Source of the DNA: Methylothermaceae bacterium | Lineage (GTDB): Bacteria > Pseudomonadota > Gammaproteobacteria > Methylococcales > Methylothermaceae | Assembly (NCBI GenBank): GCA_026981855.1 | Contig: JALSIB010000037.1 | Location: 62,001 to 126,000 of the forward strand | Length of the DNA: 64,000 nt | Reading direction: 5' to 3' | Shown: in pieces, positions 1 through 64,000 of the stretch | How the letters are laid out: each line of letters opens with the position of its first letter | Position numbering within the stretch: the first letter of the stretch is position 1 | Made by a program: the position numbers and the translations under genes | Notes under the pieces: generated by a model | The model's database searches: none | What the model was told of the DNA's origin: nothing | The model's input: only the letters and a program-made list of their open reading frames with translations

Positions 1-1
1 G

Positions 2-199
2 CGGGGCGAACTGGCCGAAAGGATTCTGGCGCTGGCCGAAGAAAACCAGATCCCGCTCCATGCCGACCCGCAACTGGCGAAGGTGTTGAGCCGGGTGCCG
101 CTGGGCGGGGAAATTCCCACGGAACTTTATGTCGCCGTGGCGGAGGTGATCGCGTTCGCCTACTGGCTGGAAGGGAAAGACAAAGCGAGCCACCGGTAG
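2..199 (+). CDS. FlhB C-terminal-domain-like protein, 5'-truncated by the window edge
   Basis: The 65 visible codons resemble the end of the FlhB/EscU cytoplasmic switch domain (IPLHADPQLAKVLSRVPLG then EIPTELYVAVAEVIAFAYWL). The full flhB product at 7810-8946 ends in a parallel stretch (IPLLAAPPLARALYY, EIPEGLYLAVAQVLAYVY). The autocleavage NPTH region would lie outside the window. Small FlhB-tail proteins of this kind usually sit beside fliK, so fliK may lie just to the left; that is inference. The stop codon abuts the stop of the convergent DUF2802 gene with no spacer. The missing N-terminus means a full-length second FlhB cannot be excluded. Confidence 0.75.
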   Translation, partial: RGELAERILALAEENQIPLHADPQLAKVLSRVPLGGEIPTELYVAVAEVIAFAYWLEGKDKASHR

Positions 200-607
200 T
201 CAGTCATCATTCCGGTGCATCCTGATCAACAGCGCCGCCTCCTCCCTGGTCAGGCCGCATTCATCTACCAGATCATCGACTCCCGCCCCTTGCCCAATCC
301 TTTCGATAGCCTCCTGATAAGAATGCATTTCCTGGCCGACCGACCGGGCCATTCCCTGAGCCCATTCGTGCATTTCACCGATGCTGCGGCCAAGATCCAG
401 CAAGCGTTCATCCACCCGGATCGCCGCGGCGCACAGACCGGCGATGTCCAGTTGCTGGTGCTGTTGACAATGAAGATATTCGTGCAGCCGTTTCTCCATT
501 TCCCGCTGCCGTCGCCATATCCAGGCCACCGCCCCAGCCTGCAAGGCCATGATGCCTATCAATGCAAACAAGACAAGCGGATGGATATTCATGCCATGTC
601 CCGTCAC
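200..607 (-). CDS. DUF2802 family protein, flagellar-locus associated
   Basis: A 135-residue protein with one N-terminal membrane segment (about residues 9-30), then a charged helical stretch and a C-terminal helix-turn-helix-like part (DLVDECGLTREEAALLIRMH). The family has no assigned biochemical role but in pseudomonads closes the che/mot cluster, as here. The GTG start overlaps the motD stop as GTGA, so it is probably translationally coupled to motD; an internal ATG at 592 is an alternative start. It is the last gene of the flagellar transcription unit and ends against the convergent FlhB-like gene. Confidence 0.8.
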   Translation of the reverse strand: MTGHGMNIHPLVLFALIGIMALQAGAVAWIWRRQREMEKRLHEYLHCQQHQQLDIAGLCAAAIRVDERLLDLGRSIGEMHEWAQGMARSVGQEMHSYQEAIERIGQGAGVDDLVDECGLTREEAALLIRMHRNDD

Positions 608-1398
608 GGTACAGGCGCTTTTTCCCGCTCCCCGGCCATCGCCTGAAAGCGGGACATGTGCCTGGCCTGGAGAACCATCACTACCCGCCGGTTGCGGTTG
701 CGGCCCTGGGGAGTCGAGTTGTCCGCGACCGGGTGGTGCGGGCCATAACCGACCGCCGCCAGCCGCTTCGGGGACACGCCCAAGGCGGCCAGGCGCCGTA
801 CCACGCGGGCGGCGCGGGCGGCCGAAAGCTCCCAGTTGGAGGGGAAGCGGGCGGTATGGATCGGCACGTTGTCGGTATGGCCCTCGATGACGACCGGATT
901 TCCCGGCATTTCCCTGACGATTTCGGCCAGCTTCCCCAACACCGCGTCGGCGCCCTTTCCCAGTTCCGCGCTGCCGCTGGGAAACAGAAGGCTGCTTTTC
1001 ATTTCCACCACCACCCAGAACCTGTGGTGCTCCACCGCCACCAGATCCTCGTCGATGTAAGGCGCCAGGACTTCTTCCAGTTGCTCGCTCATCCGTTCCA
1101 GCATCGTCACCTCCTCCACCCCGCCATCGAGGATCGAGGACGAATGAAGCGACCGGGGTATCTCGCCCGTCTGAATCGGGTCCTTGACCCGCAGCGGGCT
1201 TTCGTTTTGCTGCTTGAAAACCTTCTCCAGGGATTCCGCCAGCACTTTGTATTTCCCCGCGTTCAGGTTCGACAAGGCGTACATCACCACGAAGAAGGCG
1301 AACAACAGGGTGATGAAGTCGGCGTAGGACACCAGCCAGCGTTCGTGATTGGTCTCGCCCTCCGGTTCGCGGCGGTGCCTGGACAACCGGCCCTTCAC
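604..1398 (-). CDS. motD: Flagellar stator protein MotD (MotB family)
   Basis: A 264-residue MotB-type stator subunit that anchors the proton channel to peptidoglycan. There is a single membrane helix at about residues 21-42; Asp27 in SYADFITLLFAFF is the expected proton-carrying residue. The periplasmic OmpA-like domain (about 130-245) carries the peptidoglycan-binding motif EGHTDNVPI and an NRRVVM end. It follows motC with a 4-base overlap (1395-1398), matching the MotC/MotD pair of pseudomonads. Naming it motD rather than motB rests on this position beside fliA-cheY. Confidence 0.92.
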   Translation of the reverse strand: MKGRLSRHRREPEGETNHERWLVSYADFITLLFAFFVVMYALSNLNAGKYKVLAESLEKVFKQQNESPLRVKDPIQTGEIPRSLHSSSILDGGVEEVTMLERMSEQLEEVLAPYIDEDLVAVEHHRFWVVVEMKSSLLFPSGSAELGKGADAVLGKLAEIVREMPGNPVVIEGHTDNVPIHTARFPSNWELSAARAARVVRRLAALGVSPKRLAAVGYGPHHPVADNSTPQGRNRNRRVVMVLQARHMSRFQAMAGEREKAPVP

Positions 1399-2135
1399 GT
1401 CAGAAATCCCTTGAGCTTCAATTCCACGTTATGGGGATTTTCCCCCTCGGCGATGGCGAGAATCCCCTCGAGCATCAATTCCCGCGCCACCCCCAACGCT
1501 CTGACATGGCTCTTGAGCTTGTTGGCCACCGGCAGAAACAACAGATTGGCCAGTCCGACGCCATAGATGGTGGCGACGAAAGCGATGGCGATCCCCTGTC
1601 CCAGACGCTCGGGATCGGTGAGGTTCTGCATCACCTGGATCAGCCCCAGAACCGCTCCCATGATCCCCAGGGTCGGCGCATAGCCCCCCATCGCCTCGAA
1701 AATCCGGGCGCCGGAGAGCGCCTGGCGCTCCTTGGTGATCATCTCCAGTTCCAGGGCCTGGCGGATCGTTTCCGTCTCGTTGCCATCGACCAGAAGCTGC
1801 AACCCCTTGCGAACGAATCCATCCCTTTCCCGCTCGATCTCGTTTTCCAGTCCCAGCAGCCCTTCTTTCCGGGCCAGGATGCTCCATTGGACGATTTTCC
1901 CGATCTGCCGTTCCAGATCGATGGAGGGAGGCCTGACGATCCAGGCGGTCATCTTGAGTCCGTGCCAGAACAGGCGGGGCGGCGTTTGCAACAAGATGGC
2001 CCCCAGCGTCCCCCCCAGCACGATGACCAGGGCGGGACCGTTGATCAGGAAGGCGGGACTGCCGCCTTCGAGCACGCTGCCGCCGACGATGGCGGCAAAG
2101 CCGACAATGAACCCGACAAGGCTGAGCGGGTCCAT
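1395..2135 (-). CDS. motC: Flagellar motor stator protein MotC (MotA family)
   Basis: A 246-residue MotA/TolQ/ExbB family protein that forms the stator channel with MotD. Four membrane segments can be read (about 5-25, 34-53, 150-172, 184-205), with a charged cytoplasmic loop between the second and third that should contact FliG. The third helix begins with the family's proline stretch GGYAPTLGIMGAVLGLI. In pseudomonads cheZ, cheA and cheB separate cheY from motC; here only about 50 bases lie between cheY and this gene. Confidence 0.93.
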   Translation of the reverse strand: MDPLSLVGFIVGFAAIVGGSVLEGGSPAFLINGPALVIVLGGTLGAILLQTPPRLFWHGLKMTAWIVRPPSIDLERQIGKIVQWSILARKEGLLGLENEIERERDGFVRKGLQLLVDGNETETIRQALELEMITKERQALSGARIFEAMGGYAPTLGIMGAVLGLIQVMQNLTDPERLGQGIAIAFVATIYGVGLANLLFLPVANKLKSHVRALGVARELMLEGILAIAEGENPHNVELKLKGFLT

Positions 2136-2187
2136 GCCCTACCGCCTTTCCGCCCGTTCGAGGTTCCTTCCATCCATGCCCTTTTCC

Positions 2188-2574
2188 TCAGACTTCCTGC
2201 CGCTCGAAGATTCTCTGCAGCTTGTCTTGCAGGGTGGCCACCGTGAAAGGCTTGATGATGTAGCCGTTGACGCCGGCCTGGACCGCTTCCAGGATCTGGT
2301 CCCGCCGGGCCTCGGCGGCGATCATCAATACCGGCAGGTTGGCCAGTTTTTCGTCTTCCCGTACCGCCTTGAGAAGCTCGATACCGGTCATTCCGGGCAT
2401 GTCCCAGTCGGTCATCAGCAAGTCGAACTCCCCGCTCTGCAGTTTCGGCAACGCCGTCCTGCCGTCGTCGGCTTCGGTGACGTGGGTGAAACCGAGTTCG
2501 CGCAACAGGGTTTTGATGATTCTCCGCATGGTGGAGAAATCGTCCACGACCAGTATCTTCAGCCCTTTGTCCAC
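2188..2574 (-). CDS. cheY: Chemotaxis response regulator CheY, switch Thr replaced by Ala
   Basis: A single-domain receiver of 128 residues, nearly collinear with enterobacterial CheY. The acidic pair Asp11-Asp12, phospho-acceptor Asp56, Lys108 and the Tyr105 that flips on activation are all present. The residue matching Thr87 of E. coli CheY is Ala86 (VLMIAAEA where the family usually has VLMVTAEA; codon GCC). This Thr/Ser normally couples phosphorylation to the Tyr switch. The likely target is FliM, whose N-terminal CheY-binding motif is intact. No cheA, cheZ, cheB or cheW lies nearby. Confidence 0.93.
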   Translation of the reverse strand: MDKGLKILVVDDFSTMRRIIKTLLRELGFTHVTEADDGRTALPKLQSGEFDLLMTDWDMPGMTGIELLKAVREDEKLANLPVLMIAAEARRDQILEAVQAGVNGYIIKPFTVATLQDKLQRIFERQEV

Positions 2575-2636
2575 AACCTGGCTCCGCCGATCAGTTGAAC
2601 GTGTGCATGCATAAACTATAGCCGTTTATCCACGGC

Positions 2637-3368
2637 TCAACCGGTGAGCCAGTCCCGCATCCGGGCACGCAGCCGCAAGGTGGCCTGGCTGTTGATCTGA
2701 CAGACCCGCGATTCGCTGACGCCGAGCACCTCTCCGATCTCGCGCAGATTCATCTCTTCCTCGTAGTAAAGGGAAATCACCAGCCGCTCCCGTTCCGGCA
2801 GGCCCGCGATGGCATCGGCCAGGGCCTGTTTGAAGCCCTCCCGGGCGAGGCGCTCGACCGGCCCCTGGCCATCGTCCGAAACCTGTTCCAGGAAGGCGCC
2901 TTGCTCGTCGAGATCTTCGACGCTGAACACTCTGCAGCCAGTGGAATCCTGAAGAATCCTGTGGTATTCCGCCATGCTGACGCCCAGTTCCGCGGCCACT
3001 TCGGTATCGCGGGCATCCCGGCCCGTGCGGCGCTCGATCCGGTACATCGCCTCGGACACCTCCCTGGCCTTGCGGTGAACCGAACGGGGGGTCCAGTCAT
3101 AACGGCGAACCTCGTCCAGCATGGCGCCGCGAATACGAATCCCGGCATAGGTTTCGAAGCTGGCTCCCTGGCTGGCGTCATAATGCCTGGAAGCCTCCAG
3201 CAGCCCCACCATGCCGGCCTGAATCAGGTCATCCAGCTGGACGTTGGCGGGCAACCGGCCCTTGAGATGGTGGGCGATGCGCTGCACCAAAGGGGCATAG
3301 CTGTCGACGATGCCCTCGAAATCCAGGCTTTGGACTTGCAGATAAGCCGTCGCTCCGCTCACGCCCAT
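2637..3368 (-). CDS. fliA: RNA polymerase sigma-28 factor FliA
   Basis: A 243-residue flagellar sigma factor for late genes (flagellin, stators, chemotaxis). Sigma region 2 is at about residues 20-95 (LVQRIAHHLKGRLP, DLIQAGMVGLLEA), region 3 follows, and region 4 with its helix-turn-helix is at the C-terminus (REIGEVLGVSESRVCQINSQA). The start overlaps the flhG stop by 10 bases. A short hairpin follows the stop codon without a T-run, so it is a weak terminator at best. No sigma-28 promoter could be read upstream of the following cheY. Confidence 0.95.
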   Translation of the reverse strand: MGVSGATAYLQVQSLDFEGIVDSYAPLVQRIAHHLKGRLPANVQLDDLIQAGMVGLLEASRHYDASQGASFETYAGIRIRGAMLDEVRRYDWTPRSVHRKAREVSEAMYRIERRTGRDARDTEVAAELGVSMAEYHRILQDSTGCRVFSVEDLDEQGAFLEQVSDDGQGPVERLAREGFKQALADAIAGLPERERLVISLYYEEEMNLREIGEVLGVSESRVCQINSQATLRLRARMRDWLTG

Positions 3369-4234
3369 TCTCCCGTGCTGAATTCCAGCATCCGCTCGAC
3401 GAAGAATTCCAGCTGGCCGGTGGGCGTCTGCTGCAACGGCCAGCCCTCCACCTTGCGCGCCAGAGAACGGATGGCCCGCGACGCCGGGCTGTCGGGAAAG
3501 GCGGTCACCACCGGCCGCTGCAGCTGCACCGCCTTGCGGACCGCCTCATCGTGGGGCACCGCGCCAAAATAACCAAGCGTCACGTCGAGATAGCGCTCCG
3601 TCACCCGGTACAGCTTCTCGAACAGCGCCCGTCCCTGGTTTTCGCCGCGCACCTGGTTGCAGAGAACCTGAAAACGGAACAAACCGTAGTCCCGGTGCAG
3701 CAGCTTGATGAAGGCGTAAGCATCGGTCAGCGAGGTCGGCTCGTCGCACACCACCACGATGATCTCCTGGCAGGCGCGGGCGAAGTTGACCACCGAACCG
3801 GAGATGCCGGCCGCGGTGTCGACGATCAAAACCTCCAGAGGCAGGTTCAGTTCGCTGAAGGCGCGAATCAACCCCGCCTGTTCGATTTCCGACAACTCCG
3901 CCATCCGCCGCAACCCCGAGGCGGCCGGAACGATCTTCAGCCCCGAGGGCCCTTCCACCAGAATCTGGTCCAGGCTCCGCTCACCGGCGATGACATGGGA
4001 AAGATTGTATTTCGGCTGCAATCCCAACAGGATATCGACGTTGGCAAGCCCCATGTCGGCGTCCAGCAGCGCGGTCACCCGTCCCCTGCCGGCCAGCGAG
4101 ACCCCCAGATTGACGGCGATGTTGGTCTTGCCGATTCCGCCCTTGCCGCCGGTCACCGCGAACACTCGCACCGGGCGATGATTCCCGCTCATTCGCCGCA
4201 TCCCCGCCGCCTGATCATAAAGATACGTTTGCAT
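3359..4234 (-). CDS. flhG: MinD-like flagellar number regulator FlhG (FleN)
   Basis: A 291-residue ParA/MinD-type ATPase that limits flagellar number and acts on FlhF (and on FleQ in pseudomonads). The deviant Walker A motif GGKGGIGKT lies at about residues 29-37 and a Walker B-like VLIVDTAAG at about 137. The first ATG (4234) overlaps the flhF stop by 20 bases; an ATG at 4201 is an alternative and would be closer to FleN N-termini. The flhF-flhG order suggests polar flagella. Confidence 0.94.
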   Translation of the reverse strand: MQTYLYDQAAGMRRMSGNHRPVRVFAVTGGKGGIGKTNIAVNLGVSLAGRGRVTALLDADMGLANVDILLGLQPKYNLSHVIAGERSLDQILVEGPSGLKIVPAASGLRRMAELSEIEQAGLIRAFSELNLPLEVLIVDTAAGISGSVVNFARACQEIIVVVCDEPTSLTDAYAFIKLLHRDYGLFRFQVLCNQVRGENQGRALFEKLYRVTERYLDVTLGYFGAVPHDEAVRKAVQLQRPVVTAFPDSPASRAIRSLARKVEGWPLQQTPTGQLEFFVERMLEFSTGEWA

Positions 4235-5615
4235 AGTGCATCCAGTCCTCGAAATCCTGATCCATCGTACCCTGGAGATGGGAAGGGGCGTCCCCGCCCA
4301 GACCTCTGGCCACCAGGGTTTCCGCGCAGGCGGGATGCAAATCCTCCGGCACTTGCTGGCCGTCGGTCATGAATGCCGCGGGCAGTCCACGCTCGACCAG
4401 GGCGGACAGGATCGGCCCCAGGCATCCGGCTTCATCCAGTTTGGTGACGATGGCCGCCTTGGGCCGGAATTCGGCGTAGGCGTCCATCGCTTCATACAGG
4501 CTGGGCAACTGGGAAGCCGCCGACAGCACCAGACAGGTTTCAACCGCGATCTCGCTGTCGCCGAGCAAAGAGAACTGTTTGGCCAAGCGAGCATCGCGCT
4601 GGCTCATCCCTGCGGTGTCGATCAACACCAGCCGTTTGTCGCTGAAGCTGCGCAAGATGGCATGCAATTCGTCGGGGTTGGCGGCCACCCGCACCGGCAC
4701 GCCCAGGATTCTGGCGTAAGTGCTCAATTGTTCATGGGCGGCAATGCGGTAATTGTCCGTGGTCACCAGAGCGATCCGACGCGGACCATGCCTGAGGCGA
4801 AATCGGGCCGCCAGCTTGGCGATGGTGGTGGTCTTGCCCACACCCGTCGGCCCCACCAGGGCGACGACGCCGCCATGGTCGAGCAGTGGATCGTCGACCA
4901 CGGGAACCTGCGAAGTCAACACCTGCCGCACCTGTTTCCAGGCATCCTCGAACGCTTCTTCCACGCCACCCCGCTGCGCCAGTTCCAGCGCCAGACGGCG
5001 GGAAAACCCCCTCTCGCCCAAGGCCCGCATCAGATCCAGGCGGGTGGGGTGGGTTTGCATCTCCTGCTGCCAGGCCGTCCGGGACAGGTGGCGGTCCAAA
5101 AGGCGCCGCATCTGTTGAAGCTCCCTGCGCAAGGGGATGAGCGCATCCTGATTCGGGGGCGTCTCCCGCCGGGCTTCGGCCCGGGAAACGGGGTCGGAAG
5201 GGGCCGGCCGGCGGACTTTCCGCGGCGGATGGGGATCGGGATCGGAACCGAAACCGGTGCCGGCATTTGTGGCCTGGCCGCCGAAGCGGGGTTTCGCCGT
5301 GCCTCTGGGCGGCATGGAACGCTTTTTCGCCGGCTGCTCCGCCATTCCGGCCACCGCACCATATCCCCTGGCCGAAAAAGCGGGCCTCGGCGTCACCTGG
5401 GAAGCGGAGGGAGGTGGTACCGCCTCGCCGGATGCGGGCTTGCGCACTTCCCCTTTTTCCGTCAGCGCTTCCAGCTCGAAATCCATCGCGGCGACGATTT
5501 CCACCCCCTCGTCGGTCTTGCGGTTGGACAGAATCACCGCATCAGGACCCAGGCTTTCCTTTACCTGTTGCAAGGCCGTCCGGATGTCGGCAGCCAGGAA
5601 TCGTTTGATTTTCAT
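4215..5615 (-). CDS. flhF: SRP-like GTPase FlhF, polar flagellum placement
   Basis: A 466-residue protein with three parts: an N-terminal B domain (1-55), a proline- and basic-rich linker (about 60-155) and an NG GTPase domain. Walker A GPTGVGKTTT is at 255-264, the DTAGMSQRD motif marks the G3 region, and TKLDEA serves as the G4-type motif. FlhF recruits the early basal body to the cell pole with FlhG. It begins 19 bases after flhA. Confidence 0.95.
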   Translation of the reverse strand: MKIKRFLAADIRTALQQVKESLGPDAVILSNRKTDEGVEIVAAMDFELEALTEKGEVRKPASGEAVPPPSASQVTPRPAFSARGYGAVAGMAEQPAKKRSMPPRGTAKPRFGGQATNAGTGFGSDPDPHPPRKVRRPAPSDPVSRAEARRETPPNQDALIPLRRELQQMRRLLDRHLSRTAWQQEMQTHPTRLDLMRALGERGFSRRLALELAQRGGVEEAFEDAWKQVRQVLTSQVPVVDDPLLDHGGVVALVGPTGVGKTTTIAKLAARFRLRHGPRRIALVTTDNYRIAAHEQLSTYARILGVPVRVAANPDELHAILRSFSDKRLVLIDTAGMSQRDARLAKQFSLLGDSEIAVETCLVLSAASQLPSLYEAMDAYAEFRPKAAIVTKLDEAGCLGPILSALVERGLPAAFMTDGQQVPEDLHPACAETLVARGLGGDAPSHLQGTMDQDFEDWMHYANVSL

Positions 5616-5634
5616 TCAAATTCACCTCTCGCTG

Positions 5635-7722
5635 TCAGGCCCGTTGACCGACGACGCCAACCACCTTGATCTGCTGGTCTTCGGGGACCTCGTTGTAGGC
5701 CAGTACGTGAAGCCCTGGAATGGAGTGGCGGACGAAACGGGCCAGCCAGGAACGCAACACCGAAGATACCAACAACACCGCGGGTTTGCCCCCCATTTCC
5801 AGCTTGCGGGCCTGCTCCTCCAGCAACTGATGCATTCGCTGAGCCAGTCCGGGTTCCACCCCGCCACCTTCCACGCCCGTGCTCTGAATGGTCTTTTGCA
5901 ACAACTGTTCCAACTCCGGATCCAGGGTCAGGACCGGCAACTCCTGCTCCAAGCCGTTGATTTTCTGAACGATGGAACGCCCAAGGGCCGCCCTCACCGC
6001 TGCCGTCAAGACGTCGGGTTCCTGACTTCTGCCGCCATGTTCCGCCAAAGTTTCGGCGATCGTGATCATGTCGCGGATGGAAATTTTCTCCTTGAGCAGG
6101 TTTTGCAAGACCTTCACCAGCAAAGTCAGCGGGATGATCTGCGGCACCAGGTTTTCGGCCAGCTTGGGCGCCACCTTGGCGAGATTGTCCAGCCACTGTT
6201 GCGCTTCCTCGTGACCAAACAGAAGATGGGCCTGATCTTGCAGAATCTGGCTGAGATGGGTCGCCACCACGGTCTCCGGGTCTACCACGGTATAACCGAG
6301 CGCCTGGGCATGGTCTTTCTGCGAGGGCTCGATCCACACCGCGTCGAGGCCGAAAGCGGGATCCTTGCCCTCGATTCCCTCTATGGAACCGAAAACCTGA
6401 CCGGGATTGATGGCCATTTCCCGGTCGGGATGGATTTCCGCCTCTCCCGCCGTCACGCCCAACACTTGCAGCCGATAGGCGTTGGGCGGCAAATCCAGGT
6501 TGTCGCGGATATGGACCGGGGGAATGAGAAAGCCCAGATCCTGGGACAATTTTTTCCGCACCCCCTTGATCCGGCTCATCAACTGGCCTCCCTGCTGTTT
6601 GTCCACCAGGGGAATGAGACGGTACCCCACCTGCAGCCCGATGCGATCCACCGGCATCACATCTTCCCACCCGAGCTCTTTCACTTCCGGCTCGGCCGGT
6701 GGCATCTCCTCGACTTCCGGCACGGCTTCCGCGGCCTGGCGATGCCGGACCAGCAACCAGGCGCAGCCCCCCAGCACCGAGGCCAGCAACAGGAATGGCA
6801 GGTTGGGCATCCCCGGGATCAGTCCCAACAAGCCGATGACGGCGCCGCTGATGGCCAGTGACCGGGGATGTTCGAGAAACTGCCCGCTGAACTGCTGCCC
6901 CATATCCTGGGTGCTGCTCGACACCCGCGTCACCAGAATCGCCGAGGCCACCGACAACAGCAGGGAAGGAATCTGGGCCACCAGGCCGTCTCCGATGGTG
7001 AGCAGGGTATAGCGCTCGACCGCTTCGGCCATCTCCATGCCGTGCTGGGCCATGCCGATGGCCAGGCCGCCGATGACGTTGATGAAGAGAATCAGGATAC
7101 CGGCGATGGCATCCCCGCGAACGAATTTGCTCGCCCCGTCCATGGCGCCGTAGAAATCGGCCTCGTTGGCGATGTCCTCACGCCGCCGGCGCGCTTCGTC
7201 GGCATCGATCAGGCCGGCATTGAGATCGGCGTCGATCGCCATCTGCTTGCCTGGCATGGCGTCCAGGGTGAAGCGGGCGCTGACTTCGGAAACCCGGCCC
7301 GCCCCCTTGGTGACCACCACGAAGTTGATGATCACCAGGATCGCGAACACCACCAGCCCCACCGCATAATTGCCGCCGATCACGAAGGCGCCGAAGGCCT
7401 CGATCACCTTGCCGGCGGCGTCAGGGCTCTCGTGCCCTTCCAGCAGTACCACACGGGTCGAAGCCACGTTCAGACCCAGCCTGAGCAGGGTGGCCACCAA
7501 CAGCACCGTGGGAAAAACCGCAAAATCCAGGGGCCTGGCGGTGTAGATCACCACCAGCAGTATGATCAGCGACAGGGCGATATTGAAAGTGAAGAACAGA
7601 TCCAGGACGAAGGCAGGCAGCGGCAGGACCAGCAGCATCAGCATCAACAGCACCAGCAGGGGCGCGCCGAGCCCGGCACCGCTCAACCGGCGCAGGCGCG
7701 TCAATATATCCGTCAAGTTCAT
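5635..7722 (-). CDS. flhA: Flagellar export gate protein FlhA
   Basis: A 695-residue export-gate protein with about eight membrane helices in the first 310 residues, the conserved FHIPEP-family loop (GRVSEVSARFTLDAMPGKQM), then a linker and the C-terminal cytoplasmic domain (about 330-695) that docks chaperone-substrate complexes. Its own Shine-Dalgarno (AAAGGAGG) is strong. Its ATG overlaps the TGA of a 19-codon ORF just upstream. Confidence 0.96.
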   Translation of the reverse strand: MNLTDILTRLRRLSGAGLGAPLLVLLMLMLLVLPLPAFVLDLFFTFNIALSLIILLVVIYTARPLDFAVFPTVLLVATLLRLGLNVASTRVVLLEGHESPDAAGKVIEAFGAFVIGGNYAVGLVVFAILVIINFVVVTKGAGRVSEVSARFTLDAMPGKQMAIDADLNAGLIDADEARRRREDIANEADFYGAMDGASKFVRGDAIAGILILFINVIGGLAIGMAQHGMEMAEAVERYTLLTIGDGLVAQIPSLLLSVASAILVTRVSSSTQDMGQQFSGQFLEHPRSLAISGAVIGLLGLIPGMPNLPFLLLASVLGGCAWLLVRHRQAAEAVPEVEEMPPAEPEVKELGWEDVMPVDRIGLQVGYRLIPLVDKQQGGQLMSRIKGVRKKLSQDLGFLIPPVHIRDNLDLPPNAYRLQVLGVTAGEAEIHPDREMAINPGQVFGSIEGIEGKDPAFGLDAVWIEPSQKDHAQALGYTVVDPETVVATHLSQILQDQAHLLFGHEEAQQWLDNLAKVAPKLAENLVPQIIPLTLLVKVLQNLLKEKISIRDMITIAETLAEHGGRSQEPDVLTAAVRAALGRSIVQKINGLEQELPVLTLDPELEQLLQKTIQSTGVEGGGVEPGLAQRMHQLLEEQARKLEMGGKPAVLLVSSVLRSWLARFVRHSIPGLHVLAYNEVPEDQQIKVVGVVGQRA

Positions 7723-7778
7723 GACGCGCCTCCTTTGGGTATCCTTGAAGAAGTCAATGTATTCCGCTTCATATCCAT
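7719..7778 (-). CDS. Candidate 19-residue leader peptide upstream of flhA
   Basis: Translates as MDMKRNTLTSSRIPKGGAS. The ATG at 7778 is preceded by AAGGAG with a 6-base gap, as good a ribosome site as any in the cluster. Its TGA overlaps the flhA ATG as ATGA. It fills most of the 87-base flhB-flhA gap, the longest in this otherwise packed stretch. The layout suggests translational coupling into flhA, but the peptide matches no family I recognise and the ORF could be chance. Confidence 0.4.
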   Translation of the reverse strand: MDMKRNTLTSSRIPKGGAS

Positions 7779-7809
7779 TGCGTGCTCCTTGCGTTCAAGC
7801 GGACGGGAC

Positions 7810-8946
7810 TCAATCCCGCCCTTGGAGATATTCCTCCGGAACCGGAAGATCCCCGGGGGGAACGGGCCTGTCGTTGGGCCCTTGGGCCGTCTTGAGCTGA
7901 TAGACGTACGCCAGCACCTGGGCGACCGCCAGATACAGTCCCTCGGGAATTTCCTGTTCCAGCTCCGTACTGTAATACAAGGCGCGTGCCAAAGGCGGGG
8001 CGGCCAACAGGGGAATCCCCGCCGCCACCGCCTTGTCGCGGATCCGGGCGGCGATGAAATCGGTTCCCTTGGCGACCACCTTCGGCGCTCCACCCTGGCT
8101 TTGGTCATAACGCAGCGCCACCGCGAAATGGGTGGGGTTGGTCACCACCACATCGGCTTTCGGCACCTCCTCCATCATTCGTTGGCGGGCCCGCTCCTGT
8201 TGCAGCTGACGGATTTTTGACTTTACTTCCGGCCGCCCCTCCGACTCCTTCATTTCATCCTTGATCTCCTGCAAGGTCATCTTCAGCTTGCGGCGGTGAT
8301 CCCAAAGTTGATAGGGCACGTCCATCGCCACCAACACCAATAGCGACACCCCCAGCAACAAGACCGCCCACCAGAGGAACCCCAGCGAGGAAGCCAGCGC
8401 GGCCATCAGATCCTGATGGACCAGCCGCGACAATTCCCCCTTCCAGGAACCGAGCAGGGCCGCGGTCACCAGCCCCAACAGCAGCACTTTCAACAACGAC
8501 TTGACCAGTTCCACCAGGCCCCGCAGCGCGAACATGCGCTTGAGTCCTTCCAGCGGGTTGAGCTTGCCGAACTTCGGTTGCAGGCTTTCCCAGCTGAACG
8601 ACCAGCCGCCGAGCAGCAGAGGCGAGATCAGCGCCACGATTACCATCAGCGCCAAAAAGGGCGCCAGCAACAAGAGGCCGTCCCGCAATGCGGCGGCGCT
8701 GTGTTCCAGCAGGGCGGATGGATGAAACAGATCCCCCCGTTCGAGCCGGAAGCTGGCCCGCATGATGCGGCCCATGGAGCGGCCCATGTAATCGCTCAAG
8801 ACGCCGCATCCCACCACCCCCGCCATCACAACCATGAAAGTATTGAGTTCGCGCGACCGTGGAATCTGCCCTTTCTTCCGCGCATCCTCCAGGCGCTTGG
8901 GAGTCGGCTCTTCCGTTCTTTCCTGACTGTTGTCCTGTTCAGCCAT
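7810..8946 (-). CDS. flhB: Flagellar export switch protein FlhB
   Basis: A 378-residue export protein that switches substrate class from hook to filament. Four membrane helices lie between about residues 35 and 210, and the cytoplasmic domain carries the self-cleaving NPTH motif at 270-273 (VVVTNPTHFAVALRY). A short tail (QGPNDRPVPPGDLPVPEEY) follows the conserved core. It is 2 bases from fliR in the fliLMNOPQR-flhB unit. Confidence 0.96.
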   Translation of the reverse strand: MAEQDNSQERTEEPTPKRLEDARKKGQIPRSRELNTFMVVMAGVVGCGVLSDYMGRSMGRIMRASFRLERGDLFHPSALLEHSAAALRDGLLLLAPFLALMVIVALISPLLLGGWSFSWESLQPKFGKLNPLEGLKRMFALRGLVELVKSLLKVLLLGLVTAALLGSWKGELSRLVHQDLMAALASSLGFLWWAVLLLGVSLLVLVAMDVPYQLWDHRRKLKMTLQEIKDEMKESEGRPEVKSKIRQLQQERARQRMMEEVPKADVVVTNPTHFAVALRYDQSQGGAPKVVAKGTDFIAARIRDKAVAAGIPLLAAPPLARALYYSTELEQEIPEGLYLAVAQVLAYVYQLKTAQGPNDRPVPPGDLPVPEEYLQGRD

Positions 8947-8948
8947 AT

Positions 8949-9722
8949 TCAGGCCCGCAGCAACTTGAGGATCAATTCATAGGTGGCGGGCAAGGTGTCG
9001 GCGAACCGTTGCAGAATGGCCGGAAGCGTCAGCCAGATCAGCGCCAGCCCCAAAAGTAGGGTGATGGGGAAACCGACCGAGAAGATGTTGAGCTGGGGCG
9101 CGGCCCGAGTGGCGATCCCCAAGGCCATGTTCACGAACAGCAGCGCGATGACGATGGGCAGTGACAGCAGCACGCCACCACTGAAAACACCGCTGCTCCA
9201 GCGAACGAGGGTCCATAGATCCTCCCGCGCCAACCCCTCCAGGCCCGGCGGCAGGGTTTGGAAGCCGGCCGCGAGCATGTCGATCATGACCAAGTGACCG
9301 TCCAATCCCAGGAAAAACAGGGTGGCAAACAACAGGTAAAGCTGGGAGACCAGGGGAACCTGAACGCCGAGTTGGGGATCGATCATGGCGGCGAACCCCA
9401 GTCCCATGCTGTAGGCGATGTTCTGCCCGGCGAACACCAGGGCGGCAAAGGCCAGCTGGAGAACGAAACCCATGGCGATACCGATCACCAGTTCCCGCAC
9501 TGCCACCAGCACTGCGGCCAGATTCAACAGATCCGATTCCGCCACCGGCGGCAAGGACGGCATCACCGCCAGGGTCACGGCCAAGGCCAGAATCAGCCTC
9601 ACCCGCAGTGGAACGGAACGGCTGTTGAATATCGGCATCGCCACGAAGAAGGCACCGATGCGGAGGAACGGCCAGAAGAACCGGGCCACCCATTCCAGCA
9701 TTTGAGCCTCGGTCCATTGCAT
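8949..9722 (-). CDS. fliR: Flagellar biosynthesis protein FliR
   Basis: A 257-residue integral membrane protein of the export gate, with five to six hydrophobic segments through the whole length and the conserved family stretch IGFVLQ/AGQNIAYSMGLGFA near residues 80-110. It assembles with FliP and FliQ into the FliP5-FliQ4-FliR1 complex. It starts 2 bases after fliQ and ends 2 bases before flhB. Confidence 0.95.
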   Translation of the reverse strand: MQWTEAQMLEWVARFFWPFLRIGAFFVAMPIFNSRSVPLRVRLILALAVTLAVMPSLPPVAESDLLNLAAVLVAVRELVIGIAMGFVLQLAFAALVFAGQNIAYSMGLGFAAMIDPQLGVQVPLVSQLYLLFATLFFLGLDGHLVMIDMLAAGFQTLPPGLEGLAREDLWTLVRWSSGVFSGGVLLSLPIVIALLFVNMALGIATRAAPQLNIFSVGFPITLLLGLALIWLTLPAILQRFADTLPATYELILKLLRA

Positions 9723-9724
9723 GG

Positions 9725-9994
9725 TCAGCCGATCAGGGAAGGAATGTTTTCAAACAACGTCCGGGTGTAGTCCGTCAGCAGGCGCAGCATCCAGTGACCC
9801 GCCAGTACCAGCACCATCGCAACCACGATCAGCTTGGGAACGAATGTCAGCGTCATTTCGTTGATCTGCGTGGCCGCCTGAAACATGGCGATCACCAGAC
9901 CGGCCGCCAGCACCGACAACAAAATCGGAGCGGCCAGTTTGAGCGTGACCCAAAGCATCTCGTTCCCCACGGTCATGACGGTATCGGCGTCCAT
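9725..9994 (-). CDS. fliQ: Flagellar biosynthesis protein FliQ
   Basis: A typical 89-residue FliQ: two membrane helices (about 16-38 and 53-75) joined by the conserved AATQINEMTLTFVPK loop. It is part of the core export gate. A strong GAGGAGG ribosome site precedes the ATG. The 70-base gap from fliP is GC-rich with a run of eight Gs and holds no convincing second gene. Confidence 0.95.
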   Translation of the reverse strand: MDADTVMTVGNEMLWVTLKLAAPILLSVLAAGLVIAMFQAATQINEMTLTFVPKLIVVAMVLVLAGHWMLRLLTDYTRTLFENIPSLIG

Positions 9995-10064
9995 CGTTCC
10001 TCCTCAACGCCGGTTGCCGGATCGCCCGAAGGCGCCCCGCTCCCCCCCCGGCCTCAACCGATTC

Positions 10065-10826
10065 TCATACCACATAGAAACTGGCGGCCAGGGTTTCCAT
10101 GATCAACGCCCAGCCGTCCACCAGAACGAAAAGCATCAGTTTGAACGGCAGGGAAATGATGACCGGGGAAAGCATCATCATCCCCATGGACATCAACACA
10201 CTGGCGACCACCAGATCGATCACCAGAAACGGCAGAAACAACAGAAAGCCGATCTGGAAGGCGGTCTTGAGTTCCGAGGTCATGAAAGCCGGCACCAACA
10301 GTGACAACGGCACCTGATCCACCGATTCCAGATCCTGCCGGCCGGACAGGCGGACGAAAAGCGCCAAGTCACTCTCCCGGGTCTGGCGCAACATGAAGGT
10401 TCGAAGAGGCGGCAACGCCCGCTCCAAAGCCGTTCCGGCCTCGATCTTCTCTTCCAGATAAGGCTCGATCCCCGCCTGATAGGCCTTGTCGAACACCGGC
10501 AGCATGATGAAAAAGGTGAGGAGCAGGGAGATCCCCAGCAGGATCTGATTGTTGGGCGTCTGCCCCGTGCCCAGCGCCTGTCTCAAAATGGCGAGCACCA
10601 CCATGATCCGGGTGAAGGCGGTCATCGACAGCAGCAACGCCGGCAACAGGCTCAAGGCGGTCATCAACGCCAGCACCTGAATGCTGACGCTATAGGTCTT
10701 TCCCCCGCCGGGTTCGGCGGTCACCTGAATGGCCTCCAGACCGGGGGCGGCCGCCGCCCCCAGGGGCCACAGCAGCGGCGGAAGCAAAACGATCGCAACA
10801 CCAAGCAAGCGGCTCGCCCTCTTCAT
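10065..10826 (-). CDS. fliP: Flagellar biosynthesis protein FliP
   Basis: A 253-residue export-gate protein with an N-terminal cleavable signal (about 1-26), a membrane helix near 45-70, the periplasmic middle part, and two C-terminal helices from about 190 including the conserved [20 protein letters not shown]. The start overlaps the fliO stop as ATGA. Confidence 0.96.
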
Positions 10827-11242
10827 TTTCCGGCACCCTGGTTCATCATCTGCTGCAGTTGGCCGGCGAAGCGGGCTTCCCGGGCCTGAAGCCGCCGCCC
10901 CCCTTCCAGGACGTGAAGGGTTTGCACCCGGCCCGGTGCCACCCCCAGAACCAGCTGGACCTCACCGACTTCCACCACCATCAGTTTTTCCCGACCCCCC
11001 AGGGAGATCCCCCCAAGCAGGCGCATCTGCCCCCCCAAGGGAGAACTCAAGCGATTGATTTTCTTCAACCCCCATGAAAACAAAAAAATCAGGGCCAACA
11101 CCAGCGCCAACCCCCCCAGCCATTGAGCGATCAAGGCCGGGCCCATTCCGGGAGTCGTCGCCGTTGCGGCCCAAACGGAGGTATGCCAGCCACATGTCAC
11201 AACCAGAAAGCACCGGCATCTTATTTTGCTGTTGAGACTCAT
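10823..11242 (-). CDS. fliO: Flagellar biosynthesis protein FliO
   Basis: A 139-residue FliO: an N-terminal hydrophobic region resembling a signal, one membrane helix at about 42-60 ([19 protein letters not shown]) and a basic cytoplasmic domain containing the family's [23 protein letters not shown]. FliO helps FliP assemble. It sits between fliN and fliP as expected. The exact start is uncertain because the region before the helix is poorly conserved. Confidence 0.9.
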
Positions 11243-11253
11243 GGAAATGACCG

Positions 11254-11727
11254 CTATTTCAACCTGCGTACCCTTTCGGCCGGGCTGATGACATCGGTGA
11301 GGCGAACGCCGAACTTGTCGTTGACGACCACCACCTCCCCATGGGCGATCAAGGTTCCGTTCACCAACACATCCATGGAATCGCCCGCCAGCCGGTCCAG
11401 TTCCACCACCGACCCCTGATTGAGCTGGAGCAGGTTGCGGATACTGATCCGGGTTCGTCCTATCTCCAGAGAAAGGGTGACAGGAATATCGAGGATGACG
11501 TCGAGGTTGACATCCTCCTGGACGGCGGAAGGAGGATCCGCATCCTGATCGACTTCCTCGTAAGTGGCGGGGGCGAAATCCGGAGCCGCTTCGCTTTCCA
11601 CCGCCTCCCCCTGCCTCGCGTCATCCGGCAACACCTCACCGCCGGCGTCCGTATCGGCGGGGGCGGGAACGCCTTCTCCGGATTCGGCGTCCAATCCTTC
11701 GTCCGGGCTTTGGTCATTCTCGCTCAT
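11254..11727 (-). CDS. fliN: Flagellar switch protein FliN
   Basis: A 157-residue C-ring protein. The first 75 residues are acidic and poorly conserved. The C-terminal SpoA domain (about 80-155) has the diagnostic IPVTLSLEIGRTRISIRNLL, GSVVELDRLAGDSMDVLVNG and GEVVVVNDKFGVRLTDV blocks. It overlaps the fliM end by 14 bases. FliN forms the lower C-ring with FliM. Confidence 0.95.
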   Translation of the reverse strand: MSENDQSPDEGLDAESGEGVPAPADTDAGGEVLPDDARQGEAVESEAAPDFAPATYEEVDQDADPPSAVQEDVNLDVILDIPVTLSLEIGRTRISIRNLLQLNQGSVVELDRLAGDSMDVLVNGTLIAHGEVVVVNDKFGVRLTDVISPAERVRRLK

Positions 11728-12766
11728 CGGCTTCTCCTTCCTTCTGTAAGTGCTCTATCCAATGCGCGGCCGGCTGGATATCCGGACCACGCTTCACCTT
11801 GCTTTCGATTTTGATCGCGTAATTGCCATTGGCCACACCGACCCGCCCGTGGAACAACGGCACTTCCTCGGAATACAGCACCACCTGGTCGGGAATTTCC
11901 ACCGGGATGATGTCACCGGCTTCCAGGTTCAGCACCTGCTCGACAGTCATGGTTTTATCGAGCAGGATTCCGTACAGTTCCACCTGGGTTTCTTTGACTT
12001 CGTAGTCGAGCGCCATGCGCCAACGATCATCCACCTCCCCCCGGTCGCTTTGAATGGAATCGAGCAGCTCCCTGATCGGCTCTATCATCGAGTAGGGGAG
12101 GCAAATGTGCAGATCCCCGCCGCCGCCCTCCAGTTCGATATGCATGCTGGTATTGACCACGATCTCCGAAGGGCTGACGATATTGGCGAACTGGGGATTG
12201 ACTTCCGAGCCGATATATTCGGGTTCCACGTCCATCACCGGCTTCCAGGCTTCCTTCAAATCATTGAAAACCATTTCGAGCAGGATCTGAATGACCCGCA
12301 TTTCGGTTGGCGTGAATTCACGGCCTTCGATCTTGTTGTAGAACTGGCCACTGCCACCGAAATAATTGTCCACCGCCGTAAATACCAAGGTCGGATCCAT
12401 GACGATCAGCGCCCGCCCGCGAAGCGGCTTGAAGCGGATGAGATTCAGGTTGGTGGGCACGAACAGACCATGGACGAATTCGGAAAACTTGACCACCTGA
12501 ATGCCGGAAAAAGAGACTTCGGCGGTACGCCTCAACAAGTTGAACAGACTGATACGGAAATGCCGGGCGAAGCGCTCGTTGACCATTTCCAGGGTCGGCA
12601 TGCTTCCCCGGACGATACGATCCTGACTGGTGAAATCATAGGACTGCGATCCCTCGTCCTGGAAAGCGCCCTCGCTATCGTCGGTCTCCACGGCACCCGC
12701 ATCGACGCCGTGGAGCAGCGCATCGATCTCATCCTGTGACAGCAGGTCGTCGGCCGGCATGATCAC
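11714..12766 (-). CDS. fliM: Flagellar switch protein FliM
   Basis: A 350-residue switch protein that reads phospho-CheY. The N-terminal CheY-binding peptide LSQDEIDALL is intact at residues 9-18, followed by the CheC-like middle domain (about 50-230; contains GGSGQFYNKIEGREFTPTE) and a C-terminal SpoA domain (about 250-330). It overlaps fliL as ATGA. The intact CheY peptide contrasts with the altered CheY and missing kinase genes of this locus. Confidence 0.96.
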   Translation of the reverse strand: MIMPADDLLSQDEIDALLHGVDAGAVETDDSEGAFQDEGSQSYDFTSQDRIVRGSMPTLEMVNERFARHFRISLFNLLRRTAEVSFSGIQVVKFSEFVHGLFVPTNLNLIRFKPLRGRALIVMDPTLVFTAVDNYFGGSGQFYNKIEGREFTPTEMRVIQILLEMVFNDLKEAWKPVMDVEPEYIGSEVNPQFANIVSPSEIVVNTSMHIELEGGGGDLHICLPYSMIEPIRELLDSIQSDRGEVDDRWRMALDYEVKETQVELYGILLDKTMTVEQVLNLEAGDIIPVEIPDQVVLYSEEVPLFHGRVGVANGNYAIKIESKVKRGPDIQPAAHWIEHLQKEGEADERE

Positions 12767-13287
12767 TCCATCAGGAATTTGGTGAAGAACACCGCTTCGA
12801 TCTCGGCGCCATCGGACTGCATGTCGAGCACTTTCTGGACCTCCCCCTGAATGGCTTCCCGCAACGCCAGCTTGCCCTGTGCCGTCCTGAGATCCTGTGG
12901 CTTGTATCGCCCCAGCAGCAAGAGCAGGTTGTTGCGTATCATCGGCGCATGTTTGCGCACCGCCTCGTTCGAGGCTTCATCATAGGTCAGCACGCTGAAC
13001 TCAACTTGCATCAAACGCGCCCCGCTGCCCCGGGGGAAATTCACCAGCAAAGGAGCGAACTGGTGGAAGTGGGCTTCTTTCGGCCCGGAAGGCTTTTTCT
13101 CAATCTCGGCCTCATCCTCCTCGGGTTCGGCCGTCTCCTCTCCGCCGCCGAAGGGAGGCAGTCCCATGAAATACATTCCGGCGCCACCACCGGCCAGAAG
13201 CAATATCACCAGACCACCCAGGATGATCCATTTCTTGGAGGATTTTTTCTCCTCCCCCAGATCCAGATCTTCGTTACTACTTGCCAT
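12763..13287 (-). CDS. fliL: Flagellar basal-body protein FliL
   Basis: A 174-residue stator-associated membrane protein: a charged cytoplasmic N-terminus (EEKKSSKK), one helix at about 20-42 (WIILGGLVILLLAGGGAGMYFMG), an acidic linker and the periplasmic FliL domain ending VFFTKFLME. The ATG at 13287 is chosen because CAGGAGG lies 6 bases upstream; a longer in-frame reading exists but lacks a ribosome site. It heads the fliLMNOPQR-flhB unit. Confidence 0.93.
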   Translation of the reverse strand: MASSNEDLDLGEEKKSSKKWIILGGLVILLLAGGGAGMYFMGLPPFGGGEETAEPEEDEAEIEKKPSGPKEAHFHQFAPLLVNFPRGSGARLMQVEFSVLTYDEASNEAVRKHAPMIRNNLLLLLGRYKPQDLRTAQGKLALREAIQGEVQKVLDMQSDGAEIEAVFFTKFLME

Positions 13288-13310
13288 CGCACACCTCCTG
13301 ACTTGGCAAA

Positions 13311-13326
13311 TGCAATACCCATACCA
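13311..13326 (-). promoter_or_regulatory. Possible sigma-54 promoter of the fliL operon
   Basis: The minus strand reads TGGTATGGGTATTGCA, matching the sigma-54 pattern TGGCACG-N4-TTGC with GG and GC 10 bases apart. The homologous operon in Pseudomonas is RpoN/FleQ dependent. Against it, the predicted start lies about 13 bases before the fliL ATG, so the leader would begin at the Shine-Dalgarno sequence. Confidence 0.35.
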
Positions 13327-13429
13327 TCCAATATTCTTATTTATTATCAACAAGTTGAAAGACAGATAACTCCCGCTTGGCCACTTTTCCATCCCCTGTG
13401 ACGAATTTACGTCGCCTGGCGCCTCCACC

Positions 13430-13458
13430 TTGGAACTTGAGCAACGAGGTTGTATGCT
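13430..13458 (+). promoter_or_regulatory. Possible sigma-70 promoter giving a leaderless mRNA
   Basis: TTGGAA and TATGCT are separated by 17 bases. Transcription would start about 7 bases further, at or within a base or two of the ATG at 13465. No Shine-Dalgarno lies at a usable distance before that ATG, so a leaderless message is plausible. Confidence 0.4.
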
Positions 13459-13464
13459 AAACCC

Positions 13465-14319
13465 ATGATGAATGACCGTTTACCCCGCGCCCCCAGGGTT
13501 CTGGTGGTAGAGGATGATGAAATCTCCAGGATCTGTCTCGTTGCCTTGTTGACCCGGATGGGATACGAAGTGGAAGAGGCCATCACCGGTGGACAAGCGG
13601 TGGAATTCATGCGCCGGCATTGCTTCGACCTGGTGGTGATGGACCTCCATCTCCCCGACGGCCCGGCGGAAGACAGGCTGGCCGAACTCCAACCCCTGGA
13701 TACCTCGCCACCGATATTTGCGGTCACCACCCGGGTCACGATCGAAAGGACCGGCGAACTGTTTCGGGCAGGTTTCAGCGATTATTTGCTCAAACCTGTT
13801 TCCGCCGAAACATTGACGGCAAAGATGGCGGCCCATTCGGGAAACCCGGGCCGGTACCTGCGGCAACTTTCACACCAGATCACCAGCCATCTCGAGCATC
13901 ACCTCCCCGCAGGCATCCGGCTGATCAAAAAATTTTTGGCGGAATTGCCGGGACAATTGAAAGCGGTGCAATCGGCCCTGAACCAGAACCGCCGGGAAGA
14001 GGCTGTGGAAATCGTGCACAAACTCCATGGCGCGGCGGGCTTTATCGGTTTTTCGGAATTGGAGCGAGTGGCCGACAGGCTGGAGGAAACGCTGCAGGAA
14101 GCGGAAACATCCTTGCAGAAAGCAGCGTGGGAAGAAGTTGAAAAAGAAGCCCAACGCCTGCTGGCGTCGGGCGATGATTTATTGGAAATTCTGAATCAGG
14201 AAGCTTACCACCTGTCACTTCTGTCGGAGGGGTCCGGGAAGTGTTCGCCGGACCGAAATTCGTCCGTAGATTCAGGCTCGGCGCGGCCCTTCCCGGACCC
14301 CGAAAAAGCAAACCGATAA
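13465..14319 (+). CDS. Two-domain response regulator: receiver plus Hpt
   Basis: A 284-residue phosphorelay protein without kinase or output domain. The receiver (about 10-120) has Asp17-Asp18, phospho-acceptor Asp60 (VVMDLHLPDG) and Lys110. The Hpt domain (about 140-235) has its phosphorylatable His at 185 in VHKLHGAAGFIG, with His where the common motif HxLKG has Lys. The last 38 or so residues (SEGSGKCSPDRNSS onward) are encoded by a repeat element shared with 41268-41398, so the native C-terminus was probably different. It lies between fliL and fimV; partners are unknown. Confidence 0.85.
   Translation: MMNDRLPRAPRVLVVEDDEISRICLVALLTRMGYEVEEAITGGQAVEFMRRHCFDLVVMDLHLPDGPAEDRLAELQPLDTSPPIFAVTTRVTIERTGELFRAGFSDYLLKPVSAETLTAKMAAHSGNPGRYLRQLSHQITSHLEHHLPAGIRLIKKFLAELPGQLKAVQSALNQNRREEAVEIVHKLHGAAGFIGFSELERVADRLEETLQEAETSLQKAAWEEVEKEAQRLLASGDDLLEILNQEAYHLSLLSEGSGKCSPDRNSSVDSGSARPFPDPEKANR
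14204..14316 (+). repeat. Palindromic repeat element, copy A
   Basis: Perfect 13-base inverted arms, GGGGTCCGGGAAG at 14229-14241 and its complement at 14289-14301, enclose a 47-base core. The outer flanks CTTACCACC..TCACTTCTG..CGGAG (14204-14228) and GAAAAAGCAAACCGA (14302-14316) recur in the same orientation in copy B (41268-41398), but the core is inverted there. The element runs through the end of the receiver-Hpt gene and stops just before the convergent fimV stop. Confidence 0.85.
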
Positions 14320-14330
14320 GTGTGTCGAGA

Positions 14331-16805
14331 TCAGGAAGTCAGGCGCAGCTTGTCAAGCAGATCCTGAGCCTCCCGTTTTTGCTGCCCGCTCCCCCGCTCC
14401 AGGATTTCATCCAGAATCTCCCGGGCGGCATCGACATCTTCCATGTCCACATAGGCACGGGCCAGATCGAGCTTGGTGTCGATTTCATCCATGTCGGTCA
14501 AATCGAACGCTTCACCCGACGCGTCCTCCTGTTCTGCAGCATCCTCCACCGCTTCCCCGGAAAGCGAGGTGAATTCCAGAGTCTCATCCTCCCTGGTTTG
14601 CGATGCTTGTGGCTGGTCATCGGTCTTGCCGACTTCAAGATCGAAACCACTCAGATCGAAATCGAGGGAATGATCATCGGCATCGGATCGCTCGTCCGCC
14701 CCCTCTTCGGTGGACTTTTCCTGGGTTGCGGCAACATCCGAGGCGCCTTGCTCATTCGTGGCCGAAAATTCAAACTGATCGAAATCCAGATCGGCAAGCC
14801 CGTCATCTTTTGCACTGGATGCTTCCGGCGGCGAGGAATCGCCACCTGCAGGCAAATCCATGTCGACATCCTCAAGCGGGGCGGAGGTCGCCAAATCCAT
14901 ATTTTGTTCAGGTGATGCCGCACCGAACAATGAGGAATCAGGGCAGATCTCACGCCCCATTTCAACGACCTTGTGCCAGAATTCTTCATCTTGTTGGGCA
15001 CCTGCCTCCCGCAGATCCCGGGCATAAGCCTCGAATTGAGCGCCGTCTTCATTGGCATAGTAGATTTCCAGCAGTTTCAGCCGCAGCTCCGGCTTCTCGG
15101 GCTCATCCGCCAATGCCTGCTTGATGAGCTCCTCGGCCTGCTGATAACGGCCATAGGCCAGATAGACGTCCGCTTCGGCAATGGGATCGACCGCATCGTT
15201 TTCGGTCTCGAGGATATCGAAATCGCTGGGGGTGAACTCACTAAGGAAAGAGCTTTCCGCCACTTCCATCCCGGCAGTGGAAGTGACGGCTGTCGCCATG
15301 GGTGTGGTCGCGGCAGCCTGAATGGAGGCGTCCTGATCCGCCCCGTCCATTTCCGCCAGCAGGGTATCGGCCTGCACCTCGGCCTCCTGCCGCCTGCGCC
15401 ATATCATCCATCCGGCGATTCCCAGCAGCAGCAAACTGCCCCCTCCCATGCCGAGAAACATCGGCTCATCCAGCAGGGCCGTCAGGAAGGAAGGCTCCGT
15501 TTCTTTTTCCGCAACCGCCGGGGGTCGTTGCTGCACCGGTTTTGCTTTCTGGCTGGATTTGGATTCCGGTTTCCCGCTTTGTTCGGGCTGCGGGCGCGTC
15601 CCGGCCTGTTCCTGCACCGCCACTTTGGCCGTGGTTTCCCTTTCTGTCATCACCGGGGCGAGATCATCGCCAGCCGTCACGGCCGCTTCGGTGACGGAAT
15701 GGGTGGATGGGCGTCCCCCAGCCACCGTAGCGGAATCATCGCCAGCGGTCTCGACAGCCTCTGGCTGTTGTCTGGCTTGAAGCGCCGCCAGTTGCGCATT
15801 CTGCATTTGCAGCAGCGCCGACATTTTCTGCTCCAGGGCTTCGAGACGGGCCTTGAGCGCTTCGTTCTCGGCCCTCAGGCTGTCGATCTTCTCCCGGGTC
15901 TGCGCGCTCACCTCGTCCGGCCCCTCGATGATCGGCATCCCGACCTGCCCCGAATCAACCTCATTCTCTTCGGGGGCTTCCAGCTTCAATTTGGGCTCGT
16001 CCGCTTCGGCCAGCGCTTCATCCCGCTGCGTTTTCGGGGTGGATTCTTCCCTGGTTGCCAGCCAGGAACGGTACTGCTCTCTCAATTCGCGCCGCGCCTG
16101 GGAGCTGGACAATCGGGAAACCGCCTGCGGGGATGGAATCTTCAGCGTCACCCCTTGCTTGAGATTATTGACATTGCCATCGAGGAAGGCTTCCGGGTTT
16201 TCCCGATACAGCGCCATCACCATCTGCTCGGTGGTGACAGAAGCATCCCGTTTCAGCCTTTCGGCGATTTTCCAGAGGGATTCGTTGCGTTTCACCGGCC
16301 CATAGGCGACACCCGGGCTGGCTGTTTCCACCGTGGCGACAGAGCGGCTGTGTTGGAGAGGGCCCGGCGTGACAGCCGGAACGCTGTGGACAACGGCGAC
16401 TTCATCGGCAAAAGAAACCGGGGGATCCAGAAGCACCGTGAATTCCCTCAGCATCCGCCCCTGGGGCCAGTTGACCTCGAGCAGAAAATCCAGGAACGGC
16501 TCGCGAATGACGTTGGGAGACGTCACCTGGATCACGACGGAACCATCGGCCTTGCGGACAGGCTTGAAACGCAAATTCGCCAGATAGTAAGGCCGTTCCA
16601 ACCCCGCTTTGGAGAAGGCCGCGGGAGACGCCAGACGGACTTTGATCTGAGAAACGTCCTCGCCTGAAGATACCAGGAGCGGAATTTCCGCCAGGAATTT
16701 CTGGTTGAGCGCTGAGTGTAGTTTGATCTCCCCCACACCCAGAGCGTTCACGCCCGCCGGCGTGAGAACGCTCACCACAGCCAGGGTCTTAGCGAATTTG
16801 CGCAC
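14331..16805 (-). CDS. fimV: FimV/TspA family peptidoglycan-binding membrane protein
   Basis: An approximately 824-residue polar hub protein. A signal peptide is followed by the family's N-terminal motif (LGVGEIKLHSALNQKFLAEI). A LysM domain lies near 170-230 (VKRNESLWKIAERLKRDA), a coiled coil near 305-345, a Pro/Ala/Gln-rich stretch before the membrane helix (about 450-475, LLLLGIAGWMIWRRR), a long acidic cytoplasmic part, and a C-terminal FimV helical domain (DTKLDLARAYVDMEDVDAAR). The GTG at 16805 follows AGGTGA; a GTG at 16814 without a ribosome site is the alternative. Position after asd matches pseudomonads. Confidence 0.92.
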   Translation of the reverse strand: MRKFAKTLAVVSVLTPAGVNALGVGEIKLHSALNQKFLAEIPLLVSSGEDVSQIKVRLASPAAFSKAGLERPYYLANLRFKPVRKADGSVVIQVTSPNVIREPFLDFLLEVNWPQGRMLREFTVLLDPPVSFADEVAVVHSVPAVTPGPLQHSRSVATVETASPGVAYGPVKRNESLWKIAERLKRDASVTTEQMVMALYRENPEAFLDGNVNNLKQGVTLKIPSPQAVSRLSSSQARRELREQYRSWLATREESTPKTQRDEALAEADEPKLKLEAPEENEVDSGQVGMPIIEGPDEVSAQTREKIDSLRAENEALKARLEALEQKMSALLQMQNAQLAALQARQQPEAVETAGDDSATVAGGRPSTHSVTEAAVTAGDDLAPVMTERETTAKVAVQEQAGTRPQPEQSGKPESKSSQKAKPVQQRPPAVAEKETEPSFLTALLDEPMFLGMGGGSLLLLGIAGWMIWRRRQEAEVQADTLLAEMDGADQDASIQAAATTPMATAVTSTAGMEVAESSFLSEFTPSDFDILETENDAVDPIAEADVYLAYGRYQQAEELIKQALADEPEKPELRLKLLEIYYANEDGAQFEAYARDLREAGAQQDEEFWHKVVEMGREICPDSSLFGAASPEQNMDLATSAPLEDVDMDLPAGGDSSPPEASSAKDDGLADLDFDQFEFSATNEQGASDVAATQEKSTEEGADERSDADDHSLDFDLSGFDLEVGKTDDQPQASQTREDETLEFTSLSGEAVEDAAEQEDASGEAFDLTDMDEIDTKLDLARAYVDMEDVDAAREILDEILERGSGQQKREAQDLLDKLRLTS

Positions 16806-16818
16806 TTTGGTCACCTAT

Positions 16819-16851
16819 GAGCTATTCATGCCGTCCCTGTAAGAATAGCTC
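16819..16851 (-). terminator. Hairpin between asd and fimV
   Basis: GAGCTATTC (16819-16827) pairs perfectly with GAATAGCTC (16843-16851) around a 15-base loop, starting at the asd stop codon. No T-run follows on the minus strand, so it may be an RNA-stability or processing hairpin rather than an intrinsic terminator. Confidence 0.4.
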
Positions 16852-17872
16852 AAATATATTTTTTGACCAGCAGCTCGGCGATCTGCACGCTGTTGAGGGC
16901 GGCGCCTTTTCTCACGTTGTCGGCCACCACCCACAGGTCTATCCCCCGGGGGTGTGAAATGTCCTCACGGATCCTGCCCACATAGACCGGATCCCTTCCC
17001 GCGGCTTCAGTCACCGCCGTCGGATATCCTCCCGGCTGCCTGCTGTCGAGCACCTCCACACCCGGGGCGCGCGTCAACAACTCACGCACGGCTTTTGCGC
17101 TGATTTTCTCCCTGGTTTCGATATGGACCGCCTCGCTGTGTCCGTAGAAGACGGGCACCCGCGCCGTGGTGGGATTGACCTGAATCCGTTCGTCACCCAG
17201 AATCTTGCGGGTCTCCCACACCATTTTCATCTCTTCCTTGGTATAGCCGTTATCAAGAAAGACATCTATGTGCGGCAGGACGTTGAAGGCAATCTGTTTG
17301 GGATAGACCTTGCTCTCGATGGGCTTGCCATTGAGCAGATTGGCGGTCTGCATGGCCAGTTCCTCGATGGCTTCCTTGCCGGAGCCGGAAACCGCCTGAT
17401 AGGTACAGACATTGATTCTCTCGATGCCCACCGCATCGTGAATGGGCTTCAGGGCGACCACCATCTGGATGGTCGAGCAATTGGGGTTGGCGATGATGCC
17501 CCGGCGGGTGTAATCGGCAACCGTTTGTGGATTGACTTCGGGCACCACCAACGGGATATCGTCGTCATAACGAAACCGGGAAGTGTTGTCTATCACCACA
17601 CAGCCGGCCTCGGCCGCCAGCGGCGCGTATCGCTCGGAGATGGAGGCGCCGGCCGAAAACAGGCCGATCTGCGCCTTGCGGAAATCGAATTCGGCCAGAT
17701 CCTGCACCACCAGGGAACGATTTTTGAAGACAATCTTCTCGCCGGCCGAACGGCTGCTGGCCAGGGGGTATACTTCGCCTACGGGGAAATCGCGTGCCGC
17801 CAGAATTTCCAGCATCGCCTCGCCCACCGCGCCGGTGGCGCCGACGACGGCCACATTATAGGTCTTATTCAT
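16850..17872 (-). CDS. asd: Aspartate-semialdehyde dehydrogenase
   Basis: A 340-residue enzyme that reduces aspartyl phosphate to the semialdehyde feeding lysine, threonine, methionine and diaminopimelate synthesis. The N-terminal Rossmann motif GATGAVGEAML, the catalytic cysteine in NPNCSTIQ and the His-containing HSEAVHIET segment are visible. The ATG at 17872 is preferred because AAGGGAG lies just upstream; an in-frame ATG at 17887 overlaps the leuB stop. Confidence 0.95.
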   Translation of the reverse strand: MNKTYNVAVVGATGAVGEAMLEILAARDFPVGEVYPLASSRSAGEKIVFKNRSLVVQDLAEFDFRKAQIGLFSAGASISERYAPLAAEAGCVVIDNTSRFRYDDDIPLVVPEVNPQTVADYTRRGIIANPNCSTIQMVVALKPIHDAVGIERINVCTYQAVSGSGKEAIEELAMQTANLLNGKPIESKVYPKQIAFNVLPHIDVFLDNGYTKEEMKMVWETRKILGDERIQVNPTTARVPVFYGHSEAVHIETREKISAKAVRELLTRAPGVEVLDSRQPGGYPTAVTEAAGRDPVYVGRIREDISHPRGIDLWVVADNVRKGAALNSVQIAELLVKKYI

Positions 17873-17883
17873 TCTTTCTCCCT

Positions 17884-18969
17884 TCATGCCGAGGCCCGCA
17901 GTGCCTCGACCACCGCATCGCCCATCTCCGAAGTACTGACCTTGCGGCTGCCTTCGGAATAGATATCGGCGGTGCGGACACCGGAATCCAGTGCCGCATT
18001 CACGGCCTGTTCGATTCTGGCGGCGGTCGCCGCGTCATTGAAGCTGTAGCGGAACAGCATCGCCAAGGACAAGATCGTGGCCAGGGGATTAGCGATGTTC
18101 TTGCCGGCGATGTCCGGTGCGCTGCCGTGAATCGGTTCGTACATGCCCTTGCTGTGCTCGTCGAGGGAAGCGGAAGGCAACATCCCGATGGAACCTGTCA
18201 ACATCGCCGCACAATCGGACAGAATGTCTCCAAACATGTTGGTGGTCACCATCACGTCGAACTGCTTCGGCGCCCGCACCAACTGCATGGCGGCATTGTC
18301 CACATACATGTGGCTCAATTCCACTTCGGGATAGTCGCGACCGGTCTCGACGACCACTTCACGCCACAGTTCGGTACATTCCAACACGTTGGCCTTGTCC
18401 ACCGAGCACAATCTGCGACCGCGTTTCATGGCGGTCTCGAATGCCACCTGAACGATCCGGCGGATTTCCGATTCGCTGTAGACCAAAGTATTGAGGCCCA
18501 CCCGCTCACCATTGTCCAGGGTTCTGACCCCCCGGGGCTTGCCGAAATAAATCCCCCCGGTCAATTCGCGCACGATCAGAATATCGAGCCCGGCGACCAC
18601 TTCCGGTCTCAGAGTCGAGGCTTCCGCCAACTGGGGATAGAGAATGGCCGGGCGGAGATTGGCGAACAGACTCAACTCGGAGCGCAGGCCGAGCAACCCC
18701 CGCTCGGGCCGCACCGAATAGTCGAGAGACTCCCAGCGGGGCCCTCCGACGGCCCCCAACAATACCGCATCCGCCTCTTTGACCAGATTCAAGGTTTCCT
18801 GGGGCAACGGCGTTCCGGTCGCATCATAAGCGGCGCCCCCCACCAGGGCCTCCTCGGTTTCCACCTCGACGGAAAATATTTGCCGCAAGCAGTCCAGTAC
18901 TTTGAGGGCTTCGCGAATGATTTCCTGTCCGATGCCGTCTCCCGGCAAAACAGCTATTTTTTTTGTCAT
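17884..18969 (-). CDS. leuB: 3-isopropylmalate dehydrogenase
   Basis: A 361-residue NAD-dependent oxidative decarboxylase of leucine synthesis. The start region [10 protein letters not shown]-like ([16 protein letters not shown]), the Arg-containing substrate loop (LFANLRPA), the [13 protein letters not shown] segment and the NAD-binding [18 protein letters not shown] are diagnostic. The ATG at 18969 is chosen because [12 protein letters not shown] matches family N-termini. It lies 14 bases after leuD. Confidence 0.96.
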
Positions 18970-18983
18970 GAATTTCCTAGGTT

Positions 18984-19628
18984 TCAGGGTTGAATGGGAA
19001 CGAACAGCCAAGGCGCTTCTTCCCGCCGCCGGGCCTCGTAACCACGGATTTGTTCCGCATGTTCCAGGGTCAGGGCAATGTCGTCGAGCCCCTTGAGCAA
19101 TCTTTCCTTGCGCGAAGGTTCGATATCGAAACGAATGACCTGACCATCGGGCCTGGTGATCGTCTGGGTCGCCAGATCAACGGTCAATTCATAGCCCGGG
19201 CCGACCTCCCGGAACAGTTGATCGACCGTCTCCGGATCGAGGACGATGGGCAGCAAGCCATTCTTGAAGCAGTTGTTGAAAAAGATGTCGGCGAAACTGG
19301 GGGCGATGATCACCCGGATGCCATAATCCGCCAAGGCCCAGGGAGCGTGTTCACGCGACGAGCCGCAACCGAAGTTCTCCCGGGTCAGCAGGATCCGCCC
19401 GTGGGCGTACTGGGGCTGGTTGAGGACGAAATCGGGGTTTTTTGGTCGATCGGTGCAATCCATCTCCGGCTCGCCACGGTCGAGGTAGCGCCATTCATCG
19501 AAAAGGAACGGCCCGAAACCGCTGCGGCGGATCGACTTGAGAAATTGCTTGGGGATGATGGCGTCGGTATCCACATTGGCCCGATCCAACGGAATAACCT
19601 GGGAAGTGATTCGTTCGAACGCTTGCAT
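18984..19628 (-). CDS. leuD: 3-isopropylmalate dehydratase small subunit
   Basis: A 214-residue swivel-domain subunit that pairs with LeuC to isomerise 2-isopropylmalate. It shows the conserved [16 protein letters not shown] near the start and [15 protein letters not shown] near residue 75. It follows leuC after 3 bases. Confidence 0.96.
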
Positions 19629-19631
19629 GAC

Positions 19632-21032
19632 TTAAAAATCCCTCACATCAACGAAATGACCGGCAATGGCCGCGGCGGCCGCCATCGCCGGACTGACCAG
19701 ATGGGTCCGCCCCCCGTATCCCTGGCGGCCCTCGAAGTTACGGTTGGAGGTGGAGGCGCAACGCTCGCCCGGCTCCAGCCTGTCCGCATTCATGGCCAGG
19801 CACATGGAACAGCCCGGATCGCGCCATTCGAAACCTGCCTCGCGGAATACTTTGTCGAGCCCTTCTGCCTCCGCCTGCTCCTTGACCAGGCCGGAGCCGG
19901 GCACCACCATCGCGAGTCTGACGTTGGCGGCCACCTTGCGGCCCTTGATGACTTCGGCGGCAGCCCGCAGATCCTCGATTCGGGAATTGGTGCAGGAACC
20001 GATGAACACCTTGTCCAGTTGAATCTTCTGAATGGGCGTACCCGGTTTCAGGTCCATGTATTCCAGTGCCCGCACCATCCCCTTGCGTTTGGTGGCATCA
20101 GGCTCCCGGGCAGGGTCGGGTACCACACCATCGACGGGGGCGACCATTTCCGGAGAGGTTCCCCAGGTCACCTGGGGCCGAATAGCCCTGGCATCCAGTT
20201 CCACCACCCGATCGAATACCGCGTCGGCATCACTGTGCAGATCCCGCCATGCCTCGACGGCCTGATCCCACAGCGCTCCCTGTGGAACCAGCGGACGCCC
20301 CCGGAGATAATCGATGGTCTTGTCGTCCACGGCGATGAGACCGGCCCGGGCTCCGGCTTCGATGGCCATGTTGCAGATCGTCATCCGTCCTTCGACCGAC
20401 AGGGCCTCGATGGCTTCGCCCGCGAATTCTATGGTATACCCCGTACCTCCGGCGGTACCCAGTTCGCCGATGACCGCCAGAACGATATCTTTCGCGGTCA
20501 CGCCGGGGCCCACGTGCCCCTTGACCTGGACCCGCATGTTTCTTGCTTTCCTCATCCACAGAGTCTGGGTGGCGAGAACGTGCTCGACCTCCGAGGTCCC
20601 GATACCGAAAGCCAGCGCTCCCAACGCCCCGTGGGTGGAGGTATGGGAATCGCCACAGACCAGCGTGATCCCCGGCAGGGTAAATCCCTCCTCGGGGCCG
20701 ACCACATGCACGATTCCCTGGCGGTGATCACGCATGGAAAAAACCGGGATGCCGAATTCGGCACAGTTCTTTTCCAGCGTTTCCACCTGGAGGCGGGAAA
20801 CGGGATCGGCGATACCCCGGTCACGATTCTTGGTGGGAACATTATGGTCGGCCACCGCCAGATTGGCCTCGGGGCGCCAAGGTTTCCGGTTCGCCAGCCG
20901 CAATCCCTCGAAAGCCTGGGGAGAGGTCACTTCGTGAATGAGCTGGCGGTCGATGTAAAGCAAAGTGCTCCCGTCCGGATCGGTCCGGACCACGTGCGCA
21001 TCCCAAATCTTGTCGTATAAAGTCTTTCCCAT
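19632..21032 (-). CDS. leuC: 3-isopropylmalate dehydratase large subunit
   Basis: A 466-residue aconitase-family subunit. Three cluster-binding cysteines are visible in the expected contexts ([14 protein letters not shown] and [11 protein letters not shown]), along with the early [20 protein letters not shown] block. It is the first gene of leuC-leuD-leuB-asd. The 5-prime leader is short and shows no leucine-rich leader peptide. Confidence 0.96.
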
Positions 21033-21071
21033 GTTGAATCCTGGTTATCCGGGCTGTCGGTAAATGTTTCT

Positions 21072-21100
21072 ATTTTAAGGAGTCGAAGATCGCTTCACAA
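21072..21100 (-). promoter_or_regulatory. Sigma-70 promoter of the leuCDB-asd operon
   Basis: The minus strand carries TTGTGA, a 17-base spacer and TAAAAT, about 45 bases before the leuC ATG. The predicted leader of about 33 bases is too short for an attenuator. Confidence 0.55.
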
Positions 21101-21213
21101 TTCGACCCGGAAGCCGGGGCGAAGTTGCCATGAAACGCCGGCGTATGGGTGATACCGTCTGAAGAGGGAAACCCCATCAGCGAATTTGCAATGGCTGCCG
21201 GACACGGCCGGCA

Positions 21214-21888
<675 letters not shown>

Positions 21889-21940
21889 TTACCCATACCC
21901 ATTTGTACGGGCGTGAATTCCACTCTCCGAGGCGCGTGCG

Positions 21941-23565
<1,625 letters not shown>

Positions 23566-23577
23566 CAACGCCCTCCA

Positions 23578-23606
23578 CAAAGAAAGAGGGGGCGTAACGC
23601 CCCCTC
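23578..23606 (-). terminator. Rho-independent terminator between rpsA and ihfB
   Basis: A perfect 9-base stem (GAGGGGGCG/CGCCCCCTC, 23586-23606) with a 3-base loop is followed on the minus strand by TTTCTTTG. It sits directly before the ihfB ribosome site, so it should attenuate read-through from rpsA into ihfB. Confidence 0.7.
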
Positions 23607-23628
23607 GTCAATCGATCGACAGTGGATA

Positions 23629-25299
23629 TTACCCCTTGTCTTCCATCTGCTCCTTGAACAGGTCTCCCAATGTCGGTGCACCGGCCGCCTGCTGAGTGTA
23701 GTCCTTGAGGACCGCTTTCTCCTCTTCTTCCTCCTTGGCCTTGATGGACAACATGATCATCTTGTTCTTTTTGTCCACACCGATGAACTTGGCTTCCACC
23801 TCGTCACCTTCCTTGAGCAGGGTACGGGCATCCTCCACCTTGTCGCGCTTGATCTCGGAGGCTCTCAGGTAACCCAGAACCCCGTCGGCAAGTTCGATCA
23901 CGGCGCCTTTGGCATCCACTTCCTTGACCTCACCCTTGACGATGCTTCCCCGCTCATGTTCGGCCAGGAAGTTCTGGAAGGGATCCTGCTCCAGTTGCTT
24001 GATGCCCAGGGAGATACGCTCCCGCTCGGGATCGATGGCCAGAATGACCGCCTCGATTTCGTCACCTTTCTTGAAGTTGCGGATGGCTTCTTCGCCGCTT
24101 TCGTTCCAGGAAATGTCCGAAAGATGCACCAGACCGTCGATTCCACCTTCTAGGCCGACGAATATGCCGAAATCGGTGATCGACTTGATGGCGCCCTTGA
24201 CCTTTTCCCCCTTCCTGTGGGTGGCCGCAAATTCTTCCCAAGGATTGGGCTTGCACTGTTTCATGCCCAGAGAGATACGACGGCGCTCCTCGTCGATATC
24301 GAGCACCATCACCTCCACTTCGTCACCCACCTGAACCACTTTGGCCGGATTGACGTTCTTGTTGGTCCAGTCCATTTCGGAAACGTGCACCAGACCCTCG
24401 ACCCCATCCTCCAATTCGACGAAACAACCGTAGTCGGTCAAATTGGTCACCTTGCCGATCAGGCGGGTTCCCGGGGGATAACGGCGGGCGATGTCCTTCC
24501 ACGGATCTTCGCTCAATTGTTTCAAGCCGAGGGAAACCCGCTGCTTTTCCTCGTCGAACTTGAGCACCTTGACTTCGATCTCGTCACCCATCTGGACCAC
24601 TTCGGAGGGATGACGGACCCGCTTCCAGGCCATGTCGGTGATGTGCAGCAATCCGTCGATTCCGCCCAAATCGATGAAGGCGCCATAATCGGTGATGTTC
24701 TTGACCACGCCTTTGACCACCCCTTCTTCCTTGAGCCGCTGCAACAACTCTTCGCGTTCGGCGCTGTATTCCTGCTCGACCACCGCGCGGCGGGAAAGCA
24801 CGATGTTGTTACGCTTGGGATCGAGTTTGATGACCTTGAATTCCAGTTCCTGGCCTTCCAGGTGGGTGGTATCGCGCACCGGGCGCACATCCACCAGCGA
24901 ACCCGGCAGAAACGCCCGCAGAGGGCCGATTTCCACCGTGAAACCACCACGTACCTTGCCGGTAATCCGGCCCTTGATGGTTTCCCCTTTTTCGTAGGCT
25001 TCCTCGAGCTTTTCCCAGGCTCTGAGACGCTTGGCCTTCTCCCGCGACAGCAAGGTCGCACCCATGCCATCCTCGACCAGATCCAAAGCGACTTCCACTT
25101 CGTCGCCCACCTGGACTTCCAACTCACCATTTTCGTCCTGGAACTGCCATTTGGGGATGATTCCCTCGGACTTCAGCCCCGCATCGACGATGACGGCATC
25201 AGGGGTTATGTCCACCACTTTCGCCCGCAGCATGGAACCTGGGCGCATTTCAGTCTTGGCTAGACTTTCTTCAAATAATTCCGCAAAGCTTTCGCTCAT
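23629..25299 (-). CDS. rpsA: 30S ribosomal protein S1
   Basis: A 556-residue protein with six S1 RNA-binding domains in tandem; the repeats are seen in phrases such as [26 protein letters not shown] and [27 protein letters not shown]. It brings mRNA to the ribosome. The ATG at 25299 gives the family start [13 protein letters not shown]. The start has no strong Shine-Dalgarno and a 6-base-pair hairpin (25316-25331) sits about 15 bases upstream. This recalls the structured, weak-SD leaders by which S1 controls its own mRNA in enterobacteria (inference). Confidence 0.96.
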
Positions 25300-25372
25300 A
25301 TTGTTACAATCCACTCCCGGCATCGGCCGGGACAAACAACGATAATTCGTTAGGTTTCAACCAACTGCCGTC

Positions 25373-26077
25373 TCACCGGGAATCGGTCGCCCCAGGCGGG
25401 GCTTTCAGCTTCCGGGGCAGCAGCGCCAAAATTTTTTCAGTGACCTCTTCCACCGACATTTCCGAAGAGTCGATGACCACCGCATCTTCAGCAGGTATCA
25501 GGGGAGCCTCCTTGCGCTCGCGGTCACGCCGGTCCCTTTGCTCCAAGTCCTTGATAATTTGATCAAGATTAACATCCAACCCCTGCGATTTCAACTGCAG
25601 GAAGCGGCGCCTGGCCCGTTCCCCGAGGCTGGCATCGAGGAAAACCTTGAAAGGCGCATCGGGAAACACCACCGTTCCCATGTCACGGCCATCGGCCACC
25701 AGGCCCGGAGGCTGCCTGAAGGCACGCTGCTTTTCCAGCAACGCCCGACGGACCTTGGGAAAGGCAGCGATTCTCGAAGCCATCCGCCCGCATTCCTCCG
25801 TGTAAAGACACCTCGTGACCTCTTCGCCATCGACCCAGACCTGGACACCATCGTCGCATTTGAATTCCAGCGCCATTTCCGCCGCCACCCGGGCCACGGC
25901 CCGCTCGTCATCGGCAGGAATACCGCGGGCCTGTACCGCCCACGCCAAGGCGCGATAGATGGCCCCGCTATCGAGAAAGTGCCATCCCAGGCGCCTGGCG
26001 ATGAGGCGGCTCACCGTACCCTTCCCGGCGCCGCTGGGCCCATCGATGGTCAGCACCGGCACTTCCTGGTCAGTCAC
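25373..26077 (-). CDS. cmk: Cytidylate kinase
   Basis: A 234-residue CMP/dCMP kinase. P-loop GPSGAGKGTVSRLIA is at about 13-27, followed by LDSGAIYRALAW and DGRDMGTVVFPDA. It overlaps the aroA stop by 8 bases, in the conserved aroA-cmk-rpsA order. Confidence 0.96.
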   Translation of the reverse strand: MTDQEVPVLTIDGPSGAGKGTVSRLIARRLGWHFLDSGAIYRALAWAVQARGIPADDERAVARVAAEMALEFKCDDGVQVWVDGEEVTRCLYTEECGRMASRIAAFPKVRRALLEKQRAFRQPPGLVADGRDMGTVVFPDAPFKVFLDASLGERARRRFLQLKSQGLDVNLDQIIKDLEQRDRRDRERKEAPLIPAEDAVVIDSSEMSVEEVTEKILALLPRKLKAPPGATDSR

Positions 26078-27389
26078 ACTCGATCACCTCCACCTGGAGC
26101 CCCAGACGGTTGGCCAATGAGGAGAAACCAGGAAAGGATGTATTGACGTTGGCGCAATCCTCTATCTCTATGGCCTCGCTGGCTCTCAAGGCTGCAATGG
26201 CGAAGGCCATGGCGATACGATGGTCGCCGTGGGAAAGTACCCGACCCCCTTCGATCCGCCCCCCCCGGATGACGATACCGTCAGGCGTGGGTCGGGCATC
26301 GATGCCCAACGCCGTCAGGCCGTCGGCCATCACCTGAATCCGGTCGCTCTCCTTGACTCTCAGTTCCGCCGCCCCCCTCAGCACGGTTTCGCCTTCCGCG
26401 CAGGCGGCGGCCACGAACAACACCGGGAACTCGTCGATCGCCAGCGGCACCAGTTTTTCCGGGATCTGTATTCCCTTGAGTGAACGCGATACCACCCGCA
26501 AATCGGCCACCGGCTCCCCACCCACCATGCGGGAATTGAGCACTTCGATCTTGGCACCCATCAGCCGTAGAATATCGATCACCCCGGTACGGGTGGGATT
26601 GATCCCCACATGCTCCAGAAGCAATTCGGAACCCGGCGCAATGCTGGCACCCACCAGGAAAAACGCCGCCGATGAAATATCGGCCGGGACGTCCAGGTCC
26701 GTCGCCTCCAGCCGCCCCCCGCCCCCGAGACAGACCCGGCTGCCTTCACGCCTGACTGCATAGCCGAAGCCCTGCAACATACGCTCGGTATGGTCCCGGG
26801 TCGGAGCGGGCTCGGTCACACAGGTGTTTCCCTCCGCGTATAGTCCGGCGAGCAACAGACACGACTTCACCTGGGCGCTCGCCACCGGCATGACGTAATC
26901 GATGCCATGCAGCTTTTGCCCCCCGTAAATATGGATTGGCGCCGTACCCGCTTCCGTGGTTTCAATCCTGGCGCCCATCCGTTGCAATGGCTCCGTCACC
27001 CGCCGCATGGGCCGCTTCGAAAGCGAACTGTCCCCCGTCAGTACGGAGTCGAAGGGCTGCCCGGCCAAAAGTCCGCACAAAAGGCGCATGGAAGTTCCGG
27101 AATTGCCGAGATACAGGGGCCGGGAAGCCGCCTGCAGCCCATCCAGCCCCACCCCGTGAATGGTCAGCCGTCCTTGCTCCGGACCCTCGATCTCCACGCC
27201 CATCTGCCGGAAGGCCGCCAAAGTCGCCAAGGCGTCTTCGGCCTCCAGGAACCCGGTCACCCGGGTCGTACCCTCGGCAAGGGAACCCAGCATCACCGCC
27301 CGGTGGGAGATGGATTTGTCCCCCGGCACCCTGGCCGTCCCCTTGAGCGCGCCACCAGGCGCCACCCGATAATCGATCCTCAGCGTCAT
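26070..27389 (-). CDS. aroA: 3-phosphoshikimate 1-carboxyvinyltransferase (EPSP synthase)
   Basis: A 439-residue enzyme of the shikimate pathway. Conserved substrate loops are visible: PGDKSISHRAVMLGSLAEG, LGNSGTSMRLLCGLLAGQ, the RVKESDRI-type LRVKESDRIQ and HGDHRIAMAF. It is a separate gene, not fused to tyrA as in pseudomonads, and overlaps tyrA by 4 bases (ATGA). Confidence 0.96.
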   Translation of the reverse strand: MTLRIDYRVAPGGALKGTARVPGDKSISHRAVMLGSLAEGTTRVTGFLEAEDALATLAAFRQMGVEIEGPEQGRLTIHGVGLDGLQAASRPLYLGNSGTSMRLLCGLLAGQPFDSVLTGDSSLSKRPMRRVTEPLQRMGARIETTEAGTAPIHIYGGQKLHGIDYVMPVASAQVKSCLLLAGLYAEGNTCVTEPAPTRDHTERMLQGFGYAVRREGSRVCLGGGGRLEATDLDVPADISSAAFFLVGASIAPGSELLLEHVGINPTRTGVIDILRLMGAKIEVLNSRMVGGEPVADLRVVSRSLKGIQIPEKLVPLAIDEFPVLFVAAACAEGETVLRGAAELRVKESDRIQVMADGLTALGIDARPTPDGIVIRGGRIEGGRVLSHGDHRIAMAFAIAALRASEAIEIEDCANVNTSFPGFSSLANRLGLQVEVIECD

Positions 27390-28261
27390 GTCTTACCCGT
27401 GTATTGATTCAGAAATCTCTGCCGGGCCGTTTTGGCCTCGGAAAAATAGGCCCGCATTTTTTCCCGCTGCTCCCCCTCCAGCAGCCGATTGAAATCCTGG
27501 AGCTCCACCTCGAACTGCCGCAGAAAACCGAGAATTTCGTCCCGGTTGGCGATACAGATGTCCGCCCACATACCGGGATCACTGGAGGCGATACGGGTGA
27601 AATCCTTGAACCCCCCCGCGGCATACTGGAAAATCTCGTCCTTCTCGTCCTTGCGGCCCAGAAGGTGGGTCAGGGCATAGGCGATGATGTGGGGAAGGTG
27701 GCTGGTCGCCGCGAGCACGTGATCGTGATGGGCCACGCTCATATCGTGGACTTCGGCCCCAAGCGCCTGCCAGAACGAACGCACCGTTTCCAGCGCCTTC
27801 ACATCGGTGTCGGGAAGAGGCGTCAGAATCACCCGCTTGCCTGCGAACAAATCCGCGACCGCAGCCTTCACCCCGCTCAACTCCCGCCCGGCGATGGGAT
27901 GGGCCGGCACGAAATTTTCGGGCACCCGGTCAAAAATCTGTCCGGCCGCCCGAACGATACTGCCCTTGGCGCTTCCCACATCGGTATAGAAAGCGCTTTG
28001 GGACCAAAAAGGCTTCAACCCTTCGAGAACGCTGGGGATCTGCCCCACCGGCGTGGCGATCACGACCGCCTCGGCCCCCTGGACCGCAGCCGCCATGTCA
28101 CCCGTCCCCCTGTCGATCACACCCAGCGCCTCCGCCTGCTGCAGGGCGCCGACATCCCGATCCACCGCCACAATCTCGCGGCACATCGAGCGGGTTCTGG
28201 CAGCCAGGGCAATGGAGCCGCCAATCAAACCGACTCCGATGATACACAAGCGATCTAGCAT
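27386..28261 (-). CDS. tyrA: Prephenate (arogenate) dehydrogenase
   Basis: A 291-residue monofunctional TyrA. The NAD(P)-binding GVGLIGGSIALAAR is at about 9-22, and the HPIAGRELSGV loop holds the catalytic-region His. No chorismate mutase domain is attached. It converts prephenate to 4-hydroxyphenylpyruvate for tyrosine. Overlaps the hisC stop by 7 bases. Confidence 0.93.
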   Translation of the reverse strand: MLDRLCIIGVGLIGGSIALAARTRSMCREIVAVDRDVGALQQAEALGVIDRGTGDMAAAVQGAEAVVIATPVGQIPSVLEGLKPFWSQSAFYTDVGSAKGSIVRAAGQIFDRVPENFVPAHPIAGRELSGVKAAVADLFAGKRVILTPLPDTDVKALETVRSFWQALGAEVHDMSVAHHDHVLAATSHLPHIIAYALTHLLGRKDEKDEIFQYAAGGFKDFTRIASSDPGMWADICIANRDEILGFLRQFEVELQDFNRLLEGEQREKMRAYFSEAKTARQRFLNQYTGKT

Positions 28262-29376
28262 CCCAGCACCTTGTCCAGCGCCTGAATGAAAACGGTATTT
28301 TCTTCCGCTGTTCCCACCGAAACCCGTAGATGGCGCGGCATGCCATAATTGGCGACCGGCCGCACGATCACCCCTTGCCGCAACAGCCCTTCGAAAACCG
28401 GCCCGGCCTCTCTGCCCACGTCTACGGTGATGAAGTTACCCACCGATGGAATGCATTCCAACCGCCGCGCCTGCAAAGCGGACTGGAGAAAGGCCAGCCC
28501 TTCCCGGTTGAGGCGCCGGCTCCGCTGCAGATATGCCTCGTCACCCAGCGCTGCTTCGGCTGCCGCCAGCGCCAGGGCGTTGACGTTGAAAGGCTGGCGC
28601 ACCCGATTGAGCAATTCGGCCACATCCGGGTGGGAAACGGCGTAGCCGACTCTCAGCCCGGCGAGCCCGTAAGCCTTTGAAAAGGTGCGGGTGACGATCA
28701 GATTGGGGAAGCGGTCCAGCCATTGCAGGGAATCGGGATAATCTTCCGTATCCACATATTCGAAATAGGCCTCGTCCACCACAGCCAGAACCTGCGGTGG
28801 CAAGGCTTCGAGGAAGTCTCCCAGCGCCTTGGTGGTCACGTAAGTGCCGGTCGGATTGTTGGGATTGGCGATGAACACCACCGTGGTATCGTCGGCCACT
28901 TGCCCCAGCATCGCGCCCAGATCGTGTCCGTAGCTCGGCCCACGGCTGCCATCATGGGCCTTGGCCACCCTTGATTCGGCCCCCACCGACTGGACCGAGA
29001 TGGGGTACACGGCGAAGGCATGCTCGGAAAACACCGCGCTGCGATCAGGCCCCAAAAAAGTACGGGCGATGAGATCCAGCACATCGTTGGAACCATTGCC
29101 CAGAGTGATCTGCTCCGGCTTCACTCCCAGTTTGCCCGCCAGGGCCCGCTTGAGGGAGAAGCCACTGCCGTCGGGATAACGGGCACAATCCGGCAACGCC
29201 CGCTCCATCGCCGCCAAGGCGCGTGGCGAGGGCCCCAGGGGATTCTCGTTGGACGCCAGCTTGACGATCTTTTCCGCATCCAGCCCCAGTTCACGGGCCA
29301 GCTCCTCGACAGGCTTGCCTGGTTGATAGGGTGTCAGGCCCAGAACAGCCTGAACACACAACATTTTGAAATCCAT
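28255..29376 (-). CDS. hisC: Histidinol-phosphate / aromatic aminotransferase
   Basis: A 373-residue fold-type I PLP enzyme. The Schiff-base lysine lies in TRTFSKAYGLAGLRVGYA and the PLP phosphate region in ANPNNPTGTYV. The ATG at 29376 is chosen because MDFKMLCVQAVLGLTPYQPG matches family N-termini; a longer ORF reading overlaps pheA. Set between pheA and tyrA, it may act on aromatic keto acids as well as histidinol phosphate. Confidence 0.93.
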   Translation of the reverse strand: MDFKMLCVQAVLGLTPYQPGKPVEELARELGLDAEKIVKLASNENPLGPSPRALAAMERALPDCARYPDGSGFSLKRALAGKLGVKPEQITLGNGSNDVLDLIARTFLGPDRSAVFSEHAFAVYPISVQSVGAESRVAKAHDGSRGPSYGHDLGAMLGQVADDTTVVFIANPNNPTGTYVTTKALGDFLEALPPQVLAVVDEAYFEYVDTEDYPDSLQWLDRFPNLIVTRTFSKAYGLAGLRVGYAVSHPDVAELLNRVRQPFNVNALALAAAEAALGDEAYLQRSRRLNREGLAFLQSALQARRLECIPSVGNFITVDVGREAGPVFEGLLRQGVIVRPVANYGMPRHLRVSVGTAEENTVFIQALDKVLGC

Positions 29377-29399
29377 GACCTGGCCTCTCTGACGTGCGT

Positions 29400-30485
29400 T
29401 TACACCACCGCCTTCGGATACGACCCCAGCCATTTGACCCATTGCGCTTTCTTCCGTAACGCTTCCAGGGCCTCGGCCACCCTGGCGTCGTCCCGGTGTC
29501 CCTCGAGATCGATGAAAAACACGTAGTCCCACATGCCGCGGCGGCTGGGACGGGATTCGATCTTGGTCATGCTGATGCCATATTCGGCGAAAGGTTGCAG
29601 AATCTCATAGAGGGCACCGGGACGATTGCCGGTGGAAACCAGCAGCGAGGTCTTGTCCTCGCCGGTCGGTGCCACTTCCTGTTTCCCCACGACCAGAAAG
29701 CGGGTGGTGTTGTCGGGATCGTCTTCGATATTGCGTTCGAGAATTTGCAGCTGATACAACTCCGCCGCCACCTCGCCCGCGATGGCCGCGCTTTCCGGAA
29801 CGATGGCGGCCAACCTGGCACCTTCCGCATTGCTGCTGACCGCCGTGCGCTTGGCCTGGGGGAGAAATCTGTCCAGCCATTCCCGGCACTGGGCCAGGGA
29901 TTGCTGGTGGGAAAAGATTTCCTTGATCTCCTCCAATCCCCCGCACCGGCTGAGCAGGTTGTGATGGATACGCAGGACCACCTCACCGGAGATCAACAGG
30001 GAAGAGCCGAAAAAGCTGTCGAGGGTATGGGTCACCACCCCCTCGGTGGAATTTTCCACCGGGACGACGCCGAATTGACAGGCATCGCCGGCCACCGCGC
30101 GGAAAATTTCGTCTATGGCAGGGAAAGGGGCCACTTTGACCGCATGCCCGAAGTGCTTGTACGCCGCCTGCTGGGTGAACGTGCCTTCAGGCCCCAGAAA
30201 GGCGATATGCAGGGGTTTCTCCAGCGCCAAGCAGGAAGACATGAGCTCCCGGAAGATGCGCACCACCGACTCGTCACCGAGAGGACCGGGGTTTTCGCGT
30301 TTGACCCGGCGCAGAATCTCGGCTTCCCGCTCGGGGCGATAGAAGCAGTCATCCTCCCCCGCCTCGCGCTTGACCTTGGCGACCTCCAGGGCGATGCCGG
30401 CACGCTCGGAAATCAATCGTAACAATTGTCCGTCAATCTCGTCGATGCGCCGACGCAGCCGGCTCAGCCCCTGTTCCTTTTCCAT
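29400..30485 (-). CDS. pheA: Bifunctional chorismate mutase / prephenate dehydratase
   Basis: A 361-residue P-protein of phenylalanine synthesis. An AroQ-type chorismate mutase lies at about 1-90 (LRRRIDEIDGQLLRLISER), the dehydratase at about 95-270 (GPEGTFTQQAA, VPVENSTEGVV, DNTTRFLV), and a C-terminal ACT domain carries the ESRPSRRGMWDYVFFID feedback motif. No leader-peptide attenuator is visible in the 33-base gap from serA. Confidence 0.96.
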   Translation of the reverse strand: MEKEQGLSRLRRRIDEIDGQLLRLISERAGIALEVAKVKREAGEDDCFYRPEREAEILRRVKRENPGPLGDESVVRIFRELMSSCLALEKPLHIAFLGPEGTFTQQAAYKHFGHAVKVAPFPAIDEIFRAVAGDACQFGVVPVENSTEGVVTHTLDSFFGSSLLISGEVVLRIHHNLLSRCGGLEEIKEIFSHQQSLAQCREWLDRFLPQAKRTAVSSNAEGARLAAIVPESAAIAGEVAAELYQLQILERNIEDDPDNTTRFLVVGKQEVAPTGEDKTSLLVSTGNRPGALYEILQPFAEYGISMTKIESRPSRRGMWDYVFFIDLEGHRDDARVAEALEALRKKAQWVKWLGSYPKAVV

Positions 30486-30518
30486 AACCTTGTGATCAGG
30501 CCCTAGCTCAAGGAACGA

Positions 30519-31700
30519 TCATTGTATCACCCGGGCAGACAGCACACCTTCCAGGCTCTCGATCTCGGTGACGATATCGCTCCCCAGCCGCCCCTCGGCA
30601 TCGATCATGGTGTAGGCGATGTCGCCTTTCGACTTGTTGAGCAGCTCGACGATGTTGATCTGCGCTTCTCCGAGACAGGCCGATATCTTGCTCACCATGG
30701 CGGGAACGTTGGCGTGGGGAATGGCGAGCCGGGTCGTTCCCGGGGCCCGCGCCAGAACCACTTCCGGGAAGTTGACCGAGTGGCGGATATTGCCGTTCTC
30801 GAGGAAGTCGCGAATCTGATCGGCCACCATGACGGCGCAGTTTTCTTCCGCTTCACGGGTCGAGGCCCCCAGGTGAGGCAGACAGATGGCCCTGGGATGA
30901 GTTTTGAGGGCGGCGTCGGGAAAATCGGTGACATAAGCGTGCAGCCGCCCCTCGTCCAGGGCGGCGATCACCGCCTTGGAGTCCACCAGCTCGCCGCGGG
31001 AAAAGTTGAGCAAAATCGAGCCTTCCTTCATCTGCGACAACCTCGCCGAATCGATACACCCCCGCGTCTGGTCGGTCAGAGGCATATGCAGGGTGACGAA
31101 GTCACAAATCCCCAGCAGCTCATCGAGATTGGAGGCCTGGATCACGGACGAAGACAACTGCCAGGCCCGCTCCACCGTGACGTAAGGGTCGAAACCGCTG
31201 ACGTTCATACCCAGAGCCAGGGCCTTGTTCGCCACTTTGACGCCGATGGCGCCGAGCCCGACCACCCCAAGCATCTTGCCCGCCAACTCGAACCCCTGGA
31301 ACTGTTTCTTGCCCGCTTCCACCTGGCGGTGGATCGCCTGATCGTCACCCTCCAGCCGCCGGGCATAGTCCCAGGCCTGACAGAGGTTACGGCAAGCCAG
31401 CAACATCCCTCCCAATACCAACTCCTTGACCGCGTTGGCGTTGGCGCCAGGCGTGTTGAACACCGGAATCCCCCGGCGGCTGCACGCCTCCACCGGAATA
31501 TTGTTGACCCCGGCGCCCGCCCGGCCGATGGCCTTGACGGTTTCCGACAGGGACTCATTGTGCAGATTGTGGGATCTGAGGATGATGGCATCGGGATGCT
31601 GAATCTCCGAGGCCACTTCGTAATGCTCGCGGGGGAAACGCTCCAACCCGGCGATGGCGATGTTGTTGTAGGTCAGAATCTTGAAAATCGGCTCAGCCAT
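30519..31700 (-). CDS. serA: D-3-phosphoglycerate dehydrogenase
   Basis: A 393-residue first enzyme of phosphorylated serine synthesis. The NAD-binding VVGLGAIGVKVANKA is near residue 147, the catalytic His in LPHLGASTREAEENCA, and the C-terminal ACT domain (about 320-393) is probably the serine-feedback site. It overlaps serC by 8 bases; both serve serine synthesis, which in serine-cycle or RuMP methylotrophs draws on C3 phosphates. Confidence 0.95.
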   Translation of the reverse strand: MAEPIFKILTYNNIAIAGLERFPREHYEVASEIQHPDAIILRSHNLHNESLSETVKAIGRAGAGVNNIPVEACSRRGIPVFNTPGANANAVKELVLGGMLLACRNLCQAWDYARRLEGDDQAIHRQVEAGKKQFQGFELAGKMLGVVGLGAIGVKVANKALALGMNVSGFDPYVTVERAWQLSSSVIQASNLDELLGICDFVTLHMPLTDQTRGCIDSARLSQMKEGSILLNFSRGELVDSKAVIAALDEGRLHAYVTDFPDAALKTHPRAICLPHLGASTREAEENCAVMVADQIRDFLENGNIRHSVNFPEVVLARAPGTTRLAIPHANVPAMVSKISACLGEAQINIVELLNKSKGDIAYTMIDAEGRLGSDIVTEIESLEGVLSARVIQ

Positions 31701-32769
31701 GGCGACGTTCGAACTCCTGCATGAAATCGGTCAGTGCCTTGACCCCCTCCAGGGGCATGGCGTTGTAGATGCTGGCACGCATTCCTCCCACCGAGCGATG
31801 TCCTTTCAGGTTCACCAGCCCCTCCTGCTCCGCCTGTTGCAGGAAAACCTTGTCGAGACCGGATTCCGCCAAGGTGAAGGGAACGTTCATGCGCGAACGG
31901 TAACGGGGATCGACCGGGTTGCGATAAAAATCAGAACCATCGATCAACCGGTACAGCATATCGGATTTCTCGATATTGCGCCGCTCGACGGCTTCCAGGC
32001 CCCCTTGCCGTTGCAGCCATTCGAGCATCAACCCCAGCAGGTACCAGTTGTAGGTGGGCGGCGTATTGAGCATGGAACCCGCCTCGGCCTGCTGGCGGTA
32101 GTCCAGCACCGACGGAGTTCCGGCAAGCGGTTCGCGCAACAGATCCTTGCGCACGATCACCACCGTGATCCCGGAGGGCCCCATGTTCTTCTGGGCACCG
32201 GCATAGATCACGCCGAAGCGGGAAACCTCCAGCCGCCGCGACAGGATATTCGAGGACATGTCCGCCACCAGCGGCAGTGTCGTTTCAGGCACCTCCTGGA
32301 ACTCAACCCCGTGGATGGTTTCGTTGCTGGTGTAATGGAGATACGCCGAATCCTCCGCGACCTGCCAGCCGGCAACGTCGGGAATGGTGGTGAAGCGACT
32401 GTCCTCGCTGCTGGCGCTGATCTCCACCTCGCCATATTTCCGCGCTTCGGCAGCCGCCTTCTTGGACCAGGAACCGGTCAACACGTAACTCATCTTCCGC
32501 CTGCCACCCAACAGATTCATCGGGATGGCGGCAAACTGTCCGGTCGCCCCGCCTTGCAGGAACAGGCAGTGATAATCGTCGCCCACCTCCAGCAACTGGC
32601 GCAGAGCGGCCTCGGTGGCCTCCGCGATCTGCCTGAAATGGGGACCACGATGACTCATTTCCATCACCGACATCCCGCTGCCGCGCCAGTCGAGCATTTC
32701 CTCCCGCGCTTTTTCCAGGACCTCGACCGGCAACATGGAGGGGCCGGCGCTAAAGTTATAGACTCGCAT
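31693..32769 (-). CDS. serC: Phosphoserine aminotransferase
   Basis: A 358-residue class V aminotransferase. Family marks are the start YNFSAGPSMLPVEVLE, the GGATGQFAAIPMNLL substrate segment and the PLP lysine in YAGAQKNMGPSGITVVIV. It also serves pyridoxine synthesis. It starts 6 bases after gyrA. Confidence 0.96.
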   Translation of the reverse strand: MRVYNFSAGPSMLPVEVLEKAREEMLDWRGSGMSVMEMSHRGPHFRQIAEATEAALRQLLEVGDDYHCLFLQGGATGQFAAIPMNLLGGRRKMSYVLTGSWSKKAAAEARKYGEVEISASSEDSRFTTIPDVAGWQVAEDSAYLHYTSNETIHGVEFQEVPETTLPLVADMSSNILSRRLEVSRFGVIYAGAQKNMGPSGITVVIVRKDLLREPLAGTPSVLDYRQQAEAGSMLNTPPTYNWYLLGLMLEWLQRQGGLEAVERRNIEKSDMLYRLIDGSDFYRNPVDPRYRSRMNVPFTLAESGLDKVFLQQAEQEGLVNLKGHRSVGGMRASIYNAMPLEGVKALTDFMQEFERRHG

Positions 32770-32775
32770 GGGTTG

Positions 32776-35319
<2,544 letters not shown>

Positions 35320-35366
35320 CAGGTTCCAGAAATGGCAAGTGTGACAGGCGTCGGCAAATTTTCGGG

Positions 35367-35375
35367 ATTATAACA
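35367..35375 (-). promoter_or_regulatory. Extended -10 promoter of gyrA
   Basis: The minus strand reads TGTTATAAT, a perfect extended -10 element, about 48 bases before the gyrA ATG. No good -35 hexamer is present, as is usual for extended -10 promoters. Confidence 0.6.
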
Positions 35376-35409
35376 TATCGAGACATTTCGTTGGGCAGGA
35401 CGTTTCCAC

Positions 35410-35525
35410 GACCAGGGCAACCGCACGAGCGCCGCTTTCCCCGTTGGGAGTTGATTTTGCCCGGTGTTGAAACCCCGCTCCCAGAGGGAGAGGGGGAAAC
35501 CGGTTTATGCGACTGCCCTGGTTCC
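35410..35525. repeat. Imperfect inverted-repeat element between gyrA and orn
   Basis: The left arm (35410-35450, ACCAGGGCAACCGCACGAG, then CTTTCCCC and TTGGGAG) is matched by the reverse complement of the right arm (35478-35525, ACCAGGGCAGTCGCATAAA, then TTTCCCCC and CTGGGAG). The region can fold into one long imperfect hairpin. It encodes nothing recognisable and looks like a dispersed non-autonomous repeat, though no second copy was seen in this window. Confidence 0.55.
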
Positions 35526-35598
35526 AGGACAAAACCGCGCCCTCCGCCTCCCCGAAGAGAAAAAGAATCAATGGGGCCTGTCCCGGTTGACGATCGGT

Positions 35599-36144
35599 TC
35601 AATAGCGCAGGAAATGCTCGCGGTAATATTTCAATTCCTCGATGGATTCGAGGATATCGGCAAGCGCCTCATGCGCATTCTTCTTCTTGAACCCTTCCTT
35701 GAGATGAGGCGCCCAGCGGCGCGCCAGCTCCTTGAGAGTGGACACGTCCAGGTTCCTGTAATGAAAATAGGCCTCCAGTTGCGGCATCGAGCGGTACAGA
35801 AAACGCCGATCCTGGCAGATACTGTTACCACACATGGGAGACTCACCGGGGGGTACCCATTTTTTGATGAATTCCAGCGTGAGATGCTCGGCTTCCCGCT
35901 CCCTCACCCGGCTCTTGCGCACCCGCTCGATCAGCCCGGACGAGCCGTGATGCTTCTGGTTCCACTGATCCATCGCCGCCAACCGCTCTTCAGGCTGATA
36001 AACAGCCAGCATCGGACCTGTGGCGAGCACGTTCAGATCCTTGTCGGTCACCACCGTCGCGATCTCGATGATCACGTCACGGTCCGGATCGAGGCCGGTC
36101 ATCTCCAGGTCGATCCAGATCAGATTGTCTTTATTCAATGTCAT
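35599..36144 (-). CDS. orn: Oligoribonuclease
   Basis: A 181-residue DEDDh 3'-5' exonuclease that degrades RNA of two to five nucleotides, including pGpG from c-di-GMP turnover. [14 protein letters not shown] gives the first acidic pair, followed by the usual Asp and His motifs. The ATG at 36144 ([15 protein letters not shown]) gives the same length as E. coli Orn, with AGGA upstream. Confidence 0.96.
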
Positions 36145-36229
36145 CCAGGGGATTCCTAAGTCATGGCTTGTCAGCGATTGTAGCAAAGGCTAAGCTGTTG
36201 AGCCGTCGTTGTTGTCAGATGGATTATTC

Positions 36230-37489
36230 ATGAATACGTTCACGTTCGTCTTTTTGTTGGCCCTTGCCGCTTCCTTCGCCATCGAATTCTGGCTGGCCCG
36301 CCGCCACGGCGCCCACATCCGGGCACACCGGGACAAGGTGCCGGAATCCTTCGCGGGAGCGATCACCCTGGAGGCCCATCAAAAGGCCGCCGATTATACC
36401 TTGGCCAAGCTCAAAGTGCAGGAAATCGGCAGGATCCTGAACGTCGCCTTGCTGCTGCTTTTCACCGTGGGGGGAGGCATCGATGCGCTGGACCGTTTCT
36501 GGTCCGGCTTCGATTTCGGCCCCATCCCCCATGGAACCGCCTTGATTCTTTCGGTCATGTTCCTGATGGCGCTGGCAGAACTGCCCCTCTCCCTCTACCA
36601 GACATTCGTGATCGAGGAGAAATTCGGCTTCAACCGCACCACCATCGCCCAGTTCATCAAGGATCTTCTGTTACAGGCGATCCTCGCGCTCGCCATCGGG
36701 GCGCCACTCCTCGGACTGATCCTGTGGGTCATGGAGAGCACCGGCAACCTGTGGTGGTTGCTGGCTTGGGTGATCATCATGTCCTTTTCGCTTTTCATGA
36801 GCTGGGCCTATCCGACATTGATCGCCCCCTTGTTCAATAAATTCACGCCCCTCGACGACCCCCAGCTTCGCGGCCGGATCCAAAGATTGCTGGAACGATG
36901 CGGTTTTCAGAGCAAGGGGATCTTCGTCATGGACGGTTCCCGGCGCTCGGGCCACGGCAATGCCTATTTCACCGGCATCGGCAACAACAAGCGGATCGTT
37001 TTTTTCGATACGCTGATGGAATCCCTGGAACCGGAAGAGCTGGAAGCCGTTCTGGCCCATGAGCTGGGTCATTTCAAACGCAAACACGTCATCAAGATGC
37101 TGATCACCAGCGCTCTCATCAGCCTGGCCGGCCTGGCCCTGCTGGGATGGCTGGCGCAGCAATCCTGGTTCTATCAGGGACTGGGCGTTTCCACCCCCTC
37201 AAGCGCCACGGCACTGCTGCTGTTCATGTTGATCATGCCGGTGTTCAGCACCTTCTTGCAGCCCATCATGGCCACCATCCAGCGGAAATACGAATTCGAG
37301 GCGGACGAATTCGCGGCCTCCATGACCCGGGCCGAATCCCTCATCCACTCGCTGGTGAAACTCTACCGGGAAAACGCCGCCACCCTGACCCCCGACCCTT
37401 TGTATGCGGCCTTCCATTACAGCCACCCGCCGGCGGCGATCAGAATCGAACATCTGAAGCGGGTCCAACAACGGAGCATGCCGGCTTGA
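36230..37489 (+). CDS. M48 family (Ste24-like) membrane zinc metallopeptidase
   Basis: A 419-residue CAAX-protease-type M48 enzyme. Multiple membrane helices surround the zinc motif HELGH (in VLAHELGHFKRKH), and the third zinc ligand is expected in FEADEFAASM. The N-terminal part matches the Ste24 clan (MALAELPLSLYQTFVIEEKFGFN). The likely substrates are membrane or misfolded envelope proteins, since bacteria lack CAAX prenylation. The ATG at 36230 is preferred over an upstream TTG. It is transcribed divergently from orn and followed by rsgA after 53 bases. Confidence 0.9.
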   Translation: MNTFTFVFLLALAASFAIEFWLARRHGAHIRAHRDKVPESFAGAITLEAHQKAADYTLAKLKVQEIGRILNVALLLLFTVGGGIDALDRFWSGFDFGPIPHGTALILSVMFLMALAELPLSLYQTFVIEEKFGFNRTTIAQFIKDLLLQAILALAIGAPLLGLILWVMESTGNLWWLLAWVIIMSFSLFMSWAYPTLIAPLFNKFTPLDDPQLRGRIQRLLERCGFQSKGIFVMDGSRRSGHGNAYFTGIGNNKRIVFFDTLMESLEPEELEAVLAHELGHFKRKHVIKMLITSALISLAGLALLGWLAQQSWFYQGLGVSTPSSATALLLFMLIMPVFSTFLQPIMATIQRKYEFEADEFAASMTRAESLIHSLVKLYRENAATLTPDPLYAAFHYSHPPAAIRIEHLKRVQQRSMPA

Positions 37490-37542
37490 CCATACGCCTG
37501 CGGGAACAGCACTTTGTTTGAACGGCCAACCGCCACTCCCTG

Positions 37543-38427
37543 ATGCAGCTTGGCCGCATCATCGCTCATTTCGGCAGGCACTGGGCCGTGGAAGGCGAGG
37601 CGGGCCAAATCCTGCTCTGCCATACAAGAAGGCACTGCGCACCGCCTTGCGTCGGCGACCAGGTCAAATGGCAGCCGACCGACCCGGGGCATGGGGTCAT
37701 CGTCGAGATCCTGCCCCGCCGCACCCTCCTCACCCGCCCTGGCAGGGCCGGGAAATTCAGACCGGTGGCAGCCAACCTCGACCAGGTTCTGATTGTCATC
37801 GCACCCGCTCCGGCCTACGACCTGTTACTGGTGGACCAGTATCTGGTGGTATGCGAGCAGCATTCACTGCAATCGATCATCCTTTTCAACAAAACCGACC
37901 TCCTGAGCCCGGCCGGCCGGCACCATGCCGAGAAAGATCTCGCCCCCTACCGGGATCTTTACCCGTTACTGTTTATCAGTGCCAGAAGCGGGGAGGGCAT
38001 GGAGCGCTTGCGAGCACGGCTGAAAAACAAGACATCCCTGTTCGCCGGCCAGTCCGGCGTCGGCAAGTCCTCACTCCTCAAGCGCCTCGTCCCGGACAAG
38101 GACATCCGCACCGGCGAGCTGTCCCCCGGCACCCGAAGGGGGCGCCACACCACCACCTCGGCGATGCTTTTCCATTTTCCGGAAGGCGGCGACATCATCG
38201 ACACCCCCGGCGTGGCGATATTCGGCCTGGCCGGCATCGATCCGGGAAAACTTGCCTGGGGCTACAAGGAATTCCGCGCTTACATCGAACGCTGCCGCTT
38301 CAACGATTGTCTCCACGCAGGCGATCTGGGCTGCGCGGTCAAACAAGCGGTGGACAAGGGGGAAATCAGCCTGCCGCGCTATCGGCGTTACCTGAAGCTG
38401 CTGGAAAAACTGCCGAAAATCTCCTGA
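37543..38427 (+). CDS. rsgA: Small ribosomal subunit biogenesis GTPase RsgA
   Basis: A 294-residue circularly permuted GTPase: an N-terminal OB fold (about 1-70), then G4 (LFNKTDLL), G5 (SARSGEG), Walker A (AGQSGVGKSSLL) and G3 (IDTPGV), with the C-terminal zinc knuckle CRFNDCLH..GC. It matures the 30S subunit. The orn-M48-rsgA neighbourhood fits the known orn/rsgA linkage. It converges with recR; a 6-base-pair stem (38433-38458) lies between the stops. Confidence 0.95.
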   Translation: MQLGRIIAHFGRHWAVEGEAGQILLCHTRRHCAPPCVGDQVKWQPTDPGHGVIVEILPRRTLLTRPGRAGKFRPVAANLDQVLIVIAPAPAYDLLLVDQYLVVCEQHSLQSIILFNKTDLLSPAGRHHAEKDLAPYRDLYPLLFISARSGEGMERLRARLKNKTSLFAGQSGVGKSSLLKRLVPDKDIRTGELSPGTRRGRHTTTSAMLFHFPEGGDIIDTPGVAIFGLAGIDPGKLAWGYKEFRAYIERCRFNDCLHAGDLGCAVKQAVDKGEISLPRYRRYLKLLEKLPKIS

Positions 38428-38459
38428 ACGGCCCGGCTGAATCAGGTCGTAAAGCCGGA

Positions 38460-39056
38460 CTAGACCTGCCGCCTGCCTTCGAAGGCATAGGCCAGGGTGC
38501 CGGCATCGAGATACTCCAGCTCCCCGCCCACCGGCACCCCATGCGCGATCCGGGTGACGGCAACCCCTTGCGCCTGCGCCAGCTCGGCGATGTAATGGGC
38601 CGTCGCCTCACCCTCGACGGTCGAATTGGTGGCCAGAATCACCTCCCGCACCTCCCCTTGCCGCAGACGCCCGGCCAGAAGCTCCATGCCCAGATCCTCC
38701 GGCCCGATGCCATCCAGCGGGGAAAGGCGGCCGTGAAGCACAAAAAAAAGGCCCCGGAACACCGTCGCCTGATCGATGGCGAGCACATCCGCAGGCGTTT
38801 CCACCACGCACAGGCGGCTCCGATCCCGGCTGGTGTCACTGCACAAAGCGCAAAGCGGATTCTCAGTGAGGGTGCGGCACGACCGGCAACGGCCGATCTT
38901 TTCCAACGCCTCGGTGAGACAATGTGCCAAATGCCTGCCGCCCCCCCGGTCATGCTGCAACAGATGGAAAGCCATCCGCTGGGCGGAACGGGGGCCCACG
39001 CCCGGCAAACACCGTAATGCCTCCATCAGCCGCTTCAGACAATCTCCTTTGTCCAT
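38460..39056 (-). CDS. recR: Recombination protein RecR
   Basis: A 198-residue gap-repair protein. The helix-hairpin-helix [15 protein letters not shown] is near residue 20, a four-cysteine zinc site follows ([16 protein letters not shown]), and the Toprim domain carries [12 protein letters not shown]. It is the last gene of dnaX-ybaB-recR, directly abutting ybaB. Confidence 0.96.
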
Positions 39057-39383
39057 CTAGAAAGGCAGGCTCATACCACCTGGAAGCTGCATACCACCGG
39101 CCAGCTCGGCCATTTTCTCCTCTTTCAGCCGACCGACTTTGTGCACCGCGTCGTTGACGGCAGCCGCCACCAGATCCTCCAGGATCTCTTTATCTTCTTC
39201 CTTGAACAGGCTTTCATCGATCGTCAGGCGCAACACTTCCCGTTTTCCATTCATCACCAGCTTGACCAAGCCGCCTCCCGCTTCTCCCTGAACTTCCGCC
39301 CTGGCCAGCTCTTCCTGGGCCTGCTTGAACTTTTCCTGCATTTCCTGGGCCTGTTGCATCAAGGCTCCCAGAGGGTTTTTCAT
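39057..39383 (-). CDS. ybaB: YbaB/EbfC family nucleoid-associated protein
   Basis: A 108-residue DNA-binding protein: MKNPLGALMQQAQEMQEKF start, a long helix, and a Gly/Met-rich tail (LAGGMQLPGGMSLPF). The ATG at 39383 is preferred to a GTG two codons upstream, since GAGGAG is better spaced for it. Located in the standard dnaX-ybaB-recR order. Confidence 0.94.
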   Translation of the reverse strand: MKNPLGALMQQAQEMQEKFKQAQEELARAEVQGEAGGGLVKLVMNGKREVLRLTIDESLFKEEDKEILEDLVAAAVNDAVHKVGRLKEEKMAELAGGMQLPGGMSLPF

Positions 39384-39421
39384 CGTCACTGCTCCTCAGC
39401 TTTCACGTTCGTCATCACAGA

Positions 39422-41041
39422 TCATTCCCCATCCTCGACCGGCCTGATCGTTCCAGGCACCACCTTGGCGTCGAAAGTCTCCATGATCGCCTTCACCGTC
39501 TCATCCTCGGCGATTTCCCGCTCGGCCCGGGCCTGCCTTTCCGCCTGCCGGCGCCGATGCTGATCGGCCGGGGTCTCGCGATCGACCGAACCCGTTCTGA
39601 TCTCCAGCCGCAGCGGTCGTTTCAGGCATTCGACGAGTGCTTGAGCCAACCGCGCCTGCAAACGCTCACTGAGCAAATGCTCGAAGGACTGATCCAAAAT
39701 CAATACACAACGATCGTCCTCCAACTTTTCGAGGACACAATGGTGGGCCAGCTCCCGGGCCATTCCCGGAAGCTTCATTCGCGCCACCAGGGAAGACCAT
39801 GGCTCCATTCCATTTTCCGCCGAACCCGCCGCATCCGGAATGACCGCTTCCCGCCGATCTTCATCCAGGGCCGGCCCGGGCCTGGATGAAGGTTCCCCCT
39901 GTATCTGGACCGGACGCCGACCACCCGCGCCCCGATCAGACACGCCCTCACCGCCGGCCTCCAGTGGCCGGAACGCCAGCATCCTCAGCAATACCATCTC
40001 CAGCCCCGTCGCGGGATCGGGCGCCCATGGCAGATCCTTACGCCCCATCAGGCCGATCTGGTAGAACAATTGCACGTCTTCGGGAATCATCGCCCGCGCC
40101 TGGGCAACCACCCATGCCCCATCCTCGTCTTGCGAGGCGGTTTCCGGCAGTTGCTGCGCCAGCGCAATCCGATGCAACAGCCCCAGCAACCCGGTCAGGA
40201 TCTCGGCGGGATCGGCGGCATCAGCGAACAGTCTCCGGGTCTCATGCATCACCAAAGCGGCATCCCCCGTCGCCAGGGCCTCGACCACCCCCTTGAGAGA
40301 GTGGAGCACCACTCCCCCCAACATGGCGGCCACCTCCTTGGCGCGGACCTCGCCACCCCCATAGACGATCGCCTGATCCAGCAGGCTCAGGGCGTCACGC
40401 AAACTGCCATCTGCCGAACGCGCCAATAATTTGAGCCCCTCCTCCTCGAAGGCAATGGATTCCGCCTTGAGAATACGGCCCAGATGGTCCTGGATCCGGG
40501 ACTGGGGAAGCTTGGTCAGATTGAATTGCAGACAGCGCGACAACACCGTGACCGGAATTTTCTGAGGGTCGGTGGTCGCGAGCAGAAATTTGACGTGGGG
40601 AGGCGGTTCTTCCAGGGTCTTCAGCAGAGCATTGAAACTGTGCCCCGACAGCATGTGGACTTCGTCTATCAGATAGATCTTGTAGCGACCGGATGAAGGG
40701 GCGTACTGGGCATTTTCCAGGAGCTCCCGGGTATCCTCGACCCGGGTGCGCGAAGCGGCATCCACCTCGATCAAATCGGCGAAACGGCCTTCATCCACCG
40801 CCACGCAAACATCGCACCGGCCACAAGGCTCGCCATCGTCCAGACGACCGCAATTGAGCGCCTTGGCAAGAATGCGGGCGATGGTGGTCTTGCCCACCCC
40901 CCGGGTGCCGGTGAACAGGTAAGCATGATGAACCCGATCGTGAATCAGGGCATTGCGCAATGCCCTCACGACATGGGATTGTCCTGCGATCTCGGAAAAA
41001 CGGCGTGGACGCCATTTGCGGGCCAGGGCCTGATAGCTCAT
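39422..41041 (-). CDS. dnaX: DNA polymerase III subunit tau
   Basis: A 539-residue clamp-loader ATPase. Walker A GTRGVGKTTIARILAKAL is at about 45-62, a zinc module follows (CGRCDVCVAVDEG), then Walker B and the DEVHML motif. The C-terminal third is the low-conservation tau extension. The ATG at 41041 gives MSYQALARKWRP, the family start; the longer reading overlaps the SRP RNA. No A-rich slippery heptamer for a frameshifted gamma form was noticed. Confidence 0.95.
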   Translation of the reverse strand: MSYQALARKWRPRRFSEIAGQSHVVRALRNALIHDRVHHAYLFTGTRGVGKTTIARILAKALNCGRLDDGEPCGRCDVCVAVDEGRFADLIEVDAASRTRVEDTRELLENAQYAPSSGRYKIYLIDEVHMLSGHSFNALLKTLEEPPPHVKFLLATTDPQKIPVTVLSRCLQFNLTKLPQSRIQDHLGRILKAESIAFEEEGLKLLARSADGSLRDALSLLDQAIVYGGGEVRAKEVAAMLGGVVLHSLKGVVEALATGDAALVMHETRRLFADAADPAEILTGLLGLLHRIALAQQLPETASQDEDGAWVVAQARAMIPEDVQLFYQIGLMGRKDLPWAPDPATGLEMVLLRMLAFRPLEAGGEGVSDRGAGGRRPVQIQGEPSSRPGPALDEDRREAVIPDAAGSAENGMEPWSSLVARMKLPGMARELAHHCVLEKLEDDRCVLILDQSFEHLLSERLQARLAQALVECLKRPLRLEIRTGSVDRETPADQHRRRQAERQARAEREIAEDETVKAIMETFDAKVVPGTIRPVEDGE

Positions 41042-41064
41042 GCTTGATGCCTGGAAATGAAGGC

Positions 41065-41178
<114 letters not shown>

Positions 41179-41267
41179 ATAGATCAACCAACCGATGGCG
41201 AAAAACCATCGAATAGCCACTCATTATGGCCATGTCGAAGAAAGAAAGCAAATCCGGCTTCGGCGGC

Positions 41268-41398
41268 CTTACCACCGATCACTGCTGCCGGAGGGGTCCG
41301 GGAAGGGTCTGTCAGCGGCCGGGGAGGGGTGCGCCGGGCCTGAATTTACGGACGTTCGGTACGGCGGACCCTTCCCGGACCCCGAAAAAGCAAACCGA
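41268..41398 (+). repeat. Palindromic repeat element, copy B
   Basis: Perfect 17-base inverted arms (41293-41309 and 41367-41383) enclose a 57-base core. The left flank CTTACCACC..TCACTGCTG..CGGAG and the right flank GAAAAAGCAAACCGA match copy A (14204-14316) in the same orientation. The core aligns to copy A only as its reverse complement (CGTCCGTAAATTCAGGCCCGG against CGTCCGTAGATTCAGGCTCGG). It lies between the SRP RNA gene and a diguanylate cyclase gene; the remaining 41179-41267 holds no recognisable gene. Confidence 0.85.
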
Positions 41399-41441
41399 CA
41401 GGCGTTGAGTTCGGCGGTTCCATTATCCCCAGCCGGCCGCC

Positions 41442-42332
41442 TCAGGCAACCGCCACGCTGTCGCGACCCTGGCGCTTGGCCTGGTACAACGCATCGTCAG
41501 CGCGTTTCAGCAGCTGCAGCGGCGTATCCTCGGGGTGGCTGAGGGTGGCCACGCCGATACTGGTCGTGATCCGCAGATTGGGCGCGATATCGCTGCAATC
41601 CATGTCACGAATCCGTGTCCGGATCCTTTCTGCCAACAACTGCGCCCCTTCGCCCGAAGTATTGCTGAGCAGGATCAGGAACTCTTCTCCTCCGTAACGG
41701 AAGATCATGTCGCTGGCCCTCACCGTCTGCCGGAGAGCATGGGCGATCTTGGCCAAAGCGGAATCACCCGCCGTATGGCCGAAGGTGTCGTTGATCTTTT
41801 TGAAATGATCGATATCGAGCAACAATATCGACAAGGGAGCACGCTGACGCTGGGCCAGCTTCCACTCCCGCTGGAAAGTGCTGTCGAGGGCGGTCCGATT
41901 GTAGACTTGGGTCAACGGGTCGGTATAGGCAGACTGCAGCGCCTGATAATACAAAACGGCATTGCGTAATGGATACAGCAGGCAACACAGCTGATTCTCC
42001 AACTGTCCCAACTCGCCTTCACTGAAGCGTTTGCGCCGCATCAAGGTCAACTCGCCCAACTTCTGCTCCTCCAGGACGAGGGTGTAATGACAACTGTGAG
42101 GCGCCCTTTCTCCTCCCTGAATCTCCACGCCAAGCAGCGGGTTGCCGTAACGGAAACCATCATGCGGGACGACGGATTGCACCTCCCTGGAAAACAACTG
42201 CAACAGCTGATCGAGTATCAGGGTGGTCTGCAGAACCTCGATCAACTGGAACTGTCTGGACTGTTCCCTATCGGGGTGCTTGTCGTAGGCAGGGTTGGTA
42301 ATCACCGCCAGATTGGCTCTATCCTGTGGCAT
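41442..42332 (-). CDS. GGDEF diguanylate cyclase with N-terminal GAF-like sensor
   Basis: A 296-residue c-di-GMP synthase. The N-terminal 115 or so residues look like a GAF-type sensor (ending LGELTLMRRKRFSEGELGQLE). The GGDEF domain (about 135-290) has DIDHFKKINDTFGHTAGD, the active site RYGGEEF and, five residues before it, the inhibitory I-site RASD. It is therefore predicted active and product-inhibited. The ATG at 42332 follows GGGAG; an ATG at 42389 lacks a ribosome site. It is soluble, with no membrane segment. Confidence 0.92.
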   Translation of the reverse strand: MPQDRANLAVITNPAYDKHPDREQSRQFQLIEVLQTTLILDQLLQLFSREVQSVVPHDGFRYGNPLLGVEIQGGERAPHSCHYTLVLEEQKLGELTLMRRKRFSEGELGQLENQLCCLLYPLRNAVLYYQALQSAYTDPLTQVYNRTALDSTFQREWKLAQRQRAPLSILLLDIDHFKKINDTFGHTAGDSALAKIAHALRQTVRASDMIFRYGGEEFLILLSNTSGEGAQLLAERIRTRIRDMDCSDIAPNLRITTSIGVATLSHPEDTPLQLLKRADDALYQAKRQGRDSVAVA

Positions 42333-42593
42333 GGCATGCTCCCATGAGTCTTCCGAGATTCGCTTCACAAAGTGGCCGAAAGCATTCAAGCGATAACCAT
42401 GCCAACTGAATTTAGCCTTTCAAATCATTAAGATAAGAAAGAAAGCACGCGGCCCGCCCACTCGTGACGGTAAAATGACGCCTGAAAAGCGGTCAATCCT
42501 TGCCGTCTGAAGACGTAAAAAAACAGCGAAAGTGCACCGCTTGGGGATTCGATTGAATTGACGCGGAAGCAGTGGTTCTGGCGGAAAATACCC

Positions 42594-43169
42594 TCACATC
42601 ATGCCCAACTGAAGCCTGGCCGCCTCCGACATCATGTCTCGCGACCAGGGCGGATCGAACACGACTTCCACGTTCACTTGCCCGACCCCTGGGAGATTGC
42701 GGACCGCCAATTCCACATCCTGCTGGATCACCGGCCCCATGCCGCAACCGGGCGCCGTCAAGGTCATGATGATCTCCACTCTGTTTCCTTCGCCACCCGC
42801 TTCTTCGCTCAAAGGCGTGACGCGGACATGATAGACCAACCCCAGATCGACGATGTTGACGGGGATCTCCGGGTCGAAAATGGTCTTCAGCACTTCCCAC
42901 ACGTTGTGCTTGACGGTTTCGGGATCCGTACCTTCTTTCAGACCCGTGATCACAGGAGGCTCCTTGCCCAGCGCATCGGCATCCGCCGCGCTGATACGGG
43001 CCATGGTGCCATCCTCGGTCAGAACGGTATAACTGCCTCCCAAGGCCTGGTAGAGGGTGACGATCTCATCCTTGTGCAGCCGTACCGGTTCACCATCGGG
43101 AACCCGGATGGCCTCCACGTCCCGCTGTAAAACGATGCTCTCACCCTGTCCGTAAAACATACTGGTCAT
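42594..43169 (-). CDS. sufT: SufT-like iron-sulfur cluster assembly protein (DUF59/MIP18)
   Basis: About 191 residues. The C-terminal MIP18 domain (about 85-175) has VLKTIFDPEIPVNIVDLGLVY and the hallmark TAPGCGMG cysteine; the N-terminal extension (about 1-75) is the SufT-specific part. It aids Fe-S cluster maturation. The start could be 43169 (MTSMFYGQ) or 43160 (MFYGQGES). The latter lies inside the end of yciK, so the two genes overlap and are probably coupled. No other suf or isc gene is nearby. Confidence 0.85.
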   Translation of the reverse strand: MTSMFYGQGESIVLQRDVEAIRVPDGEPVRLHKDEIVTLYQALGGSYTVLTEDGTMARISAADADALGKEPPVITGLKEGTDPETVKHNVWEVLKTIFDPEIPVNIVDLGLVYHVRVTPLSEEAGGEGNRVEIIMTLTAPGCGMGPVIQQDVELAVRNLPGVGQVNVEVVFDPPWSRDMMSEAARLQLGMM

Positions 43170-43920
43170 CCTGAAAAATGAATGTTTGTCCGCTCCAGTC
43201 CCGGCTGGCTGGCCCCAGCAGATAAACATACAGTTTTGCTAAGGAATGTGGCGTGGTCAAGTCCTTTTCGCTCTCACCAGGAAAAGCCCGATATCGAACG
43301 GGCGTACGCACCGGTCCCGGAATCAGTATATTGGCGCGCAACCGATCACCGGCTTCCCACTCGGCGGCGAGGATTTTCGCCAGCGATTCCACCCCCGCCT
43401 TGGAAACCCCGTAGGCGCCCCAATAGGCTTTCGGCTCGCGGGCGGACGAATCGGAAGTAAACACCACCGAGGCGTCCCGGCTTTTCCGTAAAAGCGGCAG
43501 CAGCGACTGAGTGAGAAGGAACGGCGCATTGAGATTGACCTGAAGCGACTGGAACCAGCGCTGGGGCGTCTGGCAGGCTAAGGGCTCCAGGTATTCCAGA
43601 TGGGCAGCGTTGTGGAGCAGGCCGTCGAGCGAGGGGTAATGGCCGGCAAGGGTTTCGGCCAGCTGACGATAATGTTCCGGCATGGCCCCTGCCAAGTCCA
43701 TGGGAAAAAGGGCCAGCCGGGCACCGGGCGTTCGCGCCAAAATATCGTCGCGCAACGCTTCGAGCCCCGCAACGTTCTTGTCCAGGAGGATCACGCTCGC
43801 GCCCGCCTCAGCGCAAGCGTGAGCGGCGACGGACCCCAAGGCACCCGCCGCCCCTGTGATGAGAACGACTCTTTCCTCAAGCTTCCCCGCGACTTCGCGA
43901 GGCAACGGCAGCCGGTTCAT
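43141..43920 (-). CDS. yciK: YciK-family short-chain dehydrogenase
   Basis: A 259-residue SDR with the TGAAGALGSVAAHACAEAGA cofactor motif near residue 22 and the YGVSKAG catalytic Tyr/Lys near 172. The substrate is unknown in this family. It follows mupP with a 4-base overlap and precedes sufT, keeping the pseudomonad ubiG-mupP-yciK order. Confidence 0.9.
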   Translation of the reverse strand: MNRLPLPREVAGKLEERVVLITGAAGALGSVAAHACAEAGASVILLDKNVAGLEALRDDILARTPGARLALFPMDLAGAMPEHYRQLAETLAGHYPSLDGLLHNAAHLEYLEPLACQTPQRWFQSLQVNLNAPFLLTQSLLPLLRKSRDASVVFTSDSSAREPKAYWGAYGVSKAGVESLAKILAAEWEAGDRLRANILIPGPVRTPVRYRAFPGESEKDLTTPHSLAKLYVYLLGPASRDWSGQTFIFQDDQYVLRTG

Positions 43921-44624
43921 CCGATGACCGAGACGGGAATGGGGTCACCCACTGTCAAGGGGGGCAATACATCCGCCAGCGCATCCATCAAATCCCCCGG
44001 CTGTTCGATATACCTATCCGCACCCCAGTGGCGGGGGTCGTCTTCGGGCGCCAGATAACCATAACAGGCCGCGACCGTCATCATTCCCGCCCTGCGCCCG
44101 GCCTCGATGTCCCCTTTGGCATCCCCGATGTAGACACACTTGCACGTATCGACCCCCGCCAGCCGGCACGCCCGCCACAAGGGATCGGGGTTCGGCTTGC
44201 CGCGGGTGGTATCGTCGCCGGAAACCACGCAATGGGCCCTGGTCAACAAACCCATCCGCTCGAGCAGGGGCACCGTCAGATAGCGGCGCTTGTTGGTGAC
44301 CACACCCCATTTGAGGTTCCGGGCTTCTATGTTCCGCAGAATGTCGTCCATACCGGGGAACAGGCGGGTGTGGGTATTCAGATTGTCGCTGTAGATCTCC
44401 CGCAATCTGGCGGTTCGACGGGCAAACTCGACCTTGTCCTGATGCTCGCCAAAACCCAGTTTCACCATACCGGGCGCCCCTTGGGAAATCGTCTGGCGAA
44501 TCACCGACTCGGCCAGGGGGTCGCGCCCCTCCTCCACCAGAACACCATTGAGCGCCCGGGCCAGGTCGGGCAGGGTATCCAACAAGGTGCCATCCAGATC
44601 GAACAATATGCAATGAAGCGTCAT
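43917..44624 (-). CDS. mupP: HAD phosphatase, MupP or Gph type
   Basis: A 235-residue HAD hydrolase: motif I FDLDGTLLDTLPDLA, motif II VVTNKRR, motif III with the GKPNPDPL lysine and motif IV IGDAKGDIEAG. In pseudomonads the gene between ubiG and yciK is MupP, an N-acetylmuramate-6-phosphate phosphatase of peptidoglycan recycling. By sequence alone, phosphoglycolate phosphatase cannot be excluded. Overlaps ubiG by 4 bases. Confidence 0.8.
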   Translation of the reverse strand: MTLHCILFDLDGTLLDTLPDLARALNGVLVEEGRDPLAESVIRQTISQGAPGMVKLGFGEHQDKVEFARRTARLREIYSDNLNTHTRLFPGMDDILRNIEARNLKWGVVTNKRRYLTVPLLERMGLLTRAHCVVSGDDTTRGKPNPDPLWRACRLAGVDTCKCVYIGDAKGDIEAGRRAGMMTVAACYGYLAPEDDPRHWGADRYIEQPGDLMDALADVLPPLTVGDPIPVSVIG

Positions 44625-45331
44625 GTCATTTTTTCGAAAGCCATCAGATAATTGACGCCGATATCCGCACCGAGACTGAATTTGCGGGTAACCGGATTGT
44701 ATTGCACCCCCCTGGCGGCAACCGGCTCCAGATCCACCGCTCGAGCCCAGGCGGCCAGCTCGGAGGGGCGAATGAACTTTTCATATTCGTGCGTTCCCCT
44801 GGGAATCAATTCGAGCACATACTCTGCTCCAACTATAGCAAGAAGATATGCCTTCAGGGTGCGGTTCAAGGTGGAAAAAAACACCTTCCCTCCCGGCTTG
44901 ACCAGCCGGGCACAGGCCTCCACCACCGAAGCCGGACGAGGCACATGTTCGAGCATCTCCATACAGGTCACTACCTCGAAGGCGGCGGGTCGCTGCCGAG
45001 CGAGCGCTTCGGCTGCGACGCGCTGGTATTTCACCCGATCCACCCCCTGGTCCAAGGCGTGGAGTTCGGCCACCTCCAGCAGCGACTCACTCAGGTCGAT
45101 CCCCAGAACGCGGGCGCCCTCACGCGCCAAACCCTCGCTGAGGATACCACCGCCACACCCCACGTCGACGACCTCCTTGTCGAGGATATCGGCATGTTCT
45201 TTGATAAATTGAATCCGCAGGGGATTAATCTGGTGCAGGGTACGCAATTCCCCATCGGGGTCCCACCATCGTTCGGCCTTGTCACCGAACTTCGCGATCT
45301 CCTCGGGATGAACGTTGTCTGTCGTTGTCAT
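44621..45331 (-). CDS. ubiG: Ubiquinone biosynthesis O-methyltransferase
   Basis: A 236-residue SAM methyltransferase acting twice in ubiquinone synthesis. Motif I VVDVGCGGGILSEGLA is near residue 50, with the family start EIAKFGDKAERWWDPDGE and the GTHEYEKFIRPSEL region. The ATG at 45331 overlaps the mtaD TGA as ATGA, with GGAG upstream; a longer reading starting within mtaD is less likely. Confidence 0.95.
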   Translation of the reverse strand: MTTTDNVHPEEIAKFGDKAERWWDPDGELRTLHQINPLRIQFIKEHADILDKEVVDVGCGGGILSEGLAREGARVLGIDLSESLLEVAELHALDQGVDRVKYQRVAAEALARQRPAAFEVVTCMEMLEHVPRPASVVEACARLVKPGGKVFFSTLNRTLKAYLLAIVGAEYVLELIPRGTHEYEKFIRPSELAAWARAVDLEPVAARGVQYNPVTRKFSLGADIGVNYLMAFEKMT

Positions 45332-46653
45332 AACTCCAGGGGTTGTGCCAATCGTTGTTGCCAAGGGGTGATTTCATTCTGCAATGCAGGCCAGTCGATA
45401 CCGTCAAGCTGCCGCTGCTTCAGCAATCTACGCCCCGCCACCCAAACGTCGCTGACTTGATGACGGCCGGCGGCATAGACGATGTGGGATACGGGGTCAT
45501 ACACAGGTTGGGTTTCCGGCGCGGAAAGATCGATCGCGGTCATATCCGCCCATTTCCCCACCTCGAGCGAGCCGATCCGGTCCTCCAGGCCCAAGGCGCG
45601 GGCGCCGCCCAAAGTGGCCATCGCCAGGATTCTTTCGGCCGGCATCGCCTCGGGATCGCGGGCCACCCCCTTGGCCAGCAAGGCGGCGGTCCGCATCTCC
45701 CCGAGCATGGCGAGATCGTTGTTGCTCGCCGCCCCGTCGGTCCCCAGGGCCAGCGGGACACCGGCCTTATCCAGTTCGGACAGGGGGCAGAAGCCGCTGG
45801 CCAACTTGAGATTGGATTCGGGGCAATGCACCAACGATGCTTTTTTTTCAGCCAACAAACTCATTTCGTCAGCTTCGAGATGGACCCCATGCACCGCCAT
45901 CAGCCGCTCGTTCAACAATCCCAGACGATCGAGGCGGGAAAGCGGCCTTTGGCGATAACGATCGAGACTCTCTTCGATCTCGCTGCGGGTTTCATGAAGA
46001 TGGATGTGGACCCGCAGCTTCTCATCGCGAGACCATGCGGCAATCTGCCGAAACATTTCGTCGCTCACCGAATACGGTGCATGGGGAGCCAGCATCCAGC
46101 CCACCCGCTCATCACCGCAATGCTTCTCGTACAGACGCCTGTTTTTGGAAAAATATTCTTCGGGGCAGCGCGCCCAAGGGGTGGGAAAATCGACGAAAAT
46201 CAACCCCACCCTCGCCCGGATGCCGGTTTCCCTTGCCACTTCCCATACCCTATCGGGATAAAAATACATATCGGCGAAGCAGGTCGTCCCCCCCCGCAGC
46301 ATTTCCGCCACCGCCAGCGTGGTGCCGGCCCGGACGAAACCGGGATCCACCCACCGCAACTCCCGCGGCCAGATATGCTCGTTCAACCATTCCATCAGTG
46401 GCAGGTCGTCCGCCAAGCCACGCATCAGCGTCATGGCCGCATGGGTATGCGCATTGACCAGGCCGGGAATCAAAGCGTGCCCGGAAAGATGCACCACTTC
46501 AAGCGCCCGATAATCTCTTCGGGCCACTTCAGCCGGACAGAGGGCGACGATCCGCCCGTCACGGATGGCGATCGCGGCGTCTTCCAGTAGCTTGCCGGGC
46601 GGGGCCACCGGTATAATCCAGCGGGCGAATATCAGGGTATCTACAGGCTCCAT
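45328..46653 (-). CDS. mtaD: TRZ/ATZ amidohydrolase: methylthioadenosine / SAH deaminase
   Basis: A 441-residue metal-dependent amidohydrolase. Metal-binding HTH motif is in NAHTHAAMTLMRGLADDLPL, with further His in HIHLHETRSE and Asp in LGTDGAASNNDL. Likely substrates are 5'-methylthioadenosine or S-adenosylhomocysteine. It is divergent from mtnA with 36 bases between, so both fit methionine salvage. The ATG at 46653 is chosen because MEPVDTLIFARWI matches family starts. Confidence 0.9.
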   Translation of the reverse strand: MEPVDTLIFARWIIPVAPPGKLLEDAAIAIRDGRIVALCPAEVARRDYRALEVVHLSGHALIPGLVNAHTHAAMTLMRGLADDLPLMEWLNEHIWPRELRWVDPGFVRAGTTLAVAEMLRGGTTCFADMYFYPDRVWEVARETGIRARVGLIFVDFPTPWARCPEEYFSKNRRLYEKHCGDERVGWMLAPHAPYSVSDEMFRQIAAWSRDEKLRVHIHLHETRSEIEESLDRYRQRPLSRLDRLGLLNERLMAVHGVHLEADEMSLLAEKKASLVHCPESNLKLASGFCPLSELDKAGVPLALGTDGAASNNDLAMLGEMRTAALLAKGVARDPEAMPAERILAMATLGGARALGLEDRIGSLEVGKWADMTAIDLSAPETQPVYDPVSHIVYAAGRHQVSDVWVAGRRLLKQRQLDGIDWPALQNEITPWQQRLAQPLEL

Positions 46654-46689
46654 GGCCGAGGTCCGATGTGAGAGCCGCAAAACTTTAGC

Positions 46690-47778
46690 ATGGAAAGTGT
46701 GAAGATGCACGACAAAGCCGACGGGGTTCATGAGCCGAACCTTCACGACCGGGTCCGGGCGCTGCGTTGGACCGGTCAGGGATTGGAAGTCCTCGACCAG
46801 CGCAAGCTGCCGGACGAAACCGAATACGCGCTTTGCACCACCGCCCGGCAGGTTGCCGGCGCAATCTCACAGATGCAGGTACGCGGCGCCCCCGCCATCG
46901 GGATCGCCGCTGCTTACGGCATCGCCCTGGCGGCGAGGCAAAGATATGGGGACACGCCCGAACACTGGCGCCAGGCCATCGAGGAGGATTTCGAGGTCTT
47001 GTCCCGCTCCCGGCCGACCGCGGTCAATCTCTTCTGGGCACTGGAACGGATGCGGAAATGCATGGAACGCCTGCGGCGAGACCCTTTTCCGCCCTTGTTG
47101 GCCGAGGCACTCGCCATCCACCAGGAGGACATCGCCGCCAACCGCCTGATGGGCACACTGGGCGCGGAGCTGATAGGCGCGGCCCGGGGCGTTCTGACCC
47201 ACTGCAACACCGGCTCTCTTGCCACGGGCGGATTCGGTACCGCTTTGGGGGTCATTCGCACCCTGTGGCGACATACGCCCCCTCTGCAAATTTACGCCAC
47301 CGAAACCCGCCCCTGGCTCCAGGGCGCCCGCCTCACCCTGTGGGAACTGGAACAGGACCGGATTCCCGCCACGTTGATCGCCGACTCGGCCGCCGCCTTT
47401 CTGATGCGCCAGGAAAAAATCCAGTGGGTGATCGTCGGCGCCGACCGCATTGCCGCCAATGGTGATTGCGCCAACAAGATCGGCACCTTCAATCTGGCCG
47501 TGGCTGCCAAACGACACGGCGTCCGCTTCATGGTCGTGGCGCCTGTCAGCACGATCGATTGGTCCTTGCCTCACGGCGACCGAATTCCCATCGAGGAAAG
47601 GGACGAGGCGGAGCTGCTACCCTCCCATTACCACGGCAACCCTGCGATCCAGGCCTGGAATCCGGTCTTCGACGTAACGCCCGCGGAACTGATCGATGCC
47701 ATCGTCACCAACGAGGGCGTCGTGTCCGGCCCTTCCACGGAAGCCATGAGGGATCTTTGCGAGCGATGTTCGAAGTAG
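46690..47778 (+). CDS. mtnA: Methylthioribose-1-phosphate isomerase
   Basis: A 362-residue isomerase converting methylthioribose-1-phosphate to methylthioribulose-1-phosphate. The catalytic cysteine lies in [17 protein letters not shown] and the catalytic Asp in [20 protein letters not shown]. Neither ATG at 46690 nor ATG at 46705 has a convincing ribosome site, so the exact start is open. Divergent from mtaD. No other methionine-salvage gene is in the window. Confidence 0.94.
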
Positions 47779-48230
47779 TCCTGTACCAACCCGAAATCGC
47801 CCCCAACACCGGCAATATCATCCGCCTTTGCGCCAATACGGGATGCGGGCTGCACCTGATCGAGCCCCTGGGTTTCGACCTGGAAGAACGCAAATTGCGG
47901 CGCGCCGGTCTCGACTATCACGACCTGACCGTCCTCCACCGTCACCGGAGCCTCGAAGACTGTCTGGCGCAGCACCCAAGGCGGCGGCTCTTCGCCTTTT
48001 CCACCAAGGCCTCCCGTTGCTATGCCGGCACCGATTTCCAGCCGGGCGACCTGTTGCTGTTCGGCCCCGAAACCCGGGGGCTGCCGGTGGCACTTCTGGA
48101 AAATCTGGCGGACGAGCGAAAACTGCGACTGCCCATGACGCCCCAAAGCCGCAGCCTGAACCTGGCCAACACGGTGGCCGTGGTCGTCTACGAGGCATGG
48201 CGGCAACAGGGTTTCAAGGGGGGAAGATGA
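47766..48230 (+). CDS. trmL: tRNA (cytidine/uridine-34-2'-O)-methyltransferase TrmL
   Basis: A 154-residue SPOUT methyltransferase that methylates the wobble base of tRNA-Leu. It starts [20 protein letters not shown] and ends with [17 protein letters not shown] and [17 protein letters not shown], the trefoil-knot motifs. It overlaps mtnA by 13 bases in another frame. The ATG at 47766 gives the family start. Confidence 0.94.
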
Positions 48231-48312
48231 CGATTCCGCTGTATGGAACCATCGATAAGAGGAACGAAAAGTGGCGAATTCCTGGATGTGCGCACGCTTT
48301 AGCGGACAGGCG

Positions 48313-49131
48313 TCACGAGGAAGGCGGCTCTTCTTCCCGGGCCACCCCGAACACATCCAGGTCGATGAGAACGAAAGCCGCCAACCACAAAAATGAATCC
48401 CAGAAATCCAGAAACTCTCCTTTGACGCCCCAAAACACCGCACCACCGAGCAGGATCAGATACAACACCGCTTTGGAGATTTCGCTGGCGCTCAGAACCC
48501 AACCCTTGAGCCGGCCATGCTCCTTCAGATAGACATCCAGTTCCAGTATCGCGATCACCAACAACCAGGTAGTGGCATAGATCACATCCACCCAGGCCAT
48601 GAACCGCGCATCCTGCAAATGAGAAAGCGTGGTGACGATCTTCGTCCCCTCCAGCGCCACCAGTGGCGTCCCCGCCTGCTGGCGGCAAAGGTCGGAAGTG
48701 ATGGGAAGGTACTCATCCAGCGCCTGCAGCCAAGTGTAACCGCTTCCCGCCAGCTCACACAGGGATGCCCCCTCGAAGGGTGCCACATGGGTCAACATCA
48801 GATATTTGGCGATATAGCCATAATAGGAAGACAAGACGAAGAAATAACAGACCACGCGGACCCCATGCAAAATCCAGGCGACCACTCCCCTGACTCTGTC
48901 CGCCGGCAACCAGGCCGTTTCAACCTCGAAACACAATAACAGCACCAGCCACGACGTGACATCGATGGTGATGGCGAAACTTTCGACGAACCGCTGATAG
49001 CTGAAGCCGCCGGAAAAGAGATGGCGGCTGGCCTGGTAATCGGAAAGAAAATACTGCCAGGCATCCACCGCCAGAAGAATGTAGATCAGATACTTGAGCA
49101 GCCGGTAAACGGTGTTTCTGGATGGTTTCAT
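48313..49131 (-). CDS. Unknown multi-pass membrane protein
   Basis: About 272 residues with five to seven hydrophobic segments (for example LIYILLAVDAWQYF, DVTSWLVLLLCFEV, VVCYFFVLSSYYGYIAKYL, AWVDVIYATTWLLVIAILEL, AVLYLILLGGAVFWG, FLWLAAFVLIDLDVFG). A soluble loop with two cysteines lies in the middle (SLCELAGSG, DLCRQQAG). I recognise no family. The start is taken after the glgP terminator hairpin: ATG at 49131, or 49140. It converges with trmL, with 82 bases of nothing recognisable between. Confidence 0.7.
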   Translation of the reverse strand: MKPSRNTVYRLLKYLIYILLAVDAWQYFLSDYQASRHLFSGGFSYQRFVESFAITIDVTSWLVLLLCFEVETAWLPADRVRGVVAWILHGVRVVCYFFVLSSYYGYIAKYLMLTHVAPFEGASLCELAGSGYTWLQALDEYLPITSDLCRQQAGTPLVALEGTKIVTTLSHLQDARFMAWVDVIYATTWLLVIAILELDVYLKEHGRLKGWVLSASEISKAVLYLILLGGAVFWGVKGEFLDFWDSFLWLAAFVLIDLDVFGVAREEEPPSS

Positions 49132-49170
49132 CGCCCCCATCAAGGTTTTCCCATGGTTTCCACGACCAAG

Positions 49171-49205
49171 AAAAAAGGGCGAACCATGCGACATGGCCGC
49201 CCCTT
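49171..49205 (-). terminator. Rho-independent terminator after glgP
   Basis: On the minus strand AAGGGGCGGCCATG pairs with CATGGTTCGCCCTT around a TCG loop (one bulge and one wobble), followed by TTTT. It lies about 30 bases after the glgP stop and separates glgP from the downstream membrane-protein gene. Confidence 0.75.
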
Positions 49206-49237
49206 ACGCGTCTTGTCTCGCGCCGATGCGCTTTCCC

Positions 49238-51766
49238 TCAACCCACCTGGTCCAGGGGCGTCAGCTTCCAGATATCCCGATTGTATTCGCCAATGGTGCG
49301 ATCCGTCGAAAAACGCCCGCTGGCGGCGGTATTCAGGATACTCGAACGCAGCCACCGCTTGCGGTCCAGATAAGCCTCCGCCGCCCGCTTTTGCGCCTCG
49401 ACGTAACTGCGAAAATCAGCCGCGGTCAGCCAAGGATCGTGAGGGTTTCTGATCGAGCCGATCACATCGTCGAATATGCCGGGCTCGAAACGATTGAAAT
49501 GCCCCCCTTCGAGCAATTCCATCACCCGACAAAGATCTTCGTCGGCGGCGATGATCGCTGAAGGATCATAGCCATGGCGGGTCTGTTCCACTTGCTCTGC
49601 GGTCAAACCGAAGAGGAAGAAATGCTCCTCGCCCACTTCCTCCAGGATCTCGATGTTGGCGCCATCCAGGGTGCCTATGGTCAGCGCCCCGTTCATCATG
49701 AACTTCATGTTGCCGGTACCGGAAGCCTCCTTGCCGGCGGTGGAGATCTGCTCCGACAGATCTGCCCCGGCGCAAATGATTTCCATCGCCGAAACCCGGT
49801 AGTTGGGCAAAAAGGCCACCCGCAGCAGACCTTCGGTCTGCGGGTCGTTGTTGATCACATCGGCCACATTGTTGATCAACTTGATGATCTTCTTGGCCAT
49901 GAAATACCCCGGGGCCGCCTTGCCGCCGATGATGACGCCCCTGGGAGCCCAATTGCCGGTCTGCCCCCGCTTGATCCGGTCATAAAGATGAATCACGTGC
50001 AGGATGTTCAAAAGCTGCCGCTTGTATTCGTGAATCCGCTTCACCTGGACATCCAGCATGAAGCCGGCCGGGATCTCGACATCCGTTTCTGCGGCAACGA
50101 AATCGATCAATCGCTGCTTGTTGTGCTCGCGGACTTGCTGCCAGCGTTGCTGAAACTTCGCCTTGCCGGCATAAGAAGCCAGCTCCCGCAACTGCCCCAG
50201 GTCCGTCACCCAGCCATCGCCGATGGTATCGGTGATCAGGGCGCTCAAACCGGGGTTGCTCCACGCCAGCCAGCGGCGCGGCGTGATGCCGTTGGTCTTG
50301 TTGTTGAATTTGTGCGGCCACAGCTCGTAGAAGTCCCGGAACAACCCTTCACTGAGCAGCCTGGAATGCAGCGCCGCCACCCCGTTGACCGAGAAACTGC
50401 CGACGATGGCCAGATAAGCCATCCGCACCTGCTTTTCGTGCCCTTCCTCGATCAACGACATCCTGGCCAGCCTGTCCAGATCTCCCGGCCAACGTTTGTC
50501 CACCTCGGCCAGAAAGCGGGCGTTGATCTCGTAGATGATTTCCAGAATCCTCGGCAACAGTTGCTGGAACAGGCGCACCGGCCATTTTTCCAGCGCCTCC
50601 GGCAGCAAGGTGTGGTTGGTATAGGCCATGGTGCGGGAAGTAATGTCCCAGGCCCGATCCCAATCCAGACCGTGCTCGTCCATCAACAGACGCATCAGCT
50701 CGGCGACAGCGATACTGGGGTGGGTGTCGTTGAGCTGAAAACAGTTTTTTTCCGCGAACTGACTGAAATCTTCTCCGTGTATCCACCCCCAGCGGCGCAG
50801 AACATCCTGGAGGCTGGCGGAAGCCAGGAAATATTGTTGGCGCAACCGCAGTTCCTTGCCGTTTTCACTGGCATCGTTGGGATACAGAACGAGGGAAATC
50901 TGCTCCGCCGTGTTCTTGGCCGCCACCGCCTCCGGATAATCGCCGGCGTTGAATTCCTCCAGATTGAATTCGTCGGTGGCCATGGCCTTCCACAACCTCA
51001 GGGTATTGACGACATCGTTCCGATAACCTGGAATGGGAACGTCGAAAGGCACCGCCAGGATATCCTGGGTATCGACCCAACGAACCCGTTTCGTCCCCGC
51101 CGCGTCCGTGACGGCTTCGGTGCGACCGCCGAAACGCACTCTCACCGTCAGCTCGGGCCGCTCCAACTCCCACACGTTACCGTTTCGCAACCAGTGATCC
51201 GGTTCCTCCACCTGATAGCCGTTGTCGATGAGCTGACGGAACATGCCATATTCATAACGCAGACCATACCCCATCACCGGCAGCTGCAAAGTGGCGCAAC
51301 TGTCCAGAAAGCAGGCCGCCAGACGTCCCAACCCCCCATTGCCGAGTCCCGCGTCGGGTTCGATCTGGATCAGCTCTTCCATTTCGATGCCGATATCAAA
51401 CAAGGCCTTGTTCGCCGCATCGGTCAACCCCAGATTGAGCATGGCATTGCCGAGCGTGCGGCCAAGCAAAAATTCCATCGACAGGTAATAAGCCTGCTTG
51501 CATTGGGATTGACTGCAGACATGACGGGTGTCCCGCCACCGTTCCATCAGCCGATCGCGTATCGCAAGGCCCAAAGCGGTATAGGCGTAGTGGGCGGAGC
51601 GACAGTCCCGGTCCCGTCCCAGGGTATAGTTGAAATGATGCTTATAATCCTTCTTGATGTCCCCGGGTTTCATTCCCAAGGGGGGCAGATCGGTGATACA
51701 GGGAGAGGGAGTGCTTTTGATCAGGGGTTGGACTGGCATAGATTTTTCACATATAAAAACATTCAT
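49238..51766 (-). CDS. glgP: Glycogen / starch / maltodextrin phosphorylase
   Basis: An 842-residue PLP-dependent glycosyltransferase family 35 enzyme that releases glucose-1-phosphate from alpha-glucans. The early motif SMEFLLGRTLGNAMLNLGL, GNGGLGRLAACFLDS, and the C-terminal PLP region EASGTGNMKFMMNGALTIG are present. Start at 51766 or at the ATG at 51739. No glycogen synthase, branching or debranching gene is near, so it stands alone here. Confidence 0.96.
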   Translation of the reverse strand: MNVFICEKSMPVQPLIKSTPSPCITDLPPLGMKPGDIKKDYKHHFNYTLGRDRDCRSAHYAYTALGLAIRDRLMERWRDTRHVCSQSQCKQAYYLSMEFLLGRTLGNAMLNLGLTDAANKALFDIGIEMEELIQIEPDAGLGNGGLGRLAACFLDSCATLQLPVMGYGLRYEYGMFRQLIDNGYQVEEPDHWLRNGNVWELERPELTVRVRFGGRTEAVTDAAGTKRVRWVDTQDILAVPFDVPIPGYRNDVVNTLRLWKAMATDEFNLEEFNAGDYPEAVAAKNTAEQISLVLYPNDASENGKELRLRQQYFLASASLQDVLRRWGWIHGEDFSQFAEKNCFQLNDTHPSIAVAELMRLLMDEHGLDWDRAWDITSRTMAYTNHTLLPEALEKWPVRLFQQLLPRILEIIYEINARFLAEVDKRWPGDLDRLARMSLIEEGHEKQVRMAYLAIVGSFSVNGVAALHSRLLSEGLFRDFYELWPHKFNNKTNGITPRRWLAWSNPGLSALITDTIGDGWVTDLGQLRELASYAGKAKFQQRWQQVREHNKQRLIDFVAAETDVEIPAGFMLDVQVKRIHEYKRQLLNILHVIHLYDRIKRGQTGNWAPRGVIIGGKAAPGYFMAKKIIKLINNVADVINNDPQTEGLLRVAFLPNYRVSAMEIICAGADLSEQISTAGKEASGTGNMKFMMNGALTIGTLDGANIEILEEVGEEHFFLFGLTAEQVEQTRHGYDPSAIIAADEDLCRVMELLEGGHFNRFEPGIFDDVIGSIRNPHDPWLTAADFRSYVEAQKRAAEAYLDRKRWLRSSILNTAASGRFSTDRTIGEYNRDIWKLTPLDQVG

Positions 51767-51828
51767 TTTAAGCTTGACGCAGGCGTTCTGCCAAGAATTG
51801 GGTTACAAAAATAATCCATTCACCACCC

Positions 51829-51857
51829 TTGACAATGACCGGAGCCTTACGTAAATT
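51829..51857 (+). promoter_or_regulatory. Sigma-70 promoter of the tRNA pair
   Basis: A perfect TTGACA at 51829-51834, a 17-base spacer and TAAATT at 51852-51857. The predicted start is about 15 bases before tRNA-Arg. Confidence 0.75.
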
Positions 51858-51878
51858 ATCACGCTCTTTGATGAGCAA

Positions 51879-51955
51879 GCGCCCGTAGCTCAGCTGGATA
51901 GAGTACCTGGCTACGAACCAGGTGGTCGGAGGTTCGAATCCTTCCGGGCGCGCCA
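51879..51955 (+). tRNA. tRNA-Arg (anticodon ACG)
   Basis: A 77-base cloverleaf with encoded CCA: acceptor GCGCCCG/CGGGCGC, D arm with GCTCAGCTGGATAGAGT, anticodon stem CCTGG/CCAGG around CTACGAA (ACG at 51913-51915), T arm GGTTCGAATCC. The A at position 34 is normally edited to inosine to read CGU, CGC and CGA. Confidence 0.97.
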
Positions 51956-51972
51956 GTAAAAACAGGTTCCAC

Positions 51973-52048
<76 letters not shown>

Positions 52049-52057
52049 ATAAAAGGG

Positions 52058-52094
52058 AAAGGCTTAACCTTTACAGGTTAAGCCTTTTCTTTTG
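52058..52094 (+). terminator. Rho-independent terminator of the tRNA operon
   Basis: A perfect 12-base stem (AAAGGCTTAACC, 52058-52069, with GGTTAAGCCTTT, 52076-52087) around TTTACA, followed by TCTTTTG. Confidence 0.9.
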
Positions 52095-52140
52095 TCTCCG
52101 TGGCTTACCCCCGCCGGGGGCTGCAAAAGCGCCTGTCGGC

Positions 52141-52977
52141 TTAACGTCTGCCCGAGCTTCTTTCCTGCTGGATTTTTCTCACTGGAAGGTATTCGACAGT
52201 GGGCATACGGCGTACCGGCTGGGGATAGAGATTCATCAACTGGAGGAATTCCTCCGGCATGTCGGTGGAAACGGGCAGTCCCATGCGCTTGGCTTCATCG
52301 GCGGTAATGGGATAGTCGTGAGTCCAGGTGCCGGTGGAGAGCAGTTCCGCCAGCTCTTCCGCCTTGTCCCTGGAAAACCTGGGCTGCAGCAACTCAAGCA
52401 CCGCGTCCCGAACCTGGCGAATGGCTTTTTTCGACTGGTCGGCCAGGATCAAAGTCTGATCGTCCACGTTGTTGACGTCCTTTTGGGAAACCGCTTCCAG
52501 AATCGAGGCGGCGGCGTATTGCCCCAATTGCGGATCCACCGGCCCCAGAACCGCGTGTTCACAGAGAACGATCTCATCTGCCGCCAGCGCGATCAGGGTT
52601 CCACCGGACATGGCGTAGTGGGGCACGATGACCCGCACCCTGCCTTTGTGCCTGGAAATGGCTCTGGCGATCTGGAGCGCGGCCAACACCAGACCGCCCG
52701 GTGTATGCAGAACCAGATCGATGGGCACTTCGGGGTCGGTCAGGTGAATGGCACGAATGACCTCCTCGGAATCGTTCACGTCGATGTATCGCACGACGGG
52801 AAATCCCAGCAGATTCATCGACTCTTGACGATGCACCATGAGGATCACCCGACTGCCACGCCGGGCTTCGATGCGGGAAATCAAACGGGTTCGGCTCGCT
52901 TCGATCATTCGCTGCTGCAAGACCGGCTGCAGCGCGGAGAACAGGAAAAACAACCAAAACAGGGTAGAAAAATCCAT
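52141..52977 (-). CDS. SDH family Clp-fold membrane serine protease
   Basis: A 278-residue protein with one N-terminal membrane helix (LFWLFFLFSALQPVLQQ) and a ClpP/crotonase-fold domain. The GGLVLAALQIARAI segment follows DLVLHTPGG, and the presumed nucleophile Ser is in HYAMSGGTLIALAADEIVL. This family is related to SppA and NfeD-type proteases. The ATG at 52977 has GAGG upstream. It follows the rhomboid gene after 22 bases on the same strand, suggesting a two-protease unit. Confidence 0.85.
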   Translation of the reverse strand: MDFSTLFWLFFLFSALQPVLQQRMIEASRTRLISRIEARRGSRVILMVHRQESMNLLGFPVVRYIDVNDSEEVIRAIHLTDPEVPIDLVLHTPGGLVLAALQIARAISRHKGRVRVIVPHYAMSGGTLIALAADEIVLCEHAVLGPVDPQLGQYAAASILEAVSQKDVNNVDDQTLILADQSKKAIRQVRDAVLELLQPRFSRDKAEELAELLSTGTWTHDYPITADEAKRMGLPVSTDMPEEFLQLMNLYPQPVRRMPTVEYLPVRKIQQERSSGRR

Positions 52978-52999
52978 AATGAAACCTCGGTTATGATTC

Positions 53000-53770
53000 T
53001 CAGTCTTGAATCGTCCGGCTCTGGCCGGGATGACCCAGATCGGCATCCCACGCCTGCTCATAGGTCATTTCGTCACGGAAATGCACCCCTTTGCGCTCCG
53101 GATCGAGAAACAGCCGGCATAAAGCCAGTCCGGCCACAAAGCCGCCGATGTGGGCCCACCAGGCCACGCCTCCCACCGCTCCGGCCACCGTCAACGAAGC
53201 CACACCGGACATCAGTTGAGAACCGAACCAGACGACGATGAAAACGGCGGCCGGCACCGCAACGAACAGCGGATAGAAAAACAAGGGAACCAAGGTGATG
53301 ATGTGCGCCCGGGGATAGAGGAGCAGATAGGCACCCAATACCCCGGATATCGCCCCGGAAGCGCCGACAGTGGGCACAGTGGAGTGCATATTGGTGGCCC
53401 AGTGCACTCCCCCCGCGAGAATCCCGCACAGCAGATAGAAAACCAGGAAACGCCACGGCCCCATCCGGTCCTCGACGTTATCCCCGAATATCCACAGGCT
53501 CCACATGTTACTGATGATGTGCATCCATCCGCCATGGAGAAACATGGAAGTCAGGAAGGGCCAGTAATTATCGACCGGAAGTCCAAGCCACATGGCCCAA
53601 TCCGGATGGGTATAGCGGGCGGGAACGATGCCGAACCAATAAAACACCGCCTTCAATTGTTCAGGAGGCAAGGCCCTTTCGAAAAAGAAAACCAGAACGT
53701 TGACCCCAATGATTCCCCATGTCATCAATGGCGGTGAACGGCTGGGAATGGTGTCTCGTATGGGTAACAT
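53000..53770 (-). CDS. Rhomboid-family intramembrane serine protease
   Basis: A 256-residue rhomboid. Helix 1 is MTWGIIGVNVLVFFFE; the loop contains HGGWMHIISNMWSLWIFGDNVED with the conserved His and Asn. The catalytic Ser lies in VGASGAISGVLGAYLLLYP and the catalytic His in WWAHIGGFVAGL. The C-terminus is a charged cytoplasmic tail. The ATG at 53770 is preferred (MLPIRDTIPSRSPPLMTW). Expected to cleave single-pass membrane proteins; substrates unknown. Confidence 0.92.
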   Translation of the reverse strand: MLPIRDTIPSRSPPLMTWGIIGVNVLVFFFERALPPEQLKAVFYWFGIVPARYTHPDWAMWLGLPVDNYWPFLTSMFLHGGWMHIISNMWSLWIFGDNVEDRMGPWRFLVFYLLCGILAGGVHWATNMHSTVPTVGASGAISGVLGAYLLLYPRAHIITLVPLFFYPLFVAVPAAVFIVVWFGSQLMSGVASLTVAGAVGGVAWWAHIGGFVAGLALCRLFLDPERKGVHFRDEMTYEQAWDADLGHPGQSRTIQD

Positions 53771-53937
53771 GCTCGGGCTCCTGTTGTTGTTTTTGCGCGG
53801 TCTTCCAACCAACTCCCCCCGATTCTACAAGCCGGGCGGCGGAATTGCGATGATTGCTCACCCCAGAGTCATACATGCCGGCCCACGGACAGGGGGGAGC
53901 GCACCCCAACCCCCTTTTGTCTTAAAATGATTTCGTC

Positions 53938-55305
53938 ATGCAGACTGGATTCGGGATGTCCAAGTATCGTACCGCACCGCTGGCCTCCTCTCGAATGCCT
54001 CCCGGCATTCCCTACATCGTCGCCAACGAGGCGGCGGAACGCTTCAGCTATTACGGGATGCGGGCGATTCTGGTGGTTTTCATGACCCAGTATCTCACCG
54101 ATTCCATGGGACACCCCGATACCATGGGGACAGAGGAGGCGAAAGGCTGGTTCCACCTCTTCGTGTCGGCGGTCTATCTGACGCCGATACTGGGCGCGCT
54201 GATCTCGGACGGCTGGCTGGGAAAGTACCGCACCATCCTCCTCCTCTCACTGGTGTACTGCCTGGGGCATTTCGCGCTGGCCCTGGATTCGACCCGCACC
54301 GGGCTGCTCATGGGCCAGTCGTTGATCGCACTGGGCGCCGGCGGCATCAAACCGTGCGTCTCCAGCCATCTGGGGGATCAATTCGGGGCCAGCAACCGGC
54401 ACCTCCTTACCCACGCCTTCGGTTGGTTCTACTTCGCCATCAATCTGGGCGCTTTCGGCGCAATGCTCGTCACCCCCTACCTGCTTCATCACCATGGCCC
54501 TTCCATGGCTTTCGCCCTGCCCGGTATGCTGATGGCGCTGGCCACCTTCGTTTTCTGGACCGGGCGCCACCGCTACGCCCACATTCCTCCCGGCGGCAGA
54601 CGCTTCATCCGGCAGGCATTGGGCCGGGAGGGCCTGGCGGTATTGGGAAAACTGGCCCTCATCTACCTGTTCGTCGCCATGTTCTGGGCGCTGTTCGACC
54701 AAACCGGCTCTTCCTGGGTGTTGCAGGCCCAACACATGGAAAGAAGATGGCTGGGCCATGAAATTCTGCCATCGCAAATCCAGGCGGCCAACCCGCTGCT
54801 CATCATGATCCTGGTCCCTTTGTTTTCCTACGTGGTCTACCCGAAACTGGAACGGTTCGTGCGGGTCACCCCGCTTGGCAAGATGGCGGCGGGCATGTTC
54901 ATCACCGTGCTGGCCTTTGCCCTCAGCAGCTGGCTGCAGATGCGCATCGACGCCGGCGGCACGCCACACATCACCTGGCAGCTGGCCGCCTATCTCCTGC
55001 TGACCTGCGCCGAGGTCATGGTGTCGATCACCTGCCTGGAATTTTCCTACACCCAGGCCCCCAATACCATGAAGTCCTTCATCATGGCGTTTTTCATGAT
55101 GTCGGTGGCGGCCGGCAACCTGTTCACCAGCGCCGTCAATTTCTTCATCCAGAATCCCGACGGCAGCAGCAAGCTGGAAGGCGCGGCTTATTTCTGGTTC
55201 TTCACCGCGGTCATGCTGCTGACCGCTTTCCTGTTCCTGCTGGTCGCCCGTTACTATAAGGGGAAAACCCATATCCAGGTGGAAATGCCGCTCGAACGCC
55301 TATGA
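53938..55305 (+). CDS. POT family proton-coupled oligopeptide transporter
   Basis: A 455-residue MFS transporter of the PTR2/POT group, with about 12 membrane helices. The ExxERFxYYG proton/peptide motif is present (ANEAAERFSYYGMRAIL), followed by GAxISDxxLGKYRTI-type and the INLGAFGAML stretch. It imports di- and tripeptides or related solutes. The ATG at 53938 or at 53956 may be the start. Its stop overlaps the next ATG as ATGA. A 167-base divergent region to the rhomboid gene holds nothing recognisable. Confidence 0.92.
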   Translation: MQTGFGMSKYRTAPLASSRMPPGIPYIVANEAAERFSYYGMRAILVVFMTQYLTDSMGHPDTMGTEEAKGWFHLFVSAVYLTPILGALISDGWLGKYRTILLLSLVYCLGHFALALDSTRTGLLMGQSLIALGAGGIKPCVSSHLGDQFGASNRHLLTHAFGWFYFAINLGAFGAMLVTPYLLHHHGPSMAFALPGMLMALATFVFWTGRHRYAHIPPGGRRFIRQALGREGLAVLGKLALIYLFVAMFWALFDQTGSSWVLQAQHMERRWLGHEILPSQIQAANPLLIMILVPLFSYVVYPKLERFVRVTPLGKMAAGMFITVLAFALSSWLQMRIDAGGTPHITWQLAAYLLLTCAEVMVSITCLEFSYTQAPNTMKSFIMAFFMMSVAAGNLFTSAVNFFIQNPDGSSKLEGAAYFWFFTAVMLLTAFLFLLVARYYKGKTHIQVEMPLERL

Positions 55306-55793
55306 TTTTGCCCAAACCCGCCCCCGGCAACGACTTTCTCAGCCGCCATGTCGAATTGTTGTGTTTCAGCTTTCGCCACTGGACGGGCGAGGCGCTGGTA
55401 CCCCAGGACCTCCCCCCTGCCGAGGCGGCCCGATGGCTCTATCATGCGCCATTCGCCCTCCTCTCCCACGACACCCGGGCCGACCCGGTGTTCAACTACG
55501 CCAACCTCTGCGCCCAAGACCTGTTCGAAATGGACTGGGCCACCTTCACCCGCCTACCCTCCCGCCTGTCGGCGGAAGCGCCGGTGCGCGAGAAGCGTCA
55601 AAGGTTGTTGGAAACCGTAGCGCGCCAGGGATATATCGATGACTACCGGGGAATCCGCATCAGCCAAAGTGGACGCCGGTTCAAAATAGAAGGGGCCCGG
55701 ATCTGGAACGTCATCGATCAATCCGGCCGTTTGCTCGGTCAGGCCGCCAAACTCGATCGCTGGACATTCCTCGGCGACAAGCAAACTCCTTGA
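55302..55793 (+). CDS. MEKHLA-domain (PAS-like) protein
   Basis: A 163-residue protein matching the MEKHLA domain, a PAS-like module (HVELLCFSFRHWTG, WLYHAPFALLSHD, FNYANLCAQDLFEMDW, and a C-terminal GRRFKIEGARIWNVID). It is coupled to the POT transporter by a 4-base overlap. Ligand and partner are unknown. The last 83 bases overlap the convergent DUF523 gene. Confidence 0.85.
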   Translation: MILPKPAPGNDFLSRHVELLCFSFRHWTGEALVPQDLPPAEAARWLYHAPFALLSHDTRADPVFNYANLCAQDLFEMDWATFTRLPSRLSAEAPVREKRQRLLETVARQGYIDDYRGIRISQSGRRFKIEGARIWNVIDQSGRLLGQAAKLDRWTFLGDKQTP

Positions 55794-56292
55794 CCGCCGA
55801 AACGAACGCCCGCCAGCCATCCTCATCGTCCAGAACCTTTTCCTCGATCACCGGCAACCCCGGAAGGCGGTTCAGCAACCCATGGACGAACCGTCCTTGA
55901 ACCTTCCGGGGCAATGCCCGGCCCATGGGGTCGCGCAAAGCGACGGCCAAACCGCAACTGGGTGACCGGCTCTTGCAGATCATGCCACAAAGCCGCGGCT
56001 CCCGGGTCGCCACCTGCATCGCATAGCGCGCCAGCGGATCGGTCACATCCCTCTCCCGATCCTCGAGGCCCTTGACCCTCACGCCTTCGGCGCCAATCAT
56101 CAATGCCAGGGGCGCCCTGGGAACCCCCAGCCCGATGGCCACCTCCGGACAGATCTCCACAGCCGACAGCGAGGCTGCCTGCAACAATTCCACCAGCCGC
56201 AGATGACGTTTGTCCTTGCCGTCGTAGCGGACTTTCCGGCCCAGCAGGCAAGCGCTGACGGCGACGGGGATTTTCTGATGAGGGGTGCTCAT
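55711..56292 (-). CDS. DUF523 (YbbK-like) protein
   Basis: A 193-residue protein of the DUF523 family: VSACLLGRKVRYDG at the start, EICPEVAIGLGVPRAP and CGMICKSRSPSCG with its cysteine cluster. The conserved cysteines suggest metal or redox function, but no activity is established. The C-terminal 27 residues overlap the MEKHLA gene on the other strand. Confidence 0.88.
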   Translation of the reverse strand: MSTPHQKIPVAVSACLLGRKVRYDGKDKRHLRLVELLQAASLSAVEICPEVAIGLGVPRAPLALMIGAEGVRVKGLEDRERDVTDPLARYAMQVATREPRLCGMICKSRSPSCGLAVALRDPMGRALPRKVQGRFVHGLLNRLPGLPVIEEKVLDDEDGWRAFVSAVKEFACRRGMSSDRVWRPDRANGRIDR

Positions 56293-56376
56293 GGTTTCGA
56301 TCCCGTAGAGAAAGCACCGAACCGGTGCACTTCCTTTACAATACTCCCCAATCGAATCATTTCAAGAGGAAAAACC

Positions 56377-56838
56377 ATGCAGTATGTCGATATTTCCCTG
56401 ACCATCTTTCAGGCGGCCGTCATCATCTCCCTGCTTTTTCTGGCCGTGGGCATGGCGAAACCAGGCTGGCTCCTTTTTTGGGTCGAAAAGCCCAAACGGA
56501 TCTACCTGTTCATTCCGGGGATACTCTTGTTCATCGGCTGTTACTTCGCCTTCAGCATGAAAACAGGCACCCCCATGCCCATCGCCGCCATCCATGCGAT
56601 GATCCTGGCCGATGCGCTGTTTTTGATCATTGGCATGATCAATCCCGCCTGGGTCTTCGGCAGCGAAAAACCGGACCGGCTCTGGGTATCGATCATTGCC
56701 GTACTCCTTTTCATGGGGCTGATGACCCTGCAGGGCATGTATTACGGCCCCAAAAACAAGCGTCAGGCATCCCCGACAGGTTCCTTGCGGCAGCAGTCCA
56801 TGCCCGCCCCCACACCTGAACCGGAAGCCACGAAATGA
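56377..56838 (+). CDS. Unknown four-helix membrane protein
   Basis: A 153-residue protein with four hydrophobic segments (about 6-28, 43-60, 66-86, 96-114) joined by short loops, each half ending in a similar charged phrase (WVEKPKR, GSEKPDR), suggesting a two-helix duplication. The C-terminal 35 residues are polar. AAGAGGA precedes the ATG. The stop overlaps the next gene's ATG as ATGA. No family recognised. Confidence 0.75.
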   Translation: MQYVDISLTIFQAAVIISLLFLAVGMAKPGWLLFWVEKPKRIYLFIPGILLFIGCYFAFSMKTGTPMPIAAIHAMILADALFLIIGMINPAWVFGSEKPDRLWVSIIAVLLFMGLMTLQGMYYGPKNKRQASPTGSLRQQSMPAPTPEPEATK

Positions 56839-57374
56839 CCTTCCGCCCGCTGCCCCTCCTCATTTTGGCATTGGGGCTGAATGCCTGCTCCCTCGATCCA
56901 GTATTCGCCCCGGCGCCAACACCCCGATATCCTGCCACGACGGTACCACCGGTTCAGGCCACCCGCCCCCAGCCCCCGCCAACGCCCCCTTCTCCTGCCA
57001 GGCCCATGCCGGAAACCGAAACCTCACCCCGGCCAGCCCGGCCAAAACCGCCCTCCCCCGCGGTGGTCGCCCTGATGCAACAAGCAGAGCGCGACCGGGC
57101 CCGTGGCGATCTGGAACGCGCTGCTTCGAAACTGGAAAGGGGACTGAGGATTCAACCCCGCAACGCCGGACTTTGGTACCAACTGGCCAAAATCCGGCTT
57201 CAGCAGGAACAGCCAGGACTGGCGGAAGAACTGGCCAAAAAATCCCTGAGCCTCGCGGCCGGTCAAACAGACCTGATCCGGCGCAACTGGGGGTTGATCG
57301 CCAGAGCCAGACATCAGCGCGGAGATGTGGGCGGCGCCAGGGAAGCAAAGCGCCGGGCGGCCTCTCTTCATTGA
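56835..57374 (+). CDS. Proline-rich lipoprotein with TPR-like repeats
   Basis: A 179-residue protein with a lipoprotein signal (LILALGLNAC, lipid Cys at about 18). A proline-rich stretch to about 75 is followed by TPR-type helices (RARGDLERAASKLERGLRIQPRN, GLWYQLAKIRLQQEQPGLAEE). It probably sits in the outer membrane as a scaffold; targets unknown. It overlaps the previous gene by 4 bases and the convergent RibD-like gene's end by 7. Confidence 0.82.
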   Translation: MTFRPLPLLILALGLNACSLDPVFAPAPTPRYPATTVPPVQATRPQPPPTPPSPARPMPETETSPRPARPKPPSPAVVALMQQAERDRARGDLERAASKLERGLRIQPRNAGLWYQLAKIRLQQEQPGLAEELAKKSLSLAAGQTDLIRRNWGLIARARHQRGDVGGAREAKRRAASLH

Positions 57375-58198
57375 ATATCGAAGCGGGAAAACCATTGCCC
57401 CGCGCCGCCGGGTCCCGCCGGGTCGAAGTAGAGGGAACGCAGACAAAGATGACCGGCCGGCCCCAGCTCGGGGCCTGGCACCATGGTACGGAACGCCTCC
57501 CCGCCCATCAGCTGATGGGTCGTGGTTTGATACAAGCGATCGAGCAGGCCGGCGCGCACCACGGTGTCCAGCATGGAGGGCCCGGCGATCAGATAGATGC
57601 TGCGATAGCCCAGCTCACCCAGGATGGGAATCAATTTTCGCCCTTCCACCATCTGTCCTTTGCCGGCGAAAATCACTGGATACCCCTCCTTGCGCCACGC
57701 CTCCACCCTAACGGGATCGGCACCCTCTCCGGTGAAAATATAGACGGGCTGCCGATGCTCGCGAACCGAATCGGGGATGATGAAATCAAGACTGGCGCTG
57801 GCGATGGCAAGCGCCGGCTGCGGGGGCAATCCCTGCTCCCTGCGCCAGGCCACCAGGTCGGCTCCAGCCGGGTGGGCACCGATTTGCAGGATGTTTCCCA
57901 GCACACCTTCCGCCAGGGCGCGCAAATACCCCCCGTGGGTGATCAAACAATCCGCCTGGGCTTCCAGCTCGAGAAACAAACGAAAATCCGCCGGCGTGGT
58001 CAGGCTCTTCGGCAGGTAGGGCCTGCCCGTATGAACGTCTTCCAGGGCGATCCGGCCGTCTAGGCTGGCGAGAAAATTGGCATAGACGAAAGGCCGTCCC
58101 GCTTCCCCCAGACAGTGTAACCGATGTTCGAGATACAACCCTTTCAGGGACACTTCGGAATGCGGGGGAGGATAGAGACGAAAAATTTGTTTTTGCAT
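57368..58198 (-). CDS. RibD C-terminal-domain (dihydrofolate-reductase-like) reductase
   Basis: A 276-residue protein with the RibD_C/DHFR fold: a start like the family (FVYANFLASLDGRIAL), a mid NADPH-binding region and IYLIAGPSMLDTVVRAGLLDRL near residue 215. It lacks the RibD deaminase domain. It is divergent from the two H4MPT dehydrogenases. Bacterial tetrahydromethanopterin synthesis needs a dihydromethanopterin reductase, so a pterin reductase role is one candidate (inference). A riboflavin pyrimidine reductase is the other. The ATG at 58198 is preferred. Confidence 0.75.
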   Translation of the reverse strand: MQKQIFRLYPPPHSEVSLKGLYLEHRLHCLGEAGRPFVYANFLASLDGRIALEDVHTGRPYLPKSLTTPADFRLFLELEAQADCLITHGGYLRALAEGVLGNILQIGAHPAGADLVAWRREQGLPPQPALAIASASLDFIIPDSVREHRQPVYIFTGEGADPVRVEAWRKEGYPVIFAGKGQMVEGRKLIPILGELGYRSIYLIAGPSMLDTVVRAGLLDRLYQTTTHQLMGGEAFRTMVPGPELGPAGHLCLRSLYFDPAGPGGAGQWFSRFDIQ

Positions 58199-58290
58199 AC
58201 GCGCCAAGTGATAATTTAGGGTTTATGCTAGTCTCAAGCCGGAAGTAAGCCCGTCAACTAAGCAATCATAAAAATAACAAGGGATTCTCC

Positions 58291-59199
58291 ATGGAAAAAC
58301 CTTATATTCTCCACATGCTCACTACTGAAAAGAACCTGAGCCCTTTCGATGTCAACATGGCCCAGGATGCTGGCTGGCAAGTTACCATGCCTTATGTCCA
58401 CGTAGATGCTGATGAAGTGAGGGCTCTCATCCAAGACGCGATCTTCTCCCGTGGACCCGCCGGCGTCAAGCGCACCGCCATCTTCATCGGCGGACGCGAT
58501 CCCGAAATGGCGATCAAAATGCTTATCTCCGCTCAGGAAGCCATGTTCCCTCCCTTTGAAATTCCGGTATTGGCGGATCCTTCCGGTGCTTTCACCACAG
58601 CCGCCGCCATGGTAGCCGCTGCGGAGAAGAAACTGGACGAGAAATTTTCTCTGCAATTGCCGGGAAGGAATATCCTGATTCTGGCGGGTACGGGCCCTGT
58701 CGGACAAATCGCCGCCGTTCTATGTGCCAAGGCAGGCGCCAGAGTAACCATTTTTGGCCGCAGACAGGAAAAAGCCCGCCGCGTTGCCGATCTTTGCAAT
58801 GTGTTTTTCGGTGAAGGCAAGCTTGACATTCGCGGCGAAGGCAACGATGCCCTGTCTGATCATCTACCAACCGCAGACGTGGTGTTTGCCACAGGAGCAG
58901 CCGGCATCCAGCTGCTCGACAAGGAACAAGTCGTCCTGGCCCGGCAACTCAAGATCGCTGTCGATGTCAATGCGGTTCCCCCATCAGGAATCGCCGGCAT
59001 CGATAATTTTGCCAATGGCACCCCCATCGAGGGCTCCCCTTCCGGAGCGGTTGGTATAGGGGCACTGGCTATCGGTAACCTTAAATATAAAACTCATCAC
59101 AGGTTGCTACGTCTGATGCGGGAAACCGATAAAGCGGTCTATCTCCATTACGACCAGGCTTTCACCACAGCCCGCGAAATCACCCTATCACCACGCTGA
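58291..59199 (+). CDS. Methylene-H4MPT dehydrogenase, MtdC-like (NADP-type)
   Basis: A 302-residue enzyme oxidising methylene-H4MPT to methenyl-H4MPT. The pterin-binding half matches MtdB (SPFDVNMA, AIFSRGPAGVKRTAIFIGGRD, ADPSGAFTTAAA). The cofactor half resembles MtdA instead: LAGTGPVG at 131-138, GRRQEK at the end of beta-2 (Arg157, Arg158) and ATGAAGIQLL. That Arg pair predicts NADP. The combination recalls MtdC. A sampled 60-base stretch (58381-58440) has 31 G+C, against 39 in 59341-59400 of the next gene. Confidence 0.85.
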   Translation: MEKPYILHMLTTEKNLSPFDVNMAQDAGWQVTMPYVHVDADEVRALIQDAIFSRGPAGVKRTAIFIGGRDPEMAIKMLISAQEAMFPPFEIPVLADPSGAFTTAAAMVAAAEKKLDEKFSLQLPGRNILILAGTGPVGQIAAVLCAKAGARVTIFGRRQEKARRVADLCNVFFGEGKLDIRGEGNDALSDHLPTADVVFATGAAGIQLLDKEQVVLARQLKIAVDVNAVPPSGIAGIDNFANGTPIEGSPSGAVGIGALAIGNLKYKTHHRLLRLMRETDKAVYLHYDQAFTTAREITLSPR

Positions 59200-59224
59200 T
59201 CACCTATACGAGGATATCTGCCCC

Positions 59225-60130
59225 ATGACCACCCGCTCAGTCCTTCACATGCTCAGTCCGCGCCCCCAGGTCAGTCCTTTCGACATCAACATGGCGGTGG
59301 ACGCGGGCTTCGACATGATCTTTCCCCACGCGAACGTGGAGCCCAATCAGGTCCACGGCCTGACCCAGGACATCATCTTTTCCCGCGGTCCGTCGGGGGT
59401 GAAAAAAACCGCCATCTTCATCGGTGGACGGGATATCGGGATCGCCCTGGACATGATGGAGACAATCCGGAAGGCCATGCAGCCCCCCTTCGAGGTCTCG
59501 GTCATCGCAGACCCATCCGGCGCGTTCACCACCGCCACCGCCCTGGTCGCCCTGGTGGAAAAACAGCTCAAGGAACATCACCACCTGGAATTGAAAGATA
59601 CCCGCGCCATCGTCTTCGGCGGCACAGGTCCTGTGGGAATATCGACGGCCGTGATCGCCTCGCTGGCCGGTGCCGACGTGACCATCGTCGACCACTTGAG
59701 CCTGGACACGGCGATGCAGATCGCCGAAGAATACAATCGGCGCTGCGGCTGCAATATCAAAGGCACTTTCGCCAGTTCAGGCGCGAGCAAGGCGTGGTTG
59801 GTCGCCAGAACCGACATCATTTTCAACTGCACCAAAGCCGGAATCCAGGTCTTGGACGAGGAGATCCTGGAAACGGCGAAAAAGCTCAAGGTGGTCGGGG
59901 ATGTCAACGCTGTCCCCCCCGCCGGTATCGAAGGGGTGAAATTCAAGGATTCGGGCGCACCGCTGCTCACCGCCCCCAACAGCCCGGGGGCCGTGAGCGT
60001 GGGTCCGCTGGCGGTCGGCAACATCAAGTACATGCTGCAAAACGCCATGCTGAAAGATCTGCTCCTGAAGGACAAACCCGTCTACTTCGACTTTCGGGAA
60101 GCCTTCACCCGGGCCCGCAAACTGGTCTGA
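59225..60130 (+). CDS. mtdB: Methylene-H4MPT dehydrogenase MtdB (NAD-type)
   Basis: A 301-residue paralogue that aligns without gaps to the preceding one through residue 160. The motif FGGTGPVG is at 131-138; Asp156 ends beta-2 (VTIVDHLS), typical of NAD-binding Rossmann folds. The EEYNRRCGC and TKAGIQVL segments fit MtdB. It acts in formaldehyde oxidation to formate through tetrahydromethanopterin. It follows the first copy after 25 bases. Confidence 0.92.
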   Translation: MTTRSVLHMLSPRPQVSPFDINMAVDAGFDMIFPHANVEPNQVHGLTQDIIFSRGPSGVKKTAIFIGGRDIGIALDMMETIRKAMQPPFEVSVIADPSGAFTTATALVALVEKQLKEHHHLELKDTRAIVFGGTGPVGISTAVIASLAGADVTIVDHLSLDTAMQIAEEYNRRCGCNIKGTFASSGASKAWLVARTDIIFNCTKAGIQVLDEEILETAKKLKVVGDVNAVPPAGIEGVKFKDSGAPLLTAPNSPGAVSVGPLAVGNIKYMLQNAMLKDLLLKDKPVYFDFREAFTRARKLV

Positions 60131-60136
60131 CGACCT

Positions 60137-60172
60137 CCCGAAAGCGCAGGGCTCGAGCCCTGCGCTTTCGGG
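60137..60172. terminator. 36-base perfect palindrome between convergent genes
   Basis: CCCGAAAGCGCAGGGCTC is followed at once by its exact reverse complement, making a palindrome with no unpaired loop. It lies between the mtdB and lnt stops, 6 and 2 bases away. Either transcript could fold it into a strong hairpin. There is no T-run, so it may act as a bidirectional terminator or RNA-stabilising hairpin. Confidence 0.7.
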
Positions 60173-60174
60173 CT

Positions 60175-61657
60175 TCATCCGTTCAAACGCCCCCGCAGCA
60201 GCGACCCCAACAGAATCGCGCCCACCAGCCCGATCAACGGCCAGTCACGCCAAAACACATAGGGCGTCACACCCCGCATGGGCAGGAAAGACGCAGTCAG
60301 CGAGGTGCGCACGAACAACGCCGCACTGGACACGATGCGGCCATCCGGCCCGATCACCGCCGTGACCCCGGTATTGGTCGCCCGCAGCAGATAGCGGCCG
60401 GTCTCGAGCGCCCGCATTCTGGCCATCTGCGCATGCTGATGGGGCGCTGCGGTATCGCCGAACCAGGCATCGTTGGTCACGTTGACGATGTAAGCCGCCT
60501 CGGGCATTCCCAACAATACGTCCCGGGAAAAGGTATCTTCATAACAAATCGTCGCCCGCAGTGGATAACCTGCCGCCACCAGCAAGGGTTGATCATCCAG
60601 CCCGGGCGTGAAGTCCCCCAGGGGAATTTCCAGCAGATCCAGCACGAACCCCAGCACGCTACGCAGGGGCAGATACTCGCCAAAAGGCAAAAGATGCCGC
60701 TTGTAATACTGACCGGGCATCTTTCCCAGACTGATCAGGGCATTGTAATAGCGCCCGTCGGGCTCCTTGACGGGTATCCCGAGCAGTAGATCGGTGCCCC
60801 GGGCGAGGGCTTCCCGCTGCAACGGCAAGAGCAGGCTGTCGCGGACCTGATGATAAAAGGCAGGTACCGCGGTTTCCGGCCAGACGATCAGATCCGCCCC
60901 CCAGTTGCGGCGCGTCATTTCCAGATAGGTGGCGAGGATCTGGCGGCGGGTTTCAGGGCGCCATTTCATCTCCTGGGGAATGTTGCCCTGTAACAACACC
61001 ACCTTGAGGGAGGGGCCTGCGGGGCCGGTCCATTCCACCGTCTTCAGAGCGGCCCCCAACGACCAAATCACAACGGCCAACCCCACCCAGACACCGGCCG
61101 AGCGCCGTTCCCGCCACACATGGGCCAGGATCGCGGCGGTGAGCACAATCAGCCATCCGGCGCCGTAACTTCCAAACAAGGGGACGAAACCCGCCAACGG
61201 GGTATCGGTCTGGCTGTAGCCGATCTGCAGCCAGGGAAAACCATTCAACACCCAACCCCGAAGCCCCTCCAGGGCGATCCAGATGGAGGGAGGCAGAAGA
61301 ACCCTTTGCCAGGAAGCCGCTCTCCGGTCCAGGGCCCTGCGCGTCAACCACCCGCCGATCGCCGGGAAAAACGCCCAGGTGGCGTTGAAAAGCAAGGTCA
61401 GCCCCGCCGCGACCACAGGCGTGGCGCCGCCATATTGGTGCATGCTGAGATAAATCCACCAGACCCCGCACAGAAACTGCCCCAACCCGAAAGCGTAACC
61501 AACCGCAAACGCCCTTCGGGGAGATTCCAGCTTCTGCCATGAATGGAACAACCATGCAAGGGACAAGGGGGCGAGCCACGCCTGTCCATAAGGGGCGAAA
61601 GCCAGGATCGACGCCGCTCCCGCCGAAAATGCCGCCGCCAGCGCGGCAGCGAAAGGG

Positions 61658-61668
<11 letters not shown>
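60175..61668 (-). CDS. lnt: Apolipoprotein N-acyltransferase
   Basis: A 497-residue inner-membrane enzyme adding the third acyl chain to lipoproteins. About seven helices span 1-200, followed by the nitrilase-fold domain with catalytic Glu (VWPETAVPAFYHQ), the expected Lys region (HLLPFGEYLPLR) and catalytic Cys (ATICYEDTFSRD). It overlaps the corC stop by 11 bases. Confidence 0.95.
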
Positions 61669-62505
<837 letters not shown>

Positions 62506-62509
<4 letters not shown>

Positions 62510-62964
62510 GATTGATTGTTTTCCTCGATCAGATAAGGATCCCGATATCCCAGTCCGGCCAGAATCCGGCGCTCCCGGGCTTCCATTCGCTCAGCTTCTT
62601 CAGAGGTCAAATGATCGTAACCGCGCAGGTGGAGCACGCCGTGGACAATCATGTGCGCCCAATGGGCCGCTTCCGGCTTCCCCTGCTCCGAGGCTTCTCT
62701 TCTGACCACCGGGGCACAGACCACCACGTCGCCCAGAAATCCCGGCGCGACCCCTTCAGGCGCTTCGAAAGGAAAACTCAAAACGTTGGTGGCTCCTTGG
62801 CGATGGCGATAACGAAGGTTGAGTTCGGCCATCTCCGCTTCATCCACCACACGCAGTGCCAGCTCCGCCTTCCGCCCTTCCAGAGCGGCCTCCGCCCACC
62901 GGACGAGCGAATCCCTGGCGGGGCAGGGGCCGTCGGATGCAAATTGAATATCGATGGCAGCCAT
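62506..62964 (-). CDS. ybeY: Endoribonuclease YbeY
   Basis: A 152-residue zinc RNase for rRNA maturation and quality control. The zinc motif HxxxHxxxxxH is present as IVHGVLHLRGYDH, with RHRQGATNVLSFPFE before it. The ATG at 62964 fits family starts (MAAIDIQ); an ATG at 62979 is possible but would crowd the ribosome site. It overlaps or abuts the phoH end. Confidence 0.94.
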
Positions 62965-62968
62965 CGCC

Positions 62969-63964
62969 TCAGGCTCCATCGCCTCCCTTCTGCCGCCGTT
63001 CGTGAGCCTCGTAAGCCGAAACGATACGCTGCACCAGGGGATGACGGACCACATCCCGGGCATCGAAGTAAGTGAAACTGATGCCCTCCACCCCTTTCAA
63101 CACCTCGAGGACGTGCTTGAGCCCGGAAGGCCGGTCCCTGGGCAGGTCGACCTGGGTCACGTCTCCCGTGACCACGGCGGTCGACCCAAAGCCCACCCGG
63201 GTCAGAAACATCTTGATCTGTTCGGTGGTGGTGTTTTGCGCCTCATCCAGGATGATGAAAGAATCGTTGAGGGTACGGCCGCGCATGAACGCCAACGGCG
63301 CGACTTCGATGACATTACGTTCCATCAGCTTGCTCACCCGCTCGAACCCCAGCATCTCGAACAGGGCGTCGTACAAGGGCCGGAGATAGGGATCGACCTT
63401 CTGCGCCAGATCCCCGGGCAGAAATCCCAGGCGCTCGCCGGCTTCCACCGCCGGCCGGGTGAGAATCAGCCGCTTGACCGCCTCTTCCTCCAATGCCGCC
63501 ACCGCGCAGGCGACCGCCAGATAAGTCTTGCCGGTGCCAGCCGGACCGATACCGAAATTGATGTCGTGGCTGAGGATATTCTTGAGGTAGCGCTGCTGAT
63601 TGGTGCCGCGGGCCTTGATGACGGCCTTGCGGGTACGGATGGTGACCGGCGCGTCGGAATCGTCGTCCTCCGCCAGCAAGGCATCCATGCTGGCATCCTG
63701 CAAGGACAGATGCACATGTTCGGGGGTGATGGTTTCCGAGGTGGTGGCTTGGAAAAGATGATGCAGCAGACGGGAGGCGGCTTCCGCCGGCCGGCTCGAT
63801 CCCATGATTCGAAAACGGTTGCCCCGATTGGCGATTTCCACCCCGAGACGCCTTTCGATCTGCTTCAGGTTTTCGTCATATTGCCCGCAGAGATTCGCCA
63901 GTCTGCCATTGTCCGCAGGCTCCAGAACAAGTTGGAGCGTGGTGGATGAATGTTGATCTATCAA
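62969..63964 (-). CDS. ybeZ: PhoH-like ATPase YbeZ
   Basis: A 331-residue PhoH family protein. The P-loop is [20 protein letters not shown] near residue 135, and Walker B is [11 protein letters not shown]. The N-terminal KH-like part (about 30-80) suits RNA binding. It commonly partners with YbeY in RNA metabolism. The gene upstream, often miaB, would lie beyond the window. Confidence 0.95.
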
Positions 63965-64000
63965 TGAATGGAATGTAAGCCCGACGGGGCTGGTTGAACA

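Follow-up and report, generated by a model that had tools for sequence, protein, structure and literature searches.

Sporadic core inversions in a MITE-like repeat family of a Methylothermaceae bacterium and its relatives

Two copies of a short repeat, A and B, occur in the window (the whole stretch of 64,000 nucleotides analysed, located on contig C37 of the assembly): their outer parts have the same orientation, and the core enclosed by their inverted arms runs in opposite directions. The question raised by this locus is whether such an arrangement reflects a small invertible cassette, possibly an active one, as proposed in a sequence-only reading, or an event of another kind.

Anatomy of the two copies and of their family

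Regarding the extent of the repeats, the pair itself proved real, and the limits first assigned to it (14204-14316 and 41268-41398) were too short: on the forward strand, copy A spans 14204-14329 and copy B 41268-41409. In A, the left 9-bp target duplication, ATCAGGAAG (14195-14203), is followed by the left terminal inverted repeat CTTACCACCTGTC (14204-14216, forward strand), the left inner arm GGGGTCCGGGAAG (14229-14241, forward), the core (14242-14288, reverse strand), the right inner arm CTTCCCGGACCCC (14289-14301, forward), and the right flank with the right terminal repeat GAAAAAGCAAACCGATAAGTGTGTCGAG, which has a 2-bp insertion (14302-14329, forward); the right target duplication (14330-14338) is identical to the left one. 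B has the standard core orientation and is flanked by the small SRP RNA/dnaX on one side and by a diguanylate cyclase gene on the other, with TTCGGCGGC on its left (41259-41267) and TTCGGCGGT on its right (41410-41418), two target duplications matching at 8 of 9 positions.

The outer parts and the inverted arms of A and B agree in the same orientation, with 88% identity over the 41 nt of left flank and arm and 92% over the 37 nt of right arm and flank; the similarity reaches beyond the arms up to the terminal repeat, which reads GTGTGTCGAG in A and GGCGTTGAG in B and is followed by the 9-bp direct repeats. As for the core of A, it aligns only when reverse-complemented: against the consensus core of the family it gave a value of 38 in that direction versus 10 in the same orientation, and the best of 2,000 shuffles reached 14. 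In addition, the core of A is shorter, lacking about 17-20 bases that the consensus, B and most copies have. Both copies fold as single strands into long hairpins (z of -2.5 for A and -3.7 for B), and an Rfam search over the window returned only the SRP RNA and tRNAs, with no match at either repeat.

The response-regulator/Hpt gene upstream of A (13450-14319) enters the MITE with its 3' end and has its stop codon inside it, at 14317-14319; the last 37-38 residues of the protein are thus encoded by copy A, and the stop, computed in frame, is the same with either orientation of the core.

When the whole genome (2.75 Mb in 60 contigs) was searched, roughly 35-40 whole or partial copies were found, remnants included. 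A complete copy measures about 145 bp (range about 125-145): CTTACCACCTATCACTTCTGTCGGAG is followed by the first arm (about 19 bp), the core, the complementary arm and GAAAAAGCAAACCGATAGGTGTTGAG; the terminal inverted repeats are CTTACCACCTATC/CTCAACACCTATC, and the inner body folds into a long hairpin, whose arms (again about 19 bp in the consensus) surround an asymmetric core. Perfect 9-bp direct repeats flank 23 of the 49 listed end-pairs, versus 0.5 in shuffles, and perfect duplications of 4-8 bp are absent from the same 49; these end-pairs count some loci in both directions, and the distinct loci with a perfect 9-bp repeat are about 17 of 38. The family is short, multi-copy and devoid of its own transposase, as expected of a MITE, and from their sequences A and B are members of such a MITE-like, non-autonomous family, shared by this bacterium and its relatives: it is present in 7 of the 10 genomes of the genus examined, and the same threshold gave no match in 31 other genomes of the order. 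The family appears to be an undescribed one, belonging to Methylothermaceae-type methanotrophs.

The elements would presumably be mobilised in trans by a transposase encoded elsewhere. Neither the examined DDE_Tnp_1 loci of the genus nor the surroundings of other end copies yielded an autonomous insertion sequence with both ends, and since no transposase carrying the family ends was found, the status of MITE rests on the termini, the target duplications and the copy number. A single candidate for a parent insertion sequence, at G004:C186, was discarded because an apparent Fur-type gene separates the transposase from the family end. The single-contig genome G003 has about 49 DDE_Tnp_1 matches, far above most of the genus.

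Core orientation across copies

With the outer flanks as the reference, the orientation of the core was assessed in 69 copies, 12 of which had no usable flanks and could not be scored. Among the 57 remaining copies, 55 have the standard orientation and two are flipped, namely A and L187 (G002:C14:21866-22010); in this genome, one orientation occurs in 20 of the 21 scoreable copies, A being the sole exception, a pattern that the sequence-only reading had itself named as counting against its proposal. The same two copies emerged when the genus was queried with the flipped consensus, as they alone align with it through both outer parts, at 80-81%. Five other apparent flips (L100, L118, L131, L134 and L170) were weak-ended copies that had been mis-oriented, and turned out to be standard or unscorable once the outer parts were used for scoring.

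The second case belongs to another species, and can be read against a close, unflipped relative in the same genome, L142 (G002:C32:209923-210054): the two copies share 95% identity on the left and 85% on the right, and their cores are 95.5% identical when one is reversed versus 54% in the direct comparison. They also have in common an unusual pairing of tips with inner flanks. Together, A and this independent pair support the proposed inversion across the arms, and the comparison of the copies indicates that the core has been inverted between its arms at least twice, independently. A search of the relatives for an unflipped orthologue at the position of A gave no occupied site, as the gene there is only about 35% identical and too diverged, so the flip at this site is not caught before and after.

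These counts bear directly on the idea of a programmed, phase-variable cassette, in which a site-specific recombinase would act at the arms and flip the core in living cells. The arms are inverted and of suitable length, two independent flips exist, and the genome has a resolvase and five integrase-type genes; against this, only one of 21 scoreable copies is flipped here and two of 57 overall, and the orthologous copies (G003/G009, G004/G008, and G008 with G009/G003) are collinear, mostly through the element and its core, with none flipped. Moreover, the sequence of the arms varies between copies and yet stays paired, unlike a fixed recombinase site. As for the enzyme, the six resolvase/integrase matches of the genome are on contigs C4, C14, C44, C54 and C56; the window's own contig, C37, has none, in agreement with the reported absence of a recombinase gene from the window, and none adjoins the copies of the window, so that a site-specific recombinase is not implicated as the cause of the inversion. 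On account of the orientation counts and the orthologue comparison, a programmed switch is very unlikely, and the suggestion of a possibly active invertible cassette was not borne out: the inversions are sporadic, most probably a rare mutational accident and not a working genetic switch.

In the subfamily of L187 and L142, the terminal tips are exchanged relative to the inner flanks, which suggests that the terminal repeats, too, underwent an inversion at an earlier time; the diagnostic bases that differ are only a few.

Arms and mechanism of the flip

The inner arms covary between copies: 93.4% of the cells are paired versus 86.3% after shuffling, and double changes occur in 12 of the 19 arm pairs versus 6.3 in the shuffled sets, none of 300 shuffles being as high. 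This covariation implies that the arms either exchange sequence or are selected for pairing.

The core would be inverted if the polymerase switched template between the arms of the hairpin, or if these arms recombined as short inverted repeats, and the sequence alone fits both. For A, one event with two switches, the first in the left arm and the return at CCCTCCCC/CCCTTCCC, could produce the flip and the missing segment together; this model is identical to A at 116 of 127 positions versus 105 of 150 for the unflipped consensus. The alternative order, in which a copy that had first been shortened, as L003 is, was then flipped, would fit as well.

A different route to the same product is exchange with a MITE copy in the opposite orientation: the arms would serve for gene conversion or homologous recombination, and the outer parts would be left untouched. 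Each genome has many near-identical arms, and the outcome would be identical to that of an inversion; nonetheless, no donor copy was identified and the arms, at only 13-19 bp, are short for RecA recombination, which makes this route improbable. Least probable of all is that arm, core and arm form a separate mobile element, inserted in either orientation into the outer repeat: a few copies, e.g., L188 and L170, do keep arm, core and arm without recognisable outer ends, but there is no precise empty outer repeat, the copies with a short middle (L034, L053, L054 and L028) differ in their internal junctions, and the 9-bp duplications are at the outer ends and not at the arms.

The reading we favour is that of a MITE family in two copies of which the core was flipped between the arms, in all likelihood by a rare, unprogrammed event and most likely through template switching, or through an exchange equivalent to it and independent of RecA. 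Template switching at short inverted repeats homogenises the arms and inverts the spacers, an inversion documented in yeast at arms longer than 9 bp (PMC8604942). A bolder extension of the same reading, namely that the inner arms recurrently swap sequence and flip their contents, the covariation and the flips being a genus-wide record of template switching, possibly ongoing at low frequency, is put forward tentatively and seems rather unlikely.

Comparison with known systems and related elements

The inversion in yeast (PMC8604942) resembles the present case in that short inverted repeats are kept as arms and the spacer they enclose is inverted; there, it involves a few bases within genes, whereas here it involves about 47-66 bp within bacterial mobile elements, one of them with a deletion. 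Among bacterial MITEs, inversion is reported for the Correia elements of Neisseria, according to the review PMC10969869, which cites Elbeyioglu et al. 2017. Like the present family, Correia repeat enclosed elements (CREE) are small, multi-copy MITEs in which terminal inverted repeats surround a conserved core, a likeness of behaviour only, judged by description; in contrast, the present family is in a different host group, duplicates 9 bp of its target and has an additional pair of arms further in, between which the core alone is flipped. It joins the general kind of Correia-like bacterial MITEs, with a sequence and inner arms of its own. Invertible promoters and phase-variable switches resemble it in that inverted arms enclose a segment whose orientation differs from copy to copy; unlike them, this family shows no sign of reversibility and no linked recombinase, and nearly all its copies have one orientation.

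The flipped core is a record of inversion at short hairpins, and reveals no new switch. The same hairpin recurs many times in parallel in this family, which, with two copies whose core inversions are independent and clearly readable, can be used to estimate how frequently inversion and arm homogenisation occur at short inverted repeats in bacteria.

Regarding elements with similar termini, an exact scan of the genome contig collection with the right end gave no match; a degenerate scan with this end matched two Segatella records and two MAGs, one of Methylothermaceae and the other of Methylococcaceae, the latter with a different element of related ends. Further short elements whose ends are related to those of the family exist elsewhere in the order: in four of them (L273, L274, L282 and L287), the left end reads CTTACCACCTATCACTTTGC and the body, which is a different one, contains CGTCATACCGGCATGG or a similar sequence. 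The related-ended element L281 (G082:C405) adjoins a tyrosine recombinase gene resembling, by eye, an integron integrase.
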